Of a stretch of 31,493 nucleotides of DNA, positions 1-31,493 are shown piece by piece (position 1 is the stretch's first letter; every line of letters starts with the position of its first letter). A program made the position numbers and the translations under genes. Origin of the DNA: a virus. The stretch lies in the IMG/VR virus record IMGVR_UViG_3300042557_000130, positions 1 to 31,493 of that record; one strand, written 5' to 3'. The notes under the pieces were generated by a model. That model saw only the letters and a program-made list of their open reading frames with translations, was not told the origin of the DNA and ran no database searches.

Positions 1-1
1 T

Positions 2-76
2 TTTGTTGAAGCACCTATTGAAAATGGTCAATGTGATTACTATTGGGAAGTAGAAGATTTGGAAGTAGAAGATTAA
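2..76 (+). CDS. Small Cys-rich protein, 3' end only
   Basis: This is the 5'-truncated second copy of the gene that is complete at 29441-29596; the window edge cuts off its start. The 24 visible residues match the end of the complete copy. They then carry five extra residues (LEVED), because a 15-bp unit is duplicated just before the stop. It sits directly upstream of the small terminase gene, as its full copy does at the other end. The function is unknown; the complete copy has four cysteines that could bind a metal. Confidence 0.85.
   Translation, partial: FVEAPIENGQCDYYWEVEDLEVED
46..75 (+). repeat. 15-bp in-frame tandem duplication
   Basis: Bases 46-60 (ggaagtagaagattt) are repeated at 61-75 with one change. 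The other copy of the region (29581-29595) has the unit once. The duplication keeps the frame and adds five residues at the C-terminus of the small Cys-rich protein. Confidence 0.9.
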
Positions 77-103
77 CAATTAGTTAAACCTATTATTTTT
101 AAA

Positions 104-371
104 ATGAATAAACAAATTAATTCAAAGGGAAAATAAAAGAGGTGGTGTACGTGAAGGTGCAGGTAGACCAAGCAAAGCTGAAGAAGTAGCAATGATTGAA
201 AAGTTAAAGCCATTAGAACCAAAAGCATTTGAAGCATTAAAGAAAGGTTTAGACAATGGTGACTTTAAATTTGTTCAGTTGTTTTACAACTACTATGCAG
301 GTAAACCACGAGAAACAAAAGATATTACTTTGAATAGTGAACAACCATTATTCAATATAAGCGATTTATAA
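104..371 (+). CDS. terS: Terminase small subunit, type A, apparent frameshift
   Basis: The conceptual protein has the GGVREGAGRPSKAEE signature common at the start of phage small terminases, then a helical region ending in YYAGKP. It would recognise phage DNA and recruit the large subunit. It is not one open frame as written. The ATG at 104 reads ten codons into a stop at 134-136, while the conserved REGAGRP part lies in another frame with no start codon of its own before ATG 192. One extra A in the A-run near 130-133 would join them into about 89 residues. It could be an assembly or sequencing error, a real inactivating mutation, or a rare start. The large subunit follows 19 bases later. It shares no obvious sequence with the small subunit at 29649. 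Confidence 0.65.
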
Positions 372-389
372 GCCATTTAAAACACTTTT

Positions 390-1559
390 ATGAGTGAATT
401 TGTAGTTACTACTGCAATCAAAAAAATGTTGCGTTTAAACAAGCGTAAACGTATTATACAAGGTGGGACATCAGCAGGTAAAACTTTTGGTGTTCTGCCT
501 ATACTTATTGATAAAGCAATACGTGAACCTTTGCTTGAAATTAGTGTAGTATCAGAATCAATACCACATTTGCGTAGAGGTGCTTTAAAAGACTTCTTAA
601 AGATTATGATGATGACCAATAGGTATCGTGATATTCAATTTAACAAATCAACTTTAAAGTACACATTTGCCAATGGTAGTTACATTGAGTTCTTTAGTGT
701 TGACCAACCTGATAAACTACGAGGTGCAAGACGTAATATACTTTACATAAACGAATGTAACAATGTACCGTTTGAAGCATACAATCAACTTGCAATACGA
801 ACAAGTGGTGATATATGGTTGGACTATAACCCAACTAATGAATTTTGGGTACATAGAGAAGTTTTAAAGGACGAAGATTCTGAATTGATAGTACTTACTT
901 ATTTAGACAATGAAGCGTTACCACAATCAATAGTAAAAGAAATAGAACTTGCAAAAGCAAAAGCAGTTGATAATGAATATTGGGCAAATTGGTGGCAAGT
1001 ATATGGACTTGGTCAAGTAGGTCGTTTAGAAGGTGCTTGTATTCCTAATTGGTCTGAAATAGAATTACCACCTGAAGCAAGGTTATTGTGTTATGGTATG
1101 GACTTTGGTTATAGTGTTGACCCAACAAGTTTAATTGGTTTATATAAATACAACGATGCTTATATATTTGATGAAATCATTTATCAAAAAGGTTTATTGA
1201 ATAGCGATATAAACAACCTATTAAAAGCAAACAATATTACTGAAATGATTTACGCTGATTCTGCTGAACCTAAATCAATAGCTGAACTAAGTGGTTATGG
1301 TAATATGATATTGCCCGTTACAAAAGGTAGAGATAGCGTTATATACGGAATCAATTTAATGAATCAAAACAGAATATACGTAACAAGTAGAAGTAAGAAC
1401 TTAATAAAGGAATTAAGAAACTACACTTGGATGCAAGATAAAGAAGGCAATACACTTAATAAACCTATTGATGCTTTTAATCACGCTATTGATGCAGCAC
1501 GTTATGCGTTTACTTCACAGTTAGAGAATCCACACAAAGGAAACTATTATATATACTAA
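390..1559 (+). CDS. terL: Terminase large subunit, type A
   Basis: This 389-residue DNA-packaging motor has an N-terminal ATPase and a C-terminal nuclease. Walker A is GGTSAGKT (residues 25-32) and a Walker B-like strand is NILYINE (116-122) with Glu122 as the likely catalytic residue. The nuclease domain shows the usual acidic series: Asp238 in MDFGYSVDPT, Asp290 in IYADSAEP, and Asp361/Asp368 in DAFNHAIDAARYA. Length and motifs fit the PBSX-like large terminases. It overlaps the next gene by one base (TAATG). A different large terminase lies at 29933; only the last 13 residues or so (QLENPHKGNYYIY) are the same, so an exchange point falls inside the 3' end of the gene. Confidence 0.95.
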   Translation: MSEFVVTTAIKKMLRLNKRKRIIQGGTSAGKTFGVLPILIDKAIREPLLEISVVSESIPHLRRGALKDFLKIMMMTNRYRDIQFNKSTLKYTFANGSYIEFFSVDQPDKLRGARRNILYINECNNVPFEAYNQLAIRTSGDIWLDYNPTNEFWVHREVLKDEDSELIVLTYLDNEALPQSIVKEIELAKAKAVDNEYWANWWQVYGLGQVGRLEGACIPNWSEIELPPEARLLCYGMDFGYSVDPTSLIGLYKYNDAYIFDEIIYQKGLLNSDINNLLKANNITEMIYADSAEPKSIAELSGYGNMILPVTKGRDSVIYGINLMNQNRIYVTSRSKNLIKELRNYTWMQDKEGNTLNKPIDAFNHAIDAARYAFTSQLENPHKGNYYIY

Positions 1560-1720
1560 TGACTTACGGGGAAATAATAGCAACAATAGAGTGCTACATT
1601 TATTTAAAAACAAATAACAATGTGCAAATAGCTATGCCTCGTAATGTAGGTGAAATAAAGAAAATGAAATCAATGTATGAAGTAGCTAAACAAGAAGTTG
1701 CTTATATGGTAATGTGTTAA
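1559..1720 (+). CDS. Small protein after terminase (53 aa)
   Basis: The protein starts MTYGEIIATIECYIYL and is helical and basic in its second half (GEIKKMKSMYEVAKQEVAYM). Its ATG overlaps the terminase stop by one base, so it is probably translationally coupled to it. A close homologue sits after terminase B at 31141-31302, differing by one central residue and in the last three residues. Conservation behind two different terminases supports it being a real gene. The function is unknown. Confidence 0.8.
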   Translation: MTYGEIIATIECYIYLKTNNNVQIAMPRNVGEIKKMKSMYEVAKQEVAYMVMC

Positions 1721-1775
1721 AGTTTTGTTAAAGTTTTAAAATACTTTTGTATTGTTAATAACAGTTGTATATTTG
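1716..1775 (+). promoter_or_regulatory. Promoter with double GTTAAAGTTTT box
   Basis: GTTAAAGTTTT occurs twice back to back (1716-1726 and 1727-1737), one helical turn apart. It is followed by a Bacteroidota-type promoter: TTG at 1747-1749, 18 bases, then TATATTTG at 1768-1775. TGTTAATAAC lies between them (1753-1762). The start codon at 1803 is 27 bases downstream. The same double box precedes the promoters at 20366, 26792 and 31357. Confidence 0.8.
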
Positions 1776-1802
1776 CGTATCAATATTTAACAAATAGAAA
1801 TT

Positions 1803-1940
1803 ATGAGAACAATCACAGGAGTATTATCAGCATCAATAGCAATGTCAAGCAACGATTATTTTGTTCAAGCAGCATTTGCATTATTAACCTTTTATTTAAT
1901 ATATCGTGAACTTAAAAGCGATGAAAAATTGTCTGAATAA
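1803..1940 (+). CDS. Small membrane protein (45 aa)
   Basis: The protein has one hydrophobic segment (about residues 21-34, FVQAAFALLTFYLI) followed by a charged tail (YRELKSDEKLSE), which fits a single-pass inner-membrane protein. It is the first gene after a strong promoter, with an A-rich leader before its ATG. Its 3' end overlaps the next gene by 20 bases. The same start is repeated at 31392. The function is unknown; early placement hints at a host take-over or exclusion role, which is only a guess. Confidence 0.7.
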   Translation: MRTITGVLSASIAMSSNDYFVQAAFALLTFYLIYRELKSDEKLSE

Positions 1941-2130
1941 CGGAATCACTATTTACCCAATAGTAATAGATGATACTTATTTTGTAGGCAAACGAAAAAT
2001 CAATTACGTTAAAATAGAAATCAACGTAAATGGTGCAAAGAAATTAGGAAGCGATAAATACAAGCAAGATGAAACACTAACACAAAAGGTGTTTGAATTG
2101 TATGAAGTATTAAATTTGAAGTTAGTTTAA
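1921..2130 (+). CDS. Hypothetical protein (69 aa)
   Basis: I do not recognise this protein. It reads as a small alternating beta and helix protein (NGITIYPIVIDDTYFVGKR then VKIEINVNGAKKLG). I chose ATG 1921 rather than the upstream in-frame GTG at 1906, because ATG is the usual start here and the gene then overlaps its neighbour by only 20 bases. It is co-transcribed with the 45-residue membrane protein and ends just before a terminator. Confidence 0.65.
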   Translation: MKNCLNNGITIYPIVIDDTYFVGKRKINYVKIEINVNGAKKLGSDKYKQDETLTQKVFELYEVLNLKLV

Positions 2131-2145
2131 AATTGGTTAGAAATT

Positions 2146-2171
2146 GGTAGTCAGAAATGGCTACCTTTTTT
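2146..2171 (+). terminator. Rho-independent terminator
   Basis: GGTAG (2146-2150) pairs with CTACC (2161-2165) and is followed by six T. It closes the short operon that starts at the 1768 promoter and separates it from the tail module. Confidence 0.8.
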
Positions 2172-2213
2172 GTTTTATACAATTACCACTTTAATTAATT
2201 TTTAAAATAAAAT

Positions 2214-2885
2214 ATGAAAGTAGATATTAATGTTCCTGAATCGTTAAACGAAATTACTTTATATCAATATCAGAAGTTTGAAAAGCTGATACAAGATAAT
2301 GAAGCAAGCCATTTTGTGAATCAGAAAACTATTGAAATCTTTTGTAACATTGAATTAAAAGATGTTGCTCGTATTCGTATAGCTGATATAGATGATTTAC
2401 TTGCACATTTAAACAACTTACTACAAGCAAAACCTAAACTAACAAGAACATTTAAACTTGGTGTGTACGAATTTGGATTTATACCTAAACTTGAAGATAT
2501 GACTTCAGGTGAGTTTATAGATTTAGAAAACTATTTATCAAACACTGAAACTTTGCATCAAGCAATGGCAGTTTTATTCAGACCAATTACATCAAAGGTA
2601 AAAGACTTATATACAATAGAAGAATACGAATCAAGTTACAAATATAGCGAGGTGTTAAAGTATATGCCTTTAGATATTGCACTTGGTTCTATGCTTTTTT
2701 TTTGGACTTTGCTCAACGATTGCGGGAACGCTTTGAGTCATTATATACAGAGCGAAGTGGAACAGTCGGAACAAGCGAAGCAGGTTTTGGCAAAAAATGG
2801 GGTTGGTATCAATCAATTTACGCAGCAGCTCAGGGAGATATTCTCAGATTCGATGCCGTTACCAAATTACCAATCACAACTTTAA
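2214..2885 (+). CDS. Tail assembly chaperone, zero-frame product
   Basis: This 223-residue protein occupies the position of the gpG-type tail chaperone, upstream of neck, tail-tip and tape measure genes. Such proteins coat the tape measure during tail assembly and are not in the finished virion. Residues 1-163 (MKVDINVPESLNEITLYQYQKF onward) look like a normal conserved domain. After the T-run at 2695-2703 the zero frame continues about 60 residues (from WTLLND) that look unlike a conserved domain and overlap a second open frame. The gene is preceded by the TTTTTAAAATAAAA leader. The exact family is inferred from position and frameshift. Confidence 0.7.
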   Translation: MKVDINVPESLNEITLYQYQKFEKLIQDNEASHFVNQKTIEIFCNIELKDVARIRIADIDDLLAHLNNLLQAKPKLTRTFKLGVYEFGFIPKLEDMTSGEFIDLENYLSNTETLHQAMAVLFRPITSKVKDLYTIEEYESSYKYSEVLKYMPLDIALGSMLFFWTLLNDCGNALSHYIQSEVEQSEQAKQVLAKNGVGINQFTQQLREIFSDSMPLPNYQSQL

Positions 2886-2956
2886 TGACTTGGTTGATGT
2901 TTGAAAAGGAAAAAACAGAAATAGAAATAAAAAACATAAAAAGAAATGGTGTATAG
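2214..2956 (+). CDS. Tail assembly chaperone, -1 frameshift product
   Basis: Reading 2214-2702 and then slipping back one base to continue at 2702 gives about 247 residues. The added part contains FGKKWGWYQSIYAAAQGDI and ends in a helical TWLMFEKEKTEIE segment. This resembles the conserved C-terminus I know from flavobacterial phage tail chaperones and looks more natural than the zero-frame tail. It is the analogue of lambda gpGT, whose second domain binds the tape measure. The stop at 2954-2956 overlaps the next gene by 11 bases. It is not a single open frame, so automatic annotation would split or miss it. Confidence 0.72.
2695..2703 (+). other. -1 ribosomal frameshift site
   Basis: A run of nine T gives the heptamer T TTT TTT at 2696-2702 in the phase needed for tandem -1 slippage (zero-frame codons TTT 2697-2699 and TTT 2700-2702). 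The downstream region, 2704-2830, is more GC-rich than its surroundings and open in both frames. A polymerase-slippage or sequencing error in the T-run would give the same picture. Confidence 0.7.
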
Positions 2957-3371
2957 AATTATTAGAGAAATCAAAGAAGCTTTATTAGAAGAACCTTTTG
3001 TGAACACAGTTACAGAAGGCGACATTTTTGAAGTTGATTTAAACAAACAAACAATGTTTCCTTTGAGTCATATTATTATTAACCAAGCAACGCATCAAGG
3101 TAATGTGTTATCGTTTAATATTACAATGTTGCTAATGGATGTTATCAATCAAAAAGAAGAAGTAGATAACAAGGTTGATATTTGGAACACACAAATGTTA
3201 TTAGGCACACGAGTTTTAAATAGATTAAACAGAGGTGATTTGCGTAGTGACTTTTGGGAGTTAACAGGCAACCCAACGTTTGAACCATTTACTGAACGAT
3301 TTGAGAACGATTTAGCGGGTTGGGCAGTAACGTTTGATGTATTAGTAAGAAACGATGTAACTATTTGCTAA
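2946..3371 (+). CDS. Probable tail completion/terminator protein
   Basis: This 141-residue protein sits between the chaperone and a neck protein, as tail completion proteins often do. It begins with a helix (MVYRIIREIKEALLEEPFVN). It has a beta-rich middle (FPLSHIIINQATHQGNVLSFNITMLLMD) and ends ENDLAGWAVTFDVLVRNDVTIC. That end pattern recurs in Bacteroidota phage head-tail joining proteins. Tail terminator proteins cap the tail tube and join it to the head. The call rests on position and general fold, not on a diagnostic motif. Confidence 0.55.
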   Translation: MVYRIIREIKEALLEEPFVNTVTEGDIFEVDLNKQTMFPLSHIIINQATHQGNVLSFNITMLLMDVINQKEEVDNKVDIWNTQMLLGTRVLNRLNRGDLRSDFWELTGNPTFEPFTERFENDLAGWAVTFDVLVRNDVTIC

Positions 3372-3878
3372 ATGCAAGATAAAAAACAAACAAGAAAGTA
3401 TTTAAATGACTTTGCTAAATATGTTATTCAGCAGAGTAGAAGTAATTTATCTAAGCAAGGCAAGAGCGTAAGTAAAAACCTTTACAATTCACTTGATGCA
3501 GATATTGAAGTAAGTGCTAATAGTTTTAGAATTACTTTCTTAATGGAAGATTACGGTATGTTTCAAGACCAAGGTGTTAGTGGTACTAAAAAGAAATACA
3601 ATACTCCATTTAGTTACAAAAGCAAACGACCACCTATAAAACCAATTGAGGATTGGGTAAAAAAACGAGGCTTTCAATTTAGAACACAAAGCGGAAAGTT
3701 TATGTCTTACAAGTCAACTGCATTTTTAATTACACGTGGAATATTTAAAAACGGAATTAAACCAAGTTTGTTTTTTACCAAACCATTTGAAAAAGCATTT
3801 GAACGTTTACCTGATGAATTAGTTGAAGCCTATGGTTTAGATTTAGAACAATTTTTAAAATATACAATTACAAAATAA
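3372..3878 (+). CDS. Neck protein, HK97 gp10-like
   Basis: This 168-residue protein resembles the HK97 gp10 group of head-tail joining proteins. It has a long N-terminal helix (QTRKYLNDFAKYVIQQSRSNLSKQG), a beta region with MEDYGMFQDQGVSGTKKKY, a basic KSKRPPIKPIEDWVKKRG stretch, and a C-terminal FFTKPFEKAFERL helix. Its ATG directly follows the stop of the preceding gene, and its own stop overlaps the next ATG by one base, so the three are tightly coupled. Role: connecting the capsid portal assembly to the tail. Confidence 0.6.
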   Translation: MQDKKQTRKYLNDFAKYVIQQSRSNLSKQGKSVSKNLYNSLDADIEVSANSFRITFLMEDYGMFQDQGVSGTKKKYNTPFSYKSKRPPIKPIEDWVKKRGFQFRTQSGKFMSYKSTAFLITRGIFKNGIKPSLFFTKPFEKAFERLPDELVEAYGLDLEQFLKYTITK

Positions 3879-4852
3879 TGAAAAGAATATTTATACGTAG
3901 TCCGTACTTTGTCGAAATAGATGAAGCAGCACAAACAACAGGAAAGATTGAATTATACATTTGGAATAAAGGTGAAAGTGTACCTTCAACTCCAAATTAT
4001 ACTTTAAGTAAAACTGTACCAAGTACAAACCAAAATAAATTGTCTTGGAACATAGCAAACTATGCAAGTGAATTTATAAAACCTGTTAAAACTGTTAGTG
4101 TTAGTGTACCTACTGAAGAAGAAACAACTACTTGGTGTTATATGCAAGTAATATCTTATTCAGACGATGTAGAAATTGCTGATGAAACTTTTGTTTGTTT
4201 AAATGGCTATGTACCTTATTCTGCAGGTTATAATTACTACGATAGCGGAATAGTTATTCCTTTGGTTAATAGAAATATTGTTTTTCAAAAACCTCCTTCA
4301 CCAATTCCTTATGTAAATGTATTTTACCAACAAGGAGAATACGATGTAATTGGTTATGGAACAATAACTATTGATGAAGATACAATGTACAAAATACCTT
4401 TAACAGCTAATTTAAATGGTGACGATTACTTTGAATATTATTCCGAATTTATTTGTGAGCCTAAATACACACCAATTACTTGTGCGTTTGTAAATCGTTA
4501 TGGTGGTTGGCAATTTCTTACGTTCTTTAAAGCGTCTATGGAGTCAATAGAAACAGAATTTAAAGAATTTAGTATGTTACCTTCGGCTTTAGATTATAAT
4601 GTCACACAAGGACAAAGAAAGCGTTTTAATCATCAAGGTAAACAATCAATCAAATGTAACACAGGTTGGGTTGATGAAAACTATTTTGAATTAATACAAG
4701 ATTTGCTTTTAAGTGAAACTGTTTTATTAGGTGGTAAACCTGCAGTAGTTAAATCAAAATCAAGCGAAAAGAAAACAAGTTTAAACAATAAGGTTATCAA
4801 TTACGAAATAGAATTTGAATACAACTACGGTTTAATTAACGATGTAATATAA
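3878..4852 (+). CDS. Probable tail-tip (Dit-like) structural protein
   Basis: This 324-residue protein is mostly beta. It starts MKRIFIRSPYFVEIDEAAQ with repeated short strands, as in immunoglobulin- or fibronectin-like folds (GKIELYIWNKG, TTTWCYMQVISY). The C-terminus (QGQRKRFNHQGKQSIKCN, then INYEIEFEYNYG) looks like a ring-forming baseplate hub domain. It lies directly before the 784-residue tail-tip protein with no gap. I infer a distal tail role from order and composition; no catalytic motif is seen. Confidence 0.5.
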   Translation: MKRIFIRSPYFVEIDEAAQTTGKIELYIWNKGESVPSTPNYTLSKTVPSTNQNKLSWNIANYASEFIKPVKTVSVSVPTEEETTTWCYMQVISYSDDVEIADETFVCLNGYVPYSAGYNYYDSGIVIPLVNRNIVFQKPPSPIPYVNVFYQQGEYDVIGYGTITIDEDTMYKIPLTANLNGDDYFEYYSEFICEPKYTPITCAFVNRYGGWQFLTFFKASMESIETEFKEFSMLPSALDYNVTQGQRKRFNHQGKQSIKCNTGWVDENYFELIQDLLLSETVLLGGKPAVVKSKSSEKKTSLNNKVINYEIEFEYNYGLINDVI

Positions 4853-7207
4853 ATGGAAGTAGCTTTATATATTAAAACTCCTAAATTTCAAAATTCAAAT
4901 GTTGCTACGTTAACCAACTTTATAAATAGAGTTGAAGCTGATGGCGGTGTTTTTGAAGCAGGTAGTTGTTTAACAAGTACAATAGAATCTTTAGGTAATA
5001 GCTTTTCAGAATTAGAAACTTACAATCGTATTGAATTATTTGAAGATGAAAAGATTTCAGTTACTTCGTCTATTCAAAACGTAAACGATATTTCAAAAGT
5101 GTTTACCGATTACTCGCAAAGTTTTACTATTCCTGCAAGTGCAAACAATAACGAAATATTTAGACATTGGTACGAAAATAGTTTAGACAATGGATTTGAC
5201 CAACGTGTAAGATACGATGGGTACATTGAAGTTGACACACAAACTTTTCGTAGTGGTAAATGGCAATTAGAATCTGCAAGTGTAAAAAACAATCGTGTTG
5301 AAGATTACAAAATAACTTTCTATGGTGAATTAAAATCATTGAGTGATAAATTTGGTGATGAGAAATTACAAGACGTTAAAGAATTAAACAATTATACAAT
5401 AGAGTATAGTGGTGAAGTGGTTGAAGAATTAGTTACAACTGCTTTAGATGCTTCACAAACCGATGTATTATTTCCTTTAATTAGTAGTAAAAGAACTTGG
5501 AACTCAGCAGACCCTGAAGCACCTACTTCAAGTAGTTATCCAATAGTTTATAATGAGTTGTTTCCTGCAATTAAATTGCCTTTAATACTTAATGCGTTTG
5601 AAACAAGGTACAACGTAAACTTTAATGGTGCTTTTTTAACTGATGAACGTTTTACAAAGGCTTATTTATGGTTAAAGAATAACGAAGCTGAAACGTACAC
5701 AATGACAACTGCTGAACGTAAAATTGAAATACAAGTTACTGAAAATGATGGTAACTTTTACGCTGATGCTACAAACAATACAGTTACTGCAGTAGGATTT
5801 GAAGATAGTGGAACATTTACTGTTAACGTTACAAGTGCTACACCATTTGATATGACATTAATAGTTTATAAAAATAATGTATTCTTTGGTTCTGTTCAAG
5901 GTGTTACTGATTCAATAAGCTATACTTTAGGAACACAAACAGGAACAGGGGTTTTTTCTTTTGCAATTAAAAAAGCATTTAGTGCTTCTACTCCTACTTT
6001 TAACTATACTTATACTGCTAATAAATTTATTGTAAGCAACCCAAGACAGCCTACCGATGGATTGATAACAACTTTCAGTGATAGTGGTTCTATACTTATG
6101 AATAACTTAATGGATTTATCATTTATTGCACCTGATATGAAAGTAAGTGATTTCTTTTCAGGTATGTTAAAAATGTTTAACTTAACTTGTTATAGCGAAG
6201 ATGGTGTAAACTTTACTATTGAGCAGTTAGAGAATTGGTATTTCTTAGGCGGTATAAAAGATTTTAGCGGTTACACAACTACTGATTTTGAATACACAAG
6301 AGTTAAACCATACAAGAAAATAGATTTTAAATACCAAAAAAATGAGAGTGTTTTAAACAGAACTTTCTATGACAGAAATGCTCGTGAATACGGTGATTTA
6401 AATTATGCTTTCTTTAACGACGGTAGTGATTACACAATACAGTTACCATTTGAGAATTTATTATTTAATAATTGGAATAATACAATTTTAACTACTTCTT
6501 TACCTCAAGTAGCTTATGCGTTTAAACCTGATTTAAAACCATTTAAACCGAAAGGAGTTATTTTATATTTTACAGGTGGACAACCATTTGATGTTGATTG
6601 GTATTTTAGCGATGGCAGTGGTAATAACTCTTTTAACTATGCAAATATATTTGGAGCTGATGTTCAAGTAAACAGAAACGAAACTAATACATTGAATTGG
6701 GGTGTTGAAATTAGTACTGTATATTTTGAAAATGTTTACAGAACTTTATTTTCTAATTATTATTTAGATTACTTAAACAACCTTTATAGTTTAAAATCAA
6801 GATTGGTAAAAGTTAAAATGCGTTTGCCTTATTTAGAGTTATTGAATTTAAAATTAAACGACAGAATTGTAATACGTGATAAAAGATACATTATAAACCA
6901 ATTTACAACTGATTTAACAACGTTTGAAAGTGACTTTGAATTAATACAAGATTTTAGAAGTATTAACTACGATAATAGTACGTTAAGAACAACTGATAAC
7001 ACAATTAAAACTTTACGATTTAATACAGTTTCAATTGAGCCATTGACTTGGACAATAGAATCAGACCCTGATGGATTGCTAACAGGTTTAATAAATGGTA
7101 ATACATACGTTGATGCAATAGTAAAAGCAAACGTAACAGGCTTAGAACGTATTGCAAGTATAACAAGTAATTTAAATGACAGAATAATAATAGTACAAGA
7201 TGCTTAA
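4853..7207 (+). CDS. Large tail-tip/baseplate protein (784 aa)
   Basis: This is the largest protein in the window, beta-rich, with a pattern known from Bacteroidota phage tail proteins. A domain with the phrase YSQSFTIPASANNNEIFRHW lies near residues 80-110. The middle is less conserved (residues 270-420), and a C-terminal section around FEYTRVKPYKKIDFKYQKN resembles hub or Tal-type baseplate proteins. The N-terminus (residues 22-45) carries RVEADGGVFEAGSCLT, a motif nearly repeated in the small protein at 16171. Role: probably the tail-tip hub linking the tube to receptor-binding proteins. No peptidase or lysozyme motif is visible. Confidence 0.55.
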   Translation: MEVALYIKTPKFQNSNVATLTNFINRVEADGGVFEAGSCLTSTIESLGNSFSELETYNRIELFEDEKISVTSSIQNVNDISKVFTDYSQSFTIPASANNNEIFRHWYENSLDNGFDQRVRYDGYIEVDTQTFRSGKWQLESASVKNNRVEDYKITFYGELKSLSDKFGDEKLQDVKELNNYTIEYSGEVVEELVTTALDASQTDVLFPLISSKRTWNSADPEAPTSSSYPIVYNELFPAIKLPLILNAFETRYNVNFNGAFLTDERFTKAYLWLKNNEAETYTMTTAERKIEIQVTENDGNFYADATNNTVTAVGFEDSGTFTVNVTSATPFDMTLIVYKNNVFFGSVQGVTDSISYTLGTQTGTGVFSFAIKKAFSASTPTFNYTYTANKFIVSNPRQPTDGLITTFSDSGSILMNNLMDLSFIAPDMKVSDFFSGMLKMFNLTCYSEDGVNFTIEQLENWYFLGGIKDFSGYTTTDFEYTRVKPYKKIDFKYQKNESVLNRTFYDRNAREYGDLNYAFFNDGSDYTIQLPFENLLFNNWNNTILTTSLPQVAYAFKPDLKPFKPKGVILYFTGGQPFDVDWYFSDGSGNNSFNYANIFGADVQVNRNETNTLNWGVEISTVYFENVYRTLFSNYYLDYLNNLYSLKSRLVKVKMRLPYLELLNLKLNDRIVIRDKRYIINQFTTDLTTFESDFELIQDFRSINYDNSTLRTTDNTIKTLRFNTVSIEPLTWTIESDPDGLLTGLINGNTYVDAIVKANVTGLERIASITSNLNDRIIIVQDA

Positions 7208-7340
7208 ACTTATTTTACAAATGCTACCCTTGTTAAAATTTCAAGATAGCGAAGCGATTGCAATAGCAAAAGGAAAATACAAAATGCCCGAAACCTTTAA
7301 TGAACTAAAACAAACAATAAAATGGCAGTTAAAACAGTAG
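7200..7340 (+). CDS. Small overlapping protein before tape measure (46 aa)
   Basis: The ATG lies inside the last codons of the 784-residue gene and the stop lies 19 bases inside the tape measure gene, so it bridges the two. The protein is MLKLILQMLPLLKF followed by a charged stretch (QDSEAIAIAKGKYKMPET) and a helix. It fills an interval with no other gene, which favours it being real. The function is unknown. It may simply keep translation coupled into the tape measure gene. Confidence 0.6.
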   Translation: MLKLILQMLPLLKFQDSEAIAIAKGKYKMPETFNELKQTIKWQLKQ

Positions 7341-9355
7341 AAATAAAAGTAAACGCAGCGGATGCTGAAAAAGATTTAAAAAAATTAACAGGTCAATTTG
7401 AAGACTTAGGCAAGACTGCAACAAAATCAATAAACAATATTGAGAAAGGTGTAGAAGATACTGAGAAATCTACCAAATCGTTAGCAGATGGTTTTAAAGG
7501 TGTAGGCTTAGCTATTAAAGCTATGGGTATTGGTTTAATCATTGGTGCATTAAGTACTTTAAAAGAAGTATTTATGGGCAATCAAAAGGTTGCTGATACT
7601 TTTGCTGCAGTTATGGGTACTGTATCAAATATCTTTTCACAGGTTACAAACATAATTGTTTCAATGGTTGAAAAGGTTGGTAGTGCTACAAATGGTTTTG
7701 AAGGTTTAAGAAAAACAATAGGTGGTTTACTTACGTTAAGTTTAACGCCATTAAAAGCAGCGTTCTACGGAATTAAATTAACTATTGATGAAGTACGTTT
7801 AGCTTGGGAAGAATCTATATTTGGTGATGGTGACCCGAAAACAATTAAGAAACTTACTGAGCGTATAAACGAAACTAAAACAAGTTTAAAAGAAGTAGGA
7901 ACAGATGCTGTTAAAGCAGGTAAACAAGTTGCTAATAATATTGGTAAAGCGGTAACTGAAGTAGGTGCAGTTGTAGCAGGTAGTGTTGAAGGTATTTCTA
8001 AAATATCAGTTGCAGGTGCATACGAACAAGCTAAAGCAAATGTACAATTACAAAACACTGCTAAATTAGCTGAGGCAAATCAAGCACGTTTAGTTGAACA
8101 ATACGATAGACAAGCTGAGAAATTACGTCAAGTTCGTGATGAAGAACGTAATAGTGTTGAAGATAGAATTAAAGCTAACAACGATTTAAATAAAGTTTTA
8201 AAGAGTCAAGAACAAGCTATGTTGGCACAAGCAGACGCTCAAATAGCTGCTGCACAATCTACGTTAGCACAAAACAAAAGTATTGAAAATCAAGTAGCAG
8301 TTACAAACGCTTTAGCAAATCGTGAAGGAGTACTTGCACAAATTGAAGGTTTACGTTCAGAACAAAAAGCAAATGACTTGGCTTTGAATAAAGAACTTAT
8401 TGATTTAACTAAAACCAAACAAGAAGCAGAAACACAATTAGCTATTAACGAATCTAATTTTGCAGCAGAACGTATTAGAAACGAAGAAGCTCAATTACAA
8501 TCTAAAAAAGATGCGTTAGAACAAAATAAAATAATAGAATTACAACGTTTACAAAATGTAATTGATTCTGCTAATTTAGGAACACAAGCAAGAGTAGATG
8601 CTGAAAACGAATACGCTTTAAAGAAACAAGAAATAGAACAACAAATATTATTAGCTGAAGATGCTATTGCTGAATTTAAAAGAAATAAGGCAGTTGAAAA
8701 TCAACAACTATTAATAGACAATGAAACGTTAAGTTTTGAAACAAGAAGAAACGCTTTAATAGAACAAGAACGTTTATTATTAGAAGACAAAGCATTATCT
8801 GAAGAACAACGAAATGCTATTGAGCAACAATACGCTAATGCAAGAATTGAAATTGGTAGATTAGAGTTTGAACAAAAGATGGCACAAGCAAACGAAACTG
8901 CAAATGTGTTAAACAATTTGGCTTCTTTAGTTGGTAAACAAACTGCTGCAGGTAAAGCATTGGGTATTGCAACTGCATTGATAAATACTTATGTTGGGGT
9001 TTCTGAAGCATTGAAACAAAAATCAACATTGCCTTCACCTTATGATTACGTTGCAAAAGCTGTAAACGTTGCAGGTATATTAGCAACAGGTTTTAAATCG
9101 GTTAAAGCAATTACTGCTGTAAAAGTTCCCGGTGGTGGAGGCGGTGGTGGTGGTGCTACTCCTTCAATGTCTGCTTCAGGTGGTGGTGGTACTCCTGCTG
9201 CACCAAGTTTTAACGTTGTAGGTAATAGTGGTGTAAATCAAATTGCTCAAACGTTAGGCGCTCAGCAACCTGTACAAGCGTATGTAGTTGCAAACAATGT
9301 AACAACTGCACAAGCATTAGACAGAAACATTATTCAAAATGCAAGTATGGGTTAA
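7322..9355 (+). CDS. Tape measure protein
   Basis: This 677-residue protein sets tail length and is packed inside the tail tube. A short N-terminal domain (MAVKTVEIKVNAADAEKDLKK) is followed by a hydrophobic Gly-rich segment (GLAIKAMGIGLIIGALSTL, about residues 60-85). Next comes a very long Gln/Glu/Ala/Arg coiled coil (about 220-540). A second hydrophobic stretch is followed by Gly-rich linkers near residues 600-625. By the lambda rule of about 0.15 nm per residue, the tail would be near 100 nm. It follows the tail-tip genes, whereas many siphoviruses place it before them. Confidence 0.9.
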   Translation: MAVKTVEIKVNAADAEKDLKKLTGQFEDLGKTATKSINNIEKGVEDTEKSTKSLADGFKGVGLAIKAMGIGLIIGALSTLKEVFMGNQKVADTFAAVMGTVSNIFSQVTNIIVSMVEKVGSATNGFEGLRKTIGGLLTLSLTPLKAAFYGIKLTIDEVRLAWEESIFGDGDPKTIKKLTERINETKTSLKEVGTDAVKAGKQVANNIGKAVTEVGAVVAGSVEGISKISVAGAYEQAKANVQLQNTAKLAEANQARLVEQYDRQAEKLRQVRDEERNSVEDRIKANNDLNKVLKSQEQAMLAQADAQIAAAQSTLAQNKSIENQVAVTNALANREGVLAQIEGLRSEQKANDLALNKELIDLTKTKQEAETQLAINESNFAAERIRNEEAQLQSKKDALEQNKIIELQRLQNVIDSANLGTQARVDAENEYALKKQEIEQQILLAEDAIAEFKRNKAVENQQLLIDNETLSFETRRNALIEQERLLLEDKALSEEQRNAIEQQYANARIEIGRLEFEQKMAQANETANVLNNLASLVGKQTAAGKALGIATALINTYVGVSEALKQKSTLPSPYDYVAKAVNVAGILATGFKSVKAITAVKVPGGGGGGGGATPSMSASGGGGTPAAPSFNVVGNSGVNQIAQTLGAQQPVQAYVVANNVTTAQALDRNIIQNASMG

Positions 9356-9393
9356 CAATTTAACAAATAATTAATTTTAAAAATAAAAACATA

Positions 9394-9987
9394 ATGAATT
9401 TAATTGAACTTATTATAGACGATAAAGAAGAAATGCAAGGTGTGGATGCCATCAGTGTGGTTGAATCACCTGCTATTGAATCTGACTTTATTGCATTGAA
9501 ATCTGAAGAAGTTAAACTTGCTGAAGTAAGTAAAGAAAAACGTATCTTAATGGGTGCAGTTTTAATTCCTGAAAAGCCAATTTACCGAAGAAATGGTGAA
9601 GATGAATATTATATTTATTTTTCAAAAGAAACTGTGGTAAAAGCATCGCAGTTGTTTTTAAAGAAAGGTAAACAAGGTAATTCTACATTAGAACATCAAA
9701 AAGCTATTGAAGGTTTAACTGTTGTTGAAAGTTGGATTGTTGAAGATTTAACTAAAGACAAAACAGCTTTATATAATTTAAGTGTTCCTGTTGGTACTTG
9801 GATGGCAAGTATTAAAGTTGACAATGATGAAATTTGGAACGATTACGTTAAAACAGGAAAAGTAAAAGGTTTCAGTTTGGAAGGACATTTTGCTGACCAA
9901 TTAGAAAAGAAAAAAGAATTAAGCAAGGTACTCACTGAAGATGAAGTATTAGTTGAAAAAATAAAAGAAATACTTAAAAACGCATAA
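9394..9987 (+). CDS. XkdF-like prohead protease
   Basis: This 197-residue protein matches the XkdF-type putative serine protease family. It has AISVVESPAIESDF near the N-terminus, KRILMGAVLIPEKPIYR, then STLEHQK, TVVESWIVED and a VPVGTWMASIKVDNDEIW segment, ending in GKVKGFSLEGHF. The family is predicted to mature the capsid by cleaving the scaffold and capsid proteins. His at STLEHQK and Ser in KGFSLEG are candidate catalytic residues by analogy. It heads the head module, after a TTTTAAAAATAAAA leader, and its stop overlaps the next ATG. Confidence 0.8.
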   Translation: MNLIELIIDDKEEMQGVDAISVVESPAIESDFIALKSEEVKLAEVSKEKRILMGAVLIPEKPIYRRNGEDEYYIYFSKETVVKASQLFLKKGKQGNSTLEHQKAIEGLTVVESWIVEDLTKDKTALYNLSVPVGTWMASIKVDNDEIWNDYVKTGKVKGFSLEGHFADQLEKKKELSKVLTEDEVLVEKIKEILKNA

Positions 9988-10607
9988 TGAAAAATACTTC
10001 ATTTAGAGTTCACGTACAACAATCAACACAAACCGAAGTAAATGATGTAAACATCGAACAAGGTGCTATGCTTGTAACTGATGAATCTTTATTTATGGGG
10101 TTCAATGGCGAACAAGTTAGAGTTTACCCACCTCAATCAGATAAAATGGGTTTAGGTTGGGCAAGATACGATGACACGCAATACACAAGTGCTTCACCTT
10201 ATTCGTTTACTACAACTGCTTTTACTTTACCTAATAACAAAGGTAATGTAATTGATGACCATATACATTCAGAAATTGAATATTATAATAACAATAAATT
10301 ATATGCAGAGTTTGAAAACGATGTGTATATAGTTACAATAGCATTTAAAGCTCAAATAAGCAACGCAAACGGATACGTTGATATTTATCTTGAAGGTGGT
10401 AATGGAACGCCTTACGATAGGGTGCGTGATACAATTACTTTTCCAAAAGGAAACAACGTTGAACATACCTACGCAAAAACGTTTCAATACTATGCAGATG
10501 AAGATGTTGTAACAAATGGTTTAAGCGTTAAAATCAAAGCAAGTCATTCGGGAAGCATACACGATGTAATATATTTTATTCAAAGAACACAAAACCATAA
10601 ATATTAA
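9987..10607 (+). CDS. Probable head fibre/decoration protein
   Basis: This 206-residue protein has a small N-terminal region (VNDVNIEQGAMLVTDESLF, FNGEQVRVYPP) like the attachment part of phage head fibres. A beta-sandwich follows from about residue 65 (GWARYDDTQY, YVDIYLEGGNG, LSVKIKASHSG), similar in pattern to jelly-roll domains. It is placed between the protease and the capsid genes. A minor capsid or fibre role is inferred; I cannot name a family with certainty. Its ATG overlaps the protease stop by one base. Confidence 0.45.
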   Translation: MKNTSFRVHVQQSTQTEVNDVNIEQGAMLVTDESLFMGFNGEQVRVYPPQSDKMGLGWARYDDTQYTSASPYSFTTTAFTLPNNKGNVIDDHIHSEIEYYNNNKLYAEFENDVYIVTIAFKAQISNANGYVDIYLEGGNGTPYDRVRDTITFPKGNNVEHTYAKTFQYYADEDVVTNGLSVKIKASHSGSIHDVIYFIQRTQNHKY

Positions 10608-10609
10608 AT

Positions 10610-10804
10610 ATGAAAGCTACAAAAAGTAAAACAAGTCCAAAAGGCGGGAACAGAGGTTGTCTTTGTAAAGATGGCACTTACAAAAAAGAATGTTGTAATG
10701 GTGATTTACAAGCGCAAGGTGTAGGTGCTACACTTTCGCAAGGTGGTGAATCATTAATTACTATTGTTGATGGAACAAGAACTATAGTAAGAAGTAACGG
10801 ATAA
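10610..10804 (+). CDS. Small Cys-rich protein (64 aa)
   Basis: The protein carries GCLCKDGTYKKECCNGD, four cysteines in 14 residues, followed by LQAQGVGATLSQGG. This combination recurs in flavobacterial phages next to head genes. The cysteines could bind zinc or form a clasp, and the rest looks like two beta strands (LITIVDGTRTIV). A minor virion role is possible from position only. It ends before a short inverted repeat. Confidence 0.65.
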   Translation: MKATKSKTSPKGGNRGCLCKDGTYKKECCNGDLQAQGVGATLSQGGESLITIVDGTRTIVRSNG

Positions 10805-10811
10805 AAACAAA

Positions 10812-10829
10812 TTGTTAAAAATATAACAA
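10812..10829. repeat. Inverted repeat TTGTTA-N6-TAACAA
   Basis: A perfect 6-bp inverted repeat lies in the 59-base gap before the next gene, followed by the A/T leader that also precedes other late genes. There is no T-run, so it is not a clear terminator. It could be an operator or a chance pattern in AT-rich DNA. Confidence 0.35.
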
Positions 10830-10863
10830 AACTTTATAATATTAATTTTAAAACAAAAATCAA

Positions 10864-11268
10864 ATGAGTACGTTAAAATCCGTAGGTAACAAATTATTTA
10901 AAACAGAACTTGCTACACAAAAAGTTGAATTAGCTATTGCTGATGATATGGCAAAACTTTCTTCTGAAGCTGATGCTATGTTAGCAAAATTAAAAGCAGA
11001 CAATCAAAATTTAAGAACCATTGACAAAGCTATTGAAGATGCAAAAAAATTAGGTCAATCTGAATTAGCAAAAGCAGTTAAAAATATAGTTTCTGCTGAA
11101 GGTACAATGAAAAAAATAACTGACACTTTAGCTAAAGCTGAAAAATCTGCAAAAGAGTTAGGTATTGATGTAAAAACTATTCCTGCTTATAGTCCATTAA
11201 GCAAGGTTTATGATTTATTGGATGTTTATACTGAAGATAAAGAATTTGGAGAATTTAAAAACCTATAA
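10864..11268 (+). CDS. Helical protein, possible scaffold component (134 aa)
   Basis: The protein is nearly all helix with Ala, Lys and Glu heptads (LATQKVELAIADDMAKLSSEA), then a short ordered end (IPAYSPLSKVYDLLDVYTEDKE). It lies between the protease and the capsid gene, where scaffold genes are normal. It does not match a scaffold family I can name. The gap before it holds the A/T leader and the inverted repeat. Confidence 0.5.
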   Translation: MSTLKSVGNKLFKTELATQKVELAIADDMAKLSSEADAMLAKLKADNQNLRTIDKAIEDAKKLGQSELAKAVKNIVSAEGTMKKITDTLAKAEKSAKELGIDVKTIPAYSPLSKVYDLLDVYTEDKEFGEFKNL

Positions 11269-11283
11269 TTAAATTAAATATAA

Positions 11284-11838
11284 ATGTCGAACGTAATTAA
11301 CCAAATTAAAACCTTATTGGGAATGGAAGTAAAACTTGCTCAAATGGCTTTAGAAAATGGTACTATTATCGAAGCTGAAATGTTTGAAGCAGGTGCAAGT
11401 GTTTTCATCGTAAATGAAGAAGACAGAATTGCATTGCCTGTTGGAGAATACAAGTTAGAAGATGGTATGATTTTAATCGTAGCCGAAGAAGGTATTATTG
11501 CTGAAATCAAAGAAATGGAAGCAGAAGTTGTTGAAGAAGCACCTGCTGAAGTAGAAGTTGAAGTAGAGCAAGAAATGGCTGAAGTTAAAGAACCTAAAAG
11601 AGTAATTGAATCAGTTACTAAAGAAATGTTCTTTGCTGAAATCGAATCTTTAAGAAAAGAAATCGAAGAATTAAAATTAGCTAAAGTAGAAGTGAAAGTT
11701 GAAGAAGTAGAATTATCTGCTGAACCTTTAACACACAATCCTGATGCTACAACTAAAAGAGAATTACATACATTCTCACAAAACAGACAAAAAACAACTT
11801 TTGATTCTGTATTAAACAAAATTTCAAACTTTAAATAA
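11284..11838 (+). CDS. Probable scaffolding protein (184 aa)
   Basis: It is very acidic in the middle (about residues 75-105, a Glu-, Val- and Ala-rich stretch), followed by a coiled coil (FFAEIESLRKEIEELKLAK) and a basic C-terminus (SVLNKISNFK). Acidic linker, coiled coil and short basic capsid-binding tail is the usual scaffold plan. The N-terminal third forms a small beta unit (FEAGASVFIVNEEDRIALPV). It ends eight bases before the major capsid gene. Cleavage by the XkdF-like protease would be expected. Confidence 0.6.
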   Translation: MSNVINQIKTLLGMEVKLAQMALENGTIIEAEMFEAGASVFIVNEEDRIALPVGEYKLEDGMILIVAEEGIIAEIKEMEAEVVEEAPAEVEVEVEQEMAEVKEPKRVIESVTKEMFFAEIESLRKEIEELKLAKVEVKVEEVELSAEPLTHNPDATTKRELHTFSQNRQKTTFDSVLNKISNFK

Positions 11839-11845
11839 TTAAAAA

Positions 11846-12778
11846 ATGGCGACTACAACCTCTATTACAACTACTTATGCAGGTCAATTTGCAGGGAAAT
11901 ATATTTCTGCTGCATTATTGTCAGCTTCTACTATCGAAAACGGTGGTATTGAAGTAAAACCAAACATTGCTTACAAAGAAGTTATCAAAAGATTAGCAAC
12001 TAACGATTTAGTCAAAGATGCTACTTGTGATTTCGATGCAACTTCTACAGTTACTTTAACTGAAAGAATTATTACTCCTGAGGAATTCCAAATCAATTTA
12101 CAACTTTGTAAAAAAGACTTTAAATCGGATTGGGAAAGCATCCAAATGGGATACAGCGCATTCGATTCAATGCCACCTTCTTTTCAAGATTTCTTATTAG
12201 CACACGTTGCTGCTAAAGCTGCTCAAAACAACGAAATTTCTATTTGGAGAGGTGCTAACGCTACTGCAGGTCAATTTGATGGTTTCGTTACTTTAGCTAC
12301 TGCTGATTCAACTGTTATCGATGTAGCGGGTGAAGCTATTACTGCTGCAAACGTTATTGAAGAATTAGGAAAAGTTGTTGATGCAATTCCTGCTACACTT
12401 TACGGACAAGAAGATTTATACATCTATGTTTCTCAAAACGTTGCTCGTGCTTACGTTCGTGCTTTAGGTGGATTTGGTGCTTCAGGTTTAGGTGCTAATG
12501 GTACTAACGCACAAGGAACACAATGGTTCAACAATGGTTCATTATCTTTTGATGGTGTTAAATTGTTTGTTGCAAACGGATTAGCTAACAACTATATGAT
12601 GGCTGCTCAAAAATCTAACTTATACTTCGGTACAGGTTTATTAGCTGACCACAATGAAGTGAAAGTGATTGATATGGCTGACATCGATGGTTCACAAAAT
12701 GTAAGAATCGTAATGAGATTTACTGCAGGTGTACAATACGGTGTAGGTTCTGAAATCGTTCTTTACACTCCTGCATAA
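11846..12778 (+). CDS. Major capsid protein
   Basis: This 310-residue protein fits an HK97-fold capsid protein of Bacteroidota phages. It has an N-arm (TTSITTTYAGQFAGKYISAA), an E-loop-like region around ATSTVTLTERIITPEEF, a spine helix (SFQDFLLAHVAAKAAQNNE) and a compact A-domain (ANVIEELGKVVDAIPATLYG). A beta-rich C-terminus (VRIVMRFTAGVQYGVGSEIV) completes it. The order protease, scaffold, capsid and a strong terminator immediately after it all agree. It appears richer in C-ending codons (ATC, TTC, AAC) than its neighbours, as expected for a highly expressed gene. Confidence 0.85.
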   Translation: MATTTSITTTYAGQFAGKYISAALLSASTIENGGIEVKPNIAYKEVIKRLATNDLVKDATCDFDATSTVTLTERIITPEEFQINLQLCKKDFKSDWESIQMGYSAFDSMPPSFQDFLLAHVAAKAAQNNEISIWRGANATAGQFDGFVTLATADSTVIDVAGEAITAANVIEELGKVVDAIPATLYGQEDLYIYVSQNVARAYVRALGGFGASGLGANGTNAQGTQWFNNGSLSFDGVKLFVANGLANNYMMAAQKSNLYFGTGLLADHNEVKVIDMADIDGSQNVRIVMRFTAGVQYGVGSEIVLYTPA

Positions 12779-12800
12779 TTTTTGAATAACCAATTCAAAG

Positions 12801-12832
12801 GGGTGGTGCAATAAACGCCACCCTTTTTTTTT
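12801..12832 (+). terminator. Strong terminator after capsid gene
   Basis: GGGTGG (12801-12806) pairs with CCACCC (12818-12823), with a further inner G-C pair, followed by nine T. It is the most stable hairpin I see in the window and separates the capsid from the tail tube gene. Confidence 0.9.
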
Positions 12833-12856
12833 AATAACATATAAAAACATAAACAA

Positions 12857-13384
12857 ATGGCTTGTGATTTAGGATTCGGAAGAATTGAACCTTGTAAGGA
12901 TTCAGTAGGTGGATTGAAAGCGGTTTATTTCGTAAACTATGGCGATGCTACAGGATACACTTATGATGCAACGAACACAGATGTGATTGATGCAGTAGCA
13001 GGTACTCCAACGGCATACAAATACGATTTAAAAGGTGCTTCAACATTTACACAAAACGTAAATAGTTCTCGTGAAAATGGTACAACATTTTTTGAGCAAG
13101 TATTGGAATTAACATTTAAAAAATTAACTGTTAAAGACCACAAAGAATTGAAATTAATGGCTTATGGACGTCCACAAGTTATTGTAGAAGATAACAACGG
13201 AAACTTCTTTTATGCAGGTTTAGAACACGGAATGGATGTTACAGGTGGTACTATCGTAACAGGTGGTGCTATGGGTGATTTAAGTGGATATACTTTAACG
13301 TTAACAGGAATGGAACAAGTACCTGCTAACTTTATTGGTGACACGTTAACTGCTGCAGGATTTACAGTAGTTGTTGGTTCTTAA
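12857..13384 (+). CDS. Major tail tube protein
   Basis: This 175-residue protein starts MACDLGFGRIEPCKDSVGG, a beginning typical of flavobacterial phage tail tube proteins. It continues as alternating strands (KYDLKGASTFTQNVN, FFEQVLELTFKKLTVKDHKE, then YTLTLTGMEQVPANF), consistent with the tail-tube barrel. It is transcribed as its own unit, with hairpin terminators on both sides, as expected for a very abundant virion protein. No other gene in the window is a better candidate for the tube. Confidence 0.75.
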   Translation: MACDLGFGRIEPCKDSVGGLKAVYFVNYGDATGYTYDATNTDVIDAVAGTPTAYKYDLKGASTFTQNVNSSRENGTTFFEQVLELTFKKLTVKDHKELKLMAYGRPQVIVEDNNGNFFYAGLEHGMDVTGGTIVTGGAMGDLSGYTLTLTGMEQVPANFIGDTLTAAGFTVVVGS

Positions 13385-13407
13385 TAATCAACTTTAGATT
13401 AAATTAA

Positions 13408-13434
13408 GGGTAGCTTTTTAGTTACCCTTTTTTT
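13408..13434 (+). terminator. Terminator after tail tube gene
   Basis: GGGTAGCT (13408-13415) pairs with AGTTACCC (13420-13427) with one G-T wobble and a TTTT loop, followed by seven T. Confidence 0.88.
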
Positions 13435-13476
13435 GTTTTAACAATTCAACACATTATTTATTTTTAAAATAAAACA

Positions 13477-13806
13477 ATGATAATTCTAAAAGAGCAAGAA
13501 GCACCACAAAATCTTTATGCCACAATTGATGGTTTAGAAGCTGATGCTATTGTTTTACGTGATGAAGAAACTAATACAGAAGAAACTATTGAATGCGTAT
13601 TTTCGATTGATAAATATTACGCAGTTACTAATTTGGTTTTTCCGATAATACAAAATAAATTCTACACACTTACTATTTTAAATGGTACTGATGTAGTTTA
13701 CAAAGATAAAATATTTTGCACAAATCAAATAATAGAACAATTTAGTATAAACAAAGATGTTTACACACAAAGAACTTCTGATAACGAATACATAATTTAT
13801 GAATAA
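13477..13806 (+). CDS. Hypothetical structural protein before portal (109 aa)
   Basis: The protein is beta-rich (MIILKEQEAPQNLYATIDG, FYTLTILNGTDVVYKDKIFC) and resembles small immunoglobulin-like proteins that Bacteroidota phages place before the portal gene. It overlaps the portal start by eight bases, which suggests coupled translation. It follows the TTTTTAAAATAAAA leader. The function is unknown; a minor virion or tail role is likely from position. Confidence 0.6.
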   Translation: MIILKEQEAPQNLYATIDGLEADAIVLRDEETNTEETIECVFSIDKYYAVTNLVFPIIQNKFYTLTILNGTDVVYKDKIFCTNQIIEQFSINKDVYTQRTSDNEYIIYE

Positions 13807-15577
13807 CGTACACATTTTAAGTTTAAGCGCTTATAATTCACCTGTAATAACAGAATCTAAAAATAAAGAGTTTGTTGAATACGGTGAAGATAACAACTAT
13901 TTCCAATATCTTATTGATAGGTTTTTGTATTCAAATACAAATCACGCTATTATTACGGGTGTTGCCAATATGATTTATGGTAAAGGTTTAGATGCTACTG
14001 ATTCAAACAGAAAGCCAAACGAGTATGCACAAATGATGTCTATTGTAAAAAAGGATTGTTTGCGTAAAGTATCATTAGAACGCAAGTTACTTGGAATGGC
14101 TGCAATGCAAGTTATTTACTTGAATGGTAAAGTTAAATCTGTTGAGCATTTTCCTATGCACACATTAAGAGCAGAAAAATGTAACGCTAAAGGTGAAATT
14201 GAAGCTTGGTATTATCATCCTGATTGGTCAAAATATAAAAAAGGTGATGAATTAAAAAAGATTCCTGCATTTAGATTTGGTAACGGAAAAGAAGTTGAAC
14301 TTTACGTTATTAAACCATACGTTTCGGGTTATCATTATTACACTCCTATTGATTATAGTGGTGCTTTACCTTACGCAAAGTTAGAAGAAGAAGTATCTGA
14401 TTACTTGATTAACGATGTAATGAATGGTTTTAGTGGTACTAAAGTAATAAACTTTAATAATAACATACCACCTGAAGAAAAACGTCAAGAAGTTGCAAAC
14501 GAGGTTAAACGCAAATTAACAGGTTCAAAAGGTGACAAAGTAATTGTATCATTTAATGCAAGTGCAGAAAACAAGACAACTGTTGATGATATTCCATTGA
14601 ACGATGCACCTGAACACTATCAATATTTAAGCACTGAATGTTTTGAAAAATTAATCGTTGGTCATAGAGTAACAAGTCCAATGCTTTTAGGTATTCGTGA
14701 TACAGGTGGTGGTATGTCAAACAATGCTGATGAAATTGAAACTGCAACACGTTTAATGGACAATATTGTTATTAGACCATACCAATTAGAAATCATTGAA
14801 GCTATTGATGAAATATTAGCAATTAATGGTATTGCTTTAAACCTATATTTTAAGACAATACAGCCACTTGATTTTATTGATGTAAATACACTTAACGCAG
14901 AAACGAACGAAGAAGAAACAGGCGTTAAAATGAGTAAGGTGTGTTGTTCAACTGACAATACTTTAGACGATGAAATTGCACAAAGTTTAATTGACTTGGG
15001 TGAGTTTGAAAATAAAGATTGGTTATTGATTGATGAAAGTGAAGTTGATTACGATAATGATGATGCTGAAAACGAATTATTAAATAAAGAACCAAAACAA
15101 AGTTTATTATCTAAAGTTTACAATTTTGTAAGCACAGGTTCTGCAAGACCAAACGCTAAAAGTGAACAAGATGAAAACATTGATGGTATTCGTTTTATTA
15201 CACGTTATGTTTATGCAGGTGAAACTACTGCTAAAAGTAGATTGTTTTGCAAGAAGATGAATGAAGCTGATAAGATTTACAGAAAAGAAGATATTTTAAG
15301 AATGTCAGAACAAGCAGTAAACAAAGGTTGGGGTCCACGAGGTGCTGATACTTATTCAATTTGGTTATACAAAGGCGGTGGAGCGTGTCACCATAGATGG
15401 AACAAAAGAGTTTATGCAAGTTTTGAAGGTGTAAACATTGATGTTAATTCACCAAAGGCAAAACAAATAGCAAGTAAAAAAGCTGAAGATTTTGGTTACA
15501 CAATTAAAAACAATGCTTTGGTTTCGCAACGTCCAATAGATATGCCGAACAAAGGATTTTTACCTAAAAACAATTAA
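13799..15577 (+). CDS. Portal protein with C-terminal Cys/His domain
   Basis: The first 460 or so residues look like a portal: an N-terminal wing (FVEYGEDNNYFQYLIDRF, INHAIITGVANMIYGKGLDA type), a VEHFPMHTLRAEKCN strand region, and a clip/stem region (GHRVTSPMLLGIRDTGGG, then IRPYQLEIIEAIDEILA). The portal is the DNA gateway and packs against the terminase. After a variable acidic linker, the last 120 or so residues (from about FITRYVYAGETTAKSRLFC) form a separate domain. It contains GGGACHHRWNKR, recalling the Cys/His ending of MuF-type minor head proteins. At 592 residues it is longer than a plain portal, which supports a fusion. Confidence 0.82.
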   Translation: MNNVHILSLSAYNSPVITESKNKEFVEYGEDNNYFQYLIDRFLYSNTNHAIITGVANMIYGKGLDATDSNRKPNEYAQMMSIVKKDCLRKVSLERKLLGMAAMQVIYLNGKVKSVEHFPMHTLRAEKCNAKGEIEAWYYHPDWSKYKKGDELKKIPAFRFGNGKEVELYVIKPYVSGYHYYTPIDYSGALPYAKLEEEVSDYLINDVMNGFSGTKVINFNNNIPPEEKRQEVANEVKRKLTGSKGDKVIVSFNASAENKTTVDDIPLNDAPEHYQYLSTECFEKLIVGHRVTSPMLLGIRDTGGGMSNNADEIETATRLMDNIVIRPYQLEIIEAIDEILAINGIALNLYFKTIQPLDFIDVNTLNAETNEEETGVKMSKVCCSTDNTLDDEIAQSLIDLGEFENKDWLLIDESEVDYDNDDAENELLNKEPKQSLLSKVYNFVSTGSARPNAKSEQDENIDGIRFITRYVYAGETTAKSRLFCKKMNEADKIYRKEDILRMSEQAVNKGWGPRGADTYSIWLYKGGGACHHRWNKRVYASFEGVNIDVNSPKAKQIASKKAEDFGYTIKNNALVSQRPIDMPNKGFLPKNN

Positions 15578-15580
15578 CAA

Positions 15581-16093
15581 ATGGCTTACGCATTACTAAT
15601 AAGTACAGAAGATGTAAAGAAATTCACTATTCTAAATGGTAATTTAGACCCTGATGATTTCATTCAATATATAAAAATAGCACAAGATATAACAATCCAA
15701 AACTATTTAGGAACTGATTTATATAACAAGTTTCAAACCTTGATTATAAGTGGTGACATTAGCTTAAACGCAAACCTTAAATACAAGAACTTGCTTACTG
15801 ATTATATTAAACCTATGCTTATTCATTTTGCTATGGTTCAATATTTACCATTTGCAGCATATACAATAGCTAATAAAGGTGTATTTAAACACACAAGTGA
15901 AAATGCTACAAGTGTTGAAAAAAACGAAATTGATTTTTTAGTTGAAAAAGAACGTGACATAGCACAACATTACACACAACGTTTTATTGATTTTATGTGT
16001 TTTAACAATTCTGATTTTCCTGAATATAATAGTAATTCAAACGGGGATATGTACCCTGATACAGACAATTTTTATGGTTCGTGGGTTCTCTAA
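15581..16093 (+). CDS. Head-tail connector protein
   Basis: This 170-residue, mostly helical protein starts MAYALLISTEDVKKFTILNG and continues FIQYIKIAQDITIQNYLGTDLYNKF. This pattern is known from Bacteroidota phage head-tail adaptors (HK97 gp6-like). Its place directly after the portal fits an adaptor ring on the portal. The C-terminal 25 residues are low in structure (NSNSNGDMYPDTDNFYGSW). It overlaps a small basic gene by 20 bases. Confidence 0.65.
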   Translation: MAYALLISTEDVKKFTILNGNLDPDDFIQYIKIAQDITIQNYLGTDLYNKFQTLIISGDISLNANLKYKNLLTDYIKPMLIHFAMVQYLPFAAYTIANKGVFKHTSENATSVEKNEIDFLVEKERDIAQHYTQRFIDFMCFNNSDFPEYNSNSNGDMYPDTDNFYGSWVL

Positions 16094-16181
16094 AAAAAGA
16101 AAAAAAGTAGGCAAGTATGAAAAGCCGAAACAAGAAAACAAAAAGAAATTAGAAATATATTTAAGTAAAAATGGCAAATAA
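16074..16181 (+). CDS. Small basic protein (35 aa)
   Basis: The protein MVRGFSKKRKKVGKYEKPK continues Lys-rich to its end. It overlaps the connector gene by 20 bases and the next gene by 11, the tight stacking seen for real genes here. I do not recognise it. It could be a nucleic-acid-binding peptide or a minor head component. A longer in-frame extension to 15987 exists but has no support. Confidence 0.5.
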   Translation: MVRGFSKKRKKVGKYEKPKQENKKKLEIYLSKNGK

Positions 16182-16401
16182 CATAAATTGGGGACAAGGA
16201 GCAAACAATGACATTTATTGGGGTCAAGGTGCAGTAACTAATACTATTAGTTGGGGTTCTGTTTACTCTGTAAGTTGGGCAGGTGAAACTGAATTATTAG
16301 GTGATGAAGGAAAAGATGCTTTAGATTTTAGAACACGTGTACTTGCTGATGAAGGGGTTTTTGAAGCATTTAATTGTTTAACAAACGAAATTAATTTTTA
16401 A
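16171..16401 (+). CDS. WGQG-repeat protein with VFEA motif (76 aa)
   Basis: The N-terminus has three short repeats of the type NxIxWGxG (NINWGQGANN, DIYWGQGAVT, TISWGSVY), likely a small repetitive beta structure. The C-terminus (residues 53-76) is FRTRVLADEGVFEAFNCLT and close to residues 23-42 of the 784-residue tail-tip protein. It lies just before the receptor-binding protein gene. I infer a small adaptor between tail tip and fibre; the function is not established. Confidence 0.65.
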   Translation: MANNINWGQGANNDIYWGQGAVTNTISWGSVYSVSWAGETELLGDEGKDALDFRTRVLADEGVFEAFNCLTNEINF

Positions 16402-16404
16402 GAT

Positions 16405-18162
16405 ATGAGTTTATTTGATAGTGCGTCTTTAGTAGTTACGCCAAACGGAGTAAAAGAGGGAAAACTATATAGCATAAAACCTACTGATGGAAGTGGAGAT
16501 TTGGTAGTAACAAGAGCTACAACAGCTACGAGAGTTAATAGTGCAGGGTTAGTAGAGTTAGTGCCTTATAATTTGTTTGAATATTCAGAGCAATTTGATA
16601 ATTCCTTTTGGACAAAAAACGATTGTTCTGTTTCGGCTAATGCTATTGCTGCACCAAACGGAACTTTAACTGCTGATAAGTTAGTAGAAAATAGCTCAAA
16701 TAGTGTTCACTTAATAAATACTCCTAACAATTCGGTACCAACAGGAAGTAATACTTTATCAGTATATGCCAAAGCAGATACTCGTAATTGGATATTATTA
16801 TATTTATTTGATGGTGTTTTAGGTAGTTTAACAGCTTATTTTAATGTGTCTAATGGCACTTTAGGTACTATCGCAAGTGGTCTAACTGCATCTATTGATA
16901 GCGTAGGTAATGGATGGTATCGATGTTCTATTACAAGAACTCAGGCAAATGCAGGTAATGGTGGTTATGGTTTAGCAAGTGCAGACAATGTTGCTTCATA
17001 TACAGGTAATGGTACATCAGGCGCTTACTTTTGGGGTGGTCAGTTAGTAGCAGGTACTTCAGCAAAAGATTATTTAAAAACAGAAACAAGATTAAACATT
17101 CCAAGATTAGACTATACCAATGGAACGTGTCCGAGTATATTAGTAGAGCCGCAGAGAACTAATCTATCTACATATAGCGAAGATTTAGGTAATGCTTCTT
17201 GGGAAAAATACAGAGCAATTATAACAGATAATGTAATTAATTCACCAAGTGGTATTTTAAATGCTGATAAATTTATAGCTACTGCTAATAATGGAACTCA
17301 CGAAATAGTTAAGGTTACTGTTGTAGGGACTTCAACTGTTTATACAAGGTCTATTTTTGCTAAAGTTGGCGAATATAATACTTTTGAAATGTACGAAATT
17401 AATTCCGCAAAAGGTCAAATATTTAATTTAGCTACTAAAACAATTTCTGCACCACAAACAGCGGGAATTAGTGCAGCTACTTCAGCTAAAATAGAAGATT
17501 ATGGTAATGGTTGGTTAAAATGTTCTATGACATATACTTCGGTAGGTCTTGCTGATATTTTAGTAATTGGTTTATATAATGGTTCATTAATTTTTACAGG
17601 AAACGGAACAAGTGGATTGTATCTTTGGGGTGCTCAATTAGAGGCAGGAAGTTATGCTACTTCATATATTCCTACAGTAGCAAGTTCAGTTACTCGTAAT
17701 GCTGATTTAATATCTAAAACAGGTATAAGTAGTTTAATAGGTCAAACTGAGGGGACAATATTTGTGAACTTTGTAAAAACACATATTCAAGATGAATCTT
17801 TATTATTAATGATTTATGATAATTCAAACGTAAGTGGCAAAAGATTACAAATTGTTTTAGATAGTAATCACTTTTTATTTTACGCACAAAAAGATCCCTC
17901 TTTTGCTTTAGGAACCCCTAATATACCTATTGCAAATGGTAATCATAAAATAGCTGTTAGTTATGGTTCAAATGGATATAAAGTTTATTTGAATGGTGTA
18001 TCTGTTTATACAAATGCAAGTGCTGTTGTTCCTGAAACTAATTCTTTTAATTTAGGTTCTTTTCCTGTTGGTGTTGTTCCTATTTCAGATGGTATAAAAA
18101 TCGCAGGACTTTTTAAAAGACAATTAACAAATTCAGAACTTGAAACTTTAACAACTATATAA
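16405..18162 (+). CDS. Receptor-binding tail protein with CBM-like repeats and LamG
   Basis: This 585-residue protein has an N-terminal anchor (about 1-55), then two similar carbohydrate-binding-module-like repeats (about 57-225 and 257-425). Each repeat begins FEYSEQFDN or STYSEDLGN, and each has NGWYRCS or NGWLKCS and GNGTSG followed by WGGQL or WGAQL. The last 140 or so residues (TEGTIFVNFVKT, GSNGYKVYLNGVSVYTN, IAGLFKRQLTNSELETL) read as a LamG/concanavalin-like lectin domain. Together they indicate binding to surface sugars. The only GATC I found in the window (17893) lies in the LamG part. Confidence 0.8.
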   Translation: MSLFDSASLVVTPNGVKEGKLYSIKPTDGSGDLVVTRATTATRVNSAGLVELVPYNLFEYSEQFDNSFWTKNDCSVSANAIAAPNGTLTADKLVENSSNSVHLINTPNNSVPTGSNTLSVYAKADTRNWILLYLFDGVLGSLTAYFNVSNGTLGTIASGLTASIDSVGNGWYRCSITRTQANAGNGGYGLASADNVASYTGNGTSGAYFWGGQLVAGTSAKDYLKTETRLNIPRLDYTNGTCPSILVEPQRTNLSTYSEDLGNASWEKYRAIITDNVINSPSGILNADKFIATANNGTHEIVKVTVVGTSTVYTRSIFAKVGEYNTFEMYEINSAKGQIFNLATKTISAPQTAGISAATSAKIEDYGNGWLKCSMTYTSVGLADILVIGLYNGSLIFTGNGTSGLYLWGAQLEAGSYATSYIPTVASSVTRNADLISKTGISSLIGQTEGTIFVNFVKTHIQDESLLLMIYDNSNVSGKRLQIVLDSNHFLFYAQKDPSFALGTPNIPIANGNHKIAVSYGSNGYKVYLNGVSVYTNASAVVPETNSFNLGSFPVGVVPISDGIKIAGLFKRQLTNSELETLTTI

Positions 18163-18524
18163 TGAATATCTATAAATTAAAATACACAGACAAAGAAACT
18201 GCAATAGCTGATTTAATCGCTAAAGGAGTTTACAAAGAGGTAAAATATTTAAACGATAATATTACTTTAGCTTATGGCGATGGTATTCAGGCTGTAGTAG
18301 AAATAGGTTTAATCGTAGAAGTAGAGGGAACGTATGACTCAGACTTTAACGTAATTACAGAGCCGATATATTACGATGCTTATTTTTACGATGTAATGAG
18401 TGAACAAAAGATAGATTTTGGTGCTAATGAAATATTCCCTGTAAATTGCATACATTCATTTGCAGGATATAATACAAATGCAGATGGTGAATTGCCGAAT
18501 CTTTTGTTTTTAGCTGATGAGTAG
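18162..18524 (+). CDS. Tail-fibre-associated hypothetical protein (120 aa)
   Basis: The protein starts MNIYKLKYTDKETAIADLIAKG and contains YGDGIQAVVEIGLIVEVEG and FDVMSEQ-like text (YDVMSEQKIDFGANEIFPVN). Similar small proteins follow receptor-binding genes in flavobacterial phages. Its first base is the last base of the fibre stop codon, so the two are coupled. It may be a fibre chaperone or a minor fibre component; I cannot decide between them. It overlaps the first lysis gene by eight bases. Confidence 0.65.
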   Translation: MNIYKLKYTDKETAIADLIAKGVYKEVKYLNDNITLAYGDGIQAVVEIGLIVEVEGTYDSDFNVITEPIYYDAYFYDVMSEQKIDFGANEIFPVNCIHSFAGYNTNADGELPNLLFLADE

Positions 18525-18717
18525 AAAAGAAAAAATAGACTTGTTCCTATCTAAATGGGTTTCAAGAAAATTAACAGTTTTTGTTGTAGCTTCCGCAGGT
18601 TTATTCTCGGGAGTTATAACATCAACTGATTGGGTTATTATAGGTACTTCTTACATAACGATTGAAGGAGTAACAAACATTGTTGAACGTTTAATGAAAG
18701 CTAAAAATGTCGCTTAA
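18517..18717 (+). CDS. Holin-like membrane protein 1 (66 aa)
   Basis: A charged start (MSRKEKIDLFLSKWVSRK) is followed by one long or two short hydrophobic segments (LTVFVVASAGLFSGVI and WVIIGTSYITIEGVTNIV) and a short basic tail. Size, membrane segments and position before the amidase fit a holin, the protein that opens the inner membrane at lysis. No holin family motif is decisive. It overlaps both neighbours. Confidence 0.65.
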   Translation: MSRKEKIDLFLSKWVSRKLTVFVVASAGLFSGVITSTDWVIIGTSYITIEGVTNIVERLMKAKNVA

Positions 18718-18874
18718 CGATTTGAAATTATACGGATTGAATTCTGCTGCTATGGCAATTAGCTTTTCTAATGTAGAAGCTACTTTAAAAATATTTTTAT
18801 TATTAATTTCAATAGTATATACGATTATGAAAACTATTGAACTAATGAAAAAGAAAAGTGATGAGAGAAATTAA
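18707..18874 (+). CDS. Holin-like membrane protein 2 (55 aa)
   Basis: The protein has a single membrane segment (about residues 27-41, TLKIFLLLISIVYTI) followed by a basic tail (LMKKKSDERN). It overlaps the first holin-like gene by 11 bases and the amidase by 14 bases. It may be the second part of a holin pair, or an antiholin that times lysis. The two functions cannot be separated by reading alone. Confidence 0.65.
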   Translation: MSLNDLKLYGLNSAAMAISFSNVEATLKIFLLLISIVYTIMKTIELMKKKSDERN

Positions 18875-19271
18875 ATATATCGTGATTCATTGCACAGCTT
18901 CCAAACCAACTACAACTAAAGAAGCTATTTTAAATTATTGGAAAAATACTTTAAAGTGGAAAACTGTAGGTTATCATCGTTTAATTGATGCAAATGGTGT
19001 TATACACGAACTTGCAAAATATGAACAAATAACAAATGGTGTTAAAGGTTATAATTCTGAATCAATACATTTTAGTTACATTGGTGGAATAGATGAATCA
19101 GGCAGACCAAAAGACACACGTACAATTAAACAAAAAGAAAGTTTATTGTATTTAATTAAACAAGCTAAAAAGCAATTCCCAAATGCTATTGTTCAAGGTC
19201 ATAAAGATTTCAAAGGTGTAGTTAAGGCTTGTCCTTCATTTGATGCTAAAAGCGAATATAAAGCGATTTAA
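18861..19271 (+). CDS. N-acetylmuramoyl-L-alanine amidase (endolysin)
   Basis: This 136-residue amidase_2/PGRP-fold enzyme cuts the bond between N-acetylmuramic acid and L-alanine in peptidoglycan. Zinc ligands match T7 lysozyme: His10 in YIVIHCTAS, His114 in VQGHKDF and Cys124 in KACPSFD. Tyr39 (VGYHRLI) and Lys122 match the catalytic Tyr and Lys. There is no signal peptide or cell-wall-binding domain, so it needs the holin to reach the wall. I start at ATG 18861; a GTG one codon earlier is possible. Confidence 0.93.
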   Translation: MREIKYIVIHCTASKPTTTKEAILNYWKNTLKWKTVGYHRLIDANGVIHELAKYEQITNGVKGYNSESIHFSYIGGIDESGRPKDTRTIKQKESLLYLIKQAKKQFPNAIVQGHKDFKGVVKACPSFDAKSEYKAI

Positions 19272-19282
19272 GACACTTTTAT

Positions 19283-19666
19283 ATGAAAATAGTATATTTA
19301 CTTATCTTATTAATTTTAACGTCTTGTGGTGTAGTTAAAAAGAGTTCTGAAGAATCAGTTGTAAAGGATAACAGTACAACTGAAATTGATGCAACAAAAT
19401 ACTCTAATAGTTACACGCTTGAACCTGTAGATTTAGACAAACCTATTTTAATAGGAAAAGATACTATTTACAACACAAGAGTTATTTATAATAACACAAA
19501 AGAAATAGTTAAAGAAAAACAAGCTAATAATATTGAGTTTAAAGAAGAAAAACAAACTAAAGAAGTTGACTATTCAGAAACTATTAAAATACTTGGAAAT
19601 CGTTTAATAATAGCTTTAGTTGTATTATTTGTTTTATCAGCAGTTTTAAAGAAATTTACTTTTTAA
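19283..19666 (+). CDS. Predicted unimolecular spanin (lipoprotein plus TM)
   Basis: This 127-residue protein has a lipoprotein signal (MKIVYLLILLILTSC, lipobox LTSC, Cys15) and a C-terminal membrane segment (LIIALVVLFVLSAVL, about 107-121) with a basic end. Between them lies a hydrophilic, partly coiled region of about 90 residues. An outer-membrane lipid anchor joined to an inner-membrane helix is the layout of one-piece spanins such as T1 gp11, which fuse the two membranes after the wall is cut. It directly follows the amidase. It has no sequence match I can name, so the call rests on topology and context. Confidence 0.7.
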   Translation: MKIVYLLILLILTSCGVVKKSSEESVVKDNSTTEIDATKYSNSYTLEPVDLDKPILIGKDTIYNTRVIYNNTKEIVKEKQANNIEFKEEKQTKEVDYSETIKILGNRLIIALVVLFVLSAVLKKFTF

Positions 19667-19695
19667 AAATAATTACCCCCTTATACAATTACTTC

Positions 19696-19777
19696 ACTTA
19701 TTTTGTTTTTGAAAACATTTTTTGTTTTTGTTATTTATTTTTTTTTAGTTTTAAATACTTATTTTGTTTTTAAGAAC
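19696..19777. repeat. Direct repeat in T-rich gap
   Basis: ACTTATTTTGTTTTT occurs at 19696-19710 and 19757-19771, 61 bases apart, each followed by a similar RARAAC end. The 195-base gap from 19667 to 19861 is the boundary between late and early regions and is otherwise T-rich. It could hold a diffuse terminator, an origin element or operators. No good hairpin is seen. Confidence 0.5.
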
Positions 19778-19830
19778 AAGGCAAAGTTACAACTTTTTTT
19801 TGACAAATAAAAATTAACTTATTTACCAAT

Positions 19831-19856
19831 TTGTTAATAACTAATACTTACATTTG
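19831..19856 (+). promoter_or_regulatory. Promoter of ninG
   Basis: TACATTTG (19849-19856) fits the Bacteroidota TAnnTTTG element, six bases before the ATG at 19862. TTG lies at 19831-19833, inside TTGTTAATAAC, a string also found in the 1768 promoter. The leader would be very short. Confidence 0.6.
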
Positions 19857-19861
19857 TATCA

Positions 19862-20248
19862 ATGAAAGCTAAACGTTCAACGATAGTAAAAAATTTAGAT
19901 ACTGTATTTTCACAATACATACGTTTGCGTTATGCTAAAGATGAAATATCTGAATGTTATACTTGTGGTAAAAAAGACCATTACAAAAAACAACAAGCGG
20001 GACATTTTGCATCACGTAGACACTATTCAACACGTTGGAACGAACATAACGTACAAGTTCAATGTTATGGTTGCAATATTGGAAATCAGGGTTTGCAGTT
20101 TGAGTTTGGCAAAAGATTAAATAAAGAATTTGGTAATGATTTTGCAGAGCAGTTATTAATTGAATCTAAAAAGACAGTTAAATTATCTGATAATGATTTG
20201 CAAGATATGATTATTTATTACAAAGATAAATTAAAAGAATTTCTATAA
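19862..20248 (+). CDS. ninG: NinG/Rap recombination protein
   Basis: This 128-residue protein has the NinG pattern. It has LDTVFSQYIRLRYAKD, a zinc knuckle CYTCGKK, then QQAGHFASRRHYSTRW, HNVQVQCYGCN and a helical end. The paired Cys motifs and His residues are like an HNH-type metal site. In lambda the protein (Rap) is a structure-specific nuclease that aids recombination at branched DNA. It opens the early region, next to ERF and SSB-like proteins, with its own promoter and a terminator behind it. Confidence 0.88.
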   Translation: MKAKRSTIVKNLDTVFSQYIRLRYAKDEISECYTCGKKDHYKKQQAGHFASRRHYSTRWNEHNVQVQCYGCNIGNQGLQFEFGKRLNKEFGNDFAEQLLIESKKTVKLSDNDLQDMIIYYKDKLKEFL

Positions 20249-20291
20249 ATTACATTATAATTTCTGATTGTTTTCTAATTGTTTGAAGAAG

Positions 20292-20318
20292 GAGTAGTTT
20301 AACGACTACTCTTTTTTT
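20292..20318 (+). terminator. Terminator after ninG
   Basis: GAGTAGT (20292-20298) pairs with ACTACTC (20305-20311), followed by seven T. It insulates ninG from the next promoter. Confidence 0.9.
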
Positions 20319-20322
20319 ATCT

Positions 20323-20373
20323 GTTAAAGTTTTGTTAAAGTTTATTTTTGTATTAAAATTCATTATATATTTG
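20323..20373 (+). promoter_or_regulatory. Early promoter with double GTTAAAGTTTT box
   Basis: GTTAAAGTTTT at 20323-20333 is followed directly by GTTAAAGTTTA at 20334-20344, then 21 bases on by TATATTTG (20366-20373). The first ATG is at 20399, after an ACAATTAAACAA leader. It should drive the recombination genes. Confidence 0.78.
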
Positions 20374-20398
20374 CTTCATAATTAAAAACAATTAAACA

Positions 20399-20569
20399 AT
20401 GAAAGATTTAATCGATTATCAAAGATTCCAAGTTGAAGCATTACAAAAACGTATTTGCGAACTTGAAAACAAATTAAATGATGTTAAAGCACATATATTT
20501 GAATTATGTGATGAAGAATGTCCACAAGAGTATAAAACAATTATTAAACAAAAAACTTACGAATTATGA
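20399..20569 (+). CDS. Coiled-coil hypothetical protein (56 aa)
   Basis: MKDLIDYQRFQVEALQKR leads into a heptad-like helix (RICELENKLNDVKAHIFELC) with three cysteines. It is the first gene after a strong promoter and overlaps the next gene by four bases (ATGA). The function is unknown. Confidence 0.7.
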   Translation: MKDLIDYQRFQVEALQKRICELENKLNDVKAHIFELCDEECPQEYKTIIKQKTYEL

Positions 20570-20733
20570 AAAAAATTTTAAAGCTATTAGATAAATTGTG
20601 TACAGAAACAGGTAACAATATTAGTATTCGTATTTTTTCAGATGGAAGTGGTTGTGTTCTTGATGGTTTTGATGAAGAACTATATGAATTTGAAAATTTA
20701 AAACAATTAAAACAATATTTAAAAAACAATTAA
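20566..20733 (+). CDS. Hypothetical protein (55 aa)
   Basis: The protein runs helix (MKKILKLLDKLCTETG), two strands (NISIRIFSDGSGCVLDGF) and helix (LKQLKQYLKNN), a compact alpha-beta design. It overlaps the upstream gene by four bases and ends one base before the ERF gene, so it belongs to the same operon. I know no function. Confidence 0.7.
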   Translation: MKKILKLLDKLCTETGNNISIRIFSDGSGCVLDGFDEELYEFENLKQLKQYLKNN

Positions 20734-20734
20734 A

Positions 20735-21310
20735 ATGAAACAATTAACATTAAACGAAAAGCTATCTAAAATTCAAGTAGAATTTAAAGCATCTAAAAGT
20801 AAATTTAACTCTTTTGGTAAATACAACTTCCGTTCTGCTGAAGATATATTAGAAGCATTAAAACCATTCAATGATAAATACGGAGTATCTTTTACTATTA
20901 ACGAAAGTTTAATTTGTGAAAACCCACCTGTATTGAAATCAACTGCAAGTATTATTGATAACAACGGAATTAACGTTATTAAAGCAATTGCAATTGTAGG
21001 AGTAGATTTACAACAAAAAGGTATGCAAGTTCCTCAGCAATATGGTTCAGCTTCATCTTATGGTAAAAAATACGCTTTAGGTAACTTATTACTTATTGAT
21101 GATACGCAAGATGCTGATGCAACTAATACGCACGGACGAGATGGTGCAAAAAGTGCGACAACTGAAGATGACCAAAAATGGTTAAACGTTAACACACCCG
21201 AGTTTACAAAAGCTATTGAATATTTAAAAAGTGGTGGAACTATTGAAGTTATCGAAAAAAAGTATAAATTAGCAGCCAAAACAAAACAAGAATTGTTAAA
21301 AGTTAAATAA
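20735..21310 (+). CDS. erf: ERF-family single-strand annealing protein
   Basis: This 191-residue ERF superfamily protein anneals complementary single strands during phage recombination and genome circularisation. Evidence is the N-terminal SFGKYNFRSAEDILEALKP and the family core QQYGSASSYGKKYAL followed by NLLLIDDTQDADA. The C-terminal quarter is helical and variable. It pairs functionally with the exonuclease at 27444, although the two lie 6 kb apart. The SSB-like gene follows. Confidence 0.88.
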   Translation: MKQLTLNEKLSKIQVEFKASKSKFNSFGKYNFRSAEDILEALKPFNDKYGVSFTINESLICENPPVLKSTASIIDNNGINVIKAIAIVGVDLQQKGMQVPQQYGSASSYGKKYALGNLLLIDDTQDADATNTHGRDGAKSATTEDDQKWLNVNTPEFTKAIEYLKSGGTIEVIEKKYKLAAKTKQELLKVK

Positions 21311-21363
21311 AACTGAATAGCCGACAACAGAAAAAAAAGGTAGGCAAAGTAAATTTATATATT

Positions 21364-21669
21364 ATGAGTTCAATTATCAATTTGAGCATTAGAGTTGACA
21401 AACTACCTCGTGAAAAGTTTGTAATGGGTAAAGATAACGCAGTGTACTATAACTGTACATTAAACATTAACGATGAAGCAAACCAATGGGGTCAAAACGT
21501 ATCGTTAACTGATTCACAAACTAAAGAAGAACGTGATGCTAAAAAAGCTAAAAACTATTTAGGAAACGGAAACGTAGTTTGGACTGATGGAAACATTAAA
21601 GCAGTTAAAAAAGAAGGACAACCTGCAACACAACAAGCTGCAGCAGTAGAAGTGGATTTACCATTTTAA
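21364..21669 (+). CDS. SSB-like single-stranded DNA-binding protein
   Basis: This 101-residue protein has a beta-rich start (IINLSIRVDKLPREKF, VYYNCTLNIND, WGQNVSLTDSQ) like a small OB fold. A Gln/Ala linker leads to the acidic, hydrophobic tip EVDLPF, matching the C-terminal tip of bacterial SSB that binds partner proteins. It is shorter than host SSB (about 110-180). Location next to ERF supports the call. A terminator follows. Confidence 0.72.
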   Translation: MSSIINLSIRVDKLPREKFVMGKDNAVYYNCTLNINDEANQWGQNVSLTDSQTKEERDAKKAKNYLGNGNVVWTDGNIKAVKKEGQPATQQAAAVEVDLPF

Positions 21670-21677
21670 ATTAATTA

Positions 21678-21701
21678 GGGAGTGTAACAGCTCCCTTTTT
21701 T
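21678..21701 (+). terminator. Terminator after SSB-like gene
   Basis: GGGAG (21678-21682) pairs with CTCCC (21691-21695), followed by six T. No clear promoter is seen before the next gene 15 bases on, so it may act as a partial (attenuating) terminator. Confidence 0.82.
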
Positions 21702-21716
21702 AAACAATAGAAAATT

Positions 21717-22868
21717 ATGAAAATAAATTTAACACATAAAATAAACAACGATAAATATACTGAATATATTTACGAAGCGTTTGATATACAAAATAAAGAT
21801 GAATCAAATGTAATTGTAGAAGCTAATTTAGAAAATTTACCAAAACAATGGAACATTGGTGTTGTATATGGTGGAAGTGGAACAGGTAAAACAACTATAT
21901 TAAAAAACTACTTTAAAAAAGAAATGGATAAATCATATTTTGATAATTCTAAATCTTTAATATCAAATTTTGATTGGTTAGAACCTAAAGATGCTACATT
22001 TTTATTATCAGCTATGGGATTGTCTTCCGTACCAACTTGGTTACGTCCATTCAATACATTATCTAATGGTGAACAATATCGTGCTAATCTTGCTTACATC
22101 GTAGGAAGTGCAAAAGAAAACGAAGTAATATTGATTGATGAATATACATCAGTAGTAGATAGAGATGTCGCTAAAGCTATGTCTAATGCGTTACAAAAAT
22201 ACATTAGACGAACAAACAAAAAAATTGTACTTGCATCTTGCCATTTTGACATTATGGAATGGTTACAACCTGATTGGATTTATTCACCATCAAAAGGGCG
22301 TCTTGAGATAGCGCCATCACTTCGGCAACCACAAATTGAACTTCAGATTGTTCGATGTAGATATGAAACTTGGAAACTATTCAAACAACATCATTATTTA
22401 ACAGAAGATTTAAATAAAGCTGCAACTAATTATTTAGTTTTATGGAACGAACAACCTATTGCTTTTATAGGTGTATTACCTTTTCCGGGTGTTGGAGATG
22501 AAAAAACAAGAAGAATCAGTAGAATTGTAGTATTGCCTGATTTTCAAGGTTTAGGTTTAGGTAAAAGCATTTTAAATTACATATCTTCTTTATATGCAAA
22601 AGATGAAAGTATAATGTATATTAGAACAATGTCACCTGCTTTAGGATTAGCACTTGCAAAAGATAATAATTGGATAGCAACATCTTCTAACTTAAAAATA
22701 CCGGGACAAGATTCAAGCGGAAGAAAAATGATTGAGCGACCAAGTTACAGTTATAAATATATTGGTGAAAAATCACAAGATGACTTGTCAATAATTAAAT
22801 TTAAAAGCGAAGTTTATAAAGATGTTGCACAAAATCAAATTAGTATTTTTGACATCTTAAATCAATAA
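21717..22868 (+). CDS. ABC ATPase-GNAT fusion protein
   Basis: This 383-residue two-domain protein begins with an ABC-type ATPase (residues 1-200): Walker A GGSGTGKTT (52-60), signature LSNGEQ (115-120), Walker B EVILIDEYT (136-144), D-loop SVVDRD and switch His176 in LASCH. There are no membrane segments, so it is not a transporter subunit. Residues 205-330 are GNAT-like, with motif A RISRIVVLPDFQGLGLG (266-282) for the acetyl-CoA pyrophosphate. Mu Mom, a DNA adenine modifier, is also GNAT-like, so DNA modification is a reasonable hypothesis; protein or small-molecule acylation is the alternative. It lies among DNA metabolism genes. Confidence 0.82.
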   Translation: MKINLTHKINNDKYTEYIYEAFDIQNKDESNVIVEANLENLPKQWNIGVVYGGSGTGKTTILKNYFKKEMDKSYFDNSKSLISNFDWLEPKDATFLLSAMGLSSVPTWLRPFNTLSNGEQYRANLAYIVGSAKENEVILIDEYTSVVDRDVAKAMSNALQKYIRRTNKKIVLASCHFDIMEWLQPDWIYSPSKGRLEIAPSLRQPQIELQIVRCRYETWKLFKQHHYLTEDLNKAATNYLVLWNEQPIAFIGVLPFPGVGDEKTRRISRIVVLPDFQGLGLGKSILNYISSLYAKDESIMYIRTMSPALGLALAKDNNWIATSSNLKIPGQDSSGRKMIERPSYSYKYIGEKSQDDLSIIKFKSEVYKDVAQNQISIFDILNQ

Positions 22869-22870
22869 CA

Positions 22871-23722
22871 ATGACAGAACAAGAAACAATCAATAGAATG
22901 TTAATGCAAGTACTTGAAGAAGATTGCTACATTGACCCTGAACAAGAAATAGAATATCCAATACCTGCTATTAGTTGTGGTGAAAAAGAATACGAAACTA
23001 AAGATGGTTATAAATCTTTTCCTATTCCAATAGGAACTTATGGTAACTTTTCATTTATACAAGCACCACCAAAGAGTAAAAAAACGTTCTTTATTTCGCT
23101 TTTAAGCGGTGTTTATATGAAAAATGAACTACAAGGTTTTGGTGGTAAATTACGCGGTAACAGGCAAGATAAACACGTTATTCATTTTGACACAGAGCAA
23201 GGGAATTTCCACGCATCGTTAGTTTTTAAAAGACCATTACAAATGACAGGCGATAAAGATGATAAATACCATACTTACGCATTACGCCAATTAGGTTTTA
23301 AAGAACGAGTTTCTTTTATTGAATATATACTTTACGATAAATTAGAAGGTAACGATATTGGTTTAGTTATTATTGATGGTGTTGCTGATTTATGTGCTGA
23401 TGTTAATAACATAGAACAAGCAAGTGAAGTTGTACAACATTTAATGCGATGGTCAAAAGAATTAAATTGCCATATTGTAACAGTTATTCACTCAAATTTT
23501 GGAACAGATAAACCAACGGGACATTTAGGTAGCTTTTTAGAAAAGAAAGCAGAAACACAAATACAATTAGAACTAAACACAGTTAATAAAGAACTTGTTA
23601 AAGTAAGTTGCAAAAGAAGTAGAAACGCAAGTTTTGAAGATTTTAACTTTAAAGTAAACAATTTTGGATTGCCACAAGTTGAGGGTGATTTATACGATAT
23701 ATTAAAAGACATCAAATGTTAA
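22871..23722 (+). CDS. RecA-like P-loop ATPase with altered Walker A
   Basis: This 283-residue protein is of the RecA/RepA/DnaB-like ATPase class. The P-loop is APPKSKKT (65-72), with Lys where the conserved Gly of GKT normally stands. A Walker B strand is GLVIIDG (164-170), a DTEQGN strand end lies at 107-112, and a sensor-like HIVTVIHSNFG follows. Such proteins act as phage helicases, loaders or recombinases. It follows the ABC-GNAT gene by two bases. The P-loop change occurs in a group of Bacteroidota homologues as I recall them, so it is probably not inactivating. Confidence 0.72.
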   Translation: MTEQETINRMLMQVLEEDCYIDPEQEIEYPIPAISCGEKEYETKDGYKSFPIPIGTYGNFSFIQAPPKSKKTFFISLLSGVYMKNELQGFGGKLRGNRQDKHVIHFDTEQGNFHASLVFKRPLQMTGDKDDKYHTYALRQLGFKERVSFIEYILYDKLEGNDIGLVIIDGVADLCADVNNIEQASEVVQHLMRWSKELNCHIVTVIHSNFGTDKPTGHLGSFLEKKAETQIQLELNTVNKELVKVSCKRSRNASFEDFNFKVNNFGLPQVEGDLYDILKDIKC

Positions 23723-23741
23723 TAACTTATTAATAAATTTA
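23717..23741 (+). promoter_or_regulatory. Possible weak promoter
   Basis: TGTTAATAAC (23717-23726) and TAAATTTA (23734-23741, one mismatch to TAnnTTTG) stand in the gap before the ATG at 23746, in the same relation as at the ninG promoter. The match is weak and overlaps the end of the upstream gene. Confidence 0.35.
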
Positions 23742-23745
23742 CGCA

Positions 23746-24042
23746 ATGGAAAACTTAACTATTAAAAATCATTTGCACGAATTACAAGTAAGCACATCAA
23801 GAATGTTAGCTTACAATTCTGACAACAAAGAATTTTTAGCATACTTTAAAGATGTTATGTTCAAAATAGAAATGATAGAACAACTATTACAAATTGATTC
23901 AGTATTAGATTGGAAAAGCATTGAAGAAGCGTATAAATCAATTCTAATGCAAGATAGTGAATTAACTGATGTTGATATACGTATTTCTTTAAAACCTTCA
24001 ATAGAACAAAAGGTAGCTAAGATAACCGCAAAACTTTATTAA
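23746..24042 (+). CDS. Hypothetical helical protein (98 aa)
   Basis: I do not recognise this protein. It is mostly helical (HLHELQVSTSRMLAYN, FKDVMFKIEMIEQLLQ) with an acidic middle. It starts a run of closely spaced small genes leading to the sigma-like regulator and ends one base before the next gene. Confidence 0.68.
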   Translation: MENLTIKNHLHELQVSTSRMLAYNSDNKEFLAYFKDVMFKIEMIEQLLQIDSVLDWKSIEEAYKSILMQDSELTDVDIRISLKPSIEQKVAKITAKLY

Positions 24043-24043
24043 T

Positions 24044-24394
24044 ATGCCTTGTTACGACCCATTTAACGGAAACGATTCAGGAAAAAGAATTGAATATAAA
24101 GAGATTATAAAAAAAGTTGATAATCCAAAAGACAAACAAGAAATAATTAAATTAACTGATACGGTTAAAAGATTAGAAGCAGGTTTGTGTGCTTTAATAT
24201 CTGAATTAGATAGAAAAGGAATTGCTAATGAAATAATTAGTCAAGCATCAAAAAGTGGTTTAATCAATTTAATGGATTTTTGGGAAGCACATTCAAAAGA
24301 AGATGAAACAAGAATTGCAAGAGCATTACATCATTTTAGCGAACACGAACAAATAGTTATGAAGAAAATATTAAATAGTAATAAAAATCTTTAA
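24044..24394 (+). CDS. Hypothetical protein starting MPCYDP (116 aa)
   Basis: The opening MPCYDPFNGNDSG is a form seen in many unrelated phage hypothetical proteins and may bind metal through its Cys. The rest is helical (KQEIIKLTDTVKRLEAGLCALISELDRKG broken by short turns) and ends with a His-rich helix (ARALHHFSEHEQ). It lies one base after the previous stop. The function is unknown. Confidence 0.7.
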   Translation: MPCYDPFNGNDSGKRIEYKEIIKKVDNPKDKQEIIKLTDTVKRLEAGLCALISELDRKGIANEIISQASKSGLINLMDFWEAHSKEDETRIARALHHFSEHEQIVMKKILNSNKNL

Positions 24395-24397
24395 AAT

Positions 24398-24610
24398 ATG
24401 ATATACATTCTTTTGTTTTTTTCTTTAATCTTATTTTCTTTGACTTTAGCAGTTCAGCAAGGTAAAGACGTAAGATTAGCTATTATCAATGGTTTTATGA
24501 TTGGTGCTTTATACGATGTAGAAGAAGCTGATGATGAAAAATGGCACACGCTACAAATATTAGTAGGAATTTTAAGCATCAACATTTTATGGGAAACGAA
24601 TCAATATTAG
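24398..24610 (+). CDS. Small membrane protein (70 aa)
   Basis: A strongly hydrophobic N-terminus (MIYILLFFSLILFSLTLAV) is followed by a short charged loop, a second mildly hydrophobic stretch (LAIINGFMIGALY) and an acidic tail region. It could be a membrane protein with one or two segments. It overlaps the sigma-like gene by 22 bases if that gene starts at 24589. The function is unknown. Confidence 0.65.
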   Translation: MIYILLFFSLILFSLTLAVQQGKDVRLAIINGFMIGALYDVEEADDEKWHTLQILVGILSINILWETNQY

Positions 24611-25110
24611 AACGAGTTGCTAAATACCATAGTGATTGGGTAGAACTTGCTGCAGTGTTTGATAAAGATTGGGCGGATGACATCGTGCAAGAAATGTACC
24701 TTTTATTGCATAAATACAAAGTAACCGAACAACAAATGTTTACCAATGGTAAAATAAATCGAGGTTATGTGTTTATCATAATAAGAAACATACACTTTCA
24801 ACTTCACAATATTAGAAAACGTATTGATAAATGTGAATTAAACGATGATATTTATAATTTAATTGATGATTATTCTGAAGAAAAAGAAATTGAATGGGAT
24901 GACTTTAGAACAAAAGCTGAAGAAGAAGTTAATAGTTGGGAATGGTACGATAAAAAGCTATTTACTTTGTACAGGGATAATAAAACATCTATAAGAAAAT
25001 TAGCAAAAGAAACAGGAATATCATTTGTAAGTATATTTCACACATTAAAAGCTAATAAGCAAAAACTAAAAAGATTATTACAAGAAGATTACGATAACTT
25101 AAAACTTTAA
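24589..25110 (+). CDS. Sigma-70-like transcription factor
   Basis: This 173-residue protein has a region-2-like core (WADDIVQEMYLLLHKY, the DDLVQE pattern of sigma factors) and a C-terminal helix-turn-helix like region 4 (SIRKLAKETGISFVSIFHTLKANK). That is the ECF-type two-domain plan. It may redirect host RNA polymerase to late phage promoters. I chose ATG 24589 over the in-frame ATG 24541, because the earlier start adds a 16-residue tail without character and overlaps the upstream gene more. Some phage sigma-like proteins are anti-termination or regulatory variants. Confidence 0.72.
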   Translation: MGNESILERVAKYHSDWVELAAVFDKDWADDIVQEMYLLLHKYKVTEQQMFTNGKINRGYVFIIIRNIHFQLHNIRKRIDKCELNDDIYNLIDDYSEEKEIEWDDFRTKAEEEVNSWEWYDKKLFTLYRDNKTSIRKLAKETGISFVSIFHTLKANKQKLKRLLQEDYDNLKL

Positions 25111-25114
25111 AAAA

Positions 25115-25483
25115 ATGGCAAAAAGAAAATCAAAAGGACTTGGTGATACAATAGAACAAATCACTGAAGCAACAGGTATTAAAAAAGTAGTTGATGCAAT
25201 TTCAGAAGCAACAGGAGTTGATTGTGGTTGTGGTGAACGTAAAGAACTATTAAATAAATTGTTCCCTTACAAACAAGCTGAATGTTTAAACGATGAAGAT
25301 AACGAATGGTTAACTAATTTCTTTTCAGTTACTAATAATCAGTTAACGCCAAAACAACAAAACAGAATTATTGATATTTACAAGAATGTATTTAATCAAG
25401 TAATATCACCATCAAATTGTGGTTCTTGTTGGAGAGACAGAATAAACGAATTAAAGAAAATTCACGAAACACAAAACAAATAA
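25115..25483 (+). CDS. Cys-rich hypothetical protein (122 aa)
   Basis: The protein starts MAKRKSKGLGDTIEQITEATG, contains VDCGCGERKELLNKLFPY, and ends near CGSCWRDRINELKK. The two CxC/CxxC pairs could hold one zinc. The helix between them is variable. I recall similar proteins in flavobacterial phages, always unnamed. A DNA- or RNA-binding role is possible. It is spaced four bases after the sigma-like gene. Confidence 0.7.
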   Translation: MAKRKSKGLGDTIEQITEATGIKKVVDAISEATGVDCGCGERKELLNKLFPYKQAECLNDEDNEWLTNFFSVTNNQLTPKQQNRIIDIYKNVFNQVISPSNCGSCWRDRINELKKIHETQNK

Positions 25484-25484
25484 T

Positions 25485-26147
25485 ATGTTTATAAACCCTA
25501 ACAGAAGGTTTGAATTAACCATAGATAAAAAGATTTTCAGTTCTTTAAATAAAGACAAAAAAATATCTTATCTGTTTAGGAGTTCAAATGTTGGAAAATG
25601 TGCTGCTTTATTTGATGATTACTACCATTCTGTAAATGGTAATATTATACCACAAGATTGGTTTATATATTATAGCAGAAAAATAGGTGTTGATGTAATT
25701 ATAAAGGTGTCTAAAGAACTTGAAAAAATAACCAATTTAAGTTATGATAATTGTTTTAAATATGCAAAATTTAGAATACTTGGTCAAACTTGGAATGGTA
25801 TGCTAAACGAAATTGATTTAATAAACGAACTTAAAAAAGAGTTTCCAAATATTGAATTTAAAAAAGCATCTTACAATTTAGATGAAAACTATTTTACTGA
25901 TTGGGAAGCATACACAAACGGGAAGTTATTTTTAGGTTTACAAATAAAGCCAATAACGTATCAGTATATGAATACACCTTATCAGAATCAAGCAAAGTTA
26001 AATCACGAAGCACAAAGGCAAAAGTATAAAGATGAATTTAAAGTTGCACATTTTTTAATATACTACGAAGATAATAAACTACACGAAAAGCAAAAAGTAA
26101 TAGATAAAATAAATACATTATTAATAAATTTAATAGAAGTTAAATGA
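25485..26147 (+). CDS. MjaI-like type II restriction endonuclease
   Basis: This 220-residue protein resembles MjaI-family endonucleases. Around residues 35-62 it reads SNVGKCAALFDDYYHS and QDWFIYY. Then follow GQTWNGMLNE (100-109), a long helix, TDWEAY (138-143) and a GLQIKPITY strand (151-159). Glu109, Asp139 and the QIK of 153-155 form a plausible PD-(D/E)XK site. MjaI itself cuts CTAG. No methyltransferase gene is present in the window, and I find no CTAG in it either. Other PD-(D/E)XK nucleases remain possible. The gene overlaps its downstream neighbour by four bases. Confidence 0.7.
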   Translation: MFINPNRRFELTIDKKIFSSLNKDKKISYLFRSSNVGKCAALFDDYYHSVNGNIIPQDWFIYYSRKIGVDVIIKVSKELEKITNLSYDNCFKYAKFRILGQTWNGMLNEIDLINELKKEFPNIEFKKASYNLDENYFTDWEAYTNGKLFLGLQIKPITYQYMNTPYQNQAKLNHEAQRQKYKDEFKVAHFLIYYEDNKLHEKQKVIDKINTLLINLIEVK

Positions 26148-26494
26148 ACAACATACAATTAGAATATTTAAAGCAAGTAATACTATCACAGTTGTTATTA
26201 GAATGCAACGAAAATTTACGCTTTACAGTACAATACAAGCAACAAATTAAGAACAGAATAAACTTACTTAACAAAGACTTAGAAAGTGTCGTACATAAAG
26301 AATATACAAGTATTTATAAAACAGACCCTGAAATGACTACAAACATTTTAAGTAAGATTGAAAGTTTGGTTACCAAATTAAGTACTTCAACACTTGATGA
26401 ATTAATTATAATTGATGCAGTAATTGATAAGTACAACGATAACAAAGAATGGTTTAAACAATACGCTGAAGCTGAATTTTTAAAGATTGAATAA
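26144..26494 (+). CDS. Hypothetical helical protein (116 aa)
   Basis: Helical throughout (YLKQVILSQLLLECNENLRF, NRINLLNKDLESVVHKEY), it is possibly a small oligomer. It overlaps the restriction endonuclease gene by four bases (ATGA), so it is the best candidate for a partner or inhibitor of that enzyme, though nothing in the sequence proves it. It does not look like a methyltransferase: no SAM-binding or catalytic motif. Confidence 0.68.
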   Translation: MNNIQLEYLKQVILSQLLLECNENLRFTVQYKQQIKNRINLLNKDLESVVHKEYTSIYKTDPEMTTNILSKIESLVTKLSTSTLDELIIIDAVIDKYNDNKEWFKQYAEAEFLKIE

Positions 26495-26495
26495 T

Positions 26496-26726
26496 ATGAG
26501 CAAGATAACACCAATGCATTATATGACAGAATCAAGAGTTGATGTAATAGACTTTTGTAAAATGTACGATATGAATTTTAATCGTGGCAACATAGTTAAA
26601 TACTTGGCACGAGCAGGTAAAAAAGATAACGAACTTGATGATTTACGAAAGGCATTAAACTATTTGATGCGAGAAATAGAACATCACGAGAAACTGCAAG
26701 AACAATGGATTGAAAATAATAAGTAG
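26496..26726 (+). CDS. DUF3310-family protein
   Basis: This 76-residue protein matches the DUF3310 pattern: MHYMTESRVDVIDFC, then NRGNIVKYLARAGKKDN, DLRKALNYLMREIEHHE. The family is common in phages and sometimes fused to nucleotide-metabolism domains; its function is unsettled. I start at ATG 26496 and not at the TTG nine bases earlier. Its stop codon lies inside the terminator stem that follows. Confidence 0.85.
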   Translation: MSKITPMHYMTESRVDVIDFCKMYDMNFNRGNIVKYLARAGKKDNELDDLRKALNYLMREIEHHEKLQEQWIENNK

Positions 26727-26747
26727 GCTAATCACCTACTTTTTTTT
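26722..26747 (+). terminator. Terminator after DUF3310 gene
   Basis: AGTAGG (26722-26727) pairs with CCTACT (26735-26740), followed by seven T. It overlaps the stop codon of the upstream gene. Confidence 0.88.
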
Positions 26748-26749
26748 AT

Positions 26750-26799
26750 GTTAAAGTTTTGTTAAAATGTTAATAAGTAAAAAATAAGTTATATATTTG
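26750..26799 (+). promoter_or_regulatory. Early promoter with GTTAAAG box
   Basis: GTTAAAGTTTT (26750-26760) is followed directly by GTTAAAATGTT (26761-26771, a degenerate second copy), then TATATTTG at 26792-26799. TGTTAATAA overlaps the end of the box. The ATG is at 26823. No TTG stands at the usual -33 distance, so the box may replace it through an activator. Confidence 0.75.
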
Positions 26800-26822
26800 C
26801 TGAAACAATTAAACAAAACAAT

Positions 26823-27008
26823 ATGGAAACATTTAAGTATCGTGGTCAAGAAATACAAGTTGATTACCACACTGTGCCTGTAAAAAGTGAATTGGATGAT
26901 GTTATTATTTGTTCAGTATTTTATGAAGGTACTGACATAACAATGATACTATCACAAGATGATGAACGTGAAATATTAGAAACAATTTACGATAAACTAA
27001 ACAACTAA
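26823..27008 (+). CDS. Hypothetical protein (61 aa)
   Basis: A small acidic alpha-beta protein: METFKYRGQEIQVDYHTV, then VIICSVFYEGTDITMILSQ and a short helix. It is the first gene of the third early operon and overlaps the next gene by one base. Not recognised. Confidence 0.68.
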   Translation: METFKYRGQEIQVDYHTVPVKSELDDVIICSVFYEGTDITMILSQDDEREILETIYDKLNN

Positions 27009-27214
27009 TGAAAGCACAAGTAATAAGTGAATTGGATAGCTTAATTCAATTAACAAAGGATTTAGAAAACGTATATATTCAAAACAGATTACGTTACGTT
27101 AAAAAGTTATTACTTACTGATTGGAATGAATCAGATTTGTATTACCAAAAAATTAGAGAAGTATTAAAAACAGATGAAACAATGAACAATTTAAACGATT
27201 TAAACATAAGATAA
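27008..27214 (+). CDS. Hypothetical protein (68 aa)
   Basis: Helical protein (ELDSLIQLTKDLENVYIQNR, YYQKIREVLKTDE). The TAATG overlap with the upstream gene and the one-base gap to the downstream one suggest coupled translation. Function unknown. Confidence 0.65.
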   Translation: MKAQVISELDSLIQLTKDLENVYIQNRLRYVKKLLLTDWNESDLYYQKIREVLKTDETMNNLNDLNIR

Positions 27215-27215
27215 A

Positions 27216-27440
27216 ATGGAAACAAAACAAACAGCAGTAGAATGGTTAATTGAGGAAATGATTAACCAAATGCAAATAAGAATTGAAAACACTGAAATTG
27301 GTATTCAATTATTTGCACAAGCCAAAGAAATGGAAAAGCAACAGATTTTTGATGCACACTTAACAGGACTTATACATCCATTAGAAATTGAAGTCACTAA
27401 ACAAGCAGAACAATACTACAACGAAACATTTAAAAAATAA
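27216..27440 (+). CDS. Hypothetical protein, KQTAVEWL family (74 aa)
   Basis: METKQTAVEWLIEEMINQM leads into a helical body with AKEMEKQQIFDAHLTG and ends EQYYNETFKK. Proteins of this form are frequent in Bacteroidota phages and mobile elements, without known function. A broken copy of its two ends is found at 28892-28945. Confidence 0.75.
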   Translation: METKQTAVEWLIEEMINQMQIRIENTEIGIQLFAQAKEMEKQQIFDAHLTGLIHPLEIEVTKQAEQYYNETFKK

Positions 27441-27443
27441 GAT

Positions 27444-28208
27444 ATGATAACAACATTTGATAACAAACAATGGAACAAAGAAGAACTATTAGCTAATATG
27501 TACGATGATAGTTTTTATTATGGTTACTTGGGTCAAAACGCATTAAGTAGTTCAAGTATTAAAACATTAATATCATCGCCTAAAACGTATTACTTTACAA
27601 CCAAATATGGTAGTGGTGAAACACAAGCATTGCGTGATGGTAAACTATTTCACACAATGATATTAGAACCTGAAAAGTTAGATGATATTATCTTTGTAGA
27701 TGCAGCAACAAAAGCAAGTAAAGAATATAAACTTGCAAAAGAAACAGGAAAAGAAGTTTACACTAAATCAGAAAAGAAAGCTGCTGAACGTTTATGCGAT
27801 GCATTATTAAGAAATGAAGCAGTAAAAGAATACTTAACAAAAGCAGAATATGAAGTTCCACAAATAGCAATGATTGATGGAATACCTATTAGAGCAAAAG
27901 CAGATATATTAAAAGGCAATACTATTATTGATTTAAAAACCACAACAGGAATAAAAGATTTTAGATACAGTGCTGACAAATATTCTTATGATTTACAAGC
28001 TTGGTTATATCGTGAAATGTTTGGTGTAGAAAACTTTGTGTTTATAGCTATTGATAAAGGTAGTTTGGACATCGCAATATTTGAATGTAGTGATGAGTTC
28101 TATGCTAAAGGTAAAGAAAAGTTTGAACAAGGTGTAAGCAACTATAAATACTTTTTTCAAACACAAGGTGTTGATTTAGACCAATACGTTTTAAGAGGTG
28201 TACTGTAA
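27444..28208 (+). CDS. RecE-like PD-(D/E)XK exonuclease
   Basis: This 254-residue protein is of the exonuclease VIII/DUF3799-like group. It has an N-terminal SSSIKTLISSPKTYYF helix and DGKLFHTMILEPE with His70. The nuclease core is IPIRAKADIL...TIIDLKTT (about 147-167, Asp154, Asp163, Lys165), followed by SYDLQAWLYREMF (Gln185, Tyr189). It would resect double-stranded ends to give single strands for the ERF protein. Length and motif order agree with the family. Confidence 0.82.
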   Translation: MITTFDNKQWNKEELLANMYDDSFYYGYLGQNALSSSSIKTLISSPKTYYFTTKYGSGETQALRDGKLFHTMILEPEKLDDIIFVDAATKASKEYKLAKETGKEVYTKSEKKAAERLCDALLRNEAVKEYLTKAEYEVPQIAMIDGIPIRAKADILKGNTIIDLKTTTGIKDFRYSADKYSYDLQAWLYREMFGVENFVFIAIDKGSLDIAIFECSDEFYAKGKEKFEQGVSNYKYFFQTQGVDLDQYVLRGVL

Positions 28209-28219
28209 TGTAATTTAAA

Positions 28220-28447
28220 ATGGAACTAACAAAAGATGAAGCATTTGCAATGACACTTTATGATATATCACAAGGTGAAACATTAGAAACAATGCGATAC
28301 GTTTTAAAAGATTATGAAGAACGTGAAGAATTTGAAGTTTGTGCAGGAATACATTTAGCAATAGAAGTATCTTCATTCTTGACACTTACTGCAGTAGTAG
28401 AAGAATTTAACCCAATAGAATTAGAATTAACATTTGATGAATTATGA
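28220..28447 (+). CDS. Acidic hypothetical protein (75 aa)
   Basis: Very acidic, helical protein (MELTKDEAFAMTLYDISQ, RYVLKDYEEREEFEVCAG) with a hydrophobic helix in the middle (IHLAIEVSSFLTL). Strong negative charge might mimic DNA, but small acidic phage proteins are common and no fold is identified. It overlaps the next gene by four bases. Confidence 0.65.
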   Translation: MELTKDEAFAMTLYDISQGETLETMRYVLKDYEEREEFEVCAGIHLAIEVSSFLTLTAVVEEFNPIELELTFDEL

Positions 28448-28899
28448 TAATAGAAAAAATAAAACAAGAAACAGGAATTGATGTAACATTAAAAAGCAGG
28501 AAACGTGAACAAATAGAAATGAAAACATTAGCATCATTTTTATTAAGACAAAAAGGTTATTCATTTACTCAAATAGGAAAAGAACTAAACCTAAACCACG
28601 CAACTATAATACACCATTTAAAAATATACCCAAGTGTAAAACATTACAATCCACGAATACAAGAAATAGAAAACATATTAGTTGGCAAGAAACCTGATTT
28701 AGTAGTTGAATCATTACAAAGAACAATCGAATTAAAAGACAAAGAAATAAAAGAACTTAATGCAAGAATAGCACAACTACAAACAAACAAGAACATAACA
28801 CGCTTGATTGATTTGTTAGACAATGAAGACATACAAATGAAGTTTGAAGCATTTTTAACTATTAACGAAAAAGCAAGATATTATAAAAAATATGATTAA
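28444..28899 (+). CDS. DnaA domain IV-like protein
   Basis: Residues 18-60 resemble the C-terminal DNA-binding domain of DnaA: MKTLASFLLRQKGYSFTQIG, then KELNLNHATIIHHLK, parallel to the helix-turn-helix plus signature. The rest is a coiled coil (TIELKDKEIKELNARIAQLQ) and a helical end. There is no AAA+ ATPase domain, so it cannot be a full initiator. It may mark the phage origin, recruit host proteins, or act as a regulator. Confidence 0.65.
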   Translation: MIIEKIKQETGIDVTLKSRKREQIEMKTLASFLLRQKGYSFTQIGKELNLNHATIIHHLKIYPSVKHYNPRIQEIENILVGKKPDLVVESLQRTIELKDKEIKELNARIAQLQTNKNITRLIDLLDNEDIQMKFEAFLTINEKARYYKKYD

Positions 28900-28945
28900 C
28901 ACACAAACAGCAGTATAATATTACAACGAAACACTTAAAAAATAA
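28892..28945 (+). pseudogene. Remnant of the 27216-type gene
   Basis: Reading from ATG 28892 gives MINTQTAV, a stop at 28916-28918, then YYNETLKK and a second stop in the same frame. These are the first and last parts of the 74-residue protein at 27216 (QTAV and QYYNETFKK) joined with the middle missing, and Gln (CAA) changed to stop (TAA). The flanking AAATAAG-TATG is also shared. It is a decayed duplicate and marks a past rearrangement. Confidence 0.7.
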
Positions 28946-28948
28946 GTT

Positions 28949-29158
28949 ATGACATTAAAAGAAAAAATATTATCAGATAATTATTTAGAAGATTACGATA
29001 CTCCAATTACAGATTATCAAGCAGACAATATAGTGGAAAGGGCAGGCTATTATGCTATTGAATTTGCAGAGTGGATAATTGATATTGATAACAAACCAAA
29101 AGGTGAATTTACAATAAAAGAACTATTAGAAATATTTAAAAAAGAAAAAGGTTTATGA
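28949..29158 (+). CDS. Hypothetical acidic protein (69 aa)
   Basis: MTLKEKILSDNYLEDYDTPI continues to an amphipathic helix (AGYYAIEFAEWIIDID) and a basic helix. It follows the pseudogene by three bases and overlaps the next gene by four. It is common in appearance in Bacteroidota phages but of unknown function. Confidence 0.65.
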   Translation: MTLKEKILSDNYLEDYDTPITDYQADNIVERAGYYAIEFAEWIIDIDNKPKGEFTIKELLEIFKKEKGL

Positions 29159-29271
29159 GTAACTTACAACGCATACAAAGAGTAATGAACTTCTATTATA
29201 AAAGAGGTTGCAATAAAGAATCAGTAAATAGATTGTATTATAAAATACTAAAGGATAAATTTAATAAATAA
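29155..29271 (+). CDS. Small basic protein (38 aa)
   Basis: MSNLQRIQRVMNFYYKRG plus a second basic helix (SVNRLYYKILKDKFNK). It overlaps the upstream gene by four bases (ATGA) and ends three bases before the next start. Short, but the spacing supports a real gene. Possibly a nucleic-acid-binding peptide. Confidence 0.55.
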   Translation: MSNLQRIQRVMNFYYKRGCNKESVNRLYYKILKDKFNK

Positions 29272-29274
29272 GAT

Positions 29275-29448
29275 ATGGACATTAAAATAATATCAATAAC
29301 TAAAAACGATTGGGAAGGGCAAAAAACAATGGAAGTAATTTCTAAATATAAAGATAGGCAAAGAGTGAATTTTTTAATTTGTGATGAGTATTTTTCAGAA
29401 GAATATATTTTAAATTATCTAAAACAAATACCAAATAATTATGCCTGA
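29275..29448 (+). CDS. Hypothetical protein (57 aa)
   Basis: MDIKIISITKNDWEGQKTM continues as an alpha-beta protein (VNFLICDEYFSEEYILNYL). It overlaps the next gene by eight bases. Not recognised. Confidence 0.6.
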   Translation: MDIKIISITKNDWEGQKTMEVISKYKDRQRVNFLICDEYFSEEYILNYLKQIPNNYA

Positions 29449-29596
29449 TATTACAATGTGCGATGGTAAGAATTGCGATTTAGCTTCAACCTGTTATAGA
29501 TATAAAGCTGAACCAAGTTTATACAGACAAAGTTATTTTGTTGAAGCACCTATTGAAAATGGTCAATGTGATTACTATTGGGAAGTAGAAGATTAA
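29441..29596 (+). CDS. Small Cys-rich protein before terminase (51 aa)
   Basis: MPDITMCDGKNCDLASTCYR begins a protein with four cysteines (C7, C12, C18, C43) and a C-terminal QCDYYWEVED. The spacing suggests a small metal-binding fold. Similar genes precede terminases in flavobacterial phages, and here both packaging modules have it (the other copy is partial at 2-76). Function unknown. Confidence 0.75.
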   Translation: MPDITMCDGKNCDLASTCYRYKAEPSLYRQSYFVEAPIENGQCDYYWEVED

Positions 29597-29623
29597 CAAT
29601 TAGTTAAACCTATTATTTTTAAA
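29536..29623. repeat. Right-hand partner of the left-end repeat
   Basis: It matches 1-103 except for the 15-bp duplication. It ends with TATTATTTTTAAA, after which terminase module B begins where module A begins in the other copy. Confidence 0.95.
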
Positions 29624-29648
29624 GAAACAATAGTTGATTTTTATTGAT

Positions 29649-29936
29649 ATGGAAAAAATAGACAAAAGAAAATTCAATGGTGGTAATAGCACTAAAACAA
29701 ATGGAGCAGACAAACGCAAGAATGAATATCGTTCTGCATTAGAACAAGCTGCAACAGTTGAAGATGTTATTGAAGTAATAAAGATGGTGCATACAAAAGC
29801 AGTATCAAAGCAAGACATAAAAGCAGCACAATTATTCTTGGAATACTATTTAGGAAAACCAAACCAAAGCATTGATATTAATTCAAGTGAAGGATTCAAT
29901 GTTAACTTTAGCGAATTGTTTAAATTTAAAGAATGA
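29649..29936 (+). CDS. terS: Terminase small subunit, type B
   Basis: This intact 95-residue protein has a basic Gly/Asn-rich start (MEKIDKRKFNGGNSTKTNG), then RKNEYRSALEQAATVEDVIE, and ends IKAAQLFLEYYLGKPNQS, a usual ending of the DNA-binding part of small terminases. I chose ATG 29649 over the in-frame TTG at 29634. It overlaps the large subunit by four bases. The type A subunit at 104 ends its helical part in a similar YYAGKP but is otherwise unlike it, so the two may recognise different packaging sites. Confidence 0.78.
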   Translation: MEKIDKRKFNGGNSTKTNGADKRKNEYRSALEQAATVEDVIEVIKMVHTKAVSKQDIKAAQLFLEYYLGKPNQSIDINSSEGFNVNFSELFKFKE

Positions 29937-31141
29937 TAAACATACATAGTAAGTATAAACCAATCGGAACTGCAGATAGTAGATACTTTGTAATCACAGG
30001 TGGTCGAGGTTCGGGTAAATCTTATTCTGTTAATTTACTTTTAACTATGCTTACTTATGAAAGTGGGCATACTATTCTATTTACAAGGTATACTTTAACA
30101 TCAGCTTATATTTCTATTATTCCCGAGTTTATAGATAAGATAAACACACTTGGTTTAAATGAAGACTTTCATATCACCAAAGAAGAAATAGTTAATTTAA
30201 GAACAGGAAGCAAGATTCTATTCAAAGGAATTAAAACATCAAGTGGTGACCAAACTGCAAACTTAAAATCTTTGCAAGGTGTTACTACTTGGGTATTAGA
30301 TGAAGCTGAAGAATTAACTGATGAATCAGTGTTTGATAAAATAGATTTATCTATTAGAAGTAAAGACAAACAAAATAGGGTAATACTTATATTGAATCCA
30401 ACAACTAAAGAGCATTGGATATACAATCGTTTCTTTGAAGGTAAAAGTATTAATGCAGGTGAGAATATAACCAAAGGTGATACAACGTTTATACACACAA
30501 CCTATGAAGATAACTTAGACAACCTTTCAGATTCTTTTATAAAGCAAATAGAAGATATTAAAAATAGAAGGCCTGAAAAGTTTAAGCATCAAATATTAGG
30601 TGGATGGTTAGATAAAGCTGAAGGTGTTATATTTACTAATTGGAAAATAGGAAAGTACGAACATATTGGCACAACTGTGTTTGGTCAAGATTTTGGATTT
30701 TCATCAGACCCAACAATTTTGGTGGAATGCAATATAGACACTTCTAACAAACGAATTTATATTAATGAATGCTTTTCATTACAAGGACTAACAACATCGC
30801 AGATATACAACTTAAATAAGCAATATGCAAATGATGCATTAATCGTTGCTGATTCTGCTGAACCAAGATTGATTAGTGAGTTATCTAATTTAGGTTTAAA
30901 CATAGTTCCAACAATTAAAGGTCAAGGTAGTGTTACTTACGGAATAAGCTTGCTACAAGATTATGATTTGATTGTAACGCCTGAATCAGTTAATTTAATC
31001 AAAGAGTTAAATAACTATTGTTGGTTGGAAAAGAAATCTAATACTCCAATAGATGCGCACAATCATATTTTGGATGGACTCAGATACGCAGTAAGTTATC
31101 AGTTAGAAAACCCACACAAAGGAAACTATTATATATACTAA
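29933..31141 (+). CDS. terL: Terminase large subunit, type B
   Basis: This 402-residue packaging motor has Walker A GGRGSGKS (23-30), Walker B TWVLDEAEE (119-127), a coupling motif region VILILNPTT (150-158), and nuclease acids Asp253 (GQDFGFSSDPT), Asp307 (VADSAEP), Asp374 and Asp381 (DAHNHILDGLRY). Motif order equals type A at 390, but most residues differ before the last section. The final 13 residues or so (QLENPHKGNYYIY) and the DNA from 31100 on match module A. It overlaps the next gene by one base. Confidence 0.95.
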   Translation: MINIHSKYKPIGTADSRYFVITGGRGSGKSYSVNLLLTMLTYESGHTILFTRYTLTSAYISIIPEFIDKINTLGLNEDFHITKEEIVNLRTGSKILFKGIKTSSGDQTANLKSLQGVTTWVLDEAEELTDESVFDKIDLSIRSKDKQNRVILILNPTTKEHWIYNRFFEGKSINAGENITKGDTTFIHTTYEDNLDNLSDSFIKQIEDIKNRRPEKFKHQILGGWLDKAEGVIFTNWKIGKYEHIGTTVFGQDFGFSSDPTILVECNIDTSNKRIYINECFSLQGLTTSQIYNLNKQYANDALIVADSAEPRLISELSNLGLNIVPTIKGQGSVTYGISLLQDYDLIVTPESVNLIKELNNYCWLEKKSNTPIDAHNHILDGLRYAVSYQLENPHKGNYYIY

Positions 31142-31302
31142 TGACATACGGCGAAATCATAGCAACAATAGAATGCTACATTTATTTAAAGACAAATAAC
31201 AATGTGCTAATAGCTATGCCACGTAATGTAGGTGAAATAAAGAAAATGAAATCAATGTATGAAGTAGCTAAACAAGAAGTTGCTTATATGCTGCAGGTTT
31301 AA
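31141..31302 (+). CDS. Small protein after terminase, second copy (53 aa)
   Basis: Counterpart of the gene at 1559-1720. It differs by Leu for Gln at residue 23 and by its last three residues (LQV versus VMC). Most base changes are at third codon positions, the mark of selection for the protein. Overlaps the terminase stop by one base. Confidence 0.8.
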   Translation: MTYGEIIATIECYIYLKTNNNVLIAMPRNVGEIKKMKSMYEVAKQEVAYMLQV

Positions 31303-31304
31303 AT

Positions 31305-31364
31305 GTTAAAGTTTTGTTAAAGTTTTAAAATACTTTTGTATTGTTAATAACAGTTGTATATTTG
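31305..31364 (+). promoter_or_regulatory. Second copy of the early promoter
   Basis: GTTAAAGTTTT stands twice at 31305-31315 and 31316-31326, TTG at 31336-31338 and TATATTTG at 31357-31364 with 18-base spacing, exactly as at 1716-1775. Confidence 0.8.
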
Positions 31365-31391
31365 CATATCAATATTTAACAAATAGAAATT

Positions 31392-31493
31392 ATGAGAACA
31401 ATCACAGGAGTATTATCAGCATCAATAGCAATGTCAAGCAACGATTATTTTGTTCAAGCAGCATTTGCATTATTAACCTTTTATTTAATATAT
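31392..31493 (+). CDS. Small membrane protein, 5' part only
   Basis: The first 34 residues of the 45-residue protein at 1803-1940, identical in sequence and cut by the window end. Confidence 0.85.
   Translation, partial: MRTITGVLSASIAMSSNDYFVQAAFALLTFYLIY

Follow-up and report, generated by a model that had tools for sequence, protein, structure and literature searches.

The ABC ATPase-GNAT gene and its surroundings

The window, by which we mean the whole stretch of 31,493 nucleotides analysed here (IMG/VR record IMGVR_UViG_3300042557_000130), contains at positions 21717-22868 an intact open reading frame with an ATG start, which encodes a protein of 383 residues in which an ABC ATPase is fused to a GNAT domain. 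The protein matches phrog_11143 over residues 1-354 (E 2.1e-144), with the C-terminal tail outside the match; phrog_11143 is the same orthologous family and has no function label attached. The gene lies on the plus strand, as do an ERF-like single-stranded DNA annealing protein upstream (20735-21310; PF04404, E 7.7e-30) and a RecA-like AAA_25 ATPase downstream (22871-23722; PF13481, E 1.6e-7). An earlier note on this DNA had described the gene as standing among ERF, SSB and RecA-like ATPase genes. The ERF and RecA-like assignments held, but the third gene (21364-21669, plus strand), whose product gave no significant Pfam match, is only possibly an SSB: it matched phrog_24909 (E 1.1e-6), which carries no function label, and it ends in an SSB-like DLPF.

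Two terminase large subunit genes lie at the ends of the window (390-1559 and 29933-31141), and their C-terminal parts are 40% identical. The 394 bases after these genes (1518-1904 against 31099-31493) are 94.7% identical, and at least the final 120 bases of the window are repeated without a mismatch close to its start. The genome is probably circular, and the overlap probably chimeric, contributed by a second strain.

Residues 1-204 (21717-22328) form the ABC ATPase (NBD) domain, which matched ABC-F and other ABC profiles. This domain contains a Walker A motif (YGGSGTGK, residues 51-58, 21867-21890), an ABC signature (LSNGEQ, residues 115-120, 22059-22076), a Walker B motif (VILIDE, residues 137-142, 22125-22142), a D-loop that reads SVVD and a switch histidine, H176 (22242-22244). 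In an alignment of 56 diverse family members, the switch histidine was invariant, as were G52, S54, G55, G57 and K58 of Walker A, L115, S116 and G118 of the signature, and D141 and E142 of Walker B. These motifs, together with the NBD fold, place the domain among the ABC ATPases, and confirm the earlier description of a soluble ABC ATPase with every key motif.

Residues 205-351 (22329-22769) form the GNAT acyltransferase domain, which matched Pfam Acetyltransf_1 (PF00583) with E 3.3e-8, exceeding the gathering score. The segment from Arg269, located before strand 4, through the acyl-CoA loop QGLGLG (residues 277-282) spans 22521-22562, and R269, V271, P274, Q277, G278 and G280 within it were invariant in the same 56 members. 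Also invariant was Tyr227 of an HHYL sequence (residues 225-228, 22389-22400), a candidate substrate-pocket motif positioned as the HYS of Mom. The acyl-CoA loop (Q/RxxGxG/A), the profile match and the fold are all those of the GNAT superfamily, in agreement with the earlier proposal of a fused GNAT domain with a good acetyl-CoA loop. Searches of NCBIfam gave only weak matches to rimI and to ABC-F and transporter models, far under their cut-offs.

The AlphaFold2 model of the full-length protein had a pLDDT of 91.4, with the C-terminal tail as its sole poorly predicted part, and the GNAT domain modelled alone had a pLDDT of 87.4. The top matches in a BFVD search were other members of the ABC-GNAT family. 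In comparisons with VIA-align, the N-terminal domain matched 6xji_C (Z 14.2, 171 aligned, rmsd 2.9) and 1l2t (Z 13.9); NBDs such as MJ0796, a tied match, and PmtCD scored Z approximately 14. The earlier note had imagined a DNA-scanning motor. This was not borne out, since the ABC part resembles ordinary NBDs, which are dimerising switches, and has no coiled-coil arm. The adjoining ERF and RecA-like genes in the window would fit an SbcC/Rad50-type factor in recombination or repair, with the GNAT domain in a structural or regulatory role. We consider this the least probable of the explanations weighed here, as the protein has neither a coiled coil nor a nuclease partner, the gene order around it varies within the window's clade, and the catalytic loop of the GNAT domain is invariant.

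The GNAT domain matched 1y9k (Z 14.0, 138 aligned, rmsd 3.2) in a generic list with many ties, in which RimI, Naa50 and IAA acetyltransferase were near the top and the solved Mom structure (8bv8) was outside the best 50 matches listed. As modelled, this is the fold of a generic acetyltransferase, and fold rank cannot name its substrate. The earlier note had counted a grouping of the GNAT domain with protein or antibiotic acetyltransferases against modification of DNA; this is half borne out, since generic acetyltransferases are the near neighbours, but their rank is silent on what is modified. The GNAT domain might acetylate a host or phage protein, such as RNA polymerase, a defence protein or terminase, in the manner of phiKMV Rac, with regulation by the ABC part. 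RimI, Naa50 and other protein N-acetyltransferases are its neighbours in fold and profile, and many phage GNATs have been predicted to modify host proteins (PMC7824862). However, modification of a protein would leave unexplained the pairing with ParB, the swap with Mom at a shared locus and the clamp-binding-like tail described below, and we regard it as unlikely.

Family distribution and the joining of the two halves

Relatives of the window protein were detected by tblastn in 73 phage records, with more than 580 further matches in viral contigs and more than 450 in contigs of bacterial and archaeal genomes. The relative in Tenacibaculum phage pT24 is 50.7% identical to the window protein at 96% coverage. 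ABC-coupled GNATs, with pT24 named, were predicted by Iyer, Aravind and colleagues in 2013, and again in 2021, to acylate DNA bases (PMC7824862), and the core idea of the earlier note is in outline this published prediction. Within open-access papers, we found no chemistry in print on the ABC-GNAT family, and in the paper on Leptospira LE4 we found no report of modified DNA.

Two family members have unusual gene structures. The pT24 gene (L002:2995-4167) contains an in-frame TGA in the part that codes for the GNAT domain, and its annotation divides it in two; this TGA may be a true stop, a site of recoding or a sequencing error, which are indistinguishable in the record. In a second case (L129:2699-4945), a LAGLIDADG intein lies within Walker A, between GPSGSGK and TTVARRAF.

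Both Walker B and HHYL could be placed in 255 loci, 245 of which encode them in a single frame and 10 out of frame. In nine of these ten (L006, L007, L095, L097, L098, L122 and L320-L322) the GNAT half is in the -1 frame, and in all nine the conserved start of the GNAT domain can already be read in this frame before the ABC frame reaches its stop, such that the two halves overlap. Five of the nine have a slippery heptamer at the linker: A AAA AAG in Enterococcus 9184, A AAG GGC in Oenococcus, T TTT TTT in two contigs and C CCC CCT in L122. At the linkers of the Lactococcus P335 locus, two Streptococcus-type loci and Thomasclavelia there are tetramers only, and the site of a shift is less clear. 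The idea that these split genes are simply broken was rejected on account of the preference for the -1 frame, the conserved GNAT start and the slippery heptamers. A programmed -1 frameshift that would yield both the ABC part alone and the ABC-GNAT protein is likely in these Bacillota phages, and the two halves appear to be kept together even across the -1 frame.

Recruiter candidates and exchange with Mom

Outside the window's clade, the ABC-GNAT gene is usually directly 3' of a gene encoding a ParB domain. It immediately preceded ABC-GNAT in 64 of 73 prophage loci, in 19 of 34 loci of the Jace-type set and in all six P335-type loci (the table of the P335 group has a seventh, which is the window itself and was kept out of this count); for phage-database loci the figure was 12 of 18 when a stand-alone form of the ParB C-terminal module is counted. 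The ParB gene overlaps the ABC-GNAT gene in 74 of 111 cases, and 109 of 111 ParBs paired with ABC-GNAT end in a common, private C-terminal module of approximately 40 amino acids. CxxC was present in the last 60 residues of none of the 111. In this they differ from the ParBs beside Mom (L173, L176), which terminate in a CPxC cysteine motif. The same ParB domain aligns with the phage DNA-methyltransferase family phrog_498, and in phages ParB folds can act as NTP switches that are fused to DNA methyltransferases (PMC12704722).

The module also occurs on its own. In Mu-like phages of Porphyromonas and Pseudomonas it is a separate gene of 42-49 amino acids that overlaps the start of the ABC-GNAT gene; the pair follows the tail genes and is itself followed by a formyltransferase-like gene. 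A 42 amino acid gene of a Porphyromonas phage tagged as an acr candidate (L010:3876-4004) is this stand-alone module (phrog_28816), which makes the label doubtful. Formyl_trans_N genes 3' of ABC-GNAT, often overlapping it, were present at L009:1823-2473, L010:5131-5604 and L094:5113-5730 and in L092 and L131. This formyltransferase-like neighbour may change the acyl group or its donor.

In many prophages, terminase genes are located just downstream of the cassette. This arrangement, seen in many phages as well, would be expected if ParB and ABC-GNAT marked or selected DNA for terminase, with acylation of a packaging protein as the trigger. However, terminase is not adjacent to the gene in Mu-like phages, jumbo phages or the window's clade, and DNA-modification genes, mom among them, belong to the late genes too; we consider a role in packaging or segregation quite improbable.

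In a tree of the family, the window was placed with a support of 0.93 within a clade of 50 representatives that have no ParB, which includes pT24, Vibrio vB_VmeM-32, Aeromonas PX29 and Nonlabens P12024S, the last being the nearest phage isolate at 71% identity. PF02195 (ParB) was not detected in any of 14 records, comprising the window and 13 others of its clade. Many members of this clade have a different feature, located in the low-confidence tail: a clamp-binding-like motif, which in the window protein is QISIF (residues 374-378, 22836-22850), ending five residues from the end of the protein. The consensus for binding the beta clamp is QL[S/D]LF, often C-terminal (PMC12309361, PMC4549789). 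Tails in the clade read QISLF, QLSLF, QLTLF and similar, and by sequence comparison QISIF can be classed as a conservative variant of the QL[S/D]LF or QxxLF pattern, with Ile at positions 2 and 4. Among the 50 clade representatives, 14 had the strict motif within their last 12 residues, compared with 0 of 71 others and 1 of 1758 neighbouring open reading frames. With the last 15 residues considered, 88 of 146 loci of the clade had the motif versus 2 of 138 others, and shuffled tails gave an expectation of 0.045 against 15 of 50 observed. Within the window's subclade, 14 of 16 members have such a motif. Points against a docking role are that the motif is short, that its conservation may partly reflect common descent, and that in the window it stands back from the extreme C-terminus.

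In two Arthrobacter phages, EastWest, which encodes ABC-GNAT, and Sonny, which encodes Mom, the DNA to either side of this locus is homologous. The left flank, which begins with the preceding gene and takes in the ParB domain, is 68% identical, and the right flank, with genes for a DNA-binding protein and a clamp, is 66% identical. Between these flanks, EastWest has the ParB tail module and ABC-GNAT, and Sonny has a cysteine ParB tail, a small gene and Mom; the junction lies between the ParB domain and its tail. Related Arthrobacter phages share the ParB, and 27 Arthrobacter records match Mom. In Microbacterium phage Antuna, ParB is likewise followed by Mom. By analogy, the EastWest/Sonny exchange suggests that ABC-GNAT has a Mom-like job on DNA, and this one clear case is the best evidence for it; it also suggests that each ParB tail module is tied to its own enzyme. 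Aeromonas phage PX29 (L004, L174) encodes both a Mom homolog and an ABC-GNAT protein.

Kinship with Mom, which the earlier note had suggested, was not supported by profile comparison: alignment of the GNAT domain with Mom by hhalign gave a probability of 1% (E 0.055) over 41 columns around HHYL/HYS only. Among the Mom motifs HYS, ELxR, S[FY]xD and YxAxN, only HY and the Arg have counterparts, found by eye, and the rest are absent. A QxxGxG loop is also missing from Mom, and the comparison does not support placing the GNAT domain in the Mom family. ABC-GNAT may work like Mom without being one.

Proposed function and comparison with known systems

The explanation we favour, to which we give a probability of roughly two in three, is that the protein is an ATP-gated acyltransferase acting on the bases of phage DNA, with the beta clamp as its recruiter in the window's clade and ParB elsewhere. 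The ABC part would dimerise when it binds ATP and act as a switch, either on DNA or on its recruiter; the GNAT part would pass an acyl group from acyl-CoA to the exocyclic amine of a base. In the window's clade, the C-terminal QISIF or QISLF tail would dock the enzyme on the bacterial beta sliding clamp during replication; in most other lineages, a ParB-domain protein would recruit it by the private C-terminal module. The predicted outcome is phage DNA that resists host nucleases. Protection from the phage's own nucleases, which the earlier note had added, found no support.

We infer DNA as the substrate, with a similar probability of about two in three, because of the pairing with ParB, the replacement by Mom, the adjacency to terminase in prophages and the clamp-like tail. 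The earlier proposal of a DNA-modifying enzyme is supported as probable by context; the sequence of the GNAT domain lends it no support: in both sequence and fold, this domain is nearer to generic protein or small-molecule acetyltransferases than to Mom, which argues against DNA. Since the window itself has no ParB, the strongest argument from context comes from relatives of approximately 28-45% identity.

These observations raise the broader possibility, which we put at somewhat under even odds, of a new class of DNA hypermodification, in which an ATP-switched acyltransferase acylates a base as DNA is copied, the recruiters (clamp peptide or ParB adapter) are interchangeable, and adapter and enzyme are swapped with Mom as a unit. 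The evidence suggests a general rule that phage DNA modifiers reach DNA by way of a clamp, which may be the host's sliding clamp or a protein with a ParB domain. A modified base of a new kind would give enzymologists a tool, and it could account for the ability of many phages to resist restriction. The family is widespread, the evidence points to DNA rather than protein, and members are carried by cultivable phages, among them Nonlabens P12024S, Pasteurella Pmp13, Lactococcus P335 and Arthrobacter EastWest.

The RNA cytidine acetyltransferases TmcA, NAT10 and Kre33 also consist of an ATPase joined to a GNAT, and they acylate an amine of a nucleobase. By the same logic, ABC-GNAT could acetylate host or phage RNA or tRNA, and weak matches to NAT10 profiles were observed (E 0.017 and 0.048). 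However, TmcA, NAT10 and Kre33 have a RecD-like helicase ATPase in place of an ABC ATPase, an RNA substrate and a GNAT of another family; no TmcA/NAT10 Pfam family was found for the GNAT domain at E up to 1, and the associations with ParB and clamp point to DNA. We give acetylation of RNA slightly less credence still than a role in packaging.

A closer parallel to an acyltransferase acting on DNA bases is the Mom/Com system of phage Mu, which methylcarbamoylates adenine. Mom shares with ABC-GNAT a GNAT-type fold, an HY motif that follows helix 1 and an Arg that precedes strand 4, as well as an upstream ParB gene in Antuna and Sonny and, in Arthrobacter phages, the same locus. The overlap of com with mom in Mu is comparable to that of the small gene with the start of ABC-GNAT in Mu-like phages. 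However, Mom lacks both the ABC ATPase and the normal acyl-CoA loop of ABC-GNAT, and the partner module of ABC-GNAT is a cysteine-poor domain of approximately 40 amino acids with no CxxC and no zinc finger.

For the proposed docking on a clamp, the precedent is T4 alpha-glucosyltransferase, a phage DNA-modifying enzyme that binds the sliding clamp gp45, although the extent of its modification is not determined by this binding (PMC13216743). Unlike ABC-GNAT, it glucosylates hydroxymethylcytosine, its clamp is phage-encoded and it has no ATPase.

The system predicted by Iyer et al. has the same domain combination as the window protein, and its pT24 member is homologous. The passage that treats it is silent on ParB modules, exchange with Mom, joining by frameshift and a clamp-like tail, some of which may have been mentioned earlier. 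Through its homology to pT24, the window protein fits the DNA-modification system predicted for ABC-GNATs.
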